This document shows positions 1 through 64,000 of a stretch of 64,000 nucleotides of DNA, in pieces. Both the position numbers and the translations under genes were made by a program. Origin of the DNA: an uncultured Gammaproteobacteria bacterium (GTDB lineage Bacteria > Pseudomonadota > Gammaproteobacteria > Pseudomonadales > Pseudohongiellaceae); contig CAILUG010000046.1 in NCBI GenBank assembly GCA_903837345.1, positions 1 through 64,000 of the forward strand, written 5' to 3'. Below the pieces are notes generated by a model that searched no databases, had not been told where the DNA came from, and worked only from the letters and a program-made list of their open reading frames with translations. How positions within the stretch are numbered: position 1 is the first letter of the stretch; each line of letters starts with the position of its first letter.

Positions 1-55
1 CACGCACAAGTACGTCCCTGTAGCTCCCTGCGGCCATCCCTGGCCGCAGAGGTCC
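1..55 (+). repeat. Palindromic repeat core, copy 1 (cut by window edge)
   Basis: This shares a core with two other places in the window (162-271 and 10325-10433): a CACGC / CAAGTACGTCCCTGTAG segment followed by a GGCC hairpin. Here the hairpin is a perfect 8-bp stem, TGCGGCCA/TGGCCGCA, at 29-48 with loop TCCC. The left part of the element lies outside the window, so outer arms cannot be judged. No gene is visible between 1 and 294; this stretch holds only this copy, the second copy, and an AT-rich spacer. Confidence 0.7.
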
Positions 56-161
56 CCTACATCTTCAGGGGGAAGCCCTCCTCGGAGTTCGGATGAATAT
101 TCAATCGATATCCAAGCCTAAATTCGAACATGCCTTGATGAATTACGCACTGAATTTGACA

Positions 162-271
162 GCCTTGGGTAGATAAGCACTTATGAAACCGTCGGAGGCC
201 ATGGATGGCCGGAGGCGAGCCTACAGGGACGTACTTGTGGCGTGTTTCAGAAGTGTTTATCTACCCAAGGC
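162..271 (-). repeat. Palindromic repeat, copy 2, with paired outer arms
   Basis: A nested inverted repeat just downstream of pdxA. The outer arms are 15 nt and perfectly complementary (162-176 and 257-271, reading GCCTTGGGTAGATAA on plus). Inside lies a GAAAC/GTTTC pair, then the core shared with copies 1 and 3 in the opposite orientation, including GGACGTACTTG and a GGCCATGGATGGCC hairpin. It could act as a 3' processing or termination structure for the lptD-surA-pdxA operon, but it has no T tract and that role is inference. Confidence 0.75.
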
Positions 272-294
272 TGCGCTCCGGGGAAATGAGCAGT

Positions 295-1269
295 TCATAA
301 CAAACTCTGAGCAGCAGCTAAAGCCGCAGAAAGAGAGCCGCTCTCGGCACGCCCGGTACCGGCCAGATCAAGTGCAGTGCCATGATCAACCGAAGTGCGG
401 ACAAAAGGCAGGCCGAGCGTGTGATTCACCGCGTGCCCGAAGCCCTGGAATTTCAGCACCGGCAAGCCCTGATCGTGATACATCGCCAGCACTGCATCAG
501 CATTTTGCAGATGACGTGGCGTGAACAAGGTGTCGGCCGGCAGTGGCCCTTGCAGTTGCATGCCTTCCAGACGCAGTTGCGCCAGCGCCGGCCCGATCAC
601 GTCGATTTCTTCACGGCCGAGATGACCACTCTCGCCGGCATGCGGGTTGAGACCGGCCACCAGAATGCGCGGAGACGCAATGCCGAATTTCTGCTGCAGG
701 TCATGGTGAAGTATGCGCAGCACTTCCAGCAACAGTTCAGTGGTGAGGGCGGCCGGCACGGCTGACAGCGGCAGATGTGTAGTGGCAAGTGCCACCCGCA
801 GCGTGGGCGTGCTCAGCATCATCACCACACGTTTGACCTTGCTCTGTTCTGCCAGAAATTCGGTGTGGCCAGTGAAGGCAAAACCGGCATCGTTGATGAC
901 ACTTTTCTGCACCGGACCGGTACACAACGCCCTGAATTCGCCGCGCAGGCAGCCATCGACTGCACGCTGCAGCGTTTGCATCACATAGCGGCCGTTGACG
1001 ACTGCGAGCTGTCCGGCTTGCACAGGAGCGCGCAGCGGGATAGCCAGAACCCGCAAGGTGGCAGGTGGCAGTGAATCAGGTGGGGGCAGTCCGGATTGAT
1101 AAGGCACGACGGTCAACGGCAATTGCAGCAGCCGGGCCCGTTGCAGCAGCAGATCCGGATCGGCGATGACGACCACGTTCGCAGCCAGGCCCGCCTGGGC
1201 CAAAGCAATGCAAAGGTCTGGACCTATGCCGGCCGGCTCTCCGGGCGTCAGGGCCAGTAGCGGGCGCAT
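295..1269 (-). CDS. pdxA: 4-hydroxythreonine-4-phosphate dehydrogenase PdxA
   Basis: Cytoplasmic enzyme of the DXP-dependent pyridoxal-5'-phosphate pathway; it oxidises 4-phosphohydroxy-L-threonine, and the product is condensed by PdxJ. The 324-residue protein has the family length and signatures: [12 protein letters not shown] at the N-terminus, TGHTEFLAE in the middle, the metal-binding [11 protein letters not shown], and [19 protein letters not shown] near the C-terminus. Its ATG overlaps the surA stop by one base (TGATG on minus), so it is translationally coupled as last gene of lptD-surA-pdxA. In Pseudomonas rsmA and apaG follow; here palindromic repeats follow and the window ends. Confidence 0.97.
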
Positions 1270-2591
1270 CAGTTGATAACGTTGGGTTTGATATCGATGT
1301 AATTGGTGTCGTGCAGTTCTGTCAGCCAGTTTTGCAGTTCGGTTTCAAACTTGCGGGCGCCCAGAATCTGCATGGCCTGGTTGCGTTTGTTGTCTTCAGT
1401 GGCGTCCTGGATGCGATGGTCCAGTACCTCGATGATGTGCCAACCGGAGGAAACCCTGAACGGTTCACTGATCGTGCCCACCTGCGTCTTGTGCACCATG
1501 TCCATGAAATCCTGCGGCAGCATGCCGTCGTTGATCCAGTCGAGATCGCCACCCGATACCATCGATTTGGTGTCTTCGCTGTTCTGGCGGGCAAGGTCGG
1601 CAAAATTCTCGCCATTTTTGAGACGCTGATAGAGCTGCCTGACCAGTGCTTCCGACTGCTTCTCGGTGCGGATTTCATTGGGCTTGATCAGGATGTGTCT
1701 GACTTTGGACTGGTCCAGCTTGAGCGCCGAGCCGCCACGGGTTTCGAGTACTTTGACAATATGAAAACCATTCTGGCTGGTAAACGGCTTGCTGATCTGG
1801 CCGGCTTCAAGTGTCGGCACCACGCTGGCAAACACGGTAGGCAAATCATCCACCTTGCCCCAGCCAAGGTCGCCGCCACTGACGGGGATGCCCAGCACTT
1901 CATGCGAAGCAGCCAGCTGGCGGATATCAACGCCGCTCTGGATCTGCTTGTAGAGCTGGTCGGCCAGCTCGCTGTGGCGGCTGTCCTTGGGATCGCCCGG
2001 AACCAGGATGTGGGCAACGTGGTATTCAGGTGCGATGGCAGCGGTGCCGGCTTCCGAGCGCAGGTAGTTTTCAACTTCCTGCTTGGAGATGGTGATGCGA
2101 CGGCGCACCGCATTCACCTGGTATTGCTGGATAGTCAATTCCTTGCGCAATTCGTCGCGCGTGGATTCATACAGTCCTTGCTTCTGCAGCGCCTGGCTGA
2201 ATTGCTCAAGATTGAGCTTGTATGGCTCGGCAGCCTGGGCCATCGCCTGATTCAGCATGTTGTCATCAACGCGCACACCTGCGCGTTTGGCCATTTGCAG
2301 TTGCAGGTTTTCCAGGATCAATTGGTCCAGCACATCTTTGCGTACCTGTTCCATCGGGGGCAACTGCCGCTTGTTGGCCGCGAACTGTTTCTGTACCTGG
2401 TCCACGCGTGCATTGAGTTCACTCTGCAGCACCACATCTTCATTGACCACGGCCACGACCTTGTCGAGCTGAACCGGCTGTTGTGCAAACGAAGCAGGCG
2501 CGAGCAGTGGCAAGGCGAGCAGCAGCGCCATCTGCAGGGCGGATAGTCCGCCGCGGCCGGAAAAAGTTGAAAACAAGTTAGTTAATCCCAT
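1269..2591 (-). CDS. surA: Periplasmic chaperone/peptidyl-prolyl isomerase SurA
   Basis: Escorts unfolded outer-membrane proteins, notably LptD, across the periplasm to the BAM complex. The 440-residue product has a hydrophobic signal ([16 protein letters not shown]), an N-terminal chaperone domain starting [18 protein letters not shown], and two parvulin domains, each ending in a GGDL...GWHI/GFHI-type segment. The ATG at 2591 is preferred over the upstream codon at 2621 because it gives a clean signal peptide; it overlaps the end of lptD by 14 nt, coupling the chaperone to its client. The order lptD-surA-pdxA is typical of gammaproteobacteria. Confidence 0.96.
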
Positions 2592-5055
2592 TGTTGCGAT
2601 CCTGGAATCCGCTGATTCCATTGTTCAAGATACTGTTGATATTGCCGCCCAGGATGCTGCCCAGGCCCTTTAGTTCGAATTGTACAAATACGCCGTTGTT
2701 GTTGTATTGCTGCCCGAGCAGCAAGGTTTTGCTGTCAATCCAGGAACGTGCCACCAGCCTTACCCGCCAGCAGCAGTTACTGTATTCAAGGCCGGCGATG
2801 CCTTCCAGCGTCCGCTTGTTGGAATAATCATAATTCCAGCGGGCTACCAGGTTCCAGTTGGCCACGATCGGCCATATTGCCGAAACATCGCTCTGTTTGA
2901 TACGACGGTCAATGCCGTTGATGAAGCGCGGTTCCGGCACATCGCGGTAACGCCAGGCCAGGTTGACGAGGTGGTTGGCATCCCCCTGGTATTGCAGCTG
3001 CACGTTGCCCACATCAAATTGGTTGTCGTGGGTATTCCATTCTGCATAGGAGCTGGTACGCCAGTGGTCGGCCAGCTGGTAACTCATTTCGCCGGTGAGC
3101 GCCGACTGCAGCAGCGCAGCGTCCGGTGTGGGAGGGCCGGTCAAGGTCACACGGCGGTCTTCAAAATACTGTATGCGGCCCACGCTGATCGCGGCTTTTT
3201 CCTGGCCTTTGTCATTGAACAGGCGTGAAGTAACCGCATATGTCATCTGGTCGGCATCACCAACCCTGTCCTTGCCGCTGAAACGGTCATCGCGGAAGAG
3301 CTGGTTGAAACTGAAGGTGAGCGCGCTGGTATCAAACAGCGGAATGTTGCCCTGATCCTTGTACTGGTTGTAAAGGTAATACAGGCGTGGTTCCAGCGTT
3401 TGCCGATAATGGGTGCCGCTGAGGCTGAAATCGCGCTCGAAAACAAGGCCGGTGTCGATGTTGGCACTCAAGATGCCGCGAGAAGGTGAGCTATTTTGTC
3501 CCGCTGCCTGATCGCTCAACGACCACTGGGCATATTTGTATTTGATGGTGGGAGTGAAAAACGAATAAGCAGTGGACAGTGGCAGGCTGATTTCCGGGGT
3601 GAGTGCCAACCGTGAGCCCGTAACCAGGGCGCCATTCGCAATGTCGGCTGCGCTGAGCCGGGAGAGAACGGGGTTGCGGTCAAACACCGTGTATTCGCTG
3701 GAGATACCGTATTGCACACCGGAAGGCAGCCAGTAGAAACCATCCAGTTTGATGCGCGGCAGCGTGCTGTAGGGCGCATTGACGGGGGACACGGTCGGAT
3801 CAAGCAATTGCACGTTTTCGGTGGCAACGCTGAAAGCCCAGTGCTGGTCGCGATAATTTATGCTGGCATTACGATAAAGGAAGCTTTGGGTGGTGGAGTT
3901 GAGGCCATCCTTGCCAAAGTCCCGAAAGAAATCCAGGTCGCTGACCGCGCGATAGTTGATGCCGGCGCTCCAGCCTGGAGCAAAATTGCCCGATAACGTG
4001 TATTTGGTCGACCAGCGGGTAGGCGTGGGTGGGCTGCCGGCCTGGAACAAATTGTTGGGGTCATAGCGCTTGTCACCAGTCAGATATTCCCCATCGAGTT
4101 GCTCTTTGAAGTTTGTGCCGAGGTAGCGTGCCTCGGCACCCAGCATCACGCCACGCTCGGTTTGCAGGCGAGGTGTCAGGGTCAGATCGTAATTGGGCGC
4201 CAGATTGAAATAATAAGGCGTCGCCACATCGATGCCGCCATAGCGGGTCGAGCCCAGCACGGGTGCCAGAAAACCTGATTCGCGATGGTCATCAATAGGG
4301 AAGCTGACCCACGGCAGGTACATCACCGGCACATCCTTGATCCTTATGGTGACATCGCGGGCGGTACCAGTGCCGGCTTCGCGATCCAGCACAATCTTTT
4401 CCCCCTTGATCTGCCAGCTGTTGTCGCCCGGTTCGCAGCGGGTGAACACGCCGTTGTCGATGGTGATGATGCCGCTGTCGTCTTTGTAGACAATCACGGC
4501 AGCAGTGCCGCGCACGGAAGAATCATGCAACAGGTAGCTGGCGTTGCTGATTTCGCTGCTGCCGGCAATGCGATCAACCTTGGCATTTTCGCCGATCAGC
4601 AACATGCCTTTCTGGCGGTAAGTAATGTTCGAGGAAAGCGTGAGTACCTGGCTGTATTCGTTATTGATGCCATGGTCGGCAGTCAGCAGGGCAGAGCCAC
4701 GCTGGATATGCAGCGCACCGTTCATTTCAGTGACACCATCGGCTGTGCTGCCTTCGAGTGATTTGCCAGTCACCTGCAGGTCGTTTGGCTTGCCTTCCAA
4801 TGGCGGGATGGGTTTGTCCACATAAAGACCGCAACAGGCTTCCGGTATCCTGGCTTTTTGTGCGGCGGTAAGCTGGTCCATTGGAACCCAGTCCATGTCA
4901 GCCGCTGTCTGCAGCAGGGCGGGTTGTGCCAGCACAGCCGGGCAGGCGCACATACTGGTGGCTAGCACGAGTGCGGTCGACGACGGCTTCCTGAGCCGGG
5001 GGAACGGGGCTGGGAACAAAAGGGTCACTACAACATTCCGGAAAGGGTGGGGCAT
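2578..5055 (-). CDS. lptD: LPS-assembly protein LptD
   Basis: Outer-membrane beta-barrel that, with the lipoprotein LptE, inserts lipopolysaccharide into the outer leaflet. The 825-residue protein starts with a long signal region ending near PAVLAQPALL, followed by an OstA-type periplasmic jellyroll (residues about 90-250) and a C-terminal barrel. Cysteines fit the known disulphide pattern: a CC pair at residues 74-75, one in TRCEPGDNSW, and a vicinal pair in SNCCWRVRLV. No clear ribosome-binding site precedes the ATG at 5055, so the start could be a few codons further in. It diverges from amgK across a 67-nt gap. Confidence 0.95.
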   Translation of the reverse strand: MPHPFRNVVVTLLFPAPFPRLRKPSSTALVLATSMCACPAVLAQPALLQTAADMDWVPMDQLTAAQKARIPEACCGLYVDKPIPPLEGKPNDLQVTGKSLEGSTADGVTEMNGALHIQRGSALLTADHGINNEYSQVLTLSSNITYRQKGMLLIGENAKVDRIAGSSEISNASYLLHDSSVRGTAAVIVYKDDSGIITIDNGVFTRCEPGDNSWQIKGEKIVLDREAGTGTARDVTIRIKDVPVMYLPWVSFPIDDHRESGFLAPVLGSTRYGGIDVATPYYFNLAPNYDLTLTPRLQTERGVMLGAEARYLGTNFKEQLDGEYLTGDKRYDPNNLFQAGSPPTPTRWSTKYTLSGNFAPGWSAGINYRAVSDLDFFRDFGKDGLNSTTQSFLYRNASINYRDQHWAFSVATENVQLLDPTVSPVNAPYSTLPRIKLDGFYWLPSGVQYGISSEYTVFDRNPVLSRLSAADIANGALVTGSRLALTPEISLPLSTAYSFFTPTIKYKYAQWSLSDQAAGQNSSPSRGILSANIDTGLVFERDFSLSGTHYRQTLEPRLYYLYNQYKDQGNIPLFDTSALTFSFNQLFRDDRFSGKDRVGDADQMTYAVTSRLFNDKGQEKAAISVGRIQYFEDRRVTLTGPPTPDAALLQSALTGEMSYQLADHWRTSSYAEWNTHDNQFDVGNVQLQYQGDANHLVNLAWRYRDVPEPRFINGIDRRIKQSDVSAIWPIVANWNLVARWNYDYSNKRTLEGIAGLEYSNCCWRVRLVARSWIDSKTLLLGQQYNNNGVFVQFELKGLGSILGGNINSILNNGISGFQDRNNGIN

Positions 5056-5122
5056 AATGCCAACAACCGGGGCATTCTAGCCAATCCGGCCCGTATTAGG
5101 TTAGTAAAGAGTCAAACTTATA

Positions 5123-6217
5123 GTGGTTGCCTCCTCTCTGGTCCAGCGTCAGCAAGCCCTGCAAACATGGGCAGTGCAACAACTCGCCACCCTGGGTCTG
5201 GGAGAGTTGCGCGGTGATATCGCAGCGGTGAGTGGCGATGCCAGTTTCCGGCGCTATTTCCGCGGCCATACGGCCACCGCTTCCCTGATGCTGGTGGACG
5301 CTCCTCCCGACAAGGAAAACAGCCGGCCTTTCATTGATGTCGACCAGCGTCTGCTGGACGCCAGTGTGCGGGTGCCGCAGCTGCTGGCTGCCGATCCCGG
5401 GCTGGGTTTCATGTGCCTTGAAGATTTTGGCGACACCTTGTTGTGGCCGGCGCTCTGGCAGGCGCGCCATACGATGGACTACTCGAGTGCCCGCCAGTTG
5501 TATCAGCGCTGTTTCGATGAATTGCTGCTGATCCAGCAAGCCGAGGCTCGACATCCACCACTGCCCCTGTATGACGCTGCATTGCTGTTGCGTGAAATGC
5601 GCCTGTTCAGCGAATGGTTCTGCGCCGGTTTGCTCAAACTCACGCTCCCGCCAGCCGAGCAGGCCTTGGTGGAAGCTGCCTTTTCAGTGTTGTGTGACAG
5701 TGCCTTGCAGCAACAGCAGGTGTTTGTGCATCGCGACTATCACTGCCGCAACCTGATGTTGTTGAATGAGCCAGGCACTGCCATCGGTGTCATCGATTTC
5801 CAGGACGCGGTGCTGGGGCCAGTCACCTATGACCTGGTGTCACTGCTGAAGGATTGCTATATCGAATGGCCGCGCGCCGAGGTGCGTGAGTGGGCGCTGG
5901 CCTATGCCGGACAAGCGCAGGCACGTGGCGTGCTGCAGCAGTTGCAGCCTGACCGGTTTCTGCGCGAGTTTGATCTGATGGGGGCGCAGCGTCATATCAA
6001 GATACTCGGCATCTTCAGCCGGCTGTGGCTGCGTGATGGCAAACCCGGCTATCTGAAAGACATCCCGCTTACGCTGCGCTATTTGCAGCAGGTGGCCGGC
6101 GAGCAACCACAGTTGCAAGAGTTCGCGCACTGGCTTGATAGCCGGGTGGCGCCACTGGTGCCAGCCGCGCTGGCAGCAGCAGAAGCCGCCGCCCACCACC
6201 ATGGAGGCTTGCGATGA
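5123..6217 (+). CDS. amgK: Anomeric N-acetylmuramate/N-acetylglucosamine kinase AmgK
   Basis: Phosphorylates MurNAc/GlcNAc at the anomeric carbon in the cell-wall recycling route that bypasses de novo UDP-MurNAc synthesis and is linked in Pseudomonas to intrinsic fosfomycin tolerance. The 364-residue protein has an aminoglycoside-phosphotransferase fold: an N-lobe with SGDASFRRYFR, catalytic loop HRDYHCRNLMLL and metal-binding IDFQDAVLGPVTYDL. The start is GTG at 5123; there is no in-frame ATG before conserved sequence. It overlaps murU by four bases (ATGA). The pairing with murU is the strongest support for AmgK rather than a generic phosphotransferase. Confidence 0.9.
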   Translation: MVASSLVQRQQALQTWAVQQLATLGLGELRGDIAAVSGDASFRRYFRGHTATASLMLVDAPPDKENSRPFIDVDQRLLDASVRVPQLLAADPGLGFMCLEDFGDTLLWPALWQARHTMDYSSARQLYQRCFDELLLIQQAEARHPPLPLYDAALLLREMRLFSEWFCAGLLKLTLPPAEQALVEAAFSVLCDSALQQQQVFVHRDYHCRNLMLLNEPGTAIGVIDFQDAVLGPVTYDLVSLLKDCYIEWPRAEVREWALAYAGQAQARGVLQQLQPDRFLREFDLMGAQRHIKILGIFSRLWLRDGKPGYLKDIPLTLRYLQQVAGEQPQLQEFAHWLDSRVAPLVPAALAAAEAAAHHHGGLR

Positions 6218-6894
6218 AAGTGATGCTGCTGGCTGCTGGCAAAGGCACACGTATGTTGCCGCTTACGGCGACCACCCCCAAGCCCTTGTTGCAGGCGGGC
6301 GGGCGCGCGCTGATCGAGCACCAGTTGATCAAACTGCAGGCGGCCGGCTTCACGGATGTCGTCATCAATCACGCCTGGCTGGGTCCGCAAATCGAGCAAG
6401 CACTCGGTGATGGCAGCCGTTTTGGCGTAAGCATCCAGTGGTCACGCGAGGATGAGCCTCTGGAAACGGCTGGCGGCATTATCCACGCCTTGCCGCTGCT
6501 CGGCAGTGAACCATTCCTGGTGGTGAATGCCGATATCTGGACCGACTTCCCGTTTGCCACGCTGCACACCGCGTTGCGTGAGGGTGAGCTCGCCCATCTG
6601 GTGCTGGTAAGCAATCCCGAGCATCATCCGCGCGGGGATTTTGTGCTGCATCACAACGCACTGCTGGAACTGCCGCTGCCCACGGATGTCCATACCTATA
6701 CTTACAGCGGCATTGCTGTTTACCGGCCGGCGCTGTTTGCCGGTGTCAGCGAACGCAAATATCCGCTGCTGCCATTGCTGAAAAAGGCCATAGCCGTGAA
6801 CAAGGCCAGCGGTGAAGTGTATCGTGGCGAGTGGCTGGACGTGGGCACCCCGGCCCGCCTGGACGAGCTGGATCAACGCCTGAAAAAATACTGA
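6214..6894 (+). CDS. murU: N-acetylmuramate-1-phosphate uridylyltransferase MurU
   Basis: Transfers UMP to MurNAc-1-phosphate to give UDP-MurNAc, the step after AmgK in peptidoglycan recycling. The 226-residue protein shows the nucleotidyltransferase signature LAAGKGTRMLPLT followed by KPLLQAGGRALIEH, then the metal-binding VVNADIWTD, as in sugar-1-phosphate nucleotidyltransferases. Its length matches MurU and is shorter than GlmU or GalU. The ATG overlaps the amgK stop codon, which argues for co-translation and for joint function. Confidence 0.9.
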   Translation: MKVMLLAAGKGTRMLPLTATTPKPLLQAGGRALIEHQLIKLQAAGFTDVVINHAWLGPQIEQALGDGSRFGVSIQWSREDEPLETAGGIIHALPLLGSEPFLVVNADIWTDFPFATLHTALREGELAHLVLVSNPEHHPRGDFVLHHNALLELPLPTDVHTYTYSGIAVYRPALFAGVSERKYPLLPLLKKAIAVNKASGEVYRGEWLDVGTPARLDELDQRLKKY

Positions 6895-6914
6895 ACTGCC
6901 ACTGTGGATACGCC

Positions 6915-7790
6915 ATGAGCAAAAAAATATTTTCCAAACGTCGCCAGCCAGGCCATCTGTTTCCCACCGCTGCTGAAGATATCCTGCACGCCAAGGCCGA
7001 GCTTGCAGCCGGAAAATCCAGGGCACAGCTGGCTTCGCCTTCGTTCAAGCTCGCGTTTGCCGATGAGGAATTTTTGCTGGCCGATGAACAGCGCGGCATG
7101 CGCCTGATACTGGAGCTGAGCAAGCCGGAACAACTGCTGCGCAAGAAAGGCATCCAGCACACCGTGGTGATGTTTGGTTCGGCGCGCACGCCGTCGCCGG
7201 AACATATGCAGGAAATCGATGAAGCCGACAGTTACGGCACCGCCGAGATGACGGTCAAACGCCAGCACGTCCGCTATTACCAGGAAGCCCGCAAGCTGGC
7301 AGCGCTGATCACCGAGCGTTCGCAATGCGAAGACTGCCCGCAGTTGCACGTGATTACCGGCGGTGGCCCCGGCATCATGGAAGCGGCCAATCGCGGCGCA
7401 GCCGATGTGGGTGGTGATTCGATCGGGCTCAACATTGTGTTGCCGCACGAGCAATATCCGAATCAGTGGATCACGCCCGACCTGTGTTTCCAGTTCCACT
7501 ATTTCGCGATGCGCAAGATGCATTTCCTGCTGCGCGCACGTGCGCTGGTGGTGTTCCCCGGCGGTTTTGGTACCTTTGATGAACTGTTTGAAGCGCTGAC
7601 GCTGGTGCAAACCAAAAAAATTTCGCCGATGCCCATCCTGATTTTCGGGCAGGAGTTCTGGAAAAAAGTCATCAATCTGGATTACATGGTGGAGCAGGGC
7701 ATGATCAACCCGGAAGACCGCGATCTGTTCCAGTATGTCGACACCGCGGAACATGCGTGGGAGATCATCAGGGCCAGTCTCGAAGAATAA
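6915..7790 (+). CDS. LOG-family Rossmann-fold protein
   Basis: Lysine-decarboxylase-like (LOG) protein, a family that includes cytokinin riboside 5'-monophosphate phosphoribohydrolases acting on nucleotide monophosphates. Visible signatures are GGGPGIMEAANRGA and PGGFGTFDELFEALTLVQT, the family's nucleotide-binding and catalytic motifs. At 291 residues it belongs to the longer bacterial subgroup with an N-terminal extension. The ATG at 6915 lies 20 nt after murU and starts a lysine-rich MSKKIFSKRR segment. It may share the amgK-murU transcript; its physiological substrate cannot be told from the sequence. Confidence 0.85.
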   Translation: MSKKIFSKRRQPGHLFPTAAEDILHAKAELAAGKSRAQLASPSFKLAFADEEFLLADEQRGMRLILELSKPEQLLRKKGIQHTVVMFGSARTPSPEHMQEIDEADSYGTAEMTVKRQHVRYYQEARKLAALITERSQCEDCPQLHVITGGGPGIMEAANRGAADVGGDSIGLNIVLPHEQYPNQWITPDLCFQFHYFAMRKMHFLLRARALVVFPGGFGTFDELFEALTLVQTKKISPMPILIFGQEFWKKVINLDYMVEQGMINPEDRDLFQYVDTAEHAWEIIRASLEE

Positions 7791-7836
7791 CAGCAAGCTC
7801 CAATCAAAAATAATTTTCAAACAAGCAGGGGAACCC

Positions 7837-9867
7837 ATGACCAACATCAACAGACTCATGTTGCTGACCGGCTTCTGGCTGGCAGCATTGTCAGTGCAGG
7901 CACAAGACACCTATACACCCAAAGCGCTCACGCAGCTGCCAACCACCGCGTGGCGCACCAACGGCGGCAACCTCGCCAACCAGCGCTATTCACCGTTGCA
8001 GCAGATCGATCGCAGCAATGTCGCCGGCCTCAAAGCCGAGTGGGTGGTGCATCTTGCTTCCGGCGTGGCGCCGAAAAATTCCGGTGAAGCACAACCACTG
8101 GTGGCGGATGGTGTGGCTTATATTGCTTCCGGTGACGACGACGTGTTCGCCATCGAACTCGCCAGCGGCAAGATGCTGTGGACCTATCACGCCAAACTTG
8201 ATCAGGGCATTACTACCGTGTGCTGCGGCTGGACCAGTCGCGGCGTGGCGCTGAACGAAGACAGCGTGTTCGTGGGCCAGCTCGATGGCAAGTTGCTCTC
8301 GCTCAATCGCAAGACCGGCGCTGTGCGCTGGCAGATCCAGGCCGAACAATGGCAGCAGGGTTTCAGCATCACTGCGGCACCGCTCTATTACGACGGCATG
8401 GTGATCACCGGTTTTTCCGGTGGCGAACTGGGCGTGCGTGGCCGCGTGAAAGCCTTCAACGCCACTGACGGTTCCCTCAAGTGGACCTTCTACACGATTC
8501 CCGGCCCCGGTGAATTCGGTCACGACACCTGGAGCAAGGACAACGAACTCTGGCAGCACGGTGGCGCCACTGTATGGCAGACTCCGGCAGTCGACCCCGA
8601 CCTCGGCCTGCTGTATTTCTCCACCGGCAACGCCGGCCCCGATTACAACGGCAATGTGCGCAAGGGCGACAACCTGTTCTCGGCTTCCATCATTGCGCTG
8701 GATGTGAAGACCGGCCGCTACCGCTGGCATTTCCAGGAAGTGCATCACGACCTGTGGGATTACGATGCCTCCAATCCGGTGATCCTGTTTGATCTCGTCA
8801 AAGACGGAGTGCCGCGCAAAGGCATCGCCCAGGCCGGCAAAACCGGCTGGGTTTACATTCTGGATCGCACCACTGGCGAGCCGCTGGTAGGCATTGATGA
8901 AAAGCCGGTGCCGCAGCGCAAGGAAAATGCCACCGCCGCCACGCAGCCGTATCCGGTGGGCGATGCGTTTGTGCCGCATGAAATCCAGATGGCACCCGAA
9001 GGTTATCCGATGGTCAACAAGGGGCGCATCTTCACGCCGTACTGGACCGATGCAGTAGTAGTGGCGCCTGGGATCGGCGGTGGTGCCAACTGGCCACCGA
9101 GTGCGATCGATCCGCAAAGCGGCATCATGTACATCTGTGCCAACGACCGCCCCTTTGCGTATCGCTCTGACGACATCGGTTCGCAACGACCGCAGCCCGG
9201 GCAGATGTTTACCGGCGGCAGTTTTCTCGGTTATCCGCTGTGGAACATGGGTGTGTTCGCAGCGATGGATCTGCATACCAACAAGATTGTGTGGCAACGC
9301 CACTGGAAAGATCCGTGCAACAGTGGCGTGACCGTGACTGCAGCCGGGCTGGTATTTGTCGGGCGCAATGATGGCCGGCTGGTGGCGTTGAACAGCGATG
9401 ACGGCACAGTGGTGTGGGAATTCCAGACCGGTGCCGGCATGAATGCGCCAGTGACAGTGTTTGAAAGCGGCGGCGTGCAATATGTGCTGGCGTATGCGGC
9501 CGGCAATTCACTGGGGCCGTCACCGCATGGGGATTCGCTGTGGCTGTTCTCGCTGAAAGGCAGGATGGAGCAGGCGTTGCCGCCGGGCTCGGCGCAGACT
9601 GCGGCTGACAGCAAGCAGCCGGCGGGCGGCAAGGCGGATCTGAAGGCGGGGAAGGTTGCCTATGATTCGATTTGTGCCAATTGCCACGGCGAAGAAGGGC
9701 GCGGCGGCCATGGCGGTGGTATTTCGCTGGAGAATGCCAAGGCGCCGGAGTTTGTGTTGAGTCTGATGAATCAGGGACGCAACCGGATGCCGGCGTTGGG
9801 GGCTGCACTCAGTCCGGAACAGCTGCGGGACATATCTGGTTATGTGACCCAGAAGCTGGCCAAATAA
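7837..9867 (+). CDS. Periplasmic PQQ-dependent dehydrogenase with C-terminal cytochrome c
   Basis: Quinohaemoprotein-type alcohol/sugar dehydrogenase predicted to oxidise a substrate in the periplasm and pass electrons through its own haem. The 676-residue protein has a signal peptide ending near LSVQAQ, an eight-bladed PQQ propeller, the vicinal Cys pair C129-C130 typical of PQQ alcohol dehydrogenases, and HHDLWDYDASNP at the expected active-site region. The C-terminus carries CANCH at about 613-617 and a likely axial Met in RMPALG. The ATG at 7837 follows an AGGGGAA ribosome-binding site. No pqq biosynthesis genes occur in the window. The substrate is unknown. Confidence 0.9.
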   Translation: MTNINRLMLLTGFWLAALSVQAQDTYTPKALTQLPTTAWRTNGGNLANQRYSPLQQIDRSNVAGLKAEWVVHLASGVAPKNSGEAQPLVADGVAYIASGDDDVFAIELASGKMLWTYHAKLDQGITTVCCGWTSRGVALNEDSVFVGQLDGKLLSLNRKTGAVRWQIQAEQWQQGFSITAAPLYYDGMVITGFSGGELGVRGRVKAFNATDGSLKWTFYTIPGPGEFGHDTWSKDNELWQHGGATVWQTPAVDPDLGLLYFSTGNAGPDYNGNVRKGDNLFSASIIALDVKTGRYRWHFQEVHHDLWDYDASNPVILFDLVKDGVPRKGIAQAGKTGWVYILDRTTGEPLVGIDEKPVPQRKENATAATQPYPVGDAFVPHEIQMAPEGYPMVNKGRIFTPYWTDAVVVAPGIGGGANWPPSAIDPQSGIMYICANDRPFAYRSDDIGSQRPQPGQMFTGGSFLGYPLWNMGVFAAMDLHTNKIVWQRHWKDPCNSGVTVTAAGLVFVGRNDGRLVALNSDDGTVVWEFQTGAGMNAPVTVFESGGVQYVLAYAAGNSLGPSPHGDSLWLFSLKGRMEQALPPGSAQTAADSKQPAGGKADLKAGKVAYDSICANCHGEEGRGGHGGGISLENAKAPEFVLSLMNQGRNRMPALGAALSPEQLRDISGYVTQKLAK

Positions 9868-9981
9868 TTTTTTGTTCAGCGCACACCCTGTTGATCCTGT
9901 ACCGTCGCATATCAGGATGCTCTGATTCATCCGTATCGTTGTAACATGCCAGGCTTCAGCAACAACGCCTGTGGAGTCATA

Positions 9982-10227
9982 ATGCCGAATCAACATATTG
10001 AAGGCCTGCTAACCCGCCTGCATGCCAGGTTTGCCGACAGCGACACCAGCCCGCAGCAGCAAGCACTGATGCAACAGCTGCAAGCGGGAATCAACGGCTC
10101 TGCAGCGGCCGATGGCAGCTTGAAAACAACAGCAGAAATGCTGTTGCTCGAGCTGCAAGATCGCCACCCGGTCATTGCGGAAGCATTGCGCGAGTTGATT
10201 GAAGAGCTTGGCAGTATCGGAATATAG
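9982..10227 (+). CDS. DUF4404 family small protein
   Basis: An 81-residue, mostly helical, charged protein starting MPNQHIEGLLTRLHARF and ending LRELIEELGSIGI. The pattern (short helix, loop with SDTSPQQQAL, two more helices) matches my memory of the DUF4404 family found across gammaproteobacteria, for which no function is known. The ATG at 9982 is chosen because the upstream codon at 9946 adds an unconserved-looking cysteine-containing stretch. It stands alone between the PQQ dehydrogenase and a palindromic repeat. Confidence 0.75.
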   Translation: MPNQHIEGLLTRLHARFADSDTSPQQQALMQQLQAGINGSAAADGSLKTTAEMLLLELQDRHPVIAEALRELIEELGSIGI

Positions 10228-10324
10228 GGTGTTGTGGAAGCTGGAGCCGAGTCCTATTTCGCTATTCGACTTTTACTCCTGTTCCCTCAGAAGTTTGCTA
10301 AGAAGTTCTTCAGTTCAGAGCATA

Positions 10325-10433
10325 GCCTTGGGCAGCCAGACCGTTCGGAAACACGCCCCAAGTACGTCCCTGTAGCTTGTCTTCGGCCGTCCATGGCCTC
10401 AGACAGTTTCCGAACGGTCTGGCTGCCCAAGGC
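10325..10433 (+). repeat. Palindromic repeat, copy 3, with 28-nt perfect arms
   Basis: Arms 10325-10352 and 10406-10433 are perfectly complementary over 28 nt (outer GCCTTGGGCAGCCAGACC). Between them sits the same core as copies 1 and 2 (CAAGTACGTCCCTGTAG plus a GGCC hairpin). The arm sequence differs from that of copy 2 beyond GCCTTGGG, yet each pairs with its own partner, so the two sides covary. The element fills most of the 231-nt gap between the DUF4404 gene and the next gene, and lies between two convergent genes. Confidence 0.8.
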
Positions 10434-10458
10434 TCTCGAGTTCAGAGCGTAATTCTTG

Positions 10459-10680
10459 TCATGCAGCTTCGGTGAAAAGTGCTGCCAGCGTGGCCGGCAA
10501 TTTGATGCCAACAAAAAATTCTTCCGGGAACAGATAGTCTTCACCCGACTCGTCAATGACACGCAGTCGACCGTGCTGCTTCGCCTTGTCGTCTTTCAAG
10601 ACCTCGTAAATCTTGCGAAGTTCCAGTGAGGCTTCATAGCCGGCGTTCTTGATGCATACCGCAAATGTTGATGTGTTCAT
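10459..10680 (-). CDS. Conserved small hypothetical protein
   Basis: A 73-residue protein starting MNTSTFAVCIKNAGYEASLE with central LRVIDESGEDYLFPEEFFV. I recall this pattern from a widespread small-protein family of unknown function that occurs in diverse bacteria. The ATG at 10680 overlaps the stop codon of the upstream gene by four bases (ATGA), so the two are a translationally coupled pair. The pair could be a toxin-antitoxin-like module or simply a conserved two-gene unit; nothing in the residues decides this. Confidence 0.7.
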   Translation of the reverse strand: MNTSTFAVCIKNAGYEASLELRKIYEVLKDDKAKQHGRLRVIDESGEDYLFPEEFFVGIKLPATLAALFTEAA

Positions 10681-10916
10681 TGGTTTTCCAGAATGCGCTT
10701 GATCTTCATTTCCTTCCGTCCAATACCGGAAGCCTCGTACCAGTGCACTTCGGCCAGATGGCTGGTTCCATCTGAAAATCTGATTTGGACAATTCCTTTG
10801 CGTTTCCGCCAGAAAGCATTGCCGTACAATTTTCGGAGTCTTGCAAGCTCGCGAATTTCTCTGCCAACTGCAAAGGTTTCGACGCAATAAATTGCGCCGA
10901 TCATTTCAAATTCCAT
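10677..10916 (-). CDS. Conserved small hypothetical protein, upstream partner
   Basis: A basic protein of about 79 residues, starting MEFEMIGAIYCVETFAVG, with a core RELARLRKLYGNAFWRKRKG and a tail VHWYEASGIGRKEMKIKRIL. It fits a small family of unknown function that often sits next to genes like the downstream one. The start is uncertain: reading is open up to 10979, but AGGAGG lies 12 nt before the ATG at 10916, so that codon is preferred. The many Lys/Arg residues suggest nucleic-acid or ribosome contact, which is only inference. Confidence 0.65.
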   Translation of the reverse strand: MEFEMIGAIYCVETFAVGREIRELARLRKLYGNAFWRKRKGIVQIRFSDGTSHLAEVHWYEASGIGRKEMKIKRILENQ

Positions 10917-11070
10917 TTGATGCCCAGGCCTCCTGCCAAACAGTCGCATTCCTTGCGGCTGTGCACCTTCAGTCATCAAGAATGGCTGAAGACAGATTTA
11001 GTATAGGCCCACTCTGTGAATGTTGCCAATTCGGGAGATTGAAGCTTCTATTTGAAATCGGCTCTTTAGT

Positions 11071-11970
11071 TCAGTGACTCTTTTGGCTGCATATTTTGGC
11101 AGGAGGAATGATGTCGTGCAGGGTGGGGCAAATCTTTCGGGCGATATCCTCAGTGACCAATCCTGGGTTCCAGACGACGATTGCGCTGATGTCGTAACTC
11201 AATGCTGCGATTTCCTTTGGCTCTCTGAAAAGGAATAATGCGCCATGGATATAATCGCGTGGGTGTGGTGCTCCATTTAGTAGGTTTTTTATATGAGTAA
11301 GCCAATCCTGTTGGCTTGTCGTTAGATTGGCGACAACTGGTGCTTCGAATACTCCGACCACTTCCTCACGCAAGCACGCGGATTCGTAATAATTTGACGC
11401 GACAGTGTTGCCGCCTGCGGCGATCAGGCAATCGCAGATATCAATGGTCCCCAGCTGAAGCTCCGTGACGTCGATAGCAACAAGGTTTATCCATGAGGGG
11501 TTGGGTCTGGGATTGAATTTCCGAGTCGAAGCCTTCTGTATTAGGTCAGACTGGATTCGTCTAACATCGCGAGTGTCGTCAGTAATGAGTGTTGAACTAG
11601 AACCGCAACGCTCAAGCTGCAAATTTATGGCGTCTCTTGTAGCTCTGTCTTGACCAAGAAGTTTCATCTCAATAAAGATGTCTCGGTCAGCGATGCGACA
11701 TTGGAAGTCTATGTCCCCTGTCATTCCTTGTCGGGCAGCATAAACAAGGGCGCGGCTTTGTTGCACGAAAAGATCAGCGAAATTAATTTCGAGCGTGCGC
11801 CCGCGAAAATCACCTTGCTCTCTGGCAGCGCAAAACTGGGCAAGCAACCTATTGCAGCTGTTGGTTGATTCAATTCGACTTATCTTTGCCAAAAGCTCTT
11901 CAGAATAAGCCAGGGCATTGCTGCCGCCACCTGCAGCCTTGATCACGCTCCTTAGGTCTTCGATTTCCAT
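11071..11970 (-). CDS. Hypothetical protein with a PD-(D/E)xK-like motif
   Basis: A 299-residue cytoplasmic protein I do not recognise. Around residues 84-106 it reads TGDIDFQ...DIFIEMKLLG: an acidic GDIDF strand, 12 residues, then E101-x-K103 in a hydrophobic strand, the arrangement of PD-(D/E)xK nuclease folds. An upstream E in RTLEINFADL (about residue 61) could complete the site. The ATG at 11970 is preferred over 12108, which would overlap the htpX stop. Local sequence is more AT-rich than its neighbours, consistent with acquired DNA. The nuclease assignment is a motif-level guess. Confidence 0.6.
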   Translation of the reverse strand: MEIEDLRSVIKAAGGGSNALAYSEELLAKISRIESTNSCNRLLAQFCAAREQGDFRGRTLEINFADLFVQQSRALVYAARQGMTGDIDFQCRIADRDIFIEMKLLGQDRATRDAINLQLERCGSSSTLITDDTRDVRRIQSDLIQKASTRKFNPRPNPSWINLVAIDVTELQLGTIDICDCLIAAGGNTVASNYYESACLREEVVGVFEAPVVANLTTSQQDWLTHIKNLLNGAPHPRDYIHGALFLFREPKEIAALSYDISAIVVWNPGLVTEDIARKICPTLHDIIPPAKICSQKSH

Positions 11971-12052
11971 ATTTAGCTGTTGTCGAGGTTGCGATTTAAC
12001 ACAACTGCTACTGACGTGAGGGCGTCGATACGTCCATGGTTCAGTAAAAGGT

Positions 12053-12937
12053 TTAAGCCTGATTCTCCAAAGCCTTAATCCTGTCTTCCAACGGCGGATG
12101 ACTGGCAAACAAACTCATATGACCAGTGTTAATGCCGAACGCAACCAGTTCGTTCGGCATCGGCGCTTCCTGGCCTTGCTGCAATCTGCGCAGTGCATCG
12201 ATCATTTTCTGGCGGCCGGCCAGATGGGCGCCGCCGGCATCGGCGCGGAATTCACGCCAGCGCGAGAACCAGGCCACGATCATCGTCGCGAAAACGCCGA
12301 GTACGATCTGCGCCACCAGTGAGCTGATAAAGAAGCCGATGCCGGGGCCGCGATCGCGGTCATCGCTGTTGCCGCGGAACAGCATCTGGTCCACGAAGAA
12401 ACCGATGATGCGCGAGAGGAATATCACGAAGGTGTTGACTACGCCCTGGATCAGCGTAAGTGTCACCATGTCGCCGTTGGCAACGTGGCTGAGTTCGTGG
12501 CCGAGCACGGCTTCGATTTCATCGCGGGTCATGCCGTTGAGCAGGCCGGTGCTTACCGCTACCAATGCAGCGTCCTTGTTCCAGCCGGTGGCGAATGCGT
12601 TGGGTGCTTCAGAATCGAAAATACCCACTTCCGGCATTTTGACGCCAGCCTGGCCGGCCAGCCGTTCCACTGTGCGCAGCAGCCAGCCTTCGAATTCGCT
12701 TTTGGGCTGGTCGATTACTTCCACGCCCATCGACCACTTGGCCATCATTTTCGACATCATCAGGGACGCGAACGAGCCAACGAATCCGATCACGGCGGAA
12801 TAGACCAGCAGCTGCTGAAGATCCAGCGCGGTGCCATGCGCAGTCATGAAGCCCTGGAAGCCGACCAGCTTCAGGACGATGGAAATCAGCACCATTACCG
12901 CGATGTTGGTGGCCAGAAACAGCATTATGCGCATCAT
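12053..12937 (-). CDS. htpX: Heat-shock membrane protease HtpX
   Basis: Zinc metalloprotease of the inner membrane that degrades misfolded membrane proteins alongside FtsH. The 294-residue protein has two N-terminal membrane segments (about 4-25 and 42-62), the zinc motif HELSH at 147-151 within GHELSHVANGD, two further membrane segments after it, and a third ligand region in REFRADAGGA. Length matches the family. Two adjacent ATG codons (12937, 12934) follow a GAGGAG site. A sigma-32-like promoter lies 34 nt upstream, as expected for a heat-shock gene. Confidence 0.96.
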   Translation of the reverse strand: MMRIMLFLATNIAVMVLISIVLKLVGFQGFMTAHGTALDLQQLLVYSAVIGFVGSFASLMMSKMMAKWSMGVEVIDQPKSEFEGWLLRTVERLAGQAGVKMPEVGIFDSEAPNAFATGWNKDAALVAVSTGLLNGMTRDEIEAVLGHELSHVANGDMVTLTLIQGVVNTFVIFLSRIIGFFVDQMLFRGNSDDRDRGPGIGFFISSLVAQIVLGVFATMIVAWFSRWREFRADAGGAHLAGRQKMIDALRRLQQGQEAPMPNELVAFGINTGHMSLFASHPPLEDRIKALENQA

Positions 12938-12971
12938 GGTCTTGCTCCTCGATATCAGACGCTTATCGCCA

Positions 12972-12998
12972 AAATGGGGGCGGCAGGGGTGATTTCAA
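12972..12998 (-). promoter_or_regulatory. Sigma-32-type promoter of htpX
   Basis: On the minus strand the sequence is TTGAAA (12993-12998), 13 nt, then CCCCATTT (12972-12979). This is a near-perfect match to the heat-shock sigma consensus (CTTGAA, 11-16 nt, CCCCATnT) and ends 34 nt before the htpX start codon. The agreement of motif, spacing and gene identity makes this more than chance similarity. Confidence 0.75.
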
Positions 12999-13057
12999 TG
13001 GGTGCCAACCTACACCCAATCAATCAGGACCGTATAAGAGCTGCGTCAAGAACAACA

Positions 13058-13918
13058 CTAGACGGCTACTGCCAGCGCCACCACACCGCCCACTATCAGG
13101 GCGGCACCCAGCAGGCGGGCAGGGGCCGCTTTCTCCTTCAGCATGCGCGCGCCCAGCCAGGTGCCCACCATGGTCGAGAGCTCACGGGCCGGCGCCACGT
13201 GGCTGACCGGTGCCAGTTGCATCGCTGACAGCACCAGGATGTAACCGAGCGGCCCCAGCAGGCTGACGATCAGGATGGGATTGCGGTAATTGCGCAGTTC
13301 GTCGGTGCAGCGCTGCCGGTCACGCAGTGCCTTGGGCGCCAGCACCACGGTGCGGAACAGGTTGCCGGCGTAGTCGACGAAGAACGGCGAGATCAGCAGC
13401 GTCTTCACCGCCCAACCGTCGTTGATGGTGTAGGAGGCAATGAACAGTCCGGTGCCGAGCCCGAACAGAATGCCCTTGCCATTGGCGTGGTGGGCGGCGG
13501 AAAGCAGGCCGGTCACCAGCACGATGCCGCCGACGATCAGCAGCATGCCCGCCACTGACACCCAGCTCATCGGCTCGCCCAATAGCGTGACGGCGAGAAA
13601 GAATGACAACAGTGGCCCTGAACCGCGCGCCAGTGGATACACCAGTGACAGATCGGCATGGCGATAGGCCGATTGCAGCGTCAGCGAATAACCCATATGC
13701 AGCAACGAAGTCATCAGCAGGGCGAGCCAGTGCACACCGGTGAACACCGGATGCGTCGTCGCCACCAGCCACACGATCACCGGCAGATACAATGCCACCG
13801 ACACCGCCGAATACCAGAACACAAAGTGGCGCGAACCGGCAGCGCGCTTGGCCGCAAGATTCCAGGTGGCATGGGTGCAGGCAGACAACAGCACTACAAC
13901 AAGAGCAAGTAACGGCAT
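13058..13918 (-). CDS. DMT-superfamily (EamA) transporter
   Basis: Inner-membrane transporter of the drug/metabolite superfamily; substrates cannot be predicted from sequence. The 286-residue protein has about ten hydrophobic segments in two repeated halves, each half ending in a GxxL(I/L)(V/L)GG-type segment (GMLLIVGGIVLV and GAALIVGGVVAL). The first half contains YPLARGSGPLLSFFLAVTLLGEP, a typical EamA segment with a conserved Gly-Glu-Pro. It lies 120 nt from htpX on the same strand and diverges from ppc. Confidence 0.88.
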   Translation of the reverse strand: MPLLALVVVLLSACTHATWNLAAKRAAGSRHFVFWYSAVSVALYLPVIVWLVATTHPVFTGVHWLALLMTSLLHMGYSLTLQSAYRHADLSLVYPLARGSGPLLSFFLAVTLLGEPMSWVSVAGMLLIVGGIVLVTGLLSAAHHANGKGILFGLGTGLFIASYTINDGWAVKTLLISPFFVDYAGNLFRTVVLAPKALRDRQRCTDELRNYRNPILIVSLLGPLGYILVLSAMQLAPVSHVAPARELSTMVGTWLGARMLKEKAAPARLLGAALIVGGVVALAVAV

Positions 13919-14141
13919 CAGGGAGAAATTGAAATTTGATCAATAGCGAATGGTACTTATTGCACCTGCACTTCTCCATGAAGAATTACATGCTGCCCCA
14001 TGGCCGTGCCGGGACCATTACGAACCTTGATAGTGCAGATTCCGGTGCCCATGCCCAACATCGGAGTGTTTTTAACGCAAAACCAGCCAAAATCACCTGC
14101 AAAAGCTGGCCTTGATCTTGCAATGCCGGGAGTGAGAGTCA

Positions 14142-16793
14142 GTGAAACCAGGCGATAGTGCGATGACCGTTCTGCCCGGCAGGTTACGTGAAGATGTTCG
14201 TCTGCTTGGCGAATTGCTGGGTGAGAACATTCTCGAACATCATGGCCCGCAACTGTTTCGCAAGATCGAAGAGATCAGACATCTGGCCAAGGCGCTCGCA
14301 CAAGCAGCGCCCAGTGGTGCTGCCATCGACCACAAGTCGCTGGTGCAGTTGCTGAGCAAGCTGGCTGACCAGGACGTGCTGCCGATCGCGCGTGCGTTCA
14401 ACCAGTTCCTCAATCTGGCCAACATCGCTGACCAGCATTATTTCAATGGCGCAGATGCACTGCCCCAGGATGGCATGGCGCGTTTGCTGGAACAGCTGGT
14501 CGCGCTACGCGGCAAGGAAGCCATGGTGCAGGTGTTTGCGTCGCTGAACGTGGAGCTGGTGCTCACCGCGCATCCGACCGAAGCTACGCGTCGCACCCTC
14601 ATCCACAAATACGACAAAGTGGCCGGCATGCTGGCGGAACTGCACCGCCCCGATCTGCCCGGATACCGGCAACAGCAGGTTGCCACCGAATTGCGGCGGC
14701 TGATCGAGGAAATCTGGTTCACCGACGAGATCCGCAGTTCGCGGCCCACGGCCGTGGATGAAGCCAAGTGGGGCTTCGCGGTGATCGAAAACAGCTTGTG
14801 GCAGGCAGTGCCGGAATTTCTGCGTCATCTTGACCATCTGAGTCTGGAGCATCTGGGGCAAAGTCTGCCCGATGATTTCCGGCCGCTGCGTTTCTATTCG
14901 TGGATGGGGGGTGATCGCGACGGCAACCCCAATGTGACCAGCGCGGTAACGCGCGAAGTGATCCTGCTGGGTCGCTGGCAGGCTGCCGATCTTTACCTGA
15001 GAGATGTGCAGGCTCTCGGTGGTGAACTCAGCATGCACACCGCCAGTGAAGAATTGATGCAGATGCTGGACAAGCCCAGCAAGACCCCTTATCGCGATCT
15101 CTTGCACCGCTTGCGCAAGCGGCTGCAGGTGACCTTGCGCTGGACCGAGCAATGTCTGACCGCACCCGACACGCCGGAACCGGATGAGCTGATCCGCAAG
15201 CGCGCCGATCTGAAATTTCCGTTGCAACTGTGTCATCGCTCGTTGCAGGAACAAGGCCTGCATCACGTTGCGGGCGGGCCCCTGCTGGACCTGCTGCGCA
15301 AGATCGACGCCTTCGGCATCAATTTGTTGCCGCTCGATATACGCCAGCACAGTGAACGTCATGCGCAGGTGCTGGATGAGCTCACCCGTTATCTCGAACT
15401 GGGCAGCTATCTGGCGTGGAATGAACAGCAGCGACTCGATTTTCTGCTGAAGCAGTTGGCCGGCAAACGGCCGCTGCTGCCGCAAAAATGGCCGCATAGT
15501 GTCGAAGCCGGCGAAGTGCTGGCCACCTGTAAGGTGCTGGCAAACGAGCCCGGCGAAACGCTGTCGCACTACATCATCTCGATGGCGCGCCAGGCTTCAG
15601 ATGTGCTGGCAGTGGTGCTGCTGCTGAAGGAAGGCGGTGTGCGCTGGGCGATGCCGGTGGTGCCGTTGTTTGAAACCCAGGATGACCTCACCCACGCCGC
15701 TGCCATCATGAATACCTTGTGGAGCCTGCCCTGGTATCGCGAGCATACCGGCAATGTGCAGACTGTGATGATCGGTTATTCCGATTCGGCCAAGGACGCC
15801 GGCAAGTTCTCGGCGTCATGGGCCTTGTATTTGTGCCAGGAACAACTGGTGAGTGCGGCGGAGCAATACGGCATCAAGCTCACGCTGTTTCATGGCCGCG
15901 GCGGCACCATAGGGCGCGGCGGCGGGCCAGTGGAGAAGGCGATGATGTCGCAGCCGCCGGGTTCGGTGCGCGGCAGCATACGTGTTACCGAGCAGGGTGA
16001 AATGATCCGCTACAAATTCGGTTTGCCGGCGCTGGCGTTTCACAGTCTCAGCAATTATGTGCAGGCCACCCTGCGCGCCAGCGTGGATCCGGCACCGCCG
16101 CCGAAACCACAATGGCGTGCATTGATGGACACCATGGCTGCCACCAGTCTGGAGCACTATCGCAGCATCGTGCAGAAACACCCGGATTTTGTTGCCTATT
16201 TCCGCAGTCTCACGCCGGAGCAGGAGCTCAGCAAGCTCGCACTCGGTTCGCGCCCGGCCAAGCGCAAGGCCGAAGGTGGTGTGGAAAACCTGCGTGCGAT
16301 TCCATGGGTGTTTGCGTGGACGCAAGTGCGGCTCAACCTGCCGGTGTGGCTCGGGATCCGGCAGGCGCTGGAAGCCGGACTCACCCAGTCGCCATTGCTG
16401 TTGATGGAAATGCTGAAGGAGTGGCCGTATTTCTCCAGCTTCGTTGATCTGATCGAGATGGTGCTGGGCAAGAGCGACAGCGGCATCTGTGCCCACTACG
16501 AAGCGCAGCTGGTGGAAGTGGCGTTGCAACCGCTGGGCAAACTGCTGCGCGATGATCTCGCGGTGCTGGTAACGCTGGTGAATTCCTTGAAGGCGCAGAC
16601 ACAGCTTCTCAATGACAGTCCGCTGTTGCAGCAATCGATCGAAGTGCGCAAACCTTATATCGACCCGCTCAATTATCTGCAGGCCGAACTGCTGAAACGC
16701 GAGCGTCGTGCCGGTGGCATCGCACCGGCGCTGGAGCAGGCCCTGAAGGTCACCATGTCCGGCATCGCGGCCGGCATGCGCAATACGGGATGA
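14142..16793 (+). CDS. ppc: Phosphoenolpyruvate carboxylase
   Basis: Anaplerotic enzyme that carboxylates PEP with bicarbonate to oxaloacetate. The 883-residue protein carries the family signatures in order: HPTEATRRTLI with the catalytic His, SWMGGDRDGNPNVT, GYSDSAKDAGK, and FHGRGGTIGRGGGP. It ends with SGIAAGMRNTG, matching the conserved C-terminal NTG that sits in the active and effector region. GTG at 14142 has GGGAG nine bases upstream; ATG at 14163 is an alternative start. The GAPDH-like gene begins four bases after the stop codon. Confidence 0.97.
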   Translation: MKPGDSAMTVLPGRLREDVRLLGELLGENILEHHGPQLFRKIEEIRHLAKALAQAAPSGAAIDHKSLVQLLSKLADQDVLPIARAFNQFLNLANIADQHYFNGADALPQDGMARLLEQLVALRGKEAMVQVFASLNVELVLTAHPTEATRRTLIHKYDKVAGMLAELHRPDLPGYRQQQVATELRRLIEEIWFTDEIRSSRPTAVDEAKWGFAVIENSLWQAVPEFLRHLDHLSLEHLGQSLPDDFRPLRFYSWMGGDRDGNPNVTSAVTREVILLGRWQAADLYLRDVQALGGELSMHTASEELMQMLDKPSKTPYRDLLHRLRKRLQVTLRWTEQCLTAPDTPEPDELIRKRADLKFPLQLCHRSLQEQGLHHVAGGPLLDLLRKIDAFGINLLPLDIRQHSERHAQVLDELTRYLELGSYLAWNEQQRLDFLLKQLAGKRPLLPQKWPHSVEAGEVLATCKVLANEPGETLSHYIISMARQASDVLAVVLLLKEGGVRWAMPVVPLFETQDDLTHAAAIMNTLWSLPWYREHTGNVQTVMIGYSDSAKDAGKFSASWALYLCQEQLVSAAEQYGIKLTLFHGRGGTIGRGGGPVEKAMMSQPPGSVRGSIRVTEQGEMIRYKFGLPALAFHSLSNYVQATLRASVDPAPPPKPQWRALMDTMAATSLEHYRSIVQKHPDFVAYFRSLTPEQELSKLALGSRPAKRKAEGGVENLRAIPWVFAWTQVRLNLPVWLGIRQALEAGLTQSPLLLMEMLKEWPYFSSFVDLIEMVLGKSDSGICAHYEAQLVEVALQPLGKLLRDDLAVLVTLVNSLKAQTQLLNDSPLLQQSIEVRKPYIDPLNYLQAELLKRERRAGGIAPALEQALKVTMSGIAAGMRNTG

Positions 16794-16797
16794 GCAA

Positions 16798-17811
16798 ATG
16801 GCTATACGCATAGGTCTGATGGGTTTTGGTAAAATCGGCCGCCAGCTTTATGAACTGGCAGCGCGCAGTGACGATATTGAAGTGGTCGCCATTGCCGACA
16901 AGGGCCGGCCGGATATCCTGCATTATCTGCTGAGCGCGGAATCCGCCAGGCCGGAACTCTACCGGCTGGAAGGCAACCGGCTGGAGAATCCGCGGTTCAC
17001 CACCCGCATGACGCAGGTCGACACCCCGGGCGACATGCCATGGGATGTGTTTGATGTGGAAGCCGTGGTGGATTGCACCGGAATTTTCCGCGACGTTGCC
17101 AGCATGCGGGCGCATCTTGATGCCGGCGCCAATCGCGTGCTGTTGCGCACGTTGCCGGCTGACAAGATCGACCGCATCGTCATCCCTGGTATCAATTCCC
17201 ACACCATCTACGCCGGCGACCGCATGTTGTCGGCCGGTTCAGCCACCACCAATGCGCTGTGCCTGTTGTTGCACATCGTCGCGGCCAGGCTGCAGATTGA
17301 CTGCGTCAGCATGACTACCATGCACTGCTACACCAGCGACCAGTCGTTGCAGGACTATGCCGGGCGCGACTTCCGCCGCAGCCGTTCGGCTGCCGAAAAC
17401 ATCATCCCCAACACCCACGAAGCCGAACGCTGGATGCATGTGATCCTGCCAGCCTTTGCCGGCAAGGTAATGACCAACACGCTTAACGTGCCTATCCATA
17501 GCGGGTGCATGCTGGATGCCAACCTGGTGCTGGCCGACAGCAGCATCGATACCGAAGCGTTCAATGCGATAGTGCGCGCCGGTGCTGCCGATATCGATGA
17601 CGTGGTGGGAGTCACCGAAGATCCGATTGTGTCTTCCGATGTTCTGGGCAGCACGCTGTCGCTGCTGTTTGATACCCAGGCCACCGAAAAAGCCGGCCAG
17701 CACATCATCAAGGCGGTGGGCTGGTACGAAAACCTCGGTCATGCCGCGCGTTTGCTGGATGTGGTGCGGCTCTATCACAACCTCGACATGGTGATGGGAG
17801 CCAGCCTATGA
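16798..17811 (+). CDS. GAPDH paralogue lacking the catalytic cysteine
   Basis: A 337-residue protein with the full glyceraldehyde-3-phosphate dehydrogenase architecture. The nucleotide-binding GFGKIGR (10-15) and the base at His176 (MHCYTSDQ) are kept. The catalytic motif SCTTNC is SATTNA, with Ala at position 149 (codon GCC at 17242-17244). The phosphate-site TGAAKAVG becomes THEAERWM, the substrate Arg segment RVPVPDG becomes NVPIHSG, and the C-terminal NEWGYS is lost. Dehydrogenase chemistry is therefore unlikely. The frame is open and well conserved, so it looks like a maintained pseudoenzyme rather than decay. It overlaps the true gap gene by four bases and follows ppc by four. Confidence 0.88.
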   Translation: MAIRIGLMGFGKIGRQLYELAARSDDIEVVAIADKGRPDILHYLLSAESARPELYRLEGNRLENPRFTTRMTQVDTPGDMPWDVFDVEAVVDCTGIFRDVASMRAHLDAGANRVLLRTLPADKIDRIVIPGINSHTIYAGDRMLSAGSATTNALCLLLHIVAARLQIDCVSMTTMHCYTSDQSLQDYAGRDFRRSRSAAENIIPNTHEAERWMHVILPAFAGKVMTNTLNVPIHSGCMLDANLVLADSSIDTEAFNAIVRAGAADIDDVVGVTEDPIVSSDVLGSTLSLLFDTQATEKAGQHIIKAVGWYENLGHAARLLDVVRLYHNLDMVMGASL

Positions 17812-18806
17812 AAATCGCCATCAACGGCTTTGGCCGCATCGGCCGCGCGGTATACCGCATCCTTGATCAGCAGGGCGATATAGAAATCACCGCGATCAAC
17901 GATCTGTTCGATCCGGCCGCGCTGCGTTATTTGCTGAACTACGACACCGTGATGGGCGGCTTCGGTCGTTCGCTGACGCTGGAAGAAAACTGTCTGGTCA
18001 CTGACAACAACCGCACGATGTTGTTGTGCGAGAAAAATCCGCAGAGTTTGCCGTGGGGCGAGCTCGGCATCGACGTGGTGGTGGAGTCGACCGGTGTGTT
18101 CCGCAAGCGCGTGCAGCTGGAACAGCATCTCACTGCCGGCGCCCGCAAAGTGGTGCTGACGGTGCCGGCCGCTGATGCCATTGATTACACCGTGGTACTC
18201 GGTGTCAATGATGGCGGCCTCAACAAGGATCACCGCATTATTTCCAACGCGTCCTGCACCACCAACTGTCTGGCACCGATGGCGAAAGTGCTCGACTCTG
18301 CGTTCGGCATCGAAGAGGGCATGATCAACACCGTGCACGCCTACACCAACGACCAGCGCCTGGCCGATGTGCCACACTCCGACTGGCGCCGCAGCCGCGC
18401 TGCTGCCGAAAACATCATTCCCACTTCCACCGGTGCCGCCAAAGCCGTAGGCGAAGTGTTACCGCAACTGAAAGGCAAGCTGCACGGCATTGCCTCGCGT
18501 GTGCCCGTGCCTGATGGTTCAGTTGTCGACCTGTTTGCGCGACTGGCGCACAAAGTCACCGTGGCCGACATCCACCAAGCGGTGCGCGCCGCGGTCGCCA
18601 GCCCAGGCATGCAGGGCATCCTGGAATTCGCCGACAAACCACTGGTGTCCACCGACATCATCGGCAACTCACACTCCTCAATCTACGATGCCGCCTTCAC
18701 GCAGGTGAATGGCGGCCAGTTCATTCGTGTACTGAACTGGTATGACAACGAGTGGGGCTATTCGAGCCGGGTGTGTGATTTGTTGGCGTTGCTCAAGCTG
18801 TTGTAA
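17808..18806 (+). CDS. gap: Type I glyceraldehyde-3-phosphate dehydrogenase
   Basis: Central glycolytic/gluconeogenic enzyme: oxidises glyceraldehyde-3-phosphate with NAD and inorganic phosphate. The 332-residue protein has INGFGRIGR, Asp32 in INDLFDP (favours NAD over NADP), the active-site ASCTTNC with Cys150, HAYTNDQ, the phosphate-site TGAAKAVGEVLPQL, RVPVPDGSVVDL and NWYDNEWGYSSR. All catalytic and binding residues that the upstream paralogue lacks are present. Its start codon overlaps the paralogue's stop (ATGA), so both chains are made in step. Erythrose-4-phosphate dehydrogenase is less likely because the GAPDH phosphate sites are intact. Confidence 0.94.
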   Translation: MKIAINGFGRIGRAVYRILDQQGDIEITAINDLFDPAALRYLLNYDTVMGGFGRSLTLEENCLVTDNNRTMLLCEKNPQSLPWGELGIDVVVESTGVFRKRVQLEQHLTAGARKVVLTVPAADAIDYTVVLGVNDGGLNKDHRIISNASCTTNCLAPMAKVLDSAFGIEEGMINTVHAYTNDQRLADVPHSDWRRSRAAAENIIPTSTGAAKAVGEVLPQLKGKLHGIASRVPVPDGSVVDLFARLAHKVTVADIHQAVRAAVASPGMQGILEFADKPLVSTDIIGNSHSSIYDAAFTQVNGGQFIRVLNWYDNEWGYSSRVCDLLALLKLL

Positions 18807-18818
18807 ACCACTATTGCG

Positions 18819-20141
18819 TCACAGCTTTGCCGGCGACCGCGCCGGCACATTGCCGCCCTGTTTCAGCCACACGAGCGCGACGAAGGCCAGCATGGAGCCG
18901 GTGCCCATGATCAGCGACAGTATGGGCAGTTGCGTCCCGGTTTGCAGCAGGAAGCCGGCAAGGATCGGTGACAACGCCGAACCGCCCCGGCCGACACCGA
19001 TGGCGAAGCCGGTGCCGGAGCCGCGCACGTGGGTCGGGTATACCTGAGCCAATAGCGCGTACATGCCGACGATGCCGGAATTGATGAAGTAGCCGGCGAT
19101 GCCGACCAGGGCCGACAATACGGCCAGATTGGCCGGCGTCTGGCCGAACAGGATGGTGGCCAACCAGGAACCCACGAAGAAGAACAGCGTCAGTTTTTTT
19201 ACGTCATAAAACTTGCTCAGCCAGCCGAAGGTCAGACAACCGAGTGCGCCGCCGACGCTGGCCCATGTCAACACGCCTCCGGCAGCGGAGGCCGAAAAAC
19301 CCAGATCGACCACCAGTTTCGGCACCCACTTGAGAATGTAGTAGAACGTAATCATGTGCAGAAAGTAGCCGGCAGTGACGATCAGCGTGATCGGGAGCAG
19401 AGCCTTGCTGAAAATGTCCAACCACGCCGTGCCTTTTTCCTCTTTGTGCGCATCCGGCAGCACCGTCGTCGTGGCCTGGCCCAACCTTGTCATGATGTTG
19501 TTGACGCGGTTGAGCGCATCGATGGGCCGTTTGCGCACCAGCCATTGCACCGATTCCGGCATGATGACGAGCACCGGCGGGATCAGCAGCGCCGTCATCG
19601 CAGTGCCGAAGTAGAACACATAGCGCCAGTCGTGGATTTTCAGCAACTGCGTCACCACCAGGCCGCCGATTACTCCGCCACACGGATAGCCGACCGCCAT
19701 CAGCGCGATGGCCAGCGGGCGGTTGCGGCTGTTGGCGAATTCGGCAGCCTGGGTATTGGTCACGGCCAGCATGCCGCCGATGCCGAGACCGGTGACAAGG
19801 CGCCAGGCCGAGAACGTTATGACGTCATGAGTGGTTGTCACCATCAGCATGCCGGCTGTCATAAGTACAAGGCAGGCAAGGATGACCGGACGGCGGCCGA
19901 TGGAATCGGCCAAGCCACCCAGCACGACCGAGCCGACGGCCATCCCCAGCACTTCTATCGACAGGATGACGCCTAGCCCCCCCATCGTCGTATGCCATTC
20001 GGCGGCAATGCCTGGTGAGGCGAAACTTATCGCCATCACGTCGAAGCCGTCGAGGGCATTGAGCGCCACTGTCAGCATTACCACCACCCATTGCAGGCGG
20101 GTCATGAGGGCGGTGTCGAGCGTCTGACGCGGGTCGTTCAT
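18819..20141 (-). CDS. MFS transporter of the aromatic acid:H+ symporter type
   Basis: Inner-membrane importer with about 12 hydrophobic segments in 440 residues. The N-terminal DGFDVMAISFASPGIAAEW and the loop GGLADSIGRRPVI (the MFS loop 2-3 signature) resemble the AAHS family, which takes up compounds such as 4-hydroxybenzoate, protocatechuate or vanillate. ATG at 20141 has an AGGGG site. It converges on gap with a 12-nt gap and diverges from the amidohydrolase gene; the shared intergenic region holds an ATTCC-N8-GGAAT site. This context suggests uptake of the substrate of the neighbouring catabolic enzymes. Confidence 0.85.
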   Translation of the reverse strand: MNDPRQTLDTALMTRLQWVVVMLTVALNALDGFDVMAISFASPGIAAEWHTTMGGLGVILSIEVLGMAVGSVVLGGLADSIGRRPVILACLVLMTAGMLMVTTTHDVITFSAWRLVTGLGIGGMLAVTNTQAAEFANSRNRPLAIALMAVGYPCGGVIGGLVVTQLLKIHDWRYVFYFGTAMTALLIPPVLVIMPESVQWLVRKRPIDALNRVNNIMTRLGQATTTVLPDAHKEEKGTAWLDIFSKALLPITLIVTAGYFLHMITFYYILKWVPKLVVDLGFSASAAGGVLTWASVGGALGCLTFGWLSKFYDVKKLTLFFFVGSWLATILFGQTPANLAVLSALVGIAGYFINSGIVGMYALLAQVYPTHVRGSGTGFAIGVGRGGSALSPILAGFLLQTGTQLPILSLIMGTGSMLAFVALVWLKQGGNVPARSPAKL

Positions 20142-20185
20142 GGCAGCCCCTGAGTTTGATTGTCGTTGTGACCGGTGTTCGCAGA

Positions 20186-20221
20186 GTGTACACGAACCAA
20201 TTAATTCCCATGATAAGGAAT
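20186..20221. promoter_or_regulatory. Operator-like inverted repeats between MFS and amidohydrolase genes
   Basis: ATTCC at 20204-20208 and GGAAT at 20217-20221 are separated by exactly 8 nt. The same motif with the same 8-nt spacing occurs at 24252-24269 in front of the next operon. An 8-bp palindrome GTGTACAC lies at 20186-20193. The arrangement suggests one regulator, probably the nearby TetR protein, controlling both sites. Confidence 0.5.
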
Positions 20222-20283
20222 AAATATTCTCACTCAAAAGAAATTCTGCTATATATCCCCGCCTGCCGGAATGGAGTGGGGCA

Positions 20284-20388
20284 ATGAAAACAAAAAAATC
20301 GCATCATGCTGCGGCCACGGACAACGAACCTGGCCGGCTCTACAAGATGATGCTCGATGGCAACCAGCGAGGTCTCCGGCATGTGTAA
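20284..20388 (+). CDS. Possible 34-residue leader peptide or small protein
   Basis: Open frame MKTKKSHHAAATDNEPGRLY... ending RGLRHV, with GGAG eight bases before its ATG. It ends inside the start of the amidohydrolase gene: the two frames overlap by 8 nt, so translation of the short frame could deliver ribosomes to the next start. It has no signal peptide and contains adjacent histidines. It may be a coupled leader, or an old N-terminus separated by a frame change. Homologues in related genomes would decide. Confidence 0.4.
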   Translation: MKTKKSHHAAATDNEPGRLYKMMLDGNQRGLRHV

Positions 20389-21439
20389 CTGTCCGCTGCA
20401 CCCGCGCTCACCGTTGGCATCGCGGCCATGGTCGCGTCGCCATTTGCTCGGCGCGCTGTCCGCCACGGCGCTGCTGCCGCTGTTGGCAGGCGCGCAGGAG
20501 CGCGCCGCGGCGACCGGCGCCAGCGGCATTATCGACGTACATGCCCACTTCCAGCCGCCGGCGATTCGTGCACTCAACCTGCCTGGGCCGATGAACGCGT
20601 GGACCCTGCAACGCCAGCTCGACGACATGGATCAGGCCGGCGTCAGTCGCGCCATGTTGTCCATCACCACGCCAGGGGTTCCGCTGACAGGCACGCAGGC
20701 GGCGAAAATCGCGCGTGAATCGAACGAATATGCCGCCTCGCTCGCGCGCGATCACGGCAACCGCTTCGGCTTCTTCACCGCGGTTCCCATGGACGATCTT
20801 GATGCCGCGTTGAAGGAAATCGCCTACGGCTTCGACACGCTCGGCGCCCATGGTGTCGGACTCTTCACCAGTTATGACGGCAAATGGCTCGGTGATCCCC
20901 ATTTCGATCCCGTGTTTGCCGAACTCGAGCGGCGCCGCAGCATTGTCTACGTACATCCCACCACAGCAGCTTGTTGCACGCGGCTGATTGCCGAGCTGGC
21001 CGACACGCTGATCGAATATGGCACCGATACCACACGTGCCATTGCCAGCTATGTATACCGGGGCGCTGCGCTGCGTTATCCGAATGTGCGCATGATCTGG
21101 AGTCATTCCGGCGGCACCATGCCGTTTTTGATCGAGCGTTTCGATGGCGCCGACCGCACATCGGCAGCACAGGGACACAAGGTGGCAAGTTTCCGCGAAC
21201 AGATCGCCCGTTGCTATTTCGACATCGCGCAGGCTTCCAACGCAGTGGCGACCACTGCGCTGCGCGCGGTGGTGCCGATGCAGAAGATCGTCTTCGGCAC
21301 CGATTACCCGTTTCGCACATCGGTCGAGCATGTGAACAGCCTGCATGCCGCCGGCGTATTCAATCCACAAGAATTGGAAGCGCTGTTCCACGGCAACGTG
21401 GAGCAGGGCATGCCGGAACTGTTGCGGCTGCATCGCTGA
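20381..21439 (+). CDS. Exported amidohydrolase-2 family (ACMSD-like) enzyme
   Basis: Metal-dependent hydrolase/decarboxylase fold related to aminocarboxymuconate semialdehyde decarboxylase and resorcylate-type decarboxylases, enzymes acting on aromatic acids. Of 352 residues, the N-terminus contains SRRHLLGALSATALLPLLAG, a twin-arginine-type export signal (RR at 19-20). The barrel starts with IDVHAHFQP (His54, His56), then YVHPT, IWSHSGGTMPFL and FGTDYPF with the late Asp. ATG at 20381 has GAGG eight bases upstream and is preferred over 20357. Family members are normally cytoplasmic, so Tat export of a folded metalloenzyme is notable. Confidence 0.82.
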   Translation: MCNCPLHPRSPLASRPWSRRHLLGALSATALLPLLAGAQERAAATGASGIIDVHAHFQPPAIRALNLPGPMNAWTLQRQLDDMDQAGVSRAMLSITTPGVPLTGTQAAKIARESNEYAASLARDHGNRFGFFTAVPMDDLDAALKEIAYGFDTLGAHGVGLFTSYDGKWLGDPHFDPVFAELERRRSIVYVHPTTAACCTRLIAELADTLIEYGTDTTRAIASYVYRGAALRYPNVRMIWSHSGGTMPFLIERFDGADRTSAAQGHKVASFREQIARCYFDIAQASNAVATTALRAVVPMQKIVFGTDYPFRTSVEHVNSLHAAGVFNPQELEALFHGNVEQGMPELLRLHR

Positions 21440-21482
21440 GGCGTCGCTGCAACGCAATCATTGTCCAACAGGAGCTCTAGCC

Positions 21483-23387
21483 ATGTTTTCCCGACTGCAG
21501 AAACCCCGATTTCCGGTCACGCTGACCTGGTCAGCCCCGGCCGTGGCACTGCTCGGCATCGTCATGGTCTGCAACGCCAGCGCGCAGAAAGACGTGATGC
21601 TGATGAACCGCATCGGACCTTCGACGATGGAAATTTTCGTGGCCAACGCCGATGGCAGCGATGAACATCCGCTGCTGGCGAACGCGCCAGGCCTGAACTA
21701 CGACGCCAGCTTTGCCGCGGACGGGCAATGGATCGTATTTACCTCCGAGCGCGATCCGGAAGGCCCGGGGCAAGCAGATATCTGGCGTGTCCGGCCTGAT
21801 GGCAGCGGCCTCGAACGCCTGACTACGTCTACGGCGATGGATGATGCCGGCATGTTGTCCCCGGACGGCAAGCGACTGGCCTATGTCTCCACCAAGGGTG
21901 GCGCGCGCACCGCCAATATCTGGATCAAGGATCTGCCCAGCGGCAAGGAAACCAATCTCACCGGCGATGGCGACAGCAAGCCCAAGCCGACCATGAACGG
22001 CAATTTCCGCCCGGCCTGGTCGCCGGATGGCCAATGGATCGCGTTCACGTCGGATCGCGGCGAAAAATGGATCGGTGCTGAAGGTGGCGCGGGTGCCGGC
22101 CACTCGCATCCGACCAGCCTCTACATCGTGCATCCCGACGGCAGCGGTCTGAAACGACTGACGTCCACCACGCCGGAGTCTGCCTTCGGCTCGCCGCAGT
22201 GGTCGGCTGACGGCAGCAAAATACTGGCGTACGAAATTCCAACTCGGGATACGTTTGGTGCGCGCATGTGGGGCTTCGGTATTGCCATGCTGAACTCCAC
22301 GTCGCAGATCGTGGAGATCAACGTGGCCACTGGTGAAAAAACCGCATTGAGCAGCGGCTCTGCGCTGAAAACCAATCCGCACTACCTGCCGGGTGGCAAG
22401 ACTGCCTGGCTGATCAAGGCCACGCCGATGAATGGACCCGAACCAGGCATCGTCTATGCCGACGGTTCACGCGGCCCCAAGGGGCTGGTGCGCAACCCGT
22501 CATGGTCGCCCGATGGCAAACGCGTGGTGTATTACCGCTTCGGTGCGGTGAACAGACCGCAAAACACCCGGCTCTACAGCTGGAACCAGGATTATGAATA
22601 CCGCTACACCGATGTGTTCCAGGCCGTATGTCCCGCCAACGGCAGGATGGCGCTGACCGATCTTGATTTTCCGTTTGGCAACACCAATGCGTCGATCAGC
22701 GTGATGGACCGCAACGGCGGCAACCGCAGCAAGGTATTCCAGCGCCAGGACGGCGCGGCGCTGATGGCCACCTGGTCGCCCGATTGCCAGTGGATCGCGT
22801 TCGGGTTCGGCGTTTTCTTCGGCGGCCGCGGTTTTGCGCCTGCCAACGTGTTCATGGTTAAGGCCGACGGTTCCGAATCGAAGCAGGTCACGCAAAGCAA
22901 GGTGAACGCCGGCTTCCCGGCCTGGTCACCGGACGGCAAGACGCTTGTGTACCGCCTGTGGGGCACTCCGGAAACCGCCGAGACACGCGGGCTGCGCGCG
23001 CTGAATCTCGCTGACAATTCGGTCAAGGTGCTCACCACGGAGTGGGACAACTTCCCGTTCTTCTCGCCGCAGGGCGACAGCATCGTGTTCACGCGCCGCA
23101 TGCCCGATGCCGATTTCGAAGTCTTCACGATGAAGCCTGATGGCAGCGACCTGAAAAGGCTGACCACGACCGCCGGTGCCGACGCCCACGCCACCTGGTC
23201 GGCGGACGGCAAGGAAATCTGGTTCGAGAGTTCCAGGACCGGGTTCAAGGATGAAGCCGCGTTGTATGACATTTCACCGCAACCGTACGCCCAGGTGTTC
23301 CTGATGAATCGCGACGGCAGCAACGTGCGCCAGCTGACCGACAGCAAATGGGAAGATTCGATGGGCATGTTCATCAAGCGCAAATGA
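21483..23387 (+). CDS. Exported TolB-like beta-propeller (PD40 repeats)
   Basis: A 634-residue protein with a signal region ending near MVCNASAQ and many WD40-like PD40 repeats of the form W(S/A)PDG..IAF or MKPDGSDLKRLT, filling almost the whole chain. Such propellers bind peptides or act as scaffolds in the periplasm (TolB type) or occur in peptidases, but no catalytic C-terminal domain is present here. AGGAG precedes the ATG. It follows the amidohydrolase by 43 nt and is probably co-transcribed; a role in substrate binding or processing is only inferred. Confidence 0.8.
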   Translation: MFSRLQKPRFPVTLTWSAPAVALLGIVMVCNASAQKDVMLMNRIGPSTMEIFVANADGSDEHPLLANAPGLNYDASFAADGQWIVFTSERDPEGPGQADIWRVRPDGSGLERLTTSTAMDDAGMLSPDGKRLAYVSTKGGARTANIWIKDLPSGKETNLTGDGDSKPKPTMNGNFRPAWSPDGQWIAFTSDRGEKWIGAEGGAGAGHSHPTSLYIVHPDGSGLKRLTSTTPESAFGSPQWSADGSKILAYEIPTRDTFGARMWGFGIAMLNSTSQIVEINVATGEKTALSSGSALKTNPHYLPGGKTAWLIKATPMNGPEPGIVYADGSRGPKGLVRNPSWSPDGKRVVYYRFGAVNRPQNTRLYSWNQDYEYRYTDVFQAVCPANGRMALTDLDFPFGNTNASISVMDRNGGNRSKVFQRQDGAALMATWSPDCQWIAFGFGVFFGGRGFAPANVFMVKADGSESKQVTQSKVNAGFPAWSPDGKTLVYRLWGTPETAETRGLRALNLADNSVKVLTTEWDNFPFFSPQGDSIVFTRRMPDADFEVFTMKPDGSDLKRLTTTAGADAHATWSADGKEIWFESSRTGFKDEAALYDISPQPYAQVFLMNRDGSNVRQLTDSKWEDSMGMFIKRK

Positions 23388-23443
23388 CGGCTTGAAAAGT
23401 GGGGCAGCGTGATGATTCTGGGCAAGGGCTGGCGCGGGATTCC

Positions 23444-24124
23444 CTAGTCGATACGTGAGCGCAGGCCATCGAGCATAAGACTGACGATGAACTCCTTGTA
23501 TTTCTCTGCCAGCTGTTCCTTGCCCATGCGGGCAGGGGCCAGCGGCAGGATCATTGATTGGGCCGCGGCATAGAACTCGCACAGCCCGATGATGGCGACA
23601 TGCATGAACAAAGGAACGGGCGAACTGCGTTCTTCGTCCGCGTCCGGATGAAGCATCTCGGCATAGAAACGCACGATCGCCGCGTTCATCTCGCGTACGC
23701 GCTTGCGGATTGCCGGATCCTCGGACTCGGCGCATTCGTCGATCATCAGGCGCTGCATGGAGCGTACGCGTCGCGAGAAATCGAACATGTTGGCGATGTG
23801 CACGGAGAGACGGTCGGTATTGTTTGTTGCAGGCAACGGGTGGGTGTTGATCCAGTTGGCGAGGATGTATTCGATCACGGCCAACAGCAGTTCCGCACGG
23901 TGGCTGAAGTAGTAGCGCACCAGTGCCGGATCGACGCCGGCCTTTTTGGCGATCTGCAGGTTGGTGACACGGTGGGGCGGCAAAGTGTCCAGCAACTTGC
24001 TGGCGGCGATGACGATGGTTTCCTTGCCAACGGTGCCATGCGTGGCGCGGGGTCGGCCGCGTTGGCGGAGTGGTTTGGAGGGACGGGGGGAACGGGTACT
24101 GCTGGTACGGGATTTGGCTTTCAT
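23444..24124 (-). CDS. TetR/AcrR-family transcriptional regulator
   Basis: A 226-residue one-domain-plus-ligand-pocket repressor. A basic proline/serine-rich tail (about 1-30) precedes the helix-turn-helix: VTNLQIAKKAGVDPALVRYYFSHRAELL is the TetR recognition-helix region, around residues 53-80. The C-terminal part is helical and unconserved, as expected for a ligand pocket. It diverges from the 24290 operon, with an ATTCC-N8-GGAAT site in the shared 165-nt gap, and an identical-type site lies in front of the amidohydrolase and transporter. It is the obvious candidate regulator of the cluster. Confidence 0.88.
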   Translation of the reverse strand: MKAKSRTSSTRSPRPSKPLRQRGRPRATHGTVGKETIVIAASKLLDTLPPHRVTNLQIAKKAGVDPALVRYYFSHRAELLLAVIEYILANWINTHPLPATNNTDRLSVHIANMFDFSRRVRSMQRLMIDECAESEDPAIRKRVREMNAAIVRFYAEMLHPDADEERSSPVPLFMHVAIIGLCEFYAAAQSMILPLAPARMGKEQLAEKYKEFIVSLMLDGLRSRID

Positions 24125-24251
24125 TCCGCAATTGATAGCACATATCCGCGCCCGGTAGAACAGCCAACCGAGGTCGGTGCTGCGGCAACTCCGTGAGGTG
24201 GATCGCTGCCGGCAATGCCACGCGCTGGTGCCGGAATCTGGAATGAGATAA

Positions 24252-24269
24252 ATTCCTATAGTTGGGAAT
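24252..24269. promoter_or_regulatory. Operator-like ATTCC-N8-GGAAT site before the 24290 operon
   Basis: ATTCC at 24252-24256 and GGAAT at 24265-24269, spacer 8 nt, 20 nt before the start codon of the first gene. It matches the site at 20204-20221 in arms and spacing, and the reverse complement of its inner part resembles that site further. Extra GGAAT half-sites occur just upstream (24232-24244). A repressor bound here would block the promoter. Confidence 0.5.
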
Positions 24270-24289
24270 AATAGAAAGAGGTCAGGAAA

Positions 24290-25063
24290 ATGAGACTAAA
24301 ACCACACTTGCCGCTACTGTTCGTCATGCTGGCAGCGACACTGCCTGGCAGCGCCGCCACGATGGACAACCCGCTGTATGGCGATCCCGCGCATCCGAAT
24401 TTTTCAGGCATGTGGAATCCTGAATTCGTCTATTTGGGTCCACCGCCAGGCTCCACTCCCGGTGCGGCACCGGCATTCCCGCCGCGGCCGCCCGCGGGTG
24501 CCGGCGGCGCCGCGCCGCCACCGTTCGCGCCCCCTCCAGTGCCGGAGCTGACCGGACCCTATGCCAAACGTTTCGCCGCCTGGCAGAAAGCATTCGAGAG
24601 CGGCACCCAGGAGCCTGATACTGTCACACGTTGCCTCGCCTTCGGCATCGCGCGCTTCGGCACCATGCCGGTGGAAATCATCCAGACGCCAGGTCAAATC
24701 ACGATGAACCTTGGCGTGATCCACGATATCCGGCGCATTTTCCTCGACGGCATCGGTCACACCACGGGTGCCGATCCCAGCTTCAACGGCGATTCCGTGG
24801 GCCATTGGGAAGGTGACACGCTCGTGGTCGAAACCAACAACATCCGTGCCGCCACGCTCGATCGCAACGGCGTGCCGTACTCAGACAAATTGACCGTGGT
24901 GGAGCGGATCCACTTGATCAATCCGAAGCGTCTCGAAATCGAAATGACGCTGACGGATCCGGAAGCTTTCAAGGCTCCCTTCACCATCAAACGCGCCTAT
25001 GTTCCCATGCCGAAAGGCAGTCGCTTCGAGGAGTATGTCTGTGAAAACAACCAGGATATCTGA
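24290..25063 (+). CDS. Exported protein of unknown function
   Basis: A 257-residue secreted protein: signal peptide MRLKPHLPLLFVMLAATLPGSA, then DPAHPNFSGMWNPEF, a proline/alanine/glycine-rich linker (about 53-85), and a conserved-looking domain with GHWEGDTLVVETNNI and IDRNG-like turns. I recall the GHWEGDTLVVET segment from exported proteins of Proteobacteria and Acidobacteria that occur beside DUF6152 genes; no function is known to me. It is the first gene of a three-gene plus-strand operon and overlaps the next gene by 29 nt. Confidence 0.75.
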   Translation: MRLKPHLPLLFVMLAATLPGSAATMDNPLYGDPAHPNFSGMWNPEFVYLGPPPGSTPGAAPAFPPRPPAGAGGAAPPPFAPPPVPELTGPYAKRFAAWQKAFESGTQEPDTVTRCLAFGIARFGTMPVEIIQTPGQITMNLGVIHDIRRIFLDGIGHTTGADPSFNGDSVGHWEGDTLVVETNNIRAATLDRNGVPYSDKLTVVERIHLINPKRLEIEMTLTDPEAFKAPFTIKRAYVPMPKGSRFEEYVCENNQDI

Positions 25064-25493
25064 TATCGCAATCAACAAGCTGCGATGCTCGCGCGCGATC
25101 GCCGTTGCAAGCGGTGCCTGCGCCCTGCTGTGGACAGTGGCTGCGTTGGCCCACCATTCGTTCGCCGCCTTCGATGCCGCCATGAACGAAACGCAGAAGG
25201 GCGTGGTCAAGGAGGTACGATGGACCAATCCACACATCTGGGTATTCCTGACTGTGGAAAAGGATGGCAAGGAGGTCGTCTACGGCTACGAAGGCGCGGC
25301 AATTGCAGTTCTGAAACGCGTCGGCTGGCTCAGCGACAGTGTGAAGACCGGCGATGTCGTCACCGTGCACGGTCATCCCTACAAGGATGGCAGGCCCGGA
25401 GGCAGCATCGAATATGTGGAGCTTGCCGACGGCCACAAGCTGGGCACCGGCGATGCCATTCCGGGGGCCTTGGTCGTGCCGACAGGAAATTGA
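25035..25493 (+). CDS. DUF6152-type exported protein
   Basis: A 152-residue protein with a signal-like segment (IAVASGACALLWTVAALA) followed at once by HHSFAAFD, the hallmark start of the mature DUF6152 family, then VKEVRWTNPHIWVFL and TVHGHPYKDGRPGGSIEYVELADG. It is a small periplasmic beta-rich protein of unknown function. The histidines directly after the cleavage site could bind metal, which is speculation. ATG at 25035 is inside the end of the preceding gene with GAGG just upstream; the downstream FAH-fold gene follows by 43 nt. Confidence 0.78.
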   Translation: MSVKTTRISDIAINKLRCSRAIAVASGACALLWTVAALAHHSFAAFDAAMNETQKGVVKEVRWTNPHIWVFLTVEKDGKEVVYGYEGAAIAVLKRVGWLSDSVKTGDVVTVHGHPYKDGRPGGSIEYVELADGHKLGTGDAIPGALVVPTGN

Positions 25494-25536
25494 ACGAGCC
25501 CATTCATCAACAATCAATAATCAATCAGGAGGGGTC

Positions 25537-26670
25537 ATGTCCAGAAGCAGATTCAACAAGGGGTGGCGTACAGCGGTGGCGACGGGTGTGTTGGCGGTAT
25601 CCGCCCACGGCATGGCCGCGGATGCGCCGGCGTTCAAACTGGGGACATTCCGGGACGGTGGCGACACCTGGCTTGGACTTGTGCTGCGTGATGCCGACGT
25701 CGTGAATATCAGCGCTGCCAACACCGCCTACGAGCGTGCCAATCCAGCTGCCACCCGCATCGCCATTCCGGCCGATATGAAGCAACTCATTGCGCGCTAT
25801 GAGACTGACCTGGGACCGCGCCTGCGTGCCATTGCTGTTTATGCGACCGCCAATCCTGCCGGCTTTGTCCATAAAACCACCCAATTGAAGATACTGCCGC
25901 CGGTGATGCCTGCGTTGATCCTCAATGCTGGCGCGAATTATCCGGATCATGCCGCCGGCATCGTTGCGCAAGGCGCACGTGCCGCGGCTGCCGCTGGTGG
26001 GGCCGCGCCGCCTGCCGCTGGCCCGCCACGCGCTGGCGCCCAGTCGATGCCAGGCTACTGGGAACGCGCACCCGGTGACGTGCGTCCCGACAATCCATAC
26101 CTGTTCCTGAAATCGCCGACGGCGGTGGTTGGCGCCGATGACGACGTGGTCATTCCAAAGGGTCGCGAGCAAATCGACTGGGAATGCGAGTTTGCCGTGG
26201 TAATTGGCAAGCCAGCCAAAAACGTTTCGACAGAAGCGGCCGCCAACTATGTGTTCGGCTACTCGATTGAATTCGACGTCTCCGACCGTGCCGGGCGCGG
26301 CGACCGCAAAATGGGCGGTGGTCCGGACTGGCTGGTCCAGAAGAACCACGACACTTTTGCGCCGATAGGCCCCTACATCGTGCCCAAGGAATTCCTGCCA
26401 CGTCCGACGGATACGCGGCACTACTTCACGCTCAACGGCGAGATCAAACAGGATTCCAATACCAGCCGCATGGAATACAGCCTGTGGGAAATGGTGTCGT
26501 TCGCTTCCAACATGATGACGCTGAATCCGGGTGACATGCTCTCGCTGGGCACCCCTTCGGGTACCAATATCGAAAGTGCCAATCCGCGCTGGATGAAAGC
26601 AGGCGATGTCGGCGTTTGCGTGGTGGAGGGAATCGGCGAACAGCACCACAAGATCGTGGCACAACCCTGA
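25537..26670 (+). CDS. Exported fumarylacetoacetate-hydrolase-fold enzyme
   Basis: A 377-residue protein. The C-terminal two thirds have the FAH catalytic domain: IDWECEFAVVIG with the metal-binding E-x-E, FGYSIEFDVSDR with the metal-binding Asp, and SLGTPSGT with the late glycine-rich turn. Relatives hydrolyse or decarboxylate acyl-pyruvates from meta-cleavage of aromatics. Unusual features are an N-terminal signal peptide (VATGVLAVSAHGMAADA), since most FAH proteins are cytoplasmic, and an Ala/Gly/Pro-rich insertion at about residues 148-170. A strong AGGAGGGG site precedes the ATG. It is the last gene of the operon. Confidence 0.85.
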   Translation: MSRSRFNKGWRTAVATGVLAVSAHGMAADAPAFKLGTFRDGGDTWLGLVLRDADVVNISAANTAYERANPAATRIAIPADMKQLIARYETDLGPRLRAIAVYATANPAGFVHKTTQLKILPPVMPALILNAGANYPDHAAGIVAQGARAAAAAGGAAPPAAGPPRAGAQSMPGYWERAPGDVRPDNPYLFLKSPTAVVGADDDVVIPKGREQIDWECEFAVVIGKPAKNVSTEAAANYVFGYSIEFDVSDRAGRGDRKMGGGPDWLVQKNHDTFAPIGPYIVPKEFLPRPTDTRHYFTLNGEIKQDSNTSRMEYSLWEMVSFASNMMTLNPGDMLSLGTPSGTNIESANPRWMKAGDVGVCVVEGIGEQHHKIVAQP

Positions 26671-26690
26671 TCCGTAATCTTCATGGGGAA

Positions 26691-26720
26691 GCCCGGCTGC
26701 ACCGGATGATGCAGCCGGGC
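26691..26720. terminator. Stem-loop between convergent genes
   Basis: An 11-bp perfect stem (GCCCGGCTGCA at 26691-26701 with its complement at 26710-26720) and 8-nt loop between the stops of the FAH-fold gene and the PQQ dehydrogenase. A T tract is lacking on the plus side, so it may be a weak or bidirectional terminator. Confidence 0.5.
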
Positions 26721-26728
26721 GGGCTAAC

Positions 26729-28912
26729 TTACTGATGAAGTGCAGGCTGTGCCGGCGCTGTAGTTGGAGCAGGTGCAGGAGCTGGCGCAGCAGCAGCCGG
26801 CGCAGCGCCCTGTGCGCGACCACCAGCTGGACCACCCGGGCCGAACTGCGGCGGTGGCGGATTGGTCTTCAGGTCGTTGGCCAGCGTCACCACATAAGCG
26901 CGGATCGACTCAGCCTCTTCCGGCTTCAGCATTTTCTTGAACGACACCATGCCGTTGTTCTGCAGAATGCCGTCGATCACGATGGCCTTGAACAGCTCAG
27001 GGCTGTTCAGTGCCGCCGCATAACGAATATCGGGGAACAAGCTGCTGACCGGACGGCCGTTGGCGACACCGTGGCAACTGGCGCAGTGCTCAGTGAAATG
27101 TTTCTCGCCATTGGCCAGCAGGGCAGCGTTACCATAGTTGGCTGGTGGGTTGAGGACGGGTGGTGTATAGGTCACTGTCGGTGGCAGTTCGGCCTTGCCG
27201 CCGATTTTGTAAACAAGCAGACGTGCATAGTTGGGCGCCCAGTAACCGCCGCGTCCAGCCTGGCCGGCCACAACCGCAACGTACTGTTCACCATCCACGG
27301 AATAACTGGCGGAACCGCCAGCGATGCCGGCCTGGGCATCGGTGGTCCACACCTTCTCGCCGGTATCAGCGCGGAAGGCCGAGAAATTGTTTTGGCCAGT
27401 ACCTTGGAACACCAGGTTGCCCGCTGTTGTCATGATGCCGGAATTGCCCGATCCATCGCTCGATTTCCAGGCTTCCTTCTGGTTTATCGGATCCCACGCA
27501 GTCAGGTAGGCGCCGCCACCTTCAAGTTTCGGAGCCGGCATGTCAGGTTTCTTTTGGAGGTTGATCGACAGCAGCTGGTTGCCCATCTTGGCGCCGGCTT
27601 CGGCCACCATGCCGTAACTGGCGTAGCGGGTGGGGATGTACATCAAGCCGGTATTGGGGTTGAACGCCATCGGATTCCACACGTGGGTCTGGAATGGCAC
27701 GATGAACCAGCCCTTGCCGGTCTTGCCGAAGTTGGAATCCGGATTAAGGATGGGTTTCCAGTTGTTGTCCTTGTCAAAGCCGGTCAGCCAGTTGCCGGTC
27801 GGCACGAACATCTGCGCGCTGACCACCTTGCCGGTGGCCGCTTCAATGACATAGAACACACCGTCTTTCGGTGCCTGCATCACCACGTGGGTTTTCTTGC
27901 CGTTGATCATCAGGTCGGCAGTGGCCAGTGGCGAGGTGTTGTCGAAGTCAAAGCTGTCCATCGGCACGGCCTGGTAATGCCAGCGGTATTTGCCGGTCTT
28001 GGCTTCCACTGCGACGATGGAAGATGTGAACAGGTTGTCGCCACCGCCGGGTGAGCGCACTTCTGCCGGCCACGGCGCACCGTTACCTGTGCCGAAGATG
28101 ACCAGGTCGGTTTCAGGGTCGTAGAGGATGCCGTCCCAGGGCGTGCCGCCACCACCGGTCTTCCACCACTCGCCGCTCCAGGTCTTGGCGGCCATGGCCA
28201 ACTCGGGCTGTTCGAAGCCCAGTTCAGGATTGCCGGGCACTGCCCACCAGCGCCACAGCTCCTTGCCGTTATCGACATCATAGGCAGCCATGTAACCGCG
28301 CTGATGGAACTCGGAACCGGCTTCGCCGATGAAGATGCGGCCATCCGCTATGCGCGGTGCGCCGGTGATGGACAATTGTTTGGTGGGATCGGTGACCTGC
28401 CTTTCCCAGACTTTCTTGCCGGATTTGGCGTTGATGGCGACCAGACGGCCATCCAGCGTGCCCAGGATCACCTTGTCTTTCCACACTGCTACGCCGCGAT
28501 TGACGATGCCGCAGCACAGATTGACGGCCCAGGCGCCTGCCACCTGTGGATCGTATTTCCACAACTGCTTGCCGGTCTTGGCGTCGAAGGCGTAGACCTT
28601 GCTCCACGGTGAAGTGATATAGATGGTGCCATCGACCACCACTGGTGTGGTTTCATAGCTGCCACCCTTTTCGGCCAGATCGCCGAACCAGGCCAGACCC
28701 AGCTGCGAGATATTGTCAGGTGTAATCTGTTTGAGCGGGCTGAAGTGCTGCTCGCTGTAGTCGCGGCCGTAGCTCATCCACTGGCCGGCGTTGGCAGGGG
28801 TGGTCGATGCCTTGATTCGGGCGGTATCGACCTGGGCATTGCTCTGGCCGGCAAGGCTGGCAAACACCAGCAGGGTTGCGGCTGCCAGGGCCCTGATAAT
28901 CGGTTTACGCAT
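26729..28912 (-). CDS. PQQ-dependent alcohol dehydrogenase with C-terminal cytochrome c
   Basis: Second periplasmic quinohaemoprotein dehydrogenase, 727 residues. Signal peptide MRKPIIRALAAATLLVFASL...QSNAQ; PQQ propeller with the vicinal Cys pair in VNLCCGIVNRGVAVW; DSFDFDNTSP at the catalytic Asp region; haem motif CASCH in HCASCHGVANG. It ends in an Ala/Pro-rich tail of about 30 residues that is absent from the other copy. GGGGAG lies eight bases before the ATG at 28912. It converges on the FAH-fold operon. Proximity to aromatic-type enzymes suggests oxidation of an alcohol side chain, but the substrate is not visible. Confidence 0.9.
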   Translation of the reverse strand: MRKPIIRALAAATLLVFASLAGQSNAQVDTARIKASTTPANAGQWMSYGRDYSEQHFSPLKQITPDNISQLGLAWFGDLAEKGGSYETTPVVVDGTIYITSPWSKVYAFDAKTGKQLWKYDPQVAGAWAVNLCCGIVNRGVAVWKDKVILGTLDGRLVAINAKSGKKVWERQVTDPTKQLSITGAPRIADGRIFIGEAGSEFHQRGYMAAYDVDNGKELWRWWAVPGNPELGFEQPELAMAAKTWSGEWWKTGGGGTPWDGILYDPETDLVIFGTGNGAPWPAEVRSPGGGDNLFTSSIVAVEAKTGKYRWHYQAVPMDSFDFDNTSPLATADLMINGKKTHVVMQAPKDGVFYVIEAATGKVVSAQMFVPTGNWLTGFDKDNNWKPILNPDSNFGKTGKGWFIVPFQTHVWNPMAFNPNTGLMYIPTRYASYGMVAEAGAKMGNQLLSINLQKKPDMPAPKLEGGGAYLTAWDPINQKEAWKSSDGSGNSGIMTTAGNLVFQGTGQNNFSAFRADTGEKVWTTDAQAGIAGGSASYSVDGEQYVAVVAGQAGRGGYWAPNYARLLVYKIGGKAELPPTVTYTPPVLNPPANYGNAALLANGEKHFTEHCASCHGVANGRPVSSLFPDIRYAAALNSPELFKAIVIDGILQNNGMVSFKKMLKPEEAESIRAYVVTLANDLKTNPPPPQFGPGGPAGGRAQGAAPAAAAPAPAPAPTTAPAQPALHQ

Positions 28913-29176
28913 CTTTGGATCTCCCCTTGCGCAAATGCGCGTCTTTTTTGTTTGATAACGGCCGATAGTACAAGTGGTGCCACCGCCAGGGCAAAGGTAA
29001 TAATGTGGAAAAACCCGGCACGCAAGGCAGGGTGTATGCCCTAAAAGCTGGCAGCAGCTCTGGCAAGTCAGGCAGGCGATGCTGATTGGGTGACTGGTGC
29101 TGAACGGGCAGGTCGAATACGATGATGCCAAAGTGTTGCTTGGGAGCAGAGGCATTTGGAACCAGGGATATCCACC

Positions 29177-30841
29177 ATGCCAGCAAGTGTTTCCTGGCAT
29201 GATACGAGCTTTGAAGCCCGATACTTTCACGTTGCTTTTCTGGTCGTCTTTGCCGTAGCCGTCTGCGTGTGGGTAGCGACTTTTTCATCAGCCACTCTAG
29301 GTGGCCCCGACGCTTTTGACTATGCCCAGATGAGTCGCCAGATCAGCTCGGGTCAGGGCTTGACGACTCTCCAGCTGTTTCCCCGCCAAATCAACTGGTT
29401 CAAGAACCATGGTTACGATGTCAGCTCCACGCCCCCGCCCAATCTCTTTCGCTATCCATTGATCCCGCTGGCAAGCGCAGCAGTGCAGTTGGCCGGGCCT
29501 GACGCCGAACACGCGACAATGATCCAGTCAGGCATCGGGTTTCTGCTTTGCATCCCGCTGATTTATTTGCTGGCTTTGAGATTCACCAGCGCGCCGCTGG
29601 CCTTGCTGATTGTGGTTGTCTTTGTTGCGCAATCAATGTCCTGGATTTCCAGCCGGGACGGAAGCACCGAGGCGCTGGCGGAATTGTTGATCCTGGTGGT
29701 CGTTTTTCTCACGTTTTCTCCAAAGGCTTCCGGAATGCGGGCCTTCGTACTTGGAGTTGCGTGCGGTCTCGCATTTCTGTCCCGCTCGCAACTGGTGTTT
29801 CTGCTGCCATGGTCGATGTTTTTTTTCCTTTTGGTGGGTGGAGTGCAAAAGCGGGTCTCTCTGCTCTGGTTCCATATGGCTGGCGCAGCCATGGTGCTGA
29901 CGCCATGGTTTGTGCGAAACATCATTGCTGCAGGCTCTCCGATCTATTCATTTAACAATACACGCAGTCTGTTGTGGTTCACACGTCCGGAAACTTTCGA
30001 TCTTGAGCTGGATCTGGCAGCGCCTGTCAACATCGGTGACGTACTTCAGCAATATGGCCCGGTCATAGTGCAGCATATTGCCGGCAATCTCTGGCCCAAC
30101 ATTCTAAATCCGCTCGAGACCACATCATCCCGCTTCTACGCATTCCTGCTTGCGGTGTCAGTGCTGACTTTTGTGTTTTTGTGGAAGCGTGGCCAAAAAC
30201 GTGATCGTGGCCCTTTCTTCTTGTTTCTTGCGGGTACGCTGCTGCTTGAACTGTTGAACTTCTGCATCATTTGTCTGAACGGCGTTATTCCCAGGTTCCT
30301 GATGATTCTTGACCCGGTGCTGGTTGTGGCTGGCATCCAGAGTATTGCTTTGTTTGTGCGTGAAGGTTGTGGCGAGCGTTTCGGGCGGATTTTGCCGCTG
30401 GCTGTGTTCGGACTGGCCATTTCGGTTGGCGCGGCATTCTTCGTTGTCAGAATGAGTCAAAAATTGAGGGATGAATCAGGCGTAGCGGATACGGCTGACA
30501 GGGACTCTTATGAACTCATTGGGGCACTTGCCCATCACCGGGGCACGGTAGCTTCCGATGAATCCCACAAAGTGGCGCTGTACAGCACCATGCAATCAGT
30601 GCGCTTACCTTATGATCCTCTCCAACTGCTTGAGATCAATCAGGGCTACCTGCCCATCCAGTATGTTGTGTTCAGCGCGGCACTGCTGCAGGCTGTGAAT
30701 AACACGCCAGTGTACAAGGATTATCCCGGTTTTCGTGAGTCGCGGGACTTTGGAGACCTGTATGTCTTCATGCAAACACTTCCAAATGGTGCCGAGCTGT
30801 ACGGGCTGCGCAGTCAGGTTGCAATGGGACAGGGGATATAA
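29177..30841 (+). CDS. Multi-pass glycosyltransferase-like membrane protein
   Basis: A 554-residue protein with about ten hydrophobic segments. After the first one comes GGPDAFDYAQMSRQISSGQG, an acidic first loop like the Asp-containing catalytic loop of PMT/ArnT-type (GT-C fold) glycosyltransferases, and NLFRYPLIPL. The C-terminal 120 residues form a soluble domain. A lipid-linked sugar transfer to an envelope component is the likely role; acceptor and donor are unknown. ATG at 29177 is preferred over TTG at 29156. It lies between the PQQ dehydrogenase (divergent) and rpe. Confidence 0.7.
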   Translation: MPASVSWHDTSFEARYFHVAFLVVFAVAVCVWVATFSSATLGGPDAFDYAQMSRQISSGQGLTTLQLFPRQINWFKNHGYDVSSTPPPNLFRYPLIPLASAAVQLAGPDAEHATMIQSGIGFLLCIPLIYLLALRFTSAPLALLIVVVFVAQSMSWISSRDGSTEALAELLILVVVFLTFSPKASGMRAFVLGVACGLAFLSRSQLVFLLPWSMFFFLLVGGVQKRVSLLWFHMAGAAMVLTPWFVRNIIAAGSPIYSFNNTRSLLWFTRPETFDLELDLAAPVNIGDVLQQYGPVIVQHIAGNLWPNILNPLETTSSRFYAFLLAVSVLTFVFLWKRGQKRDRGPFFLFLAGTLLLELLNFCIICLNGVIPRFLMILDPVLVVAGIQSIALFVREGCGERFGRILPLAVFGLAISVGAAFFVVRMSQKLRDESGVADTADRDSYELIGALAHHRGTVASDESHKVALYSTMQSVRLPYDPLQLLEINQGYLPIQYVVFSAALLQAVNNTPVYKDYPGFRESRDFGDLYVFMQTLPNGAELYGLRSQVAMGQGI

Positions 30842-30928
30842 ACGCATCCCGTGTGATTGTGGCTCCATTTTGCACAGCATTTCCGGGTACAATGCGGCCC
30901 ACTTTTCGCCTTCGGACAAGCACCCGGC

Positions 30929-31603
30929 ATGGCCACCCGCGATTACCTGATTGCCCCCTCGATCCTGTCAGCCGACTTTGCCCGGCTCGGGCAGGAAGTT
31001 GATGCCGTGCTGGCTGCGGGCGCCGATGTCATCCATTTCGATGTGATGGACAATCACTACGTTCCCAACCTGACGATAGGCCCGATGGTATGCAAGGCGT
31101 TGCGCAATTACGGCATCAAGGCAGCCATTGATGTGCACCTGATGGTGAGCCCGGTCGACAGCCTGATCCAGGACTTCGCCAGGGCCGGTGCCTCTTACAT
31201 CACTTTTCACCCGGAAGCGTCCAACCACATCGACCGCTCGCTGCAGCTGATTCATGATCTTGGTTGCAAAGCCGGGCTGGTGCTGAACCCGGCCACGCCG
31301 ACTGATTATCTTGAGTATGTTATGGACAAGCTTGATCTGATCCTGCTGATGTCGGTCAACCCCGGTTTCGGTGGACAGCAGTTCATCCAGTCCACTTTGC
31401 CAAAACTCGGCAAGGTGCGTGAGTTGATCAAAGCCTCCGGTCGCAACATCCGGCTGGAAGTGGATGGTGGCGTCACGGTTGCCAATATCGCGGAAGTTGC
31501 CCGCGCCGGTGCCGACATGTTTGTGGCCGGATCGGCCATCTTCGGCAGCAAGGATTATGCGGCCACGGTAGCAGCGATGCGCAAGGAACTTGCCAGCGTA
31601 TGA
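30929..31603 (+). CDS. rpe: Ribulose-phosphate 3-epimerase
   Basis: Interconverts ribulose-5-phosphate and xylulose-5-phosphate in the pentose phosphate pathway. The 224-residue TIM barrel carries [30 protein letters not shown] with the metal-binding His and Asp, [16 protein letters not shown], and EVDGGV. The start at 30929 gives the family's usual N-terminus. Its stop overlaps trpE by four bases (ATGA). In Pseudomonas gph lies between rpe and trpE; here gph is absent from that position. Confidence 0.96.
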
Positions 31604-33096
31604 ATGACAAGGAATTTGCCGCGCTGGCTGCCGCCGGTTACAACCGTATTCCGGTAGTAAGACAAGTGCTCGCTGATCTCGAAACTCCGCTTGGCATTTA
31701 CCTGAAGCTGGCGCAGGGCCAGTACAGCTATTTCCTCGAATCGATGCAGGGCGGCGAAAAATGGGGTCGCTATTCATTCATTGGTTTGCCGGCCAGCACT
31801 GTCCTGATTGCGACGCGCGATGAAACTTCGCCAGGTTGCCGCGCCAATATCGAAGTGAAAACCGAAGGCCGCACCGTTGAAAGCAGCAACACCGATGATC
31901 CGTTTGCGTTCATCACCGCATTCCAGGCGCGTTATCGCATCCCCGAGTTGCCGGAACTGCCGCGCTTCAACGGCGGGCTGGTGGGCTATTTCAGTTACGA
32001 CACCGTGCGCTATGTCGAACACCGGATTGCCGGCACTGCGCCCGCAGACAATGTCCACACGCCCGACATTGTGCTGATGGTGTCGGAAGAAGTGGCAGTG
32101 TTCGACAATCTGCGCAACAGTCTCACGCTGATGGTCTATGCAGATCCGGCGCAGCCGCATGCATTTGCCAGGGCAGAGCAGCGACTGGATGCATTGATGA
32201 AGCAGCTGGAACAAGCACCGAAAGCGCCGGCCTTGAGTAGTGGACGCAGTGTCAGTGAGGCTGATTTCGTATCGAGTTTCGGCCAGGCCGCCTATGAAAA
32301 TGCAGTTGGCAAAATCAAGGAATACATTGCTGCCGGCGATGTGATGCAAGTGGTATTGGCGCAGCGCATGAGCCTGCCGTACAGCGGCGCGCCGCTGAAT
32401 GTCTATCGCGCGCTGCGGCAGCTGAATCCGTCACCGTACATGGTGTTCATGGATTTCGGTGATTTCCACATTGTCAGTGCCTCGCCCGAAATTCTCGCGC
32501 GGGTTGAAGATGGTCATATCACGGTACGGCCGCTGGCCGGTACCCGCAAGCGCGGCAAGACCCAGGAAGAAGATCTGGCACTGGAAGAGGAATTGCTGGC
32601 CGACGCCAAGGAAATTGCCGAACATCTCATGCTGATTGATCTGAGCCGTAATGACGCCGGTCGCGTATCAAGGATCGGCAGCGTGCATGTGCCCAAGCAG
32701 ATGTTTGTCGAGCGCTATTCGCATGTGATGCACATTGCCTCTACCGTGGAAAGCACGCTGGCTGAAGACAAAAGTGCGCTGGATGTGCTGAAAGCCACAC
32801 TGCCGGTCGGCACGCTGAGCGGCGCACCGAAAGTCAGGGCCATGGAAATCATCGATGAATACGAACCGGTGCGACGTGGCATCTATGGTGGCGCGATGGG
32901 CTATCTGGCCTGGAACGGCAACATGGACATGGCGATTGCCATCCGTACTGCAGTGATCAAGGACAACACGCTGTATATCCAGGCTGGTGCCGGTGTTGTA
33001 GCCGATTCAGTGCCGCGTTCGGAGTGGGAAGAAACCCTGAACAAGGCGCGTGCAATGTTTCATGCCGTCAAACTGGCGGAGTCAGGGCTCAAGTAA
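31600..33096 (+). CDS. trpE: Anthranilate synthase component I
   Basis: Converts chorismate to anthranilate using ammonia from TrpG, the first step of tryptophan synthesis. The 498-residue protein has the N-terminal feedback-binding region ([17 protein letters not shown]), and the chorismate-binding domain with [53 protein letters not shown] and IRTAV...[11 protein letters not shown]. No truncation or disruption is seen. It is coupled to rpe upstream (ATGA overlap) and to trpG downstream (TAATG). Confidence 0.97.
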
Positions 33097-33676
33097 TGCT
33101 GTTGATGATCGACAACTACGATTCCTTCACCTACAACCTCGTGCAGTATTTCGGCGAGCTGGGTGCCGACATGCGCGTGTTCCGCAATGACGAACTCACC
33201 ATTGCCGGCATCGAGCAACTGGCGCCGTCGCATATCGTGATTTCTCCCGGTCCCTGCACGCCACGCGAGGCTGGTATTTCTGTTCCCGCCATCAAGCACT
33301 TCGCAGGTAAAATTCCCTGTTGGGAGTTTGTCTCGGCCATCAAAGTATTGGTGAGGCCTTTGGTGGCGATGTCATTCGGGCCAAACGTGTGATGCACGGC
33401 AAGATTTCCGCCATTCATCATGCAGGCGAGGGCGTTTTTGCCGGCCTTAACAATCCCTTCAATGCCACGCGGTATCATTCACTGGTAATTGCGCAGGATT
33501 CCCTGCCTGACTGTCTGGAAGTGACCGCCTGGACCCAGAACGCGGATGGCAGCATGGAGGAAATCATGGGGGTGCGGCACAAGACGCTGCCGGTTGAAGG
33601 CGTGCAGTTTCACCCTGAGTCCATTCTCACCGAACATGGGCATCAGTTGTTGCAGAATTTTCTGGACCGCTACTGA
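33096..33676 (+). pseudogene. trpG: Anthranilate synthase component II, one-base frameshift
   Basis: Glutamine amidotransferase partner of TrpE. The first frame reads [20 protein letters not shown]...[11 protein letters not shown]...FAGKIP, then leaves the family sequence. The second frame, shifted by one base, continues [15 protein letters not shown] with the catalytic Cys, and ends with [16 protein letters not shown]. Loss of one C in the CCC run at 33315-33317 explains it: adding a C restores [11 protein letters not shown]. Both halves are otherwise well conserved, so this is either a very recent mutation, a sequencing error in a short homopolymer, or recoding. The start overlaps the trpE stop by one base. 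Confidence 0.88.
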
Positions 33677-33724
33677 GCGGTACAGGCAAGAAGAACCCGG
33701 AAGCAGTACTGCGGAACCAGACAT

Positions 33725-34519
33725 TTGGAAACCATTCTCGACAAGATCCTTGATCGCAAGCGCGAAGAAGTCAGCGAGCGCAAAGCGAAAATCCCGGTCG
33801 CCACATTGATGTCACAACTCGATGGTTTGTCACCCTGTCGTGGCTTCGTGGCGGCGGTAGAGAAACAGATTGCCCACAAGCGGCCGGCACTAGTGGCCGA
33901 GATCAAGAAGGCATCGCCCAGCAAAGGCCTGATCCGCAAGAATTTCGATCCGGCGGCGATTGCTGCCAGCTATGCCGAACATGGTGCCACCTGTTTGTCG
34001 GTACTGACCGATGTCGATTTTTTCCAGGGCCACGACAGTTATTTGCAGCAGGCGCGCGAGGCCTGTCTGCTGCCGGTAATCCGCAAGGATTTCATGATAG
34101 ATCCCTACCAGATCGTGGAATCACGTGTGCTCGGGGCCGATTGTATTCTGCTGATCGTAGCCGCGCTTTCGGAAACCAGTCTGCATGAACTTGCTGCCGC
34201 TGCCACCGCCGTAGGGCTCGACTATCTGGTGGAAGTGCACAATCCCCAGGAGCTGGCACAGGCACTGAAGCTGCAGCCGGCGCTGATCGGCATCAACAAC
34301 CGCGATCTGCACACATTCAAGACCAGCCTCAAAGTGACCTATGATCTGCTGGAGCAGATTCCTGCCCACACATCTGTTATCACTGAAAGCGGTATTCTGG
34401 CGCGGGCCGACGTCGAGGAAATGATGTCGCACGGGGTTTACGGTTTTCTGGTGGGTGAATCATTCATGCGGGCTGTCGATCCCGGCGCCAAACTGCAGGA
34501 GCTTTTTTTCAATGGCTAA
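33725..34519 (+). CDS. trpC: Indole-3-glycerol phosphate synthase
   Basis: Closes the indole ring from carboxyphenylamino-deoxyribulose phosphate in tryptophan synthesis. The 264-residue TIM barrel has [10 protein letters not shown], the signature [63 protein letters not shown], and VITESGI. The start is TTG at 33725; no ATG is available. It follows trpG by 48 nt, yet in Pseudomonas trpD lies between trpG and trpC. The unusual start and the missing trpD may mark a deletion. Confidence 0.95.
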
Positions 34520-34874
34520 ACCCGGACAAACCGGCATTACCCGCATCATCTCTGCCGCAGGCTATTCCTGGAAAGGACTGCAGGCCTGCTGGCGTTCGGA
34601 AGCAGCCTTTCGCCAGGAAATTGCTTTGTCGGTTGTGTTGATTCCACTGGGCCTTTATCTGGGTAATGGCGGCGTGCAGAAAGCATTACTGGCGGGTTGT
34701 TGCCTGCTGTTGCTGATCGTGGAAGTGCTGAATTCGGCAGTGGAAGCGGTAGTTGATCGCATTGGCCATGAGTACAACGAATTGTCGGGTCTGGCCAAGG
34801 ATCTTGGATCTGCGGCCGTGTTTCTTGCCCTGCTGTTGCTGGGACTGACCTGGCTCCTGGTGCTGTTTTTCTGA
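34512..34874 (+). CDS. dgkA: Diacylglycerol kinase
   Basis: Small inner-membrane kinase that recycles diacylglycerol from envelope glycan synthesis to phosphatidic acid. The 120-residue protein has three hydrophobic segments and the signature [16 protein letters not shown] followed by [11 protein letters not shown], as in bacterial DgkA. The start at 34512 overlaps the end of trpC by 8 nt. Its presence here is an addition to the Pseudomonas-like order trpC-vfr. Confidence 0.95.
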
Positions 34875-34884
34875 CTCTGACTTT

Positions 34885-35520
34885 CTAACGCGCGCCGAAT
34901 ATCACGATGGTTTTGCCGTGCACTTCTATCAGGCCCTGATCTTCCAGATCTTTCAATACGCGGCCTGCCATTTCCCGTGAGCAGTTGACGATGCGCCCGA
35001 GTTCCTGGCGGGTGATCTTGATCTGCATGCCTGCCGGATGGGTCATTGCATCAGGCTGTTTGGAAAGCTCGAGCAGGATGCTGGCGATGCGGCCGGTCAC
35101 ATCCAGAAAACTGAGGTCGGCCACGCGTTTGGTGGTGCTGCGCAGCCGGTGTGCCATCTGCTTGCCGATGGTGTAGAGGATTTCCGGATGGGAACGGGAA
35201 TAGCTGGTGAAACTGGCGTAGGAAATTTCGGCGATATCGCATTCGGTCTTGGTACGGACGCAGGCGCTGCGGGCTTCCAGTGTTTCAAACAGCCCCATTT
35301 CGCCGAAAAAATCGCCGGGATTCAGGTAGGTGATAACCGCTTCCTTGCCGTCCTCCTCTTCCAGCACGACAGAGACAGAGCCACTGACGATGTAATAGAG
35401 GGTTTCGCATTTGTCTCCCTCATGGATGATCGTAGTCTTGTTGGGATAGCGGCGGCGGTGTGAGTGACTGAGAAAATTCTCAAGGTCGCTGATATGGGGG
35501 GTAATGGCCATCAACACCAT
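34885..35520 (-). CDS. vfr: CRP/Vfr-family cAMP-responsive regulator
   Basis: Global transcription factor that binds cAMP and activates catabolic, motility or virulence genes. The 211-residue protein has the cyclic-nucleotide fold (residues 15-130) with the phosphate-binding [18 protein letters not shown], a linker helix, then the winged helix-turn-helix in [46 protein letters not shown] and [17 protein letters not shown] match Pseudomonas Vfr. It converges on dgkA and diverges from osmC, and vfr next to osmC is also the Pseudomonas order. Confidence 0.92.
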
Positions 35521-35665
35521 AGGTGCACCTGGGTTCCTGTCTGGGTGGCAGTTCTGGCCTGAATGTATACCACACTTTGAACAGCGGTTCTATTTCCCGG
35601 CTTCCCCGCAACTATTGACGGCTGTGGGATAATTTCCCGCGAACGCAACAATCTTCATAACTACC

Positions 35666-35681
35666 GCAACCCCGGGGTTGC
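35666..35681. promoter_or_regulatory. Perfect 16-nt palindrome before osmC
   Basis: GCAACCCCGGGGTTGC, a perfect palindrome, lies 8 nt before the ribosome-binding site of osmC in the vfr-osmC divergent gap. It could be an operator or form a stem in the 5' leader. It does not match a CRP site (TGTGA-N6-TCACA). Confidence 0.4.
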
Positions 35682-35697
35682 AACGACGGAGTGATCG

Positions 35698-36120
35698 ATG
35701 AAAGCAACTGTGAAATGGGTGGATGGCGCCATGTTTGTGGGCGAGTCGGGCACAGGTCATGCGGTGGTGATGGACGGGCCGGAAGACATCGGCGGGCGCA
35801 ACATGGGATTCCGGCCGATGGAAATGCTGCTGTTGGGCGTGGGCGCCTGTTCATCAGTGGATGTGGTCAACATCCTCAAGCGCAGCCGCCAGCAGATTAC
35901 CCGCTGCGAAGCCCGGGTTGAAGCCACTCGGGTTGATGCCGTGCCGGCAGTGTTTGAAAAGATCCATCTGCATTTTGTCGTTGCCGGCAAGGATCTGGAT
36001 GCAGGCAAGGTCAAACGGGCAGTGGAGTTGTCAGCCGACAAATATTGCTCGGCATCGATCATGCTGCAGAAGGGCGGGGTGCAGATGACCCACGATTTCG
36101 AGATTGTTCAAACCTTGTAG
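35698..36120 (+). CDS. OsmC/Ohr-family protein
   Basis: Small thiol peroxidase-fold protein that reduces organic hydroperoxides or binds metabolites. The 140-residue protein has the two family cysteines, in GVGACSSVD and KYCSAS, and [12 protein letters not shown] before the first. The GGAG site lies just before the ATG at 35698. It sits between vfr and coq7 as in Pseudomonas, except that speD, present there, is absent. Its 3' end overlaps the 3' end of coq7 on the other strand by 13 nt. Confidence 0.92.
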
Positions 36121-36737
36121 GTAGTGGCCTTCATAACACGCGCCATCAGTGCCATGCCTTGTTTTACCGGTTCCGGCAAATCAGCGGCCCCGGCGGCCCT
36201 GGCATTGATTGCGTGGCGTCCTTCATCGGCCAGCATCTGTTCCAGCACCCGCCGGCTGGGTTCATCGGCAACAGGCAGTTGCTGCAAGTGATCCTCCAGA
36301 TGTTTGCAGACCTGTTGCTCGGTTTCGGCCACAAAGCCAAGACTCCATTTGTCACCACAGAGTCCGGCCACAGCGCCGATGCCGCAGGACAGACCGTAAA
36401 ACAGCGGGTTCAGCAGGCTCGGGCGGCTGTCGAGTTCGCGCAGCCGGCTTTCGCACCAGGCCAGATGATCGGATTCTTCCTGGGCGGCCTGTTCCATGCT
36501 GTCACGCACTTCGTGCAGTCTGGCAGTAAGTGCCTGGCCTTGATAGAGCGCCTGGGCACAGACCTCGCCGGTATGATTGATGCGCATAAGGCCGGCCGCA
36601 TGACGTTGTTCGGCAGCTTCAAGAGTGGCTTTGGCTGACTGGTCTGCCGGGCTGGGCGTGCTGGCAGTGACCGAGCCCGGCACCAGCGTGCGCAAGGCCT
36701 GGTCGGCCTGGATGATGAGTTTGTCGATCAGGTTCAT
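36108..36737 (-). CDS. coq7: 2-polyprenyl-3-methyl-6-methoxybenzoquinol hydroxylase Coq7
   Basis: Di-iron hydroxylase for a late ring hydroxylation of ubiquinone. The 209-residue protein has the iron-ligand pattern: [14 protein letters not shown] with Glu, [13 protein letters not shown] with ExxH, and a second pair [14 protein letters not shown] and LADEGRHA. This argues for aerobic ubiquinone synthesis by the Coq7 route. The ATG overlaps the purD stop (ATGA), so it is the last gene of the long minus-strand operon, and its stop codon overlaps osmC. Confidence 0.95.
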
Positions 36738-38026
36738 TGCAGGTTCTTCTCGCGGGCGATCGCACGCCAGCCGATATCGCGGCGGAAATAAATCCCTTCC
36801 CACTGGATATTGGCTGCGAGCCGGTAGGCAGTAGCCTGCGCTTCTGACACGCTGTTGCCAAGAGCCGTGGCGCACAACACACGCCCGCCGTTGGTCACTA
36901 CCTGGCCTTGCTCAATGCGGCTGCCGGCATGGAACAGCTTGCTGTTGGCAGGTGCAGGTAGATCCAGCCCGCTGATGGGCTTGCCCTTGGCATAGGCATC
37001 CGGATAGCCGCCGGCAGCCAGCACCACACCGATGGCGGCACGCTGGTCGAACTCGATGGTGTGCTGGTGCAGGCTGCCTGACAGTGCCGCTTCGCACAGG
37101 TCGATCAGATCGGTTTGCAGACGCATCATCACCGGTTGCGCTTCGGGGTCACCGAAGCGGCAGTTGAATTCCACCACACGCGGGGCGCCGTTTTTGTCAA
37201 TCATCAGGCCGGCATAGAGAAAGCCGACATAGGTGTTGCCTTCCGCCGCCATGCCCTGCACGGTCGGCATGATGATTTCGCGCATCACACGATCGTGTAC
37301 TTGTGGGGTCACCACCGGCGCTGGCGAATAGGCGCCCATGCCGCCGGTATTGGGGCCGAGGTCACCATCATCGCGGGCCTTGTGATCCTGGGAGGTTGCA
37401 AAAGGCAGTGCAGTCTTGCCGTCGACCATGACGATGAAACTGGCTTCCTCGCCCACCATGAATTCCTCGATCACCACGCGGTGGCCGGCACTGCCGAAAC
37501 TGTTGCCGGACAGCATGTCGCGTACAGTGGCTTCGGCTTCTGCCAGCGTTTGCGCAATGATCACGCCTTTGCCGGCAGCCAGACCATCAGCCTTGATGAC
37601 AATGGGCAGTGGTTGCGAGCGCAGATAGGTCAGCGCGGGTTCCACTGTGGTGAAGTTGGCATAGGCAGCGGTGGGAATTTTGTGACGAGCGAGAAAGTCC
37701 TTGCTGAAAGCCTTGGAGCCTTCGAGTTGCGCAGCACCTTTGCGCGGACCGAAACAGGGCAGGCCCTTGCTCTCGAAATAATCAACAATACCTGCCACCA
37801 GCGGGGCTTCCGGACCGATGAGGGTGAGGCCCACACCATGGTCAACTGCGAATGCGGTCAGCGCAGCGAAATCAGTGGTATCAAGCGCGAGGTTTTGCAC
37901 CTTGGCTTCCCGCGCTGTGCCGGCATTGCCAGGCACTGCATAAATCTGCGTCACACGCGGCGATTGTGCCGCTTTCCAGGCCAGCGCATGTTCACGTCCG
38001 CCGCTGCCAATGATCATTATTTTCAT
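36734..38026 (-). CDS. purD: Phosphoribosylamine-glycine ligase
   Basis: ATP-grasp enzyme that makes glycinamide ribonucleotide in purine synthesis. The 430-residue protein has [34 protein letters not shown], the ATP-grasp [34 protein letters not shown], and [15 protein letters not shown] at 38026 gives the standard N-terminus. It lies 31 nt after purH and overlaps coq7 by four bases. Confidence 0.97.
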
Positions 38027-38057
38027 GCCGGTTTCCTGCGAGTGCTCGAATCGGTTG

Positions 38058-39656
38058 TCAGTGGCGGAAATGGCGCATGTTGGTAAACACCATGGCGAGT
38101 CCGGATTCATCGGCAGCAGCGATCACTTCGGCATCGCGCATGGAGCCACCCGGATGTATCACAGCGGTGATGCCGGCCGCAGCTGCGGCATCGATGCCGT
38201 CACGGAACGGGAAGAAGGCGTCGGACGCCATCACCGAACCGCTGACTTGCAAACCTTCATCAGCCGCTTTGATGCCGGCGATTTTCGCACTGTAAACACG
38301 GCTCATCTGGCCGGCGCCGATGCCGATGGTCCGACCCTGTCTGCAATAGACAATGGCATTGGATTTCACGAACTTCACCACCTTCCAGGCGAACAACAGA
38401 TCGTGGATTTCATCAGTAGTGGGTTGGCGTTTGCTGACCACTTTCAGGTCGGCGGCAGTCAGTGCGCCGAGATCGCGGTTTTGTACCAGCAAACCACCGG
38501 TGACTTTCTTGTAGTCCCAGTCTGCCTGCAGCCATGCCGGCAAGGTGCCGCAAACCAGCAGGCGCAGATTGTCCTTGCGTGCGATTGCAGTCCTGGCATC
38601 CGCACTGACAGACGGCGCGATGATGACTTCGGCAAACTGCCGCGCAACAATCGCCTGCGCAGTGGCGCCATCAAGTTCGCGGTTGAAGGCAATGATGCCA
38701 CCAAACGCAGAAGTAGGGTCGGTGCCATATGCCTTGTCATAAGCAGCCAGCAATGTATCGGCAATAGCCACGCCGCAGGGGTTGGCATGTTTGACGATGA
38801 CACAGGCTGTTTCGCTGAAGGATTTGACGCATTCAAGCGCCGCATCGGTATCGGCAATATTGTTGAAAGACAGCTCCTTGCCTTGCAGTTGGGTCGAGGA
38901 GGCCACACTGGCTTCGTGCTGGGTGCTGTCTACATAGAACGCTGCCTGCTGATGCGGGTTTTCGCCATAACGCAAGGTCTGCTTTAGCAGGTGCTGGCTG
39001 TTCCAGGTATGCGGAAACGGCTGGCGGTGATCCTGTTCGTCGCGGGCACCGAGAAAATTGGCGATGGCACCGTCATAGGCGGCAGTGTGTTCGAAAGTGC
39101 GGACAGCCAGCCGGTAACGGGTAGCAGCGCTGATGCTGTGTTGCTGCTGTAATTCCGCCAGCACTGCCGGGTAATCTCCGGGATTCACCACTACCGTTAC
39201 CCAGGCATGGTTTTTGGCAGCTGCACGCAGCATGGTCGGGCCGCCAATGTCGATGTTCTCGACCGCTTCAGCCAGTGTGCAGCCGGGTTTGGCTACGGTG
39301 GCCGCGAACGGGTAGAGGTTGACCACCACCAGATCTATCGGCGGGATGTTGTGTTGCTGCATCACTTCACCATCGATGCTGCGGCGCCCGAGTATGCCGC
39401 CATGCACGCGCGGATGCAGGGTCTTGACGCGGCCTCCCATGATTTCCGGAAAGCCGGTGTAGTCACCTATCTCGACAACCTCGAGGCCCGCATCTTTCAG
39501 CAGTTTCCAGGTGCCGCCGGTAGAGAGCAGCTCAACACCGCTCTGCTGCAGTGCACGGGCAAATTCGGCAATACCGGTTTTGTCGGAAACACTGAGCAAA
39601 GCGCGTCTGACCGGGGTGGGAGCAGTGTTGACAGGTGCAGCCGAAAGCGAGCTCAT
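38058..39656 (-). CDS. purH: Bifunctional AICAR formyltransferase/IMP cyclohydrolase
   Basis: Last two steps of IMP synthesis in one 532-residue protein. The N-terminal MGS-like cyclohydrolase domain begins [19 protein letters not shown] and contains [14 protein letters not shown] and [15 protein letters not shown]. The C-terminal transferase domain includes the catalytic [12 protein letters not shown] and ends [19 protein letters not shown] and NMRHFRH. ATG at 39656 starts two bases after the fis stop codon; the TTG at 39662 would overlap fis. The fis-purH coupling is typical of Pseudomonas-like gammaproteobacteria. Confidence 0.97.
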
Positions 39657-39658
39657 GA

Positions 39659-39952
39659 TCAATCCAGTAGGGCATATTGTTTAAGTTTGGTCCGCAGTGT
39701 GCCGCGATTGAGGCCGAGTACTTTGGCAGCCTTGCTCTGGTTGTAGCGGACTTTTTCCATCACCACTTCCAGCATCGGTGCTTCCACTTCCGACAACACC
39801 AGGGCATACAGGTCGGTGACCAGTTCGCTATCGACATTGTCCAGGTAATCGCGCAATGCATTGCGCACACTGGTGCGCAGCGGCACTGCCGTTTTGGCGG
39901 CGTTACCGGCAGGGTTGGCTTGTGGACTTGCTGTTGGCTCCGGAGTATTCAT
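39659..39952 (-). CDS. fis: DNA-binding protein Fis
   Basis: Nucleoid protein and growth-phase regulator. The 97-residue protein ends in the Fis helix-turn-helix: [29 protein letters not shown], with the four-helix dimer region before it. A short Ala/Pro-rich N-terminus is not part of the fold. Overlap with dusB (four bases) and purH in the same operon matches the known dusB-fis arrangement in which dusB translation feeds fis. Confidence 0.96.
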
Positions 39953-40950
39953 GCGGCGGATTCCGTTTGCTGCAGATGCAGGAAAAATTCGTGAAGACTG
40001 TCGGTCTGGGCGTCGGCACTGTCAAGCGTATTGAACACTCTGCGGAAATCGGCGGCACCCGCATAAGGTTCCAGATACCACGCCACATGTTTGCGCACAA
40101 AGCCAAGCCCCGTCTGCGGGCCATAGAACTCGTGCAGGTCTTCGGCATGCTGCACCACCAGTTTGTGGATCAGGCTCAACGGCAACGGTTGCGGCAAGGT
40201 AGCGTTGCGCAGGAACTGTTCGATGTCCCGAAACAGCCAGGGCCGGCCCCGCGCGCCGCGTCCGATCATCACGCCATCGGCTCTGGTGTGGTCCAGTACC
40301 TGTTTGGCTTTTTCGGCCGAGTTGATGTCGCCATTGGCAAACACTGGAATGCTGATGGCAGCCTTGATGGCGGCGATGGTGTCGTATTCGGCATCCCCGT
40401 TGAACATGCAGGCGCGGGTTCTGCCATGCACGGCCAGTGCCTGGATGCCGGCGTCTTCGGCGATACGGGCGATGTTCACGCCATTGCGCAGCAGAGGACT
40501 CCAGCCAGTGCGGATTTTCAGCGTCACCGGTACCGACACGGCCTGCACCACGCTCCTCAGGATAGCCTGCACCAGCGGCTCATCCTGCAACAGTGCCGAG
40601 CCTGCCGCCTGCTTCAGCACTTTTTTGACCGGGCAGCCCATGTTGATGTCGATGATCTCGGCGCCTTGTTCGACATTGTGGCGTGCCGCAGCCGCCATCA
40701 TCACCGGATCGGCACCAGCGATCTGCACCACCCGTGGTGAGAGCTCGTCGCGATGTATGCCTCGCAACTGGCTGCCGGCAGGGTTCTGCATCTGCACATG
40801 GGCACTGAGCATTTCAGTAGCCGTTACCGCCGCGCCGAACTGCCGGCACAAGCGGCGAAACGGGCGGTCGCTGATCCCTGCCATGGGGGCGAGGACCACC
40901 CTGGAGGAAAGTTGATGGGGACCGATCTGGATCACGGGAAAATCAGGCAT
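39949..40950 (-). CDS. dusB: tRNA-dihydrouridine synthase B
   Basis: FMN enzyme that reduces uridine in the D-loop of tRNAs. The 333-residue protein has VVLAPMAGISDRPFRRL, the signature IDINMGCPVKKV with the catalytic Cys, VTLKIRTGW, VHGRTR, FANGDI, and GVMIGRGARGRPW. It is first or second gene of the dusB-fis-purH-purD-coq7 operon. A 125-nt gap separates it from the DUF3426 gene upstream, and nothing else is visible in that gap. Confidence 0.96.
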   Translation of the reverse strand: MPDFPVIQIGPHQLSSRVVLAPMAGISDRPFRRLCRQFGAAVTATEMLSAHVQMQNPAGSQLRGIHRDELSPRVVQIAGADPVMMAAAARHNVEQGAEIIDINMGCPVKKVLKQAAGSALLQDEPLVQAILRSVVQAVSVPVTLKIRTGWSPLLRNGVNIARIAEDAGIQALAVHGRTRACMFNGDAEYDTIAAIKAAISIPVFANGDINSAEKAKQVLDHTRADGVMIGRGARGRPWLFRDIEQFLRNATLPQPLPLSLIHKLVVQHAEDLHEFYGPQTGLGFVRKHVAWYLEPYAGAADFRRVFNTLDSADAQTDSLHEFFLHLQQTESAA

Positions 40951-41075
40951 TGGGGCGAGGGTTTGATTGTATCGTGATTGTAATGATCAGTGCACAGCCT
41001 TGGGCAGGGATATGCTTGTGGATGAAATGAACCGGTATTGCGACGACCAGTGAAAATCGGCAAACAAAGGCCGAA

Positions 41076-42338
41076 TCAGAGCGGGTAAAGCTCCACCTTG
41101 TAGTTCACGGCCTCTTTGCCGGGGTCGACCAGTTGCAGCTGGATTTGCATTGAGCTTTGGGGCGGCATCTGGTTGAGATGACGCAGTTCCTGCGGCAGGT
41201 ATTCGGCGGGGTTGAACAAACGGTTGGCCATCAGATGGTTTTTGATGTCGCTGAAAGCCAGTTCCAGTTTGGGGAAAGTCTGGGATGCAGGGGAGTCATT
41301 ATGGAATACGAAGCTCACTTCCAGCGCATTGGGCACAGAAGGATGGCTGCGGACCAGCAGCTGTTGTGTGTAGAGGGTGGCAGGTACAGTTGGGGCTGAC
41401 GCTGGCTGGCAGGCAAAATATCGACACACCGGCGCGGCCAGAAAGCTGAAACGGGGATGGGTGGCCAACTCGTTGCGATGGGTATAGAGCCAGGGCAAGG
41501 GCAGGGCCAACAGCAACAACAGGTTGGCCGTCAGCAGCAAGGCGGTTGCAAGGCGACTCTGGAAAGTTGAGCTGTGTACCAGGGTGACGGGCTCATCATC
41601 CAGCGCCCGCAAATCATCGTCAGATACCGGAATCAGTGCATCATCGAAATTGAGCCCGGCCAGTGATGCGTGCAGAGCGTGCTTTTCTGCTGGTAATTTC
41701 GAAGTTTCGGGTTCAGGAGCCGGTGCCGGCGTTGCGGGCTCCTCAAGCTGCTCGGTATAAGCTTCAGACTCATCAACTTCTGACCCATAAACTTCAGGCT
41801 CGTATTCTTCAGCCATGTAATCTTCTGGTTCGTCATCCAGCTCATCCAGACGGAGATCGCCGAGTATGAACTGTGGCTCGTCAGGCGGCTGCCAAGGTTC
41901 GGGCGGTGGCCTTGTTTCGTGTTCAGGCCCGGAATCGCTTTCATTATCATTCTCGTCCGCGAACTGGAATATCGGGGCTTTGACTGGTTCGGCCGATGCA
42001 GCAGGAATTCCGGGAACGGCCGTGTCAGCTTCCGCCTCTTCCTGCAGGACTTCTGCATCCAGCCCAGCTTCCAGCGCTGCATCCAGCTCCTCAGACAGCT
42101 CCTCAGACAGCTCCTCAGACAGCTCCCCATCCAGCTCCTCCCCTGTAACTTCCTCCACACCTTCCAGTTCCTCGACCATGTAGCCATCGGGATGCTTGAT
42201 GCGGATCTCATTGGCGCTAGCCGAAAATACGCCCAGACAGGAGCCGCAGCGTACCAGTCCGTGTGCAGCATTCTGTTGTGCAGTGGAAACACGGAATGAG
42301 GTCTGGCAGTGCGGGCATTGGGTGAATAGCGAGGTCAT
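41076..42338 (-). CDS. Zinc-ribbon, DUF3426 membrane protein
   Basis: A 420-residue protein: N-terminal zinc ribbon (CPHCQTSF ... RCGSCLGVF, residues 8-38), a long acidic low-complexity middle including four tandem EELS units (from 12-nt DNA repeats near 42083-42130), one membrane helix (about 270-290) and a periplasmic DUF3426 domain with LEVSFVFHNDSPASQ. In Pseudomonas it directly follows prmA; here about 15 kb of accessory genes intervenes. Its molecular role is unknown. Confidence 0.88.
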   Translation of the reverse strand: MTSLFTQCPHCQTSFRVSTAQQNAAHGLVRCGSCLGVFSASANEIRIKHPDGYMVEELEGVEEVTGEELDGELSEELSEELSEELDAALEAGLDAEVLQEEAEADTAVPGIPAASAEPVKAPIFQFADENDNESDSGPEHETRPPPEPWQPPDEPQFILGDLRLDELDDEPEDYMAEEYEPEVYGSEVDESEAYTEQLEEPATPAPAPEPETSKLPAEKHALHASLAGLNFDDALIPVSDDDLRALDDEPVTLVHSSTFQSRLATALLLTANLLLLLALPLPWLYTHRNELATHPRFSFLAAPVCRYFACQPASAPTVPATLYTQQLLVRSHPSVPNALEVSFVFHNDSPASQTFPKLELAFSDIKNHLMANRLFNPAEYLPQELRHLNQMPPQSSMQIQLQLVDPGKEAVNYKVELYPL

Positions 42339-42750
42339 CAGGCGTCGGGAGCTGTGGTTCCCCAGTCGAAATGCAACAGTGAATGTACAGGATTATTGCG
42401 GAACAGGGTTCTTTCGTACGAAAATTTTTATGGGAAATCCGGCAAGGGGCTGGATTGATTTCGGCCCCTGTATTGCCCGGCATCGAATCCCGCCGCTGCC
42501 CCCTTTTGTACACCTCGACCGGCTCTGACCCCGGCAAAGGCTTGGCGGTCCGGGGTAAACCCCGGCTCATGTTGACTATAGCCTTATACGGAACCAGGAT
42601 TCGCCTCAACAGTATCAATTAACAAATGTGTGTTCTATATTGGCAACAGTTCAAGCTGTCCGGGCTTTTACTGTTGATCAGTCAACAAGGGGATGCCAGA
42701 GGTCAGGAACTGCATAGAGTCACAATAAAAAACCTGCGGAGATAAGTCCT
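42339..42750. other. Intergenic region, no gene
   Basis: A 412-nt gap between the divergent DUF3426 and TonB-receptor genes. I see no coding frame. It has a perfect 12-nt palindrome TTTCGTACGAAA (42412-42423) and a small CCGGGG/CCCCGG hairpin (42550-42565). Both could be regulatory. It is also the left junction of the accessory region that splits the conserved accBC-prmA-dusB block. Confidence 0.5.
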
Positions 42751-45700
42751 ATGTACAAGAAGAATGCTCTAATCATGCCAAACAAGCCCCGAGCCTTGAG
42801 CGTTTCCATCGCTCTGGCGCTGGGTTTGACACTGCCCGTTATTGGATCTGCACCAAGCTTTGCCCAGGAGAAACTCGAAGAAATCACGGTAACCGGTTCC
42901 CGTATCGTACGTCGTGACAACGAGGCATCCAGCCCTATCGTCACCGTCAGTTCGGAATCCCTTAACCAGGTCAGTAACCTTGGTATCGAAAGTGCACTTA
43001 ACCAACTGCCGCAATTCGTGCCATCCCAAACCCAGTTCAGTTCCGGCGATATCCAGTCGCTGGCCTACAACACCCCGGGGATTGCCACCCTTAACTTGCG
43101 CGGCCTTGGTGCCAACCGCAACCTGGTGTTGATTGATGGTCGTCGCGCCCAGCCAGCCAACGCCTTGCTGGTAATCGACATCAACACCATTCCCTCTGCA
43201 GCCGTAGATAACATTGAAATTATCAGCGGTGGCGCTTCCGCCACCTACGGTGCTGATGCTTTGGGCGGTGTTACCAACTTCAAACTGAAACACAATTTTG
43301 AAGGCTTCAATTTTGATGCCCAGACCAGCGCCACCGAGCAGGGCGGCGGGGCAGAAACCAGGATCAGTGGCCTCATCGGTGCCCGTTTGGGCAATGGCGG
43401 CAACGTCATGCTGGGTATCGAAGGTGCCGAGCGTCAGGAAATCAAGAATATCGACCGTGATTTCTATTTGAATGGTTTTCTCGATCCGGGCACTCCGTCC
43501 GGGGTTGCCAGTCTGCGTTTAGCCAGTTATAAACCTGCTTCTGCTGCCAGTGCGCCCAGTGCGGCTGCAATCGCTTCCATTTTCGGCGCAGCCAAGTTTA
43601 CTCCGGGAGCCGATTCGTTTTTTGTCAATCCTGACAAGTCTTCCATGTTCCTCAATGCCCCGGCATCCGGCGCAGTTGGCTACACTGGCCCGCAGAATGC
43701 CGAGTTCAAGCTGATAAATGCCGCCGGCGGAGTCAAGCAGCTCAATGAAAACAACCTTGACGCTGCTTTCTCTGCGCCGCTGAAACGCTACTCGCTGTTT
43801 GCCCGCGCCAGCTATGACTTCTCTGACAAGCTGGAAGTCTACATGCAGGGCAACTTTACCCATTCCACTGTTTCTACCAATGCGTCTTACTCGCCCGCCT
43901 TGTCACAATGGAATGCCACCATCCCGCGAGACGGTCGTGCTTTGCCGGCGCAGTTGAATACCTTGCTGGATTCGCGCGCAAATCCGGCAGGCAGCTGGCC
44001 CATGGAGATAGGGTTGATTGATTTTGCCGGTACGCGACGCAACGAAAACAGTGACCAGGTATTCCAGTTACTGGCTGGTGTCAAAGGGGAAATTGGCAAT
44101 ACTGGCTGGAACTTTGATGCTTATGCTTCCCACGGTGAAACATCGCTGCTCGCCAGACTGGCCAACTATCCCATGCTCCAGAATTTTCGCGCCATAGTCC
44201 AGGCTCCCAATTTTGGCAAGAACTTCAGCCAAGGCTCCGGCCCGCCGCTCTTCTTCGGGATCAAATGTACCAGTGGTCTGCCGGTTTTCTCGAACTTTGC
44301 GATTTCGCAGGACTGTCTCGACTCGATCTATCCTGAAATGAAACACCTGACGACCCTGAAACAGGACATCCTGGAAGTGGATGCCACCGGTGACTTGTTC
44401 AAATTGCCGGCCGGCACCCTGCAAGCTGCCGTAGGTATTTCCTCACGCAAGAACGGGTTCAGTTTTGAGCCGGATGCCTTGCTGCAAATCACCAGCACGG
44501 ACTATCCGATCGGTTTGTTCCCCACCTCTCCCACCAAGGGTCAAACCAAGGTGGATGAGTACTATGCCGAGGTTGTGGCACCTGTCGTCAAGAATCTGCC
44601 CGGCGTCAAGGAGCTCAATCTGGAATTGGGAGCGCGCTATTCCAATTACAATACTGCCGGTGGCATCTGGACCTATAAAGGTTTGATTGACTGGTCAGTA
44701 ACCGACAACTTGCGCGTACGTGGCGGCTATCAGTTGGCCAACCGTGCGCCCAACACCGCAGAATTGTATCTGGGCTCGTCGACCTCCGTTGTGGGTTTTG
44801 TTGGTGGCGATCCTTGCCTGACCAACACCCTCAATGCCTGGGGTAACTTGCCAAGCAACCCCAACCAGGCAAAAGTAGTGGCGTTGTGCAATACCATCAA
44901 TGCAGCCAGCGGTTATCCCAATACGCCCTACAAAGCCAACCCCAATGCCATCGTAGGTCCATTTGCGGGCAACTTCCCGTTTGAATTGGCCATTGCCAGC
45001 GGCAATCCCAACCTCAAGAACGAAGAAGCCAAAACCTACACTTTGGGCTTTGTGTTCAAATCCCCATTCAAGGGCTTGTTCGAGAAATCATCATTGTCGG
45101 TTGACTGGTACCAGATCAATATCAAGAATGCGATTGCTCAGGGTAGCAGCTGGGCTGTCTATGCCGATTGCTTCAACGCCGATGGCGCCACCAACCCGAG
45201 CTATGCTTACGTCGACTCTTGCAAGTTGATTGCGCGTGATCAGGATGGCTACCGTGCCACGGTAATCACGCCGTACCTGAACCTGGGCGGCATACAAACC
45301 TCCGGTGTCGATGTGAACTTCAACTGGGGCTTTGATGCGCTGGGTGGCAGGATGAACTTCAGCACCGTGTTCAACTGGCTGGATTATTTCAGGGATCAGC
45401 AAAGTGCCTCCGTTGCCTATATCGACAGAACCGGTACCTTGTCCGGTTTGAATGGAGGGGCTGGAGGCAACTACGATTACCGCATCTACACCACGCTTAG
45501 CTATATGCGTGACTCATGGAGTGTAGGTTTGAGAAATACCTTCCTGCCCTCTATCCAGGATGCATCTTATGCAACCAATAAAGCTACCCCGATAATTGGA
45601 CCAAGTGCCTACACCCTGTTCTCTGCTTTTGGCAGTTACACGGTGAACAAGCAGCTCACGGTGCGTGGCGGTATCGACAACCTGTTCAATACAGATCCTG

Positions 45701-45810
45701 AAGTCGTGGGCCGCAACCCTGGAGTGACCAATGCCAACGGTTCCACCTCGCCAGGGTTCTATGACGTGCTCGGTCGTCGTTATTACATCGCAGTACAAAT
45801 GAGCTTCTGA
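42751..45810 (+). CDS. TonB-dependent receptor 1
   Basis: A 1019-residue outer-membrane transporter. After the signal region (ending PSFAQ) comes EEITVTGSRI with a TonB-box-like position, a plug domain with LNLRGLGANRNLVLIDGRRAQP and SGGASATYGADALGGV, then a long barrel ending in DVLGRRYYIAVQMSF with terminal Phe. It resembles large receptors that import oligosaccharides or peptides in heterotrophic gammaproteobacteria more than classical siderophore receptors. It is a diverged paralogue of receptor 2. GGAG lies nine bases before the ATG, and a strong terminator follows. Substrate unknown. Confidence 0.92.
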   Translation: MYKKNALIMPNKPRALSVSIALALGLTLPVIGSAPSFAQEKLEEITVTGSRIVRRDNEASSPIVTVSSESLNQVSNLGIESALNQLPQFVPSQTQFSSGDIQSLAYNTPGIATLNLRGLGANRNLVLIDGRRAQPANALLVIDINTIPSAAVDNIEIISGGASATYGADALGGVTNFKLKHNFEGFNFDAQTSATEQGGGAETRISGLIGARLGNGGNVMLGIEGAERQEIKNIDRDFYLNGFLDPGTPSGVASLRLASYKPASAASAPSAAAIASIFGAAKFTPGADSFFVNPDKSSMFLNAPASGAVGYTGPQNAEFKLINAAGGVKQLNENNLDAAFSAPLKRYSLFARASYDFSDKLEVYMQGNFTHSTVSTNASYSPALSQWNATIPRDGRALPAQLNTLLDSRANPAGSWPMEIGLIDFAGTRRNENSDQVFQLLAGVKGEIGNTGWNFDAYASHGETSLLARLANYPMLQNFRAIVQAPNFGKNFSQGSGPPLFFGIKCTSGLPVFSNFAISQDCLDSIYPEMKHLTTLKQDILEVDATGDLFKLPAGTLQAAVGISSRKNGFSFEPDALLQITSTDYPIGLFPTSPTKGQTKVDEYYAEVVAPVVKNLPGVKELNLELGARYSNYNTAGGIWTYKGLIDWSVTDNLRVRGGYQLANRAPNTAELYLGSSTSVVGFVGGDPCLTNTLNAWGNLPSNPNQAKVVALCNTINAASGYPNTPYKANPNAIVGPFAGNFPFELAIASGNPNLKNEEAKTYTLGFVFKSPFKGLFEKSSLSVDWYQINIKNAIAQGSSWAVYADCFNADGATNPSYAYVDSCKLIARDQDGYRATVITPYLNLGGIQTSGVDVNFNWGFDALGGRMNFSTVFNWLDYFRDQQSASVAYIDRTGTLSGLNGGAGGNYDYRIYTTLSYMRDSWSVGLRNTFLPSIQDASYATNKATPIIGPSAYTLFSAFGSYTVNKQLTVRGGIDNLFNTDPEVVGRNPGVTNANGSTSPGFYDVLGRRYYIAVQMSF

Positions 45811-45851
45811 TCAAAACCTCGATAAACAGGTACACTGTTATCGATACAGAC

Positions 45852-45886
45852 AAAAGGGGCGGGCCACAAGCCCGCCCTTTTTTTTT
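45852..45886 (+). terminator. Rho-independent terminator after receptor 1
   Basis: Perfect 8-bp GC-rich stem GGGCGGGC (45857-45864) and GCCCGCCC (45870-45877), loop CACAA, followed by nine T residues. It ends the receptor-1 transcript just before the next gene. Confidence 0.9.
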
Positions 45887-45910
45887 CAATACAACCTTGG
45901 ATGGCTCATC

Positions 45911-46495
45911 ATGAAACTGACCTGCTCATTGTTAGTGAAGACAGTTTGTATTTATGGCGCAGTGGTTATTCCACTCACCGCCATGGCACAGACTGACAAG
46001 CTCCAGCTTGAGCTGGGCAAGTGCTCTGCAATCGCTGATATTAATGCGCGCGTTGCGTGTTATGACAATCTGGCCCGCCCACAGCAGGACAAGGCTCCAG
46101 TCAGCACCAGTGGGGTTCCTGCAGCGAAAGTTGTTGAGTCGGCGCCTGCAGCAAAAGCAGTTGAGCCCGCCGTGACTGCAAAAGCTCCAGCTCCCGCACG
46201 TGCCGAAGCTGAGGCCGGTAAAATCGAAAAATTCGGACAACAGCAGACAAAACTGGAATCGAATGCCAAAGGCGAAGAGGCGTTGATTGGCAAAGTATCA
46301 ATATTGAAAGAAGTGGAGCCCAACAAATTGCAGATCACGCTGGCCAACGGCCAGGTATGGAAGCAGATGATAGGCAAGCCTTTTTATATTCGCGAGAATG
46401 ACACTGTACGGATCAGTCCCAGTAGTTGGGGAAGTTCCTACCGGCTGGAAATAGACGGCAAACCCGGCTTCATTCAGGTAAGTCGTTTGCACTAG
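45911..46495 (+). CDS. Exported protein with C-x2-I-x-D...CYD motif, paralogue A
   Basis: A 194-residue protein with a signal peptide (VIPLTAMAQ), then KCSAIADINARVACYDNLAR, an Ala/Pro-rich linker (about 55-95), and a C-terminal beta domain with LANGQVWKQMIG and GFIQVSRL. The two-cysteine CYD segment is like that in VasI/TagO-type periplasmic proteins, but no type VI secretion genes are near. It is related to the protein at 51191-51898 in all three parts. Function unknown; it follows receptor 1 on the same strand but behind a terminator. Confidence 0.8.
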   Translation: MKLTCSLLVKTVCIYGAVVIPLTAMAQTDKLQLELGKCSAIADINARVACYDNLARPQQDKAPVSTSGVPAAKVVESAPAAKAVEPAVTAKAPAPARAEAEAGKIEKFGQQQTKLESNAKGEEALIGKVSILKEVEPNKLQITLANGQVWKQMIGKPFYIRENDTVRISPSSWGSSYRLEIDGKPGFIQVSRLH

Positions 46496-46502
46496 GCATT
46501 TG

Positions 46503-46656
46503 ATAAAGCACCTGCGGCGTTCGAAGCAAATCAACCTGATTTGCGCCAACAATCTGTCAGTGGCACTTTAGCCAGTTCATAAAGCGCCTGCGGCGTTCGA
46601 AGCAAATCAACCTGATTCGCGCCAATCACTTGTCAGTAGCTGTTTAGCCAGTTCAT
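46503..46656. repeat. Two tandem copies of a 76-nt repeat
   Basis: Copies start at 46503 and 46579 with a 76-nt period and differ at only about a dozen positions. Each contains CCTGCGGCGTTCGAAGC and a small hairpin GCAAATCA-ACC-TGATTTGC, perfect in copy one and with one mismatch in copy two. They lie between paralogue A and the terminator of receptor 2; together with that terminator they fill the gap. Could be a small RNA or an expanded 3' untranslated segment. Confidence 0.75.
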
Positions 46657-46698
46657 AAAAAAAGGCCCGTCACTTGCGTGACGGGCCTTTTCTTTTAG
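46657..46698. terminator. Bidirectional rho-independent terminator
   Basis: Perfect 13-bp stem AAAGGCCCGTCAC (46661-46673) with its complement (46678-46690), loop TTGC, A-run on the left and T-run on the right. It can stop transcription from both strands, between the plus-strand gene ending at 46495 and receptor 2 on minus. Confidence 0.92.
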
Positions 46699-46715
46699 CG
46701 TTGTGTTGCTGAAGC

Positions 46716-49700
46716 TTAGAAACTCATCTTCACGCCAACGTAGTAACGGCGACCCAATACGTCGTAGTAACCAGGGTTGGTCGTATAGCTGTTGTTGTTG
46801 CCAGCAGCAGGGTTGGCGCCAACTACCAGTGGCGCTTTGTCTAACAAGTTATCGATGCCGAAGCGGAACGAGTACTTGTCCATGTTATAACCAGCCTTGA
46901 AGCTGAATGTGCTGTAGGAGCCCACACCCAGAACGGTAGAAGCAGGGTTGGTTGATTTGGAACTGTCCTGGATGCTGGACAGGTAATGCCAGGTCAGACC
47001 AGCATCGAAGTTGCCCCACATATAGCTCACTGTGCTCTGGGCGCGGTATTTGAACTGGCCGCCCTGATCAAGTGTGTCGGTAGCATCGATGGTTGGTGCG
47101 CCTGCAGCTTGCTGGTAAGTGTATTTGTCCAGATAGCTGAGGGTGGAGTTCAGGTTCACTTTGCCTGGACCAACCAGCGTATTCCAGTTGAACTGTACAT
47201 CCAGACCCTGGGTATTGATGGTGCCCAGGTTGGAATACAGCGCATCCACACTCGCACGGTCACCCGTGGAAGCGTTGCGGGAAATGGATTTGCACGCCGC
47301 GTTGTTCACGTCGTAGCTGGGGTTGCTGGTGCCGTTGGCGTTAAAGCAAGTGGCATAAACCGCGGAAGAATTGATAGGAGCAATCGCATCCGTGATTCTG
47401 ATCTTGTAAGCGTCCAGGGTCAGGTTCAGGTTTTTCAGGCCGAACGGTTCAGTAATCACTGCGCCCAGGGTCCAGGTGCCGCCTTTCTCTACACCAACAT
47501 TCGGATTGCCTTTGGTGATTTCGATTTCCAGCGGGAAGAACGGCGGCGACTGACGGGTGAAACCGTCAGGACCAGGTACCGTGCCATAGGTCTGGGTATC
47601 GAAGCCGGAGGTGTTGTTGCCGATGATGGCGCGACACAGGGCCTGTACTTTCAGACGGTTCGGGTTGGAAGGCACGTTGCCCCATGTATCCAGGGTCACT
47701 GCCGAGCAGGGATCCACGTTCGGGAACGCTACAACAGTCTGGGTCGGGCCAGTGAACAATTCCGCCGTGTTGGGAGCGCGGGTTGCAAACTGGTAGCCAC
47801 CACGGAAGGTGACGCTATCCAGCGCCTTCCAGGTGAACAGGCTCTTGTAGGTATCAACGCCACCGGCAGTGTTGTAGTCGGAATAACGATAGCCAACTTC
47901 ATAATCCAGGTTTTTGATTACGGGTACCAGCAACTCACCATAGAGTTCTTTTACGGTGGTTTGACCGGTGGTGCCATTGGAAGCAAACAGGCCGATCGGG
48001 TTGTCGAGTACATGGGTTACTACGTTGCCTGGATCATAACGGAAGGTGTTACGGCGCCAGTCAGCACCAGCCGAGAAGCGCAATTGCCCAGCGGGCAGAT
48101 TGAACAAGCCACCCTGCAAGCTGGCTTCACCGATGTCCTGGGTCAGCTTGGTGACGTTGCGCATGCGGTCAGAAATGTCTTCCAGACAGGCTTTGTCAGG
48201 GGTGAACTGTGCAAACTGCGGCAAGCCGGTCGAACAGGTCATCGAGTAGCCGGTCGGGTTGGGTGAAGGGGCCGTGAAGGGGCCGCCTTTGCCGTAGTTC
48301 GGTTTGCCGATCAGGAACTGGTAGCGTTCGAGTGACGGCAGGCTGAAGCTTTCCATGGTTGTCTCGGTGTTACCGCGTGACACATAGGCTTCCCAGGACC
48401 AGTCCCTGCTCTTCAGGTTGCCTTGCAGACCGGCAGTGATCTGCCATACGTTGTTGGTGTTGACCGGTTCGATGGGGCCGTTCCAGTTCAATACCTGGTA
48501 GAGACTCCAGGCACCGGCAGGATTGGCGCGTGAATCCAGCAGTGCGTTCAATGCAGCGGGTACAGCACGGCCATCGCGCGGGATTGGCGCTTGCCATACA
48601 GTGACAGCTGGTGGCAGGCCACCACGCTGGAGTACATCCACGTGGCTGTAATTGGTTTGCAGGAAGGCACCCAACTGATCGGTAAAGTCATACTTGCCCT
48701 TCGTGAAGAAGGAGTATCTGGTCAGCGGAGTGGAAGCAAAACCGTTGGTGTCGACCTGGTCCAGGTTGCCGTTGGCCAGTTTCTTGATCATGGTGAAAGA
48801 GCCACAACCTACCAGACAGTTCAAAGGCCCGTTGTAGCCATAGCCCTTGGTGCTTACAAACGGCGTGCCGTCAGTATTGAAGTAGATCTGGGTGGAGTTG
48901 CCGATGCTGCCGGCCGGAGCCTGCGGGAACAGCGCATTCACCGCCGCCTGACTGGGTTTATTGGCGCCGCCGGGGATGCCGGATTCACTGGCACCGTAGG
49001 ATGCGGGTTGAATGAAGCCGGAACCCACGGTGTTCGGATCCATCCAGCCCTTGGTATAGAAATCACGATCAATCTGGTAAACCGCATCGCGTTTGGCCCA
49101 TTCAATACCCATCATGATATTGCCTTTGCCATTGGCTGCATTCATGCCCATCAGGGTGCTGAAGCGGGTCTCCTGACCATCACCTTTTTCGGTCATGCCG
49201 GTCTGCAGATCAAACTGCATGCCTTCGTAATGGTCTTTCATGATGAAGTTGACAACACCTGCCATGGCGTCCGCACCGTATACGGCAGAAGCACCACCGG
49301 TGATGACTTCAACACTCTGGATGGCAGCGGCAGGAATGGTGTTGATGTCGATGGCCAGCGAAGCGTTGGCTGGCTGGGCACGACGACCGTTGATCAGTAC
49401 CAGGTTACGGTTGCTGCCAAGGCCGCGCAAATTCAGTGTAGCTGCGCCGGGACTGGCAGTGGCGCCACTCTGGATGCCGGAAGTAAACTGGGTGGCACTT
49501 GGAGTAAATTGCGGCAATTGGTTCAGCACCGATTCGGCGCCGACGGTTGCCGAGTTTTCGAAAGTCTCGTTGCTGACTGTCATGATCGGGCTGGGTGCAG
49601 ACAAGTCGCGTCTGACGATGCGTGAGCCCGTTATCTTGATTTCTTCCACTTGACCGTCCTGGGCATAGGTCGGAACACTGTAGCCCGCAATGACAGCGGC

Positions 49701-49760
49701 AGAAATGGCAGTAGCAAGCACGGATAATTTTGTAGCAGAAAACGGACTAGTTCGTTTCAT
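46716..49760 (-). CDS. TonB-dependent receptor 2
   Basis: A 1014-residue outer-membrane receptor, paralogue of receptor 1. Signal region ends VPTYAQ, then EEIKITGSRIVRRD; plug domain with LNLRGLGSNRNLVLINGRRAQP and TGGASAVYGADAMAGVVNF; barrel ending DVLGRRYYVGVKMSF. ATG at 49760 has GGGGGA nine bases upstream. It is transcribed toward receptor 1, which places the two receptors in convergent orientation around paralogue A and the 76-nt repeat. A good sigma-70-like promoter lies about 165 nt upstream. Substrate unknown. Confidence 0.93.
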   Translation of the reverse strand: MKRTSPFSATKLSVLATAISAAVIAGYSVPTYAQDGQVEEIKITGSRIVRRDLSAPSPIMTVSNETFENSATVGAESVLNQLPQFTPSATQFTSGIQSGATASPGAATLNLRGLGSNRNLVLINGRRAQPANASLAIDINTIPAAAIQSVEVITGGASAVYGADAMAGVVNFIMKDHYEGMQFDLQTGMTEKGDGQETRFSTLMGMNAANGKGNIMMGIEWAKRDAVYQIDRDFYTKGWMDPNTVGSGFIQPASYGASESGIPGGANKPSQAAVNALFPQAPAGSIGNSTQIYFNTDGTPFVSTKGYGYNGPLNCLVGCGSFTMIKKLANGNLDQVDTNGFASTPLTRYSFFTKGKYDFTDQLGAFLQTNYSHVDVLQRGGLPPAVTVWQAPIPRDGRAVPAALNALLDSRANPAGAWSLYQVLNWNGPIEPVNTNNVWQITAGLQGNLKSRDWSWEAYVSRGNTETTMESFSLPSLERYQFLIGKPNYGKGGPFTAPSPNPTGYSMTCSTGLPQFAQFTPDKACLEDISDRMRNVTKLTQDIGEASLQGGLFNLPAGQLRFSAGADWRRNTFRYDPGNVVTHVLDNPIGLFASNGTTGQTTVKELYGELLVPVIKNLDYEVGYRYSDYNTAGGVDTYKSLFTWKALDSVTFRGGYQFATRAPNTAELFTGPTQTVVAFPNVDPCSAVTLDTWGNVPSNPNRLKVQALCRAIIGNNTSGFDTQTYGTVPGPDGFTRQSPPFFPLEIEITKGNPNVGVEKGGTWTLGAVITEPFGLKNLNLTLDAYKIRITDAIAPINSSAVYATCFNANGTSNPSYDVNNAACKSISRNASTGDRASVDALYSNLGTINTQGLDVQFNWNTLVGPGKVNLNSTLSYLDKYTYQQAAGAPTIDATDTLDQGGQFKYRAQSTVSYMWGNFDAGLTWHYLSSIQDSSKSTNPASTVLGVGSYSTFSFKAGYNMDKYSFRFGIDNLLDKAPLVVGANPAAGNNNSYTTNPGYYDVLGRRYYVGVKMSF

Positions 49761-49924
49761 GTGAATCCCCCATTTTTGTTGGTGCATGATTGAAGACCGT
49801 CAAAAGCACGGTCAAGGCTGCGGCGACCTGTAAGGGGCAAGAAGATTGCGAAATCAGCGACATGACAAAGTAGCCAGTTTGCATTTTCACTACTATCCGA
49901 TGCAGAAACAGCGCAAGCCGCGGG

Positions 49925-49975
49925 AGTATAGATAAGCCCTTTCCCAGTGTCTATGCAAAATTCCTGCATGGAATT
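49925..49975 (-). promoter_or_regulatory. Sigma-70-type promoter of receptor 2 with adjacent palindrome
   Basis: On minus: TAGACA (49948-49953), 17-nt spacer, TATACT (49925-49930), each five of six to consensus. Right upstream of the -35 lies AATTCC-TGCAT-GGAATT (49959-49975), a perfect inverted repeat in a position typical of an activator or repressor site. Its half-sites resemble those at 20204 and 24252 but the spacing is 5, not 8. Confidence 0.55.
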
Positions 49976-49994
49976 GGCAAAGTTTCAACAAGGA

Positions 49995-51074
49995 TCAGAG
50001 TCTGATAATGGCGTGATTGCGGATAAATTGTGAAACGATCCATTTGTCGCCGTGCAGCGGTGGTTGGCCGGCATGCCAGGTGCGCAGATCCGGATCCTGA
50101 CCGGGCAGACAGTTCACAAAGTAGAAACCTTCACCGCGCTGGCCTTTGTGTTTGATGCCCAGTCGCGGAAATACGGTTTCGCCTTCTGCATAGTCATCAT
50201 TCAGGTAGATCAGGAACGTGATGATGCGTTGGCCATTTTTGGCAATTTCCTCTGCATAATTAAGCATTTGCGGATCAACAAAATCAAAATGGTTGGTGAT
50301 TTCCTCACCGGGTGAATAGTGCAGGATGGCGGTGGCTTCCATTTGGGCTACATCGACCCCGCAGGCAAGGGCCATCTTTTCCTGCAATAACAGATGCAGT
50401 ATTTCATGATCGAGCAGTGAGTACTGGGCGATTGAATTGGTGCGGGTATTGGCGCGGATGTTGCGACGATGATGGGGATCATAGACCTCGGCGCGCTGCA
50501 ACCGGTTGCGCGAAAGACTGACCAGCCGGTCACAAATAGTCGGCGGGATGAATTGCGGGAAGGAACGCAGCAAAGGATCTTCATGCACGGTGATGGCTGC
50601 CGGCACTTGCAGCCAGCGATCCAGTTTTATGCCCTGTGCTGCCTTTAACCAATCCTGCGGTGACCGGGATTGCCCGGCCTTCAGTGCTACAGCATCCGGT
50701 GCCAGCAGAATTTCCATTTGCTCCTGGGCCGGCTTCCATCCGCGTGCAGCTGCCGAGGCCAGGGCCTGCAAGGCCTGCGGCCAATTGCGCTTGCCCAGAA
50801 CGCCGGATGCCAGCAACACCGAGGTCAGCGCAGTGGCCTCGGCATGGCCCTGCTGCCCGGCCTCAACAATGAAGCCGGCGCCTTCACGCGGCAAATAAGG
50901 TGCATCCTTGCCGGCAAACAGGCGTTTGCCGAGTCGGGTCTTGGCTTCAAGGTTGCCGGCCTGGGTGGCGAGCGCCAGCTGGTTGATGGCGTCATCGTGC
51001 AGGCCTTGCGCATCGAGGCGCTCTGCCTGCAAAACCTGCGGATGCAGTGAGTCAGTGCCGACTGCCGTCATCAT
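49995..51074 (-). CDS. 2OG-Fe(II) oxygenase, prolyl-4-hydroxylase-like, with helical repeats
   Basis: Non-haem iron dioxygenase that would hydroxylate a peptide or small molecule using 2-oxoglutarate. The 359-residue protein has an N-terminal helical repeat region (residues 10-130, Sel1/TPR-like: AINQLALATQAGNLEAKTRLG and ALQALASAAARGWKPAQEQM type units). The catalytic domain has His262-x-Asp264 (NHFDFVDP), GETVFPRLG, His334 and Lys344 in GDKW, the 2OG-binding position. No signal peptide. It lies on the same strand as receptor 2, 234 nt upstream of it, so a shared role is possible but not shown. Confidence 0.88.
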   Translation of the reverse strand: MMTAVGTDSLHPQVLQAERLDAQGLHDDAINQLALATQAGNLEAKTRLGKRLFAGKDAPYLPREGAGFIVEAGQQGHAEATALTSVLLASGVLGKRNWPQALQALASAAARGWKPAQEQMEILLAPDAVALKAGQSRSPQDWLKAAQGIKLDRWLQVPAAITVHEDPLLRSFPQFIPPTICDRLVSLSRNRLQRAEVYDPHHRRNIRANTRTNSIAQYSLLDHEILHLLLQEKMALACGVDVAQMEATAILHYSPGEEITNHFDFVDPQMLNYAEEIAKNGQRIITFLIYLNDDYAEGETVFPRLGIKHKGQRGEGFYFVNCLPGQDPDLRTWHAGQPPLHGDKWIVSQFIRNHAIIRL

Positions 51075-51190
51075 TGAAAAAGTTTGTGCAGAAGTAAAAG
51101 CCGCACTCTAGCGCGACTTTGATGCATTAAAAAGGGCAATTGTTAGCGGGTGACCACTCGTTTATGCTCGCTGCACTTGAGGAGCACACC

Positions 51191-51898
51191 ATGATTGATT
51201 ACATGCACAGTAACGGCAACAGCATTCATCACGCCGGATCCTTGTCAGTGGCCGCACTGCGCTTGTTGCGAAAGCTTTTGCAAACATTAGCCATGATGTT
51301 GTTGATGGGTGGCAGTTCCTGGGTTGCAGCGCAACAATTGGTGGACATCAGCAGTTGCGCCGGCCTCACTGATGACAAGCAACGCCTGGCCTGTTATGAC
51401 AAGCAGGCGCGTGCCGCAGGTACCCTGCCGCCAACAACTGCGGCAACATCATCAGCTTCAGCACCAGCAGCTTCAGCACCAGCAGCTTCAGCGCCAGCAG
51501 CTTCAGCACCACCAGCACCGGTGCCTGCAGCCACCAGCGCCGCTGTCGCTGCCCAACCGTCACCCCCGGTCAAGTCGCCAACCGTGCCGGCAGCTACCGG
51601 TACTGATCCCTCGCGTATTGCGGCATTCGGCAATGCCAGCAAGGCCAGCATCGAAACCGGCAAAGGCGGACAGGAGATGCTGGTCGATACTGTGACTGCC
51701 GTGAAAAACCACCAGCAGAATATTTTGCAGATCACGCTGAGCAGCGGACAGGTATGGCGGCAAATGATTGCACAACGGTTCCTGCTGCTGGAGGGCGATA
51801 AAATCCATATCGTACCCAGTCCGTTTGGCAATACGTTCAGACTCACGGTGGAAGGCCGCAGCGGCTTTATCCAGGTGGAAAAGCTCGCGCAAAAATAA
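51191..51898 (+). CDS. Exported protein with C-x2-L-x-D...CYD motif, paralogue B
   Basis: A 235-residue homologue of the protein at 45911-46495. N-terminal hydrophobic segment (LAMMLLMGGSSWVAAQQ), then SSCAGLTDDKQRLACYDKQAR, a linker with four ASAPA units from 15-nt DNA repeats, then RIAAFGNAS and the C-terminal domain with LSSGQVWRQMIAQRF and GFIQVEKLAQK. ATG at 51191 has GAGGAG six bases upstream and is preferred over 51140. Pairing of such genes with TonB receptors at both places suggests a common envelope role. Function unknown. Confidence 0.78.
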   Translation: MIDYMHSNGNSIHHAGSLSVAALRLLRKLLQTLAMMLLMGGSSWVAAQQLVDISSCAGLTDDKQRLACYDKQARAAGTLPPTTAATSSASAPAASAPAASAPAASAPPAPVPAATSAAVAAQPSPPVKSPTVPAATGTDPSRIAAFGNASKASIETGKGGQEMLVDTVTAVKNHQQNILQITLSSGQVWRQMIAQRFLLLEGDKIHIVPSPFGNTFRLTVEGRSGFIQVEKLAQK

Positions 51899-52178
51899 CC
51901 GCTGCTTTCTCAGCGAAAGCACAACGTAAAACAGATGCCGTGGTCCGGCGCCGGGCTGACGCTGATTCTGCCGCCGCGCTTGGTAGAGGCGTTAATCCCG
52001 GGCTACCCGGTCTGCTATTGCCACTTTCCATCTTCATGAATTCTTATCAATAAAATTTCTTCACAAAATATTTACCAGATATTCCCAAAGGCTGAACACG
52101 ACAGCTCTAGCATGCGCGCAGTCGGCAATTGATCTGCCTGCGTTACGAACTGTTACAACTTCAGCAATCGGGATATCT

Positions 52179-54497
52179 ATGAAACCAGTTTCATTCAGAG
52201 TGAAAACTCTAAGTCACTTTATTGCCTTGTCACTTCTCGCCCTTACCCAAACTTCCATCGCGCAGACCCAATCCAAAGTGGTTGATCTGGGTACAGTAAG
52301 TGCGACCACCGCCGCTGGTGCGTTTCGTGAAGATGAGGCCAGCAAAGGCACCGCCACTGCGGTTGCGCCGGTCCAGGCCAGTCTGGAAGCTACTGAGCCG
52401 CAGTCACTGATTACCAGGGACTATATTTCACTGTCGGTTTCCCCAATCGCCGAGTACACGCGCATTGTGAATATTGCACCCAGCATTTCAGGTGATTCTG
52501 CCAATGGCCCGGGCCTGAGTGAAACCAAATCCACGCTGCGCGGTTTCAGTGATGACCAGTACAACGTGACTTTTGACGGCATTCCATGGGGTGACACCAA
52601 CAATCCTGCGCATCATTCGACCTCATTTTTCCCGGCAGCAGTAGTGGGTGGCGCCAGTGTTGAGCGCGGCCCTGGCAATGCCAGCAATCTCGGTTATGCC
52701 ACCTTCGGCGGCTCCATCAACATGTTCTCCAAACAGCCGGCCGCTGAAGGTGTTGTCAATGTGTTCGGTTCCAAGGGCACCTGGAACACCAGCTTGATAG
52801 GGGTTGGTGTTGAAAGCGGTCGTATCGCCAGTCTTGATGGCGCCACCGCGCAATTGAATGTGCAGAGACTGCAATCGGATGGCTATCTGAGCAACAGCCC
52901 GGTAGACAGCAAAAATATTGCAATCAAGTTCGAGAAGCCGGTCGGTGACAACACCCTGATCGATGTCTACTCCACTGTGAATAAAATCTTTTATGCGCAA
53001 CCAGACAGCAACAAAGGTGCAACCAAGGACCAGATCGCAGCGTTCGGCAGGAACTTCCAGCTGAACAAGGATCCGGCCAGCATGAACTTTGATGGTTTCA
53101 ACTACACCAAAAAAGACACTGACTTCACCTATTTGCGAGTCCGCAGTGCTCTTTCTGACAGCTGGTCCATTGATGATGCTGTCTACAGCTACGCTTATGA
53201 CAACCAGACCAAGTCATCCACCGACCCGCTCTGGACCGGCACCACCTTGTCCCTGACTGACTATCCGGATCCCCGTGTAACCGCTGATCTTAATCGGGCC
53301 AAGGTTGTTGGCCACATTCTCGGCATCGATAAACAAAACCAGTACCGGACCAGCGGTGCGATCATCAGATTCCTGGAAAAATCGGCTTTGGGCCAATTGA
53401 ATTTTGGTATTTGGTACGAAGAAGCCAAAACCGATCGTCACCAGTACGATCTGGATTTGACGACCAATACCTACAGCCGTTCTGAAAAGACGGTCAACGC
53501 AGCCATTTTGCTCAATACCAACCGCCCGATAGACAGCGTGAAATTTGACCAGCAATCACGGATTGAAAACCTGCAGCCTTACGTGGAATTCGCCTGGGCA
53601 GCTACTCCCACCACCACCATCACCCCGGGTGTGAAGGATGTGAGCATAACCCGCAGCGAAAGTGCCCAGGTTGAACAGACCACACGCGAACTCAATCACG
53701 CGAAGTCGCTGGATTACAGTACAACGTTGCCATACCTGACCATCAACCAGCGGTTGAGTGATTCGATGTCGGTCTACGCGCAATATGCCAAAGGCTTCCA
53801 GATTCCCGATTTGAAAACCTTTTATATTGCCAAACCGGAAAACAACAGCACCGATCCGCAGCTGTCCACCAACTATCAGCTGGGCATTGTCAGCAAAAAT
53901 GATCGCCTGATCTGGGATCTGGATGTGTACCGTATCGAATTCACCAACAAGCTGGTATCCAACAACCTGGCAGGTGATGCGGCCGGATTCGTCAACATCG
54001 GCGGCGCCACTTACCAGGGTGTGGAAGCCCAGGTAGCCTACGTTATTGGCAATGGTTTCTCTGTATCTGCCAATGGTTCGATCAACGATGCCACTGCCAA
54101 TGATACCGGCAAGCAAATCAGCAACGCGCCGGATAAGACGGCTGCTTTGGGAGCACTCTACAAAGAAGGCCCATGGTCAACCTCGCTCACCTATAAAGTC
54201 ACCGGGGCCGTCCATCAGGTGGACGAAGTTTGTTCGCCAACCTGTAATGACGCCTATTACGAGTTCTACAAGACCGGCTCCTACAGTACGCTGGATTTGG
54301 GTATTGCCTACACCATCAAGGACGTATCCATTACCAAAAAACCGATCAAGATCCAGTTGAACGTGTTCAACCTGCTTGATAGTGACAATACCGTATCGAT
54401 CACACCCGGCAGCAAAACTGCCCTGGATGACAAGCGTGACAGCTTCATCTTCCAGGCGCCGCGCAGTGTGATGTTGTCATTCAACATGAGCTTCTGA
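52179..54497 (+). CDS. TonB-dependent receptor 3
   Basis: A 772-residue outer-membrane receptor of the siderophore-receptor size class. Signal ends QTSIAQ; the plug has STLRGFSDDQYNVTFDGIPWGDTNN and VERGPGNASNLGYATFGGSINMFS; the barrel ends MLSFNMSF with terminal Phe. It is unrelated in detail to receptors 1 and 2. Its stop codon lies 2 nt before exbB, and tonB and a phosphoesterase gene follow, so it comes with its own energy-transducing machinery. The upstream 280 nt hold an AT-rich promoter region but no clear Fur box. Confidence 0.92.
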   Translation: MKPVSFRVKTLSHFIALSLLALTQTSIAQTQSKVVDLGTVSATTAAGAFREDEASKGTATAVAPVQASLEATEPQSLITRDYISLSVSPIAEYTRIVNIAPSISGDSANGPGLSETKSTLRGFSDDQYNVTFDGIPWGDTNNPAHHSTSFFPAAVVGGASVERGPGNASNLGYATFGGSINMFSKQPAAEGVVNVFGSKGTWNTSLIGVGVESGRIASLDGATAQLNVQRLQSDGYLSNSPVDSKNIAIKFEKPVGDNTLIDVYSTVNKIFYAQPDSNKGATKDQIAAFGRNFQLNKDPASMNFDGFNYTKKDTDFTYLRVRSALSDSWSIDDAVYSYAYDNQTKSSTDPLWTGTTLSLTDYPDPRVTADLNRAKVVGHILGIDKQNQYRTSGAIIRFLEKSALGQLNFGIWYEEAKTDRHQYDLDLTTNTYSRSEKTVNAAILLNTNRPIDSVKFDQQSRIENLQPYVEFAWAATPTTTITPGVKDVSITRSESAQVEQTTRELNHAKSLDYSTTLPYLTINQRLSDSMSVYAQYAKGFQIPDLKTFYIAKPENNSTDPQLSTNYQLGIVSKNDRLIWDLDVYRIEFTNKLVSNNLAGDAAGFVNIGGATYQGVEAQVAYVIGNGFSVSANGSINDATANDTGKQISNAPDKTAALGALYKEGPWSTSLTYKVTGAVHQVDEVCSPTCNDAYYEFYKTGSYSTLDLGIAYTIKDVSITKKPIKIQLNVFNLLDSDNTVSITPGSKTALDDKRDSFIFQAPRSVMLSFNMSF

Positions 54498-54499
54498 AG

Positions 54500-55159
54500 A
54501 TGACCATTGAGAAGCTGATCAGTCTGGCCAATGCCTCTGGTGGCACACTCTATTTGATGAGTGTGCTGCTGTTGGTGGCGCTGACTGTAATCATTGAGCG
54601 TACGCTCTACCTGTTCAAGATGCAGCGCAGTGGCCAGAACCTGCTGGACAGTTTGCATCGTGTCGGCAGTGTGGATGCGGATTTCGTCCAGTCAGCACTG
54701 GCCAAACACCAGCATCTGCCGCATGCAGGCATCTTGCAGGCGGCACTTATAGAACCGAAAGATTCCAGTCGGGATACCAGTGCTGGCCATCTGGAAGAAG
54801 CATTGATGCGGGAAGTGCCGCTGCTGGACCGTTCGCTGTGGATGCTGGATACAGTCATCACACTGGCTCCGTTGTTGGGCTTGTTCGGCACCATCATCGG
54901 CATGTTTGGTGCATTCTCGGTGTTGGGTGATGTGCAAAATGCGCCGGGGCAGGTCACCGGTGGTATTGCGGAAGCGCTGATTGCCACTGCATCCGGGCTT
55001 TTCATCGCGATGATCGGCTTGCTGTTTTTCAACAGCCTGAATGTGAAGGTGCGTCTGATTGTGCATCAGCTGGAAGTACTCAAGCTGATGTTGCTCAATC
55101 GGCGTTTTGGCACTGCTGCTGCAGATGAGCTGGTGCGCGCCAGACTCAAGATCGTCTGA
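54500..55159 (+). CDS. exbB: ExbB/TolQ/MotA-family proton channel subunit
   Basis: Inner-membrane component that with ExbD uses the proton gradient to energise TonB. The 219-residue protein has three membrane segments (about 15-38, 112-135, 155-178) and the family signature APLLGLFGTIIGMFGAF followed by GGIAEALIATASGLFIAMIGLLF. The start lies two bases after the receptor-3 stop codon, and exbD follows by 25 nt. The position between receptor and tonB favours ExbB over TolQ. Confidence 0.92.
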   Translation: MTIEKLISLANASGGTLYLMSVLLLVALTVIIERTLYLFKMQRSGQNLLDSLHRVGSVDADFVQSALAKHQHLPHAGILQAALIEPKDSSRDTSAGHLEEALMREVPLLDRSLWMLDTVITLAPLLGLFGTIIGMFGAFSVLGDVQNAPGQVTGGIAEALIATASGLFIAMIGLLFFNSLNVKVRLIVHQLEVLKLMLLNRRFGTAAADELVRARLKIV

Positions 55160-55184
55160 AACCTCTTTGCAGGAATTGTTGATA

Positions 55185-55577
55185 ATGCGCTATTTCGAAA
55201 CCCGCAAAGCCAGGATCGAGATCATTCCGATGATCGACATCATGCTGTTCCTGCTGGTGTTCTTCGCGATGATGACCTTGCGAATGATTCCCACCAGCGG
55301 CCAGCTGTCCAAATTGCCGACCAGTACCACTGCTGCCACCATGCCACCGCCCAAACTGCTGGTCGAAATCAGTGGGCCCGGGCAATACCGGGTTGAAGGC
55401 AAATCCCTGACCTTGCCCGAGATTGAAACCCTGGCCCGGCAACGGCAGCCGGAGAAGTTGATGGTGACCATTGCCGGTGGCGAAGATGCCAGCATGCAGG
55501 AAGTGATGCATGTAATCGATGCAGTGCGACATGCCGGTGTGACCCAGGTCGGTCTGGCGGCCAAGCCCGATCAATGA
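55185..55577 (+). CDS. exbD: ExbD/TolR-family subunit
   Basis: A 130-residue inner-membrane protein with a short cytoplasmic tail, RIEIIPMIDIMLFLLVFF (the single membrane helix with the proton-carrying Asp at about residue 18), and a periplasmic domain. The ATG at 55185 gives the family's short N-terminus. The stop codon overlaps the tonB start (ATGA). Confidence 0.92.
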   Translation: MRYFETRKARIEIIPMIDIMLFLLVFFAMMTLRMIPTSGQLSKLPTSTTAATMPPPKLLVEISGPGQYRVEGKSLTLPEIETLARQRQPEKLMVTIAGGEDASMQEVMHVIDAVRHAGVTQVGLAAKPDQ

Positions 55578-56275
55578 CAGCTATTATGAATGTTGGCATC
55601 GAGGGTGGAGTGAAGTTGCCCGTGACCAGAACCTGGCAAGCAGCGGGACTGGCATCACTGATTGAAGTGCTGCTGGTGGCAGCAGTGTTGTACGCCACCC
55701 ACACCGTGCCGCTGACCAGGCAAACTTATACACCTCTGGTTATTGAGCCGGTTGTCGAGGAAATAAAACCTCAGCCCCGGATCGAACCACCTCCAACTCC
55801 AACCAAACTCCCTGAGCCGGTAAAGGCAGCAGTTGAACCGCCCAGACCAGTGCCTGTCGTGCGGGAAGTAAAACCATTGCCTGTGGTTGAGCCTGTGCTT
55901 GAGCGCAGCACACCCACCGAATTCACTGACGTGGCGCCGCCGCCGCAAGCAGTTAGTCCGCAATCCAGCACTGCTGCACAACCTGTGCAATCCGAAGACC
56001 CATCGATCGCCTATAACGCAGCCTTGACTGCGGCTGTACAGGCGGCATTCCGGGTTCCGGCCAGTGCAGTCACGCTTGGATTCAAGGGGAGAGCCAGAGT
56101 TGAATTCAAGTTGCTCGATGGTCACGTATCAGCGATTGGCATGGTGCAATCCAGTACACTGGGTGTGGTGGATCGTGCAGCCCTGCGTGCAGTCGCCGAA
56201 GCTGTCTATCCGCCGCCACCGCCGGCGCTGGCCGGAATCGCCGGTACCTATCAAATCTGGGTTGAGTGTCGTTGA
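55574..56275 (+). CDS. tonB: TonB energy-transducing protein
   Basis: A 233-residue protein spanning the periplasm: a membrane anchor (AGLASLIEVLLVAAVLYA), a proline-rich stretch rich in Glu-Pro and Lys-Pro (about 58-135), and a C-terminal TonB/TolA fold with GRARVEFKLLDGHVSAIG and ALRAVAEAVYPPPP. The variant end IAGTYQIWVECR lacks the classic tail of E. coli TonB. Overlaps exbD by four bases and the next gene by one. Probably dedicated to receptor 3. Confidence 0.9.
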   Translation: MTAIMNVGIEGGVKLPVTRTWQAAGLASLIEVLLVAAVLYATHTVPLTRQTYTPLVIEPVVEEIKPQPRIEPPPTPTKLPEPVKAAVEPPRPVPVVREVKPLPVVEPVLERSTPTEFTDVAPPPQAVSPQSSTAAQPVQSEDPSIAYNAALTAAVQAAFRVPASAVTLGFKGRARVEFKLLDGHVSAIGMVQSSTLGVVDRAALRAVAEAVYPPPPPALAGIAGTYQIWVECR

Positions 56276-57558
56276 TGAATACTTTTGCAGCCTGCAGCCA
56301 TTTCAATCCGGGGTCACAACCTGGCATGCGCTGCATGCTGGTGATCCTGATGTTCCTGCTTGTTGCAGTAAAGGCTGAGGCAGCTCAAACCTATCAATGG
56401 GTGCAGTATGTCAGCGACGGACTGCAGGCACGGCTGATCACCGATGCTCTTGTGTGTCCAGCTGCCATGGTTGATGGCGAGTCGGTGCCGATGCAGATTC
56501 GCTCCACCGCGAAAGAGGAATTTCCGATCACGGTTTGCTTTTTGCCACTTGCCGGCAAGGTTAAAAATGTCAGCATCGCTGGTACCGATTTGCCACTGCC
56601 AAAAGCGGTACCCCAACGCATTCTGGTCATTGGGGATACTGGTTGCCGGCTCAAAGGCAAAAAAATCCAGGCTTGCAATGATCCTGCCGCATGGCCGTTC
56701 CGCAAAGGGTCAGCTTTGGTAGCGAAGATCAAACCTGATCTGGTCATTCATGTAGGGGATTTCCATTATCGCGAAACGCCTTGCCCTGTGGGTAACACCG
56801 GTTGTGCCGGCAGTCCTTATGGCGACAACTGGGCCGTTTGGCAGGAGGATTTTTTTTCACCGGTGGGGGCGTTGCTCAGCACGGCCCCATGGGTGATGGT
56901 GCGGGGCAACCACGAATTATGTGAGCGTGGCGGCAGGGGCTGGGCACGCACACTCGATCCTTATGAATGGACCTCGGATAACGGGTGCCTGCAGTCTGCA
57001 CAACCTTATCTGGTCGATCTTGGTGGTGTGACACTGGCGGTGATGGATGTATCTGCTGCCGAGGAAGATGTGGCCGACAAGGAGCAGTCCCGGTTTTTTG
57101 CCAAACAGCTGCAGGATCTTGCGAGTATCAAGACCCCGGTCTGGCTGGCTCAACATCGGCCCATCATTGCACTGGAAGGAACCACTCCCAAGCCTTACGG
57201 AGACAACAAGACTCTCGCGCTGGCAGCCAGCATGGCGATGCCGGCCAATGTGCAGGCCATATTGTCTGGTCATCACCATGCACTGGAGGTCCTGGTTTAT
57301 GAAGAATCATTCCCGTTGCAACTGGTGATGGGCAATGGCGGAGACGAGTTGTCACTCGGTGTACCTCCCCGTTCCGATGGCATGGAAATCGATGGTCTGC
57401 ATGTCAAGCGCGGAAAAGGAATGATTGGCGTGTTTGGTTATACCCTGCTGGAACGGTCTGGTGGCATTGAGAGTCCGTGGACCATGAACAGTTTTGATTA
57501 CGATGGCAAACCCTTGCTGCGCTGTGCAATCAAGGGCAGGGATGCAGACTGTCGTTAG
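56275..57558 (+). CDS. Exported metallophosphoesterase
   Basis: A 427-residue secreted calcineurin-like phosphatase. Signal segment LVILMFLLVAVKAEAA, then a unique domain of about 70 residues, then metal-site motifs in order: VIGDTGC (Asp121), HVGDFHYRE (Asp162), VRGNHELC (Asn212-His213), AQHRP, and LSGHHHALE. The TGATG junction couples it to tonB. This placement suggests it acts on a phosphorylated ligand of receptor 3, for example by releasing phosphate or modifying the ligand in the periplasm; that is inference. Its 3' end overlaps prmA by four bases on the other strand. Confidence 0.85.
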   Translation: MNTFAACSHFNPGSQPGMRCMLVILMFLLVAVKAEAAQTYQWVQYVSDGLQARLITDALVCPAAMVDGESVPMQIRSTAKEEFPITVCFLPLAGKVKNVSIAGTDLPLPKAVPQRILVIGDTGCRLKGKKIQACNDPAAWPFRKGSALVAKIKPDLVIHVGDFHYRETPCPVGNTGCAGSPYGDNWAVWQEDFFSPVGALLSTAPWVMVRGNHELCERGGRGWARTLDPYEWTSDNGCLQSAQPYLVDLGGVTLAVMDVSAAEEDVADKEQSRFFAKQLQDLASIKTPVWLAQHRPIIALEGTTPKPYGDNKTLALAASMAMPANVQAILSGHHHALEVLVYEESFPLQLVMGNGGDELSLGVPPRSDGMEIDGLHVKRGKGMIGVFGYTLLERSGGIESPWTMNSFDYDGKPLLRCAIKGRDADCR

Positions 57559-58577
57559 GCGGTCGGGAGCCTGGTTGCGGTAATGCGCACCCAATGCTCT
57601 TCCGCAGCGACAGTAAAATCACCGAACCACTCAGCATAGCTGTCGATTACAGCTTCGGCCTGTTCACTCAGGATGCCTGACAGCAGGATCCAGCCGCCAC
57701 TTTTCACCTGTAGCGCCAGCACTTCTGCCAGTTGCATCAAGGTACCCGCCAGAATGTTGGCCATCATGCCATCGACTTTCTGCACCGCACCGCTGGCCAG
57801 CTGCTGCATGAAATCATTGGGCATGAAAACAGGGAAACGTTGGCTGTCGAGATGGTTCTTTGCGCAGTTGTCGGCGGTGGCAGTGAGCGCCTGCGGATCA
57901 TTGTCGATGCCATAGACTTTGCCGGCACCCAGCAGCAACGCGGCAATGCCGAGAATTCCCGAGCCGCAGCCGTAATCCACCAGCGTCAGGCCGGCAAGTT
58001 TTTGCGTATCCAGCCATTGCAGACACAGGGCGGTGGTGGGATGGGTGCCGGTGCCGAACGCAAGGCCTGGATCCAGCAGCAGCACGGTGTTGCCGGATTG
58101 TTGCATCTCTGCCAGCAGTTGTTCATTGCGGGCAGCCCAGTAACTGGTTTGTTCGGCATCGGGCTGCCACTGGGAAGCCGGCGTATTCTGGTTATTGTGA
58201 CCAGGATGCCACCAGCTCGGACACACCCACAGGTGTTGGCCAAACCGCATCGGTTTGAAATCGTCGAGCCAGGCCCGCACCCAATCCTTGTCCATCAGGA
58301 TGCTGTGGCGGATGACGGGCAGGGGGCGCGGCTGCCACCTTTGCCCGAATTCATGCAGCAAATTGGTGGTGGCTTCTTCACTGGTCAAAGCTTCATCGAA
58401 TAACGCAGCAAGCACCAGCTTTTGCCAAAGCGGAGTTTCGCCCACGGCGGGTTCGAACAGGGGCTGGTCTTCGGCATCAGTGAGCGTGACGGAAACTGCG
58501 CCGAGTTCAAGCAACACTGCTTCCAGCGCTTCAGCTTCGGTGCTGGCTGTTTCCAGTCTGAGTTCCAGCCAGCTCAC
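57555..58577 (-). CDS. prmA: Ribosomal protein L11 methyltransferase
   Basis: SAM-dependent enzyme that trimethylates ribosomal protein L11. The 340-residue protein is a little longer than the usual 290-300 because of extra residues around 130-150. Signatures are MSWLELRLETASTEAEALEAVL at the start, the SAM site VDYGCGSGILGIAAL, GIDNDPQAL, and MANILAGTLMQL. It is the last gene of the fabA-...-accC-prmA minus-strand run. The expected downstream neighbour (DUF3426) is displaced by about 15 kb. Confidence 0.95.
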   Translation of the reverse strand: MSWLELRLETASTEAEALEAVLLELGAVSVTLTDAEDQPLFEPAVGETPLWQKLVLAALFDEALTSEEATTNLLHEFGQRWQPRPLPVIRHSILMDKDWVRAWLDDFKPMRFGQHLWVCPSWWHPGHNNQNTPASQWQPDAEQTSYWAARNEQLLAEMQQSGNTVLLLDPGLAFGTGTHPTTALCLQWLDTQKLAGLTLVDYGCGSGILGIAALLLGAGKVYGIDNDPQALTATADNCAKNHLDSQRFPVFMPNDFMQQLASGAVQKVDGMMANILAGTLMQLAEVLALQVKSGGWILLSGILSEQAEAVIDSYAEWFGDFTVAAEEHWVRITATRLPTA

Positions 58578-58604
58578 GGGAGGTTGCCGCTCACACCACG
58601 TTGA

Positions 58605-59975
58605 TTAATGTCCGCCACCAGCCGCGTTGCCGTGTTTTTTCTTCAGCATTGCTTCCAGGTAATGGATATTGGTGCCACCGGCACGGAAGCCAGGGTCACG
58701 CATGATTTCGCTTTGCAGCGGGATATTGGTCTTGATGCCATCGACGATCATTTCTTCCAATGCGTTTTGCATGCGGCGGATGGCAGCATCGCGATCCGGG
58801 CCGTAACTGATCAGTTTGGCAATCAATGAATCGTAGTAGGGTGGCACGGTATAGCCGCTGTACATGTGCGAATCCACGCGAATGCCGATGCCACCGGGTG
58901 AGTGATAGAGGTTGACCTTGCCGGGACAGGGCAGAAAGGTGACAGGATCTTCCGCACAGATGCGGCACTCGATGGCATGGCCAAGCAGCTTCACTTCTTC
59001 CTGTTTCACTGACAGACCCAGACCGGAAGCGATGCGCAATTGTTCCTTGACGATGTCGATGCCGGTTACCCGCTCGGTGACCGTATGTTCCACCTGTACG
59101 CGGGTGTTCATTTCGATGAAATAAAATTTACCGTCCTGGTAGAGGAACTCCAGTGTGCCGGCGCCGCGGTATTTGAGATCTTCGCAGGCTTTGATACACG
59201 ATTTTACGATGGCGGCCCGCGCGTCGGCCGGAATGCCGGGAGCAGGTGCCTCTTCTACCACTTTCTGATGACGACGCTGCATTGAGCAGTCCCGATCGCC
59301 CAGACAGATGGCAGCGCCTTCGCCATCACCTATCACCTGGATTTCGATATGGCGCGGGTTGTCGAGAAACTTCTCCATGTACACCATGTTATTGCCGAAG
59401 TAGGCGCCGGCTTCGTTCTGGGTCAACTGGATGAAGCCCAGGAGGTCCTCTTCCTTGTGAACTACCCGCATGCCGCGACCGCCGCCACCGGCGGCAGCCT
59501 TGATCATGATCGGGAACCCGATCTTGCGGGCGATTGCGAGTGTACGTTCGGTGTCTTCGGTCACCGGACCGTCAGACCCCGGCACTGTGGGCACGCCGGC
59601 CTTGCGCATCACTTCAATGGCGCTGACCTTGTCTCCCATCGCGCGTATGGTTTCCGGGCGCGGGCCAATGAAAACGAAGCCGCTGCGTTCTACCTGTTCG
59701 GCAAAATTGGCGTTTTCGGAAAGAAAACCATAACCGGGGTGCACAGCATCGGCCCCAGTCACTTCCATTGCGCTGATGATGCGCGGGATGTTCAGGTAGC
59801 TTTCCAGTGAGGAAGGCGGGCCTATGCAGACAGATTCGTCGGCCAGACGCACGTGCATCAGGTTGCGGTCGGCGGTGGAATGGGCGGCCACGGTTTTGAT
59901 GCCGACTTCCTTGCAGGCTCGCAGGATGCGGAGGGCAATCTCGCCGCGGTTGGCTATAAGGACTTTTTCCAGCAT
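58605..59975 (-). CDS. accC: Acetyl-CoA carboxylase, biotin carboxylase subunit
   Basis: ATP-dependent carboxylation of biotin on AccB, the first committed step of fatty-acid synthesis. The 456-residue protein begins [17 protein letters not shown], has the ATP-grasp [50 protein letters not shown] with the catalytic Glu/Arg, and [14 protein letters not shown] short His-containing tail ends it. It lies 16 nt after accB, the standard pairing. Confidence 0.97.
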
Positions 59976-59991
59976 GAGGTTGGGCTCCCGC

Positions 59992-60447
59992 TCAGACGAC
60001 GATGATGAGCGGCTGGTCGTATTCCACCGGTTGACCGTCTTCCACCAGAATGGCTTCCACCACCCCGGCCTTGCCGGCCTGGATCTGGTTCATCATCTTC
60101 ATGGCTTCGATGATGCCAATGACATCGGTGGCTTTGATGGCTTGGCCCACGGCAACGAAGGGGGGTGATTCGGGTGAGGGCGAGCGGTAGAAAGTGCCGA
60201 CCATTGGCGACTTCACAGGTTCGCCAGCATGCAAGGGCTTGGCAGCTTCAGCAACTGCAACCGGGGCCGCGACTGGTGCTGGTGCCGCAGACATATGGGG
60301 CTGCAGGTAATACTGTTGTTGGGGTGGAGCGTTGTGAGGATAGTTGCGACTGATGCGGACAGTTTCCTCCCCTTCCTTTATCTCGATCTCGGCTACATTG
60401 GACTCTTCCAGCAGCTCGATCAGTTTTTTGACTTTGCGAATATCCAT
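59992..60447 (-). CDS. accB: Biotin carboxyl carrier protein
   Basis: Swinging-arm protein of acetyl-CoA carboxylase. The 151-residue protein has an N-terminal dimerisation segment [16 protein letters not shown], an Ala/Pro linker (about 40-75), and the biotinyl domain with [18 protein letters not shown] and EAMKM, where Lys117 carries biotin. GAGG precedes the ATG. aroQ lies 98 nt upstream on the same strand. Confidence 0.97.
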
Positions 60448-60545
60448 GGGTTACCTCAAGTGCAATTCAGTTGGTCTGTTTTGTAGTTAATTGTTGTTTT
60501 GAGTGTTTGTGTCACTGCAGAAGCTGCTTTACTGCCTGCTCCGGA

Positions 60546-60980
60546 CTAAAGCCGGGCGAAGGCAGCTTGCAGGGCAAGCTCATAGCCTTGGGCGCCCAGG
60601 CCCACGATCGTGCCTATGGCGATGTCGGAGAAGTAGGAATGATGGCGAAAACTCTCGCGTGCATGCACGTTGGAAAGATGTACTTCAACAAAAGGAATGT
60701 TCACGGCCAGTAAAGCATCCCTGAGTGCCACGCTTGTGTGGGTAAAGGCCGCCGGGTTGATAATGATGAACTTGACCTCTTGGGCGCGTGCAGCATGAAT
60801 CCGCTCGATCAGGCTGTTTTCGGCATTACTTTGCATAAATTCCAGCTCATGCTGTGAATCTGCTGCCATCTTCTTTAAACGTGCTTCTATATCCGCCAAG
60901 GTCAGCTTCCCATAGACTTCCGGCTCGCGGGTGCCGAGTAAATTCAGGTTGGGGCCATTCAGCACCAGGATTTTAGCCAT
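60546..60980 (-). CDS. aroQ: Type II 3-dehydroquinate dehydratase
   Basis: Third step of the shikimate pathway. The 144-residue protein has [53 protein letters not shown], and [20 protein letters not shown] with the catalytic and substrate residues. ATG at 60980 gives the usual N-terminus. Order dsbD-aroQ-accB-accC is as in Pseudomonas. Confidence 0.97.
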
Positions 60981-61057
60981 CGTGACTTTCTCCAAACTCT
61001 GGCACATTTTCCGCAACTGCCGGGAAAAAGCCAGAATTTTGTACATAACTTCTGCTA

Positions 61058-61085
61058 ATTATTGGTGAATTCCTGCAAATGGCAA
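61058..61085 (-). promoter_or_regulatory. Candidate promoter of aroQ-accB-accC-prmA
   Basis: On minus: TTGCCA (61080-61085), 16-nt spacer, AATAAT (61058-61063), about 80 nt before the aroQ start. The 210-nt gap here holds no gene. Confidence 0.4.
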
Positions 61086-61190
61086 GGGTTGAAATATAGT
61101 AGAACCTGTGACATACGATTTCTGGACAAGTTCCCTGGATTCAAACGTTAAGTTAACGGAATCAGTACTGCTATCGGCAATAACGGCCGG

Positions 61191-61712
61191 TCAAGGCCTG
61201 ATCAGGGGTATGGTCCTGGATTGCGGGGGGTAGCAGTAACGGTCTTTGGCACAGCCTTGAAACACCACAGTCAACGAGTAGTTTGCGGGCTGCTTGGGGG
61301 TTGGTTCCGGAAGGGGCAGTCGAACTTGCAGTAAGTCGAAATAAACCAGGCTTTCACCTACAAATTCATCAATGATCCTGGTCGCCGGCGGGAGCTCTGC
61401 AGCGTAATGGCGTCCTTCACTGTCGCTGAAAGCGAGCTTGCTTTGATACAGATAGTAGCCGGGCTGTATCGCCCAGCTGATAGACACGCTGCCGGTTTCA
61501 ACCAGTGCTTTGAAACCAAAGGCGGTATCCGCTGGCAGTATGCCTTGTTCCAGCGTCTGCAACTGTCCTGCAGGAGCCTGGGTGGTGACTTCAGAACTCT
61601 GTGGCTTTAGCACTTTGGGGGGAACCAGCAGGGTTTGCGCAGGCAGCAAAAGCGAATGAAAACAGGCACAACTTGATAACAATGTGCCTGCAAGCGCCCG
61701 CCTAGCCCTCAT
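61191..61712 (-). CDS. Stand-alone DsbD N-terminal domain protein
   Basis: A 173-residue exported protein: signal region ([20 protein letters not shown]), then the immunoglobulin-like thiol domain of DsbD with [18 protein letters not shown] and [12 protein letters not shown]. The Cys pair is spaced as in E. coli DsbD-alpha (Cys103, Cys109). The membrane and thioredoxin domains of full-length DsbD are absent, although dsbD normally sits at this spot. The stop after IPLIRP is at the natural domain end, so it is not an obvious frameshift. The start overlaps fabB by 11 nt. Confidence 0.82.
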
Positions 61713-62922
61713 ACCGCTCAAAGACCAGGGTGGCATTGGTGCCGCCAAAACCGAAGCTGTTGGACATCACTGCATCCAGGCGTTTGTTGTCTACCCGTGC
61801 TGTCACTATCGGAACATCAGCCACTGCCGGGTCAAGATTGTCGATGTTGGCTGAGGCGGCAATAAAGCTGTGCTGCATCATCAGGAGGCTGTAAATCGCT
61901 TCCTGTACGCCAGTGGCTCCCAGCGAGTGACCTGTCAGCGATTTGGTGGAACTGATGGCGGGTATGGTCTTGCCGGCAAACGCGTTACGGATTGCACCCA
62001 CTTCCTTCACGTCGCCAACCGGCGTGCTGGTGCCGTGGGTATTGATGTAATCAATCGGGCGACGAGCAGTGCTCATCGCCATCTGCATGCAGCGCATGGC
62101 GCCTTCGCCGGAAGGAGCCACCATGTCTTCACCATCAGAGGTGGCGCCATAGCCGGTCAGCTCTCCGTAAATTTTGGCACCGCGCGCCAGTGCGTGGTCC
62201 AGTGCCTCGATGACGAGCACACCACCACCGCCAGCGATCACGAAACCATCGCGATCGACATCATAGGCGCGGGAAGCGCGGGCAGGCGTGGCGTTGTATT
62301 TGGTAGACAGTGCACCCATCGCATCAAACATGCAGCTGAGCGTCCAGTGCTCGGCCTCGCCGCCGCCGGCAAAAATAACGTCCTGTTTGCCCAATTGAAT
62401 CAATTCCATGGAGTTGCCTATGCAGTGGGCACTGGTGGCACAGGCTGAGGAAATCGAATAGTTGACGCCTTTGATCTTGAATGGTGTTGCATTGCAGGCG
62501 GAAACGGTGCTCCCCATCGTGCGCGTTACCCGATAAGGCCCGACGCGCTTGATGCCCTTTTCCCGCAGTATGTCGGCAGTTTCAACCTGGTCTTCTGTTG
62601 AGGAGCCGCCAGCACCCATGATGAGGCCGGTGCGGATATTGGAAACTTCATTGGGCTGCAAGCCGGAGTCTGCAATGGCTTGCTGCATGCTGAGATAGCC
62701 ATAGGCGGCGGCAGCACCCATGAAGCGAACATCCTTGCGATCAATCATGCTGGTGTAATCAATATCAACAGCGCCTGCTACATGGCTGCGCAGGCCGCGC
62801 TCTTCATATTGCGGACGGTAGACGATACCGCTTTTGCCTTCCTTCAGCGCACACAGCACAGACGCCTGGTCAGTACCGATACAGGATACGATGCCCATTC
62901 CTGTAACTACAACTCGTCGCAT
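61702..62922 (-). CDS. fabB: 3-oxoacyl-ACP synthase I
   Basis: Condensing enzyme for unsaturated fatty acid elongation. The 406-residue protein begins [14 protein letters not shown] and has the catalytic triad Cys in [13 protein letters not shown], His in [11 protein letters not shown], and His in [10 protein letters not shown], with [14 protein letters not shown] near the end. ATG at 62922 is preferred over 62937. Pairing with fabA identifies the anaerobic-type unsaturated fatty acid pathway. Confidence 0.96.
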
Positions 62923-63041
62923 CAACGACACCCTCAATTCAACTGGCTATACTGCTTATTATAAGACTGATTATCAGGCCAATCTGTCAGCCAGACTGGT
63001 TTGACGAACCCCGGCATTCTTGTGCAGAAGGTCGCGTCGGC

Positions 63042-63575
63042 TCAAGCTGTCATGATTTCATCCGGTTTGAACAGACCCACCCTCAGGCTCTTGGCAGTGT
63101 AGATGACCCGCCCATCGACTGATACCTGACCGTCGGCAATCCCCATAATGAGCTTTCTTTCTATGAGGCGCTTCACGTCGAGCTCGTACACAACCTTTTT
63201 GTTGGTCGGGAGGATCTCGCCGGTAAATTTGACTTCTCCGCATCCCAGGGCGCGGCCCTTGCCGGGATTTCCTCGCCAGCCCAGATAAAAGCCGACCAGT
63301 TGCCACAACGCATCAAGCCCGAGGCAGCCTGGCATTACCGGGTCTCCTTCAAAATGGCAGGCGAAGAACCACAGATCCGGGTGTATATCCAGTTCGGCCA
63401 GAACACTGCCTTTGCCTTCAGAGCCGCCGGCGGCATTTATCTCAACAATACGATCAACCATCAGCATTTTGCCGACGGGCAAGCGGGCGTTGCCTGGTCC
63501 AAACATATGTCCGTGACCACAACTCAACAATTCGTCACGGTTGTAACTGCTGCGCGGTATGAATACAGAGCTCAT
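63042..63575 (-). CDS. fabA: 3-hydroxydecanoyl-ACP dehydratase/isomerase
   Basis: Introduces the cis double bond at the C10 stage. The 177-residue hot-dog-fold protein has [19 protein letters not shown], the catalytic His74 in [13 protein letters not shown] and Asp88 in [11 protein letters not shown] at 63575 follows a weak ribosome-binding site; TTG at 63605 would give an extra 10 residues. fabB lies 119 nt downstream. A TATAAT lies 50 nt upstream. Confidence 0.96.
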
Positions 63576-63625
63576 AAGGTATTGCGAAGTGCTTTGCGGG
63601 TGCAAAGACCCGTTGAAAAAGGGGC

Positions 63626-63639
63626 ATTATATCTAGATA
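63626..63639 (-). promoter_or_regulatory. fabA promoter -10 with overlapping palindrome
   Basis: TATAAT on minus (63626-63631), 50 nt before the fabA start; the perfect palindrome TATCTAGATA (63630-63639) overlaps it. The -35 is poor, suggesting activation, or control by a FabR/DesT-like regulator. Confidence 0.45.
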
Positions 63640-63776
63640 ACTTATTATGCACCTTAATATTTTGCCGTGTGCCCGGCTTATAATCCGCAAACTGTGACCG
63701 GCCCGTTGACTGACTCGGACGATTCTGCGACAAGCCGGCACCATTGTCCCTGGAGTGACCCTAGAATGAGGCAAGC

Positions 63777-64000
63777 ATGAGTGACGCGTTGATCAAGAAA
63801 TGTCTTTTCCCGGCAGCCGGTTATGGAACACGGTTTCTGCCCGCCACCAAATCCATGCCAAAAGAAATGTTGCCGGTCGTGAACAAGCCACTGATCCAGT
63901 ACGGGGTTGAAGAGGCTCTGGACGCAGGCATGACCGGCATGGCCATCGTGACAGGTCGTGGCAAGCGGGCCATTGAAGACCACTTTGACATCAACTATGA
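63777..64000 (+). CDS. galU: UTP-glucose-1-phosphate uridylyltransferase, partial
   Basis: Makes UDP-glucose for envelope polysaccharides. Only the first 74 residues are in the window: [46 protein letters not shown] and the loop [13 protein letters not shown], diagnostic of GalU rather than GalF or MurU. GAGG precedes the ATG at 63777, and a TATAAT at 63679-63684 could be its -10. The gene runs off the right edge and diverges from fabA. Confidence 0.95.

Follow-up and report, generated by a model that had tools for sequence, protein, structure and literature searches.

A putative TetR-controlled catabolic cluster with predicted exported enzymes and a W-DUF6152 protein pair in an uncultured Pseudohongiellaceae bacterium

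Closest described systems and layout of the locus

The SusC/SusD proteins of Bacteroidota are multi-copy pairs that mark loci; each catabolic locus carries an exported pair, and a genome holds dozens of divergent copies. SusC and SusD form an outer-membrane porin and its lid, whereas the pair described here, an exported protein (W) and a DUF6152 protein, is made up of small proteins predicted to be soluble; the likeness noted is one of pattern. In its predicted mature start, DUF6152 further resembles the N-terminal-histidine metalloproteins DUF4198 and DUF6702, two exported families with unassigned functions whose mature proteins begin with histidine and contain further conserved histidines (PMC12537917). 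In the signal-strapping study of DUF4198 and DUF6702, the N-terminal histidine is kept in 65-79%, compared to a predicted AxA-HH cleavage (after the second Ala) in 93/97 DUF6152 proteins (PMC12537917). The proposed fold of DUF6702 is an Ig-like beta-sandwich (PMC12537917), whereas DUF6152 is a separate DUF family with a predicted OB-fold and W as its partner. The DUF6152 profile, PF19649, is not mentioned in the main text of PMC12537917.

For the enzymes, the closest match is with meta-cleavage clusters whose amidohydrolase and FAH-fold enzyme are cytoplasmic; one of these, on a plasmid of Paraburkholderia sp. D15 (L184), contains, like the locus here, an amidohydrolase (38% identical), an FAH-family gene, an adjacent MFS transporter and a local regulator. 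However, genes for VOC dioxygenase, for flavin reductase and for aldehyde dehydrogenase also belong to the plasmid cluster, and its FAH has no signal, whereas here all enzymes are predicted to be exported and there is no ring-cleavage gene.

The locus is part of a 64,000-nucleotide window, which is the whole stretch of DNA analysed. A first-pass annotation had named eight genes at 18819-28912 as an aromatic-type catabolic cluster; according to Pfam and NCBIfam profiles with curated cut-offs, all eight are present, with the coordinates and families claimed. The features are:

18819..20141, minus strand: MFS transporter of the AAHS (aromatic acid:H+ symport) type (TIGR00895 312.3 bits, MFS_1 146.9 bits, DGFD motif at residue 31)
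20203..20221, no strand: candidate TetR operator 1, AATTCC-CATGATAA-GGAAT, between the MFS and amidohydrolase genes (exact palindrome match)
20357..21439, plus strand: Amidohydro_2/ACMSD-like enzyme with a Tat-like signal (PF04909 95.5 bits)
20429..20452, plus strand: twin-arginine-like motif SRRHLLG (W25-S26-R27-R28) of the amidohydrolase signal (sequence, signal rule)
21483..23387, plus strand: PD40/TolB-like beta-propeller, predicted exported (PD40 180.8 bits; 72% identical in L124)
23444..24124, minus strand: TetR-family regulator (PF00440 24.7 bits, cut-off 24; L124 has a 57% identical copy in the corresponding position)
24251..24269, no strand: candidate TetR operator 2, AATTCC-TATAGTTG-GGAAT, ahead of the W-DUF6152-FAH operon (exact palindrome match)
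24290..25063, plus strand: W, exported protein with a predicted beta-barrel domain (AF2 model; the genome encodes 47 homologues)
25041..25493, plus strand: DUF6152 protein with a predicted OB-fold, an NPH motif and a predicted mature N-terminus HHSF (PF19649 91.9 bits, cut-off 27)
25537..26670, plus strand: FAH-fold hydrolase, predicted Sec-exported (PF01557, FAA_hydrolase, 182.4 bits; its exported homologues form a clade of 32)
26729..28912, minus strand: type II quinohaemoprotein alcohol dehydrogenase with a C-terminal cytochrome c, predicted exported (TIGR03075 524.7 bits, cut-off 480.05)

The gene families at 18819-28912 include no ring-cleavage dioxygenase or monooxygenase and, because of this, the term 'aromatic' reduces to family resemblance and is not sustained, although the plasmid amidohydrolase does sit with FAH, MFS and VOC dioxygenase genes. 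The transporter's best NCBIfam match is the AAHS equivalog TIGR00895, with a score under its cut-off of 418.55. The propeller scores 182.8 bits against the TolB equivalog (TIGR02800, cut-off 343.15) and is therefore not TolB itself.

Predicted export of the catabolic enzymes

Both enzymes retain their catalytic residues. In particular, the amidohydrolase has a complete HxH, His, His, Asp ligand set (H62, H64, H200, H250 and D316), with the Tat-like motif standing ahead of these conserved metal ligands. It has no NCBIfam equivalog match, and its nearest solved structures are the metal-dependent hydrolase 2F6K, the 5-carboxyvanillate decarboxylase LigW and ACMSD. The FAH retains N135-Y136, H139, E217, E219, D248 and K270, which include the Glu-x-Glu...Asp ligands and NYxxH dyad region of its superfamily; N135, H139, K193, E217, E219 and D248 are found in 38-40 of 41 alignment rows. 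Its best equivalog models for a specific activity score far under their cut-offs (145 vs 500; 141 vs 276). The nearest characterised relatives of the two proteins are cytoplasmic enzymes with several different activities, and a literature search on exported FAH found nothing relevant.

A simple, home-made signal-peptide rule (not SignalP) flags six of the eight cluster proteins, namely the amidohydrolase, the propeller, W, DUF6152, FAH and the PQQ dehydrogenase, and zero other genes among those called between 10 and 36.7 kb. The rule bears out both the Tat-like signal reported earlier for the amidohydrolase, where a hydrophobic stretch follows SRRHLLG, and the Sec-like signal of the FAH. Downstream starts do exist and a codon-based gene caller favoured them, as would be the case if the pathway were cytoplasmic and the N-terminal signals were annotation artefacts. 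However, signal peptides are present in 32/32 members of the FAH clade (support 98/97), whose catalytic residues are conserved and which extends to distant phyla, including Acidobacteria, and to Woeseiaceae; the rule flags 72/78 W and DUF6152 genes; and the -3/-1 rule is satisfied ahead of His-His in 93/93 DUF6152 proteins, making a cytoplasmic pathway highly improbable. With signals in all 32 clade members, a wrongly placed start site does not account for the export signal of the FAH, and the cluster enzymes as a whole are very probably exported. Of the earlier proposal, the export of the enzymes stands and periplasmic processing with import is plausible. Moreover, most genomes of this bacterial family have the exported FAH at a single locus, where it stands alone, so that its export alone does not imply this pathway.

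A palindrome in two divergent promoter regions

The regulator exceeds the TetR_N helix-turn-helix cut-off marginally (24.7 vs 24 bits). The palindrome AATTCC-N8-GGAAT, first spotted by eye and counted afterwards, has six exact copies across a genome of 3.26 Mb, compared to zero copies of a reversed control; the cluster's two divergent promoters hold two of the six. It is also conserved upstream of the W-DUF6152-FAH operon in a relative (L124:2675). Its presence in both divergent promoters and its conservation in the relative suggest that seven genes make up a single TetR regulon and are probably co-regulated. The first-pass annotation had taken all eight genes as one cluster; this holds for the seven with the common palindrome, but not for the PQQ dehydrogenase. 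The exact count of AATTCCN8GGAAT across the genome places no copy upstream of that gene and it is not beside FAH in L124; its membership in the regulon was dropped, and it is probably a separate transcription unit.

The dehydrogenase resembles 1KV9 (E=8e-176), 1YIQ and 1KB0 in having a PQQ propeller, a cytochrome c (CxxCH is CASCH at 610) and a vicinal Cys pair (C133-C134), but it has DFD where these have DFT/DYT. Its D322-F-D324 aligns with the DFD of lanthanide-dependent PedH (6ZCV); a D-x-D motif is regarded as a sign of lanthanide use in PQQ alcohol dehydrogenases (PMC11996626), and lanthanide use here is putative.

The remaining genes can be compared across relatives. Another MAG (L124) keeps the TolB-like propeller, TetR (minus strand), W, DUF6152 and FAH in unchanged order with 57-73% identity; its contig runs out at this point, which is why an amidohydrolase cannot be seen in it. 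An MFS gene lies directly 3' of FAH in L124, but it is not the same family member as the cluster's transporter. Five genes of the set thus recur in L124. The transporter is well described as an inner-membrane MFS of the acid-importing type, but it is not kept between the two clusters. A third locus, in another genome (G010:C79), again has W followed by DUF6152 and FAH, although the FAH there is a distant one.

These comparisons bear on whether the genes form a single pathway or a mosaic, in which three elements without a common pathway came to lie together: a solitary exported FAH, one W-DUF6152 module and the amidohydrolase with its transporter. A mosaic would agree with the solitary FAH of most genomes in the family, the lack of a close relative of the amidohydrolase within the genus, the different transporter in L124 and the GC content of the island (0.606 vs 0.57 in the flanks). 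However, an identical palindrome precedes both halves, L124 retains the five-gene cassette, and the W-DUF6152-FAH order recurs beside a distant FAH; we regard the mosaic as unlikely, though a serious competitor. The preferred reading, to which we give a probability of roughly 0.55, is that 18819-26670 is one TetR-controlled catabolic island with exported enzymes and W-DUF6152 as an accessory module. The observations used are computational, covering gene content, export signals, the palindrome, cassette conservation, copy number, fusions and co-evolution.

In the proposed mechanism, TetR would bind ATTCC-N8-GGAAT in the two divergent promoter regions as a repressor, and would switch three units together: the MFS transporter; the amidohydrolase and the TolB-like propeller; and W-DUF6152-FAH. 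The amidohydrolase would be exported by Tat in a folded form with its metal inside, and the FAH by Sec. In the periplasm, the two enzymes would act on an organic acid by decarboxylation or hydrolysis, and the transporter would import the smaller product. W-DUF6152 would be an accessory module adapted to its particular locus, residing beside different, mostly exported enzymes, where W would be a barrel with a disulfide bond and a possible binder of the local ligand, and DUF6152 an OB-fold protein that, once mature, may bind a transition metal through its His-His end. If so, this bacterium, whose genome measures 3.3 Mb, runs much catabolic chemistry outside its cytoplasm, and the uncharacterised W-DUF6152 pair marks the loci of that chemistry.

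The W-DUF6152 pair across the genome

The genome has 40 DUF6152 copies beside its 47 W homologues, forming approximately 36 adjacent or fused pairs, one of which is the cluster's. An adjacent W accompanies 26/29 unfused DUF6152 genes, in 25 cases without a change of strand; fusions account for 10 more. Further, W and DUF6152 distances correlate with r=0.57, a value reached by 0/5000 permutations; the partners co-evolve. Module neighbours are exported in 99/214 cases vs 75/314 in control regions (P=1.1e-7), and a PQQ dehydrogenase lies within 5 kb (<=5 kb) of the module at 14/32 loci vs 14% expected (P=5e-5).

The predicted AxA-HH cleavage has the consequence that mature DUF6152 would begin with His-His; the cluster's protein has a matching ALA-HHS, and the NPH motif occurs in 88/93 of the proteins with the predicted cleavage. 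DUF6152 is accordingly like the N-terminal-histidine families in its predicted mature start and is a metalloprotein candidate, whose metal may sit at the histidine-tipped end, putatively in a site built by HH and NPH; this end offers a direct bench test for metal binding. A role for DUF6152 as a lanthanide binder in the service of D-x-D PQQ dehydrogenases was dropped because histidines favour Cu/Ni/Zn.

W has no match in Pfam or NCBIfam, and its cysteines C115 and C251 are invariant. Foldseek searches with the W-DUF6152 fusion retrieve OB-folds as well as barrels of the fatty-acid/retinoid-binding kind, the latter with a best E of 7e-5 and an rmsd of 6-7 A. The W domain alone has no Foldseek match at E<=0.001, which weakens the designation as a ligand-binding barrel; the barrel assignment, drawn from the structural model, is tentative. 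A profile search of W and DUF6152 against solved structures gave a chance-level match only (E=0.98). Literature searches found no paper naming DUF6152 or DUF6644, and none joining DUF1552/DUF1592 with PQQ.

Instead of accessory binders, W and DUF6152 could themselves be enzymes that act on each locus's substrates (e.g. as isomerases, lactonases or oxidases), as a single pair per locus with varied partners, the W-DUF6152 fusions and the high conservation of His, Glu and Asp at certain positions would allow. Yet the best fold matches point to a barrel of the binding type and to an OB-fold, strict conservation in W falls mainly on Cys, Gly and Pro, and neither family has an enzyme match, so we consider an enzyme pair doubtful. 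Returning to the accessory role, a broader possibility, offered tentatively, is that DUF6152 is an unrecognised exported OB-fold metalloprotein family with a His-His end, paired or fused with W, and that in one bacterial family the pair has grown to dozens of divergent copies, each serving a catabolic cluster outside the cytoplasm as its locus-specific core. The high-copy genomes that are well assembled contain from 37 to at least 54 DUF6152 copies vs mostly 1-4 in sister genera, and this spread within one family makes the driver of the expansion testable by comparing genera. The pair is also the most unusual element of the cluster, a point that the first-pass annotation had missed.

Gene content and export signals

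Profile searches of the window bear out the gene content that the first-pass annotation had given for this cluster.

Genes of the cluster
18819-20141, minus strand, AAHS-type transporter (MFS), MFS family match
20357-21439, plus strand, Amidohydro_2 enzyme, family match
21483-23387, plus strand, PD40 propeller (TolB-like), family match
23444-24124, minus strand, TetR regulator, family match
24290-25063, plus strand, W, exported protein, no family
25041-25493, plus strand, DUF6152 protein, family match
25537-26670, plus strand, FAA_hydrolase (FAH) enzyme, family match
26729-28912, minus strand, PQQ alcohol dehydrogenase (PQQ-DH) with cytochrome c, family match

The flanking genes are housekeeping ones, those for PEP carboxylase and two GAPDH-like proteins to the left and rpe and trpE to the right. 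In this draft genome of 63 contigs, trpG (33096-33676) seems to fall in two frames, 33096-33392 and 33320-33676, and its counterpart in G012, a genome from another genus of the family, is a single 201-residue gene; the split appears to be a frameshift or an assembly error. Further, contig C27 of G012 carries an exported FAH gene adjoining rpe-trpE-trpG, like the window (locus L131), and this enzyme belongs to a different FAH clade from the window FAH despite the common neighbourhood.

With signal and gene callers of our own, a simple rule flagged signal peptides in 6 of the 8 cluster proteins and in none of the flanking genes called across 10-36.7 kb. The export signal earlier noticed on the FAH was borne out by its homologues. 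In particular, a signal peptide directly precedes the homology start in every FAH homologue with a full-length alignment, whether it comes from the bacterium's own family, Acidobacteria, Woeseiaceae or a further gammaproteobacterial MAG. In the tree, these signal-bearing FAHs, including that of the window, form one clade of 32 rows (support 98/97), apart from the short homologues, so predicted export goes far back in this FAH subfamily. The active-site NYxxH region, Glu-x-Glu, Asp and Lys are conserved in the alignment. The amidohydrolase carries SRRHLLG followed by a hydrophobic stretch, and retains HxH, His, His and Asp; among its plasmid homologues, L186 also has a Tat-like leader (MIDRRNLLAG) and L185 has none.

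A shared palindrome and a proposed mechanism

The window has exactly two copies of the palindrome ATTCC-N8-GGAAT, one between the MFS and amidohydrolase genes and one immediately upstream of W. The motif was first spotted by eye, with its genome count and its conservation in a relative as independent checks: the longer form AATTCCN8GGAAT has 6 copies in the 3.26 Mb genome (reversed control, 0), and a 5.6 kb contig of the related MAG Jr-28jun17-52 keeps the order TolB-like, TetR (minus strand), W, DUF6152, FAH (identities of 72, 57, 73, 60 and 67%, respectively), again with the palindrome upstream of W. The promoter of the PQQ-DH gene lacks the palindrome. The simplest reading is that the palindrome is a candidate TetR operator linking three transcription units.

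A likely mechanism is one in which an inducer would relieve TetR; the FAH, the amidohydrolase and the W-DUF6152 module would be exported; an organic acid would be cut or decarboxylated outside; and the product would be taken in through the MFS transporter. The label 'aromatic' derives from relatives such as the Paraburkholderia sp. D15 plasmid cluster (L184), which carries ring-fission genes, whereas the window cluster lacks them.

The W-DUF6152 pair

The genome holds 40 copies of DUF6152 and 47 matches to W. W adjoins 26 of the 29 unfused DUF6152 genes and shares the strand with 25 of them; another 10 DUF6152 copies are fused to W in a single reading frame. Identities among the paralogues of the two partners are low (medians of 30% and 23%), and the W and DUF6152 distance matrices are correlated (r = 0.57, 0 of 5000 permutations; with unfused pairs only, r = 0.62); these comparisons indicate an ancient diversification of the two partners together. 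In the bacterium's own genus, DUF6152 copy number ranges between 18 and at least 54, and is never below 37 in genomes of 99% completeness or better; genus g2 of the family has 45 to at least 54, genus g3 18-25, and the family's other genera mostly 1-4 (maximum 12). Any DUF6152 was present in 8 of 369 genomes in a survey of the class and in 42 of 399 in a survey of the phylum. In the phylum survey, where the count for the bacterium's own genome is a lower bound, most of the 42 had a single copy, with a maximum of 8 outside this bacterial family. Sphingomonad plasmids also bear W-DUF6152 pairs, with TetR or TonB genes; one of Sphingobium sp. TomTYG65 (L161) has two tandem, unannotated pairs beside monooxygenase, arylsulfatase and TonB receptor genes.

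In an AF2 model of a natural W-DUF6152 fusion (pLDDT 81.6), the DUF6152 domain is an OB-fold and the W domain a beta-barrel; W modelled alone (pLDDT 80.3) had no PDB match at E<=0.001 in a structure search. As expected of a periplasmic protein, the two invariant cysteines of W would fit a disulfide. Among 97 distinct DUF6152 proteins, 93 have a predicted cleavage site at AxA|HH (the -3/-1 rule holds in 93/93), and NPH then follows in 88 of the 93. Conserved in the alignment are both histidines of this HH, the histidine of NPH (100%) and one glutamate (98%). Proteins with His as the mature first residue are natural metal chelators; from this, the predicted His-His mature end and the conserved residues, we propose that DUF6152 may bind a transition metal. 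A 2025 study identified two DUF families via a mature first-residue His (PMC12537917); PF19649, the DUF6152 family, is absent from its main text.

Neighbours of the W-DUF6152 modules

By our own gene calls, genes within 3 of W or DUF6152 are enriched in exported products (99/214, versus 75/314 in 20 control regions; P=1.1e-7), and of 32 PQQ-DHs, 14 have a module within 5 kb, versus 14% expected (P=5e-5). Other recurring partners are ankyrin genes, DUF1552 and DUF1592-type sets, and SnoaL-like, gluconolactonase, sorbosone dehydrogenase and esterase genes. In another genome, G010, the order W-DUF6152-FAH recurs with a distant FAH.

Twin DUF6644 membrane-protein genes lie near W-DUF6152 pairs at three loci in the genome (L035, L040, L060) and on a Novosphingobium humi plasmid (L159); our literature search found no paper naming DUF6644. 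The ankyrin-repeat, DUF1552 and DUF1592-type (PSD/PSCyt) set stands beside W or DUF6152 genes at five loci of the genome, on contigs C12 (L050), C23 (L058/L045), C37 (L062), C38 (L064) and C41 (L031). PQQ-DH loci number about 32 in the genome; among the window enzyme and its paralogues in L031-L065, most cytochrome-c-fused PQQ-DHs near modules have a W/F-D-x-D motif, like that of the lanthanide-dependent PedH.

Follow-up and report, generated by a model that had tools for sequence, protein, structure and literature searches.

Matching ATTCC-N8-GGAAT palindromes in two divergent promoters as probable operators of a nearby TetR-family regulator

The window, by which we mean the whole 64-kb stretch of DNA analysed, contains a gene for a TetR-family regulator flanked by two divergent promoter regions, each carrying one exact copy of the palindrome ATTCC-N8-GGAAT. 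The genes and candidate sites of this region are as follows.

18819-20141, minus strand: MFS transporter resembling aromatic-acid/H+ symporters (PF07690, 146.7 bits); proposed target
20204-20221, no strand: candidate operator site 1, ATTCCCATGATAAGGAAT, exact motif in the MFS/amidohydrolase divergent promoter
20226-20243, no strand: degenerate tandem partner of site 1, ATTCTCACTCAAAAGAAA, in tandem with a 22-bp distance from start to start
20357-21439, plus strand (start possibly at 20381): amidohydrolase (Amidohydro_2, PF04909, 95.5 bits); proposed target
21483-23387, plus strand: PD40 beta-propeller protein, 3′ of the amidohydrolase (PF07676, 179.5 bits)
23444-24124, minus strand: TetR-family regulator of 226 aa (PF00440 TetR_N, 24.7 bits, cut-off 24); proposed binder of all three sites
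24252-24269, no strand: candidate operator site 2, ATTCCTATAGTTGGGAAT, exact motif in the TetR/24290 divergent promoter
24290-25063, plus strand: 24290 protein, encoded first in the 24290 operon; unmatched in Pfam and NCBIfam; apparent signal peptide
25035-25493, plus strand: DUF6152 protein (PF19649, 91.7 bits)
25537-26670, plus strand: fumarylacetoacetate-hydrolase-family protein (PF01557, 181.9 bits); apparent signal peptide

The best hit of the MFS gene product was the family of aromatic acid/H+ symporters TIGR00895, and its score of 315.5 bits, under the cut-off of 418.55, indicates resemblance rather than membership. The amidohydrolase seems to carry a Tat-like signal, and several proteins of the cluster appear, as read from their sequences, to carry export signals. 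Proteins of the fumarylacetoacetate-hydrolase family are normally regarded as cytoplasmic; both the protein encoded at 25537-26670 and its counterpart at 505-1638 of the orthologous locus L035 (described below) start with a signal-peptide-like stretch, which is unusual. Paralogues of the 24290 protein form a large family (loci L083-L102), with 14 matches in genome G776 alone and occurrence in 29 of the 148 genomes around G776; its use as an orthologue probe was abandoned on account of the excess of paralogues in G776 relatives. A small ORF of 34 codons (MKTKKSHHAAATDNEPGRLYKMMLDGNQRGLRHV, 20284-20388) lies between site 1 and the amidohydrolase, and its stop codon and the ATG at 20381 overlap in the manner of translational coupling. 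Two adjacent ORFs of 337 and 332 aa occupy 16798-18806, and we take both to resemble glyceraldehyde-3-phosphate dehydrogenase-type proteins.

An earlier note on this DNA had described two sites with identical arms and the same 8-nt spacer in two divergent promoters, and this description was correct, as exactly two copies of ATTCC-N8-GGAAT occur in the window. Shuffled windows contained 0.05 copies on average, and two copies were found in none of 100 shuffles. Site 1 is located 62 bp 5′ of the ATG of the MFS transporter (20141, minus strand), with the amidohydrolase on its other side, while site 2 is located 5′ of two start codons, 127 bp from that of TetR (24124, minus strand) and 20 bp from that at 24290. 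A terminator-like structure was sought at site 1 and site 2, and neither place has one. The same note had noticed no third copy with this spacing; the exact motif is indeed found nowhere else in the window, but a weaker copy in tandem with site 1, at 20226-20243, had been missed. This partner, which differs at three of the ten core positions, was spotted by eye from the spacing seen in orthologous clusters, before any matrix ranking was done. In the ranking with a matrix of 26 positions, built from 38 sites of other genomes and none of the window, site 1 (position 20204) scored 28.6 bits and ranked first, site 2 (24252) scored 27.7 bits and ranked second, and the partner (20226) scored 18.6 bits and ranked third. 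In 12 simulated windows, the top scores lay between 7.2 and 20.0 bits, and one of the 12 exceeded the score of the partner.

The TetR_N helix-turn-helix domain of the regulator scores above its Pfam cut-off, and a C-terminal ligand domain (PF17938) scores 26.0 bits, just below the cut-off of 26.2. No TetR orthologues were found in the order and class of the window beyond its own genome (390 and 369 genomes), so close relatives were unusable for comparison. The cluster is rare in its own order and class and may have been gained laterally. A scan of genome contigs for TetR relatives yielded locus L035, with a TetR 56-57% identical to that of the window, and locus L036 of Altericroceibacterium endophyticum (40%). 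The gene order is kept in L035 (hydrolase, DUF6152, 24290 orthologue, divergent TetR, PD40), where the fumarylacetoacetate-hydrolase-family protein is 67% identical to its window counterpart, the 24290 protein 70-72%, and the PD40 protein, whose gene adjoins TetR, 71%. L035 carries ATTCCCTTTTCTGGGAAT in the intergenic stretch between TetR and the 24290 orthologue, the same place as site 2, and its genome (2.2 Mb) contains only two exact copies of the 18-mer. Plasmid records supplied two further orthologues, relatives of G776 one, and the order of G777 some others. In the G777-order clusters, TetR is accompanied by ring-cleavage-type genes (FAD oxidoreductase, VOC, FAH proteins, amidohydrolase, MBL hydrolase) and a TonB receptor. 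The resulting sample consisted of 14 non-redundant clusters from other genomes, each with a TetR orthologue (36-57% identity). Redundant rows were left out of the counts (L064 of G1143, near L063; L068 of G1151, near L045; L115 of G1422, whose contig equals the L044 plasmid in length), and the paralogue locus L116 (G1360, 29-31% identity) was counted separately.

Comparison of orthologous promoters, as the earlier note had proposed, revealed that the sites are not lost: all 14 non-redundant clusters carry at least one site in a cluster promoter. Among the clusters with a divergent TetR gene, 11 of 12 have a site in the TetR promoter, two of the 11 with two mismatches; the divergent partner gene of G1425 is not clearly resolved. 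Sites with at most one mismatch were located 5′ of TetR, VOC, TonB and other cluster genes, and even where the TetR orthologue is distant (36-40%), sites that match exactly or nearly so lie 5′ of TetR and of other cluster operons. From 24 non-window sites we obtained the consensus W-ATTCC-YR-N4-YR-GGAAT-W, in which the flanking W was A or T in each of 48 half-site counts, though it lies outside the search pattern. The five clusters fetched after the consensus had been fixed all contained sites, with two mismatches in the TetR-promoter site of L111 and L112. G792, at first an apparent exception with no site in its TetR/MBL gap, carries ATTCCTGCTGCAAGGAAT (30.1 bits) directly 5′ of the VOC and FAD genes on another contig.

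Orthologous loci totalling 250,460 bases contain eleven exact copies of ATTCC-N8-GGAAT, the top count among 320 equal-GC pentamers (mean 0.21, next best 3), and other spacers from 0 to 16 gave at most four copies. The excess was smaller when one mismatch was allowed (51 vs a mean of 4.1, with ATCGA reaching 46). At a threshold of 17 bits or more, the matrix gave 48 matches in the orthologous clusters (258,670 bases), 38 from the training set and 10 from outside it, any position counted. The controls, 287,651 bases in all, gave none; they comprised other TetR-family loci (95,987 bases), 24290-family loci (67,562), paralogue regions (72,102) and the part of the window outside 18-30 kb (52,000).

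The stretch DPAL(V/I)RYYF, which we take to be the recognition helix from knowledge of the TetR_N domain, is present in the window TetR (as DPALVRYYF) and in 14 of 14 orthologues, which makes 15 of 15 TetRs from site-bearing clusters. Four paralogues from regions without sites have VHLTLFKYYF (three) or VHPSLIRYYF (one) instead, and the paralogue at L116, which has sites, carries VDPGLIRYYF. Among the computational evidence at hand, this co-variation of helix and site links the TetR protein to the DNA most strongly. Because related TetRs likewise have these sites next to their genes, the two matching sites in the window are very probably binding sites of the nearby TetR.

Sites also recur at a preferred distance from each other. 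Ten of 16 site pairs less than 120 bp apart, with the window and L116 pairs included, are spaced by 22-24 bp, mostly in the TonB promoter, and the 22 bp between site 1 and its degenerate copy at 20226 falls within this recurrent spacing. The paralogous cluster L116 contains a tandem of ATTCC-N8-GGAAT 23 bp apart (9495-9535) and a third site between the VOC and FAD genes (12457-12474); the L116 sites score 17.2, 20.4 and 22.4 bits.

For site 1, a search for amidohydrolase orthologues at E ≤ 1e-40 among 194 genomes returned the own genome only, with no orthologous MFS/amidohydrolase promoter, and the L035 contig ends before the corresponding region. Plasmid records gave 17 amidohydrolase relatives with less than 60% identity (35-38% in the ten listed). 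Locus L118 of G1425, on a contig shared with an orthologous TetR, has a divergent MFS and amidohydrolase pair with one site at 1456, scoring 19.4 bits, and another at 1665, scoring 29.3 bits. The protein encoded second in the L118 amidohydrolase operon is 40% identical to the window amidohydrolase over 344 residues, and the L118 MFS showed no similarity to the window MFS at E 1e-5. Site 1 is thus backed by the motif and by analogy with L118, rather than by strict orthology.

These observations make it highly probable, in our judgement, that the TetR encoded at 23444-24124 acts locally as a ligand-released repressor, controlling its own gene, the 24290 operon and the MFS/amidohydrolase pair. 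The proposal of the earlier note that a single-regulator regulon ties the two operons together gains support, as the same above-chance site is found in both promoters and has been kept alongside the regulator in all 14 orthologous clusters. The computed part of this explanation comprises the sites, their cross-genome conservation with the regulator, and the promoter context. From the behaviour of the TetR family, we infer binding, repression, ligand release and the identity of the ligand, as follows. A TetR dimer would bind the 18-20 bp palindrome W-ATTCC-YR-N4-YR-GGAAT-W. Site 2 would place it over the promoter region common to TetR and the 24290 operon, resulting in autoregulation, and site 1 together with its degenerate partner, 22 bp or about two helical turns away, would place it over the divergent promoter that serves the MFS gene and the amidohydrolase operon. 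When the inducer is absent, TetR would block RNA polymerase at both promoter regions. The inducer would be a small molecule, probably an aromatic acid or a related one, imported by the transporter or produced by these enzymes, and its release of TetR would switch on both operons together.

Some members of the TetR family activate transcription, and the position of a site alone leaves the direction of control undecided. The TetR might then bind both sites but activate, or act oppositely on the two operons. Site 1, however, overlaps a weak −10-like hexamer of the minus-strand MFS promoter, and site 2 overlaps a weak −10-like AATAAT at 24267-24272. Both hexamers are consensus matches only, and the overlap suits blocking, which leaves activation or opposite action an unlikely reading.

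Less probable still, and in our view quite improbable, is that some other regulator, encoded elsewhere, uses the palindrome as its operator and has the TetR gene merely as one of its targets. The copies in the own genome bear on this reading. Scanning of the 3,260,470 bases gave eight exact copies of the 18-mer, both window sites included, so the motif does not have many copies outside promoters, the outcome that the earlier note had regarded as adverse to its proposal. Four of the other six copies fall within long ORFs, and the orthologue-derived matrix parts them (6.7-10.4 bits) from the window sites (27.7 and 28.6 bits). The remaining two are read as intergenic, persist at 22.0 and 25.3 bits, and lie far from the cluster. 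One, C5:6816 (L001:1501-1518), is the perfect palindrome ATTCCTGCAAGCAGGAAT (22.0 bits) directly 5′ of the start of a 503-codon open frame, presumably for a carbamoyltransferase-like protein, and could be a further target or a hairpin. In the other, C38:62247 (L004:1501-1518; 25.3 bits), the 18-mer lies within a hairpin with 16-nt arms followed by AAAA. Both are outside the reach of a purely local repressor, although C38:62247 is terminator-like, and they speak for a different regulator, as does the computational nature of the link between TetR and the sites. The orthologue-derived 20-mer with at most one mismatch matched seven places in the own genome, of which site 2 is the only exact one and site 1 one of six with a single mismatch. 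A further own-genome candidate, C10:42636 (17.9 bits), was set aside as it appears to fall in the beginning of a coding frame.

In other genomes, the share of such 20-mer matches located in the cluster is 4/4 in G1143, 4/5 in G1245, 4/5 in G1095, and 1/1 in G1151 and in G1211. Most copies in several of these genomes are therefore in the cluster, which argues against a regulator with targets elsewhere; the shares are lower in G1158 (2/4), G777 (2/5) and G776 (1/2). G792 has 1/1, on the contig with VOC, and the paralogue genome G1185 has 0/2. Three matches were rejected on inspection: the second exact 18-mer of G776 (C109:5493) overlaps small ORFs beside unrelated genes, an extra 20-mer match of G776 (C52:8017; <12 bits) lies within an ORF of an MFS homologue, and C139:2613 of G1185 (24.0 bits) is inside a long ORF. 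Also against a different regulator, the motif accompanies TetR in distant genomes with otherwise different neighbour genes, and the presence of sites tracks the sequence of the TetR recognition helix.

Chance palindromes or RNA hairpins (terminators) are the least credible explanation by far, even with a terminator-like hairpin containing the same 18-mer at L004 in the own genome, as two copies were observed vs 0.05 expected, neither window site is terminator-like, all 14 orthologous clusters have the motif, and the flanking A/T is conserved though not searched for.

Local repression by the TetR, the reading we prefer, would join two operons without assigned function in one switch and would yield a testable DNA-binding code for an uncharacterised TetR group. 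The motif provides a search key for more targets and for the inducing compound, and the case illustrates that a short palindrome pair seen by eye can be tested by comparison of distant genomes. A broader proposal, to which we give about as much credence as doubt, is that the regulators with the helix DPxL(V/I)RYYF form an undescribed TetR subfamily. Its fixed operator and 22-24 bp tandem, suited to cooperative dimers on one DNA face, would be kept across bacterial orders while the genes beneath are replaced: sphingomonads have genes of ring-cleavage type and for TonB uptake there, and the window and G776 have exported hydrolases and DUF6152.

Local repressors of the TetR/AcrR family that autoregulate from divergent promoters are a known general class. 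A search of open-licence papers for the operator motif or for TetR operators in such a setting gave no match. In the bsd I cluster of Caenibius tardaugens, a TetR gene lies beside an amidohydrolase gene, and an operator was proposed from palindromes near the gene (PMC12882949); its palindromes, ATAGGGCCATTG and GCATGCGGGATGC, are unrelated to ATTCC-N8-GGAAT. Profile matches connect the window TetR remotely to PDB entries 3gzi (E 1.2e-14) and 2qtq/2rha (E 4.6e-14), deposited only as TetR family. The 2qtq protein aligns with the window TetR over most of its length and has the helix NSALVKYYF; since it is without the DPAL(V/I)RYYF helix, its operator need not equal that of the window. The operator sequence of the window and the 22-24 bp tandem pairs, for which the searches gave no published description, differ from the TetR/AcrR class, whereas the TetR_N helix-turn-helix domain, the regulator gene divergent from its target operon and the palindrome over the promoter are shared with it. 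As a local gene switch, that of the window appears to be new but of an ordinary sort.
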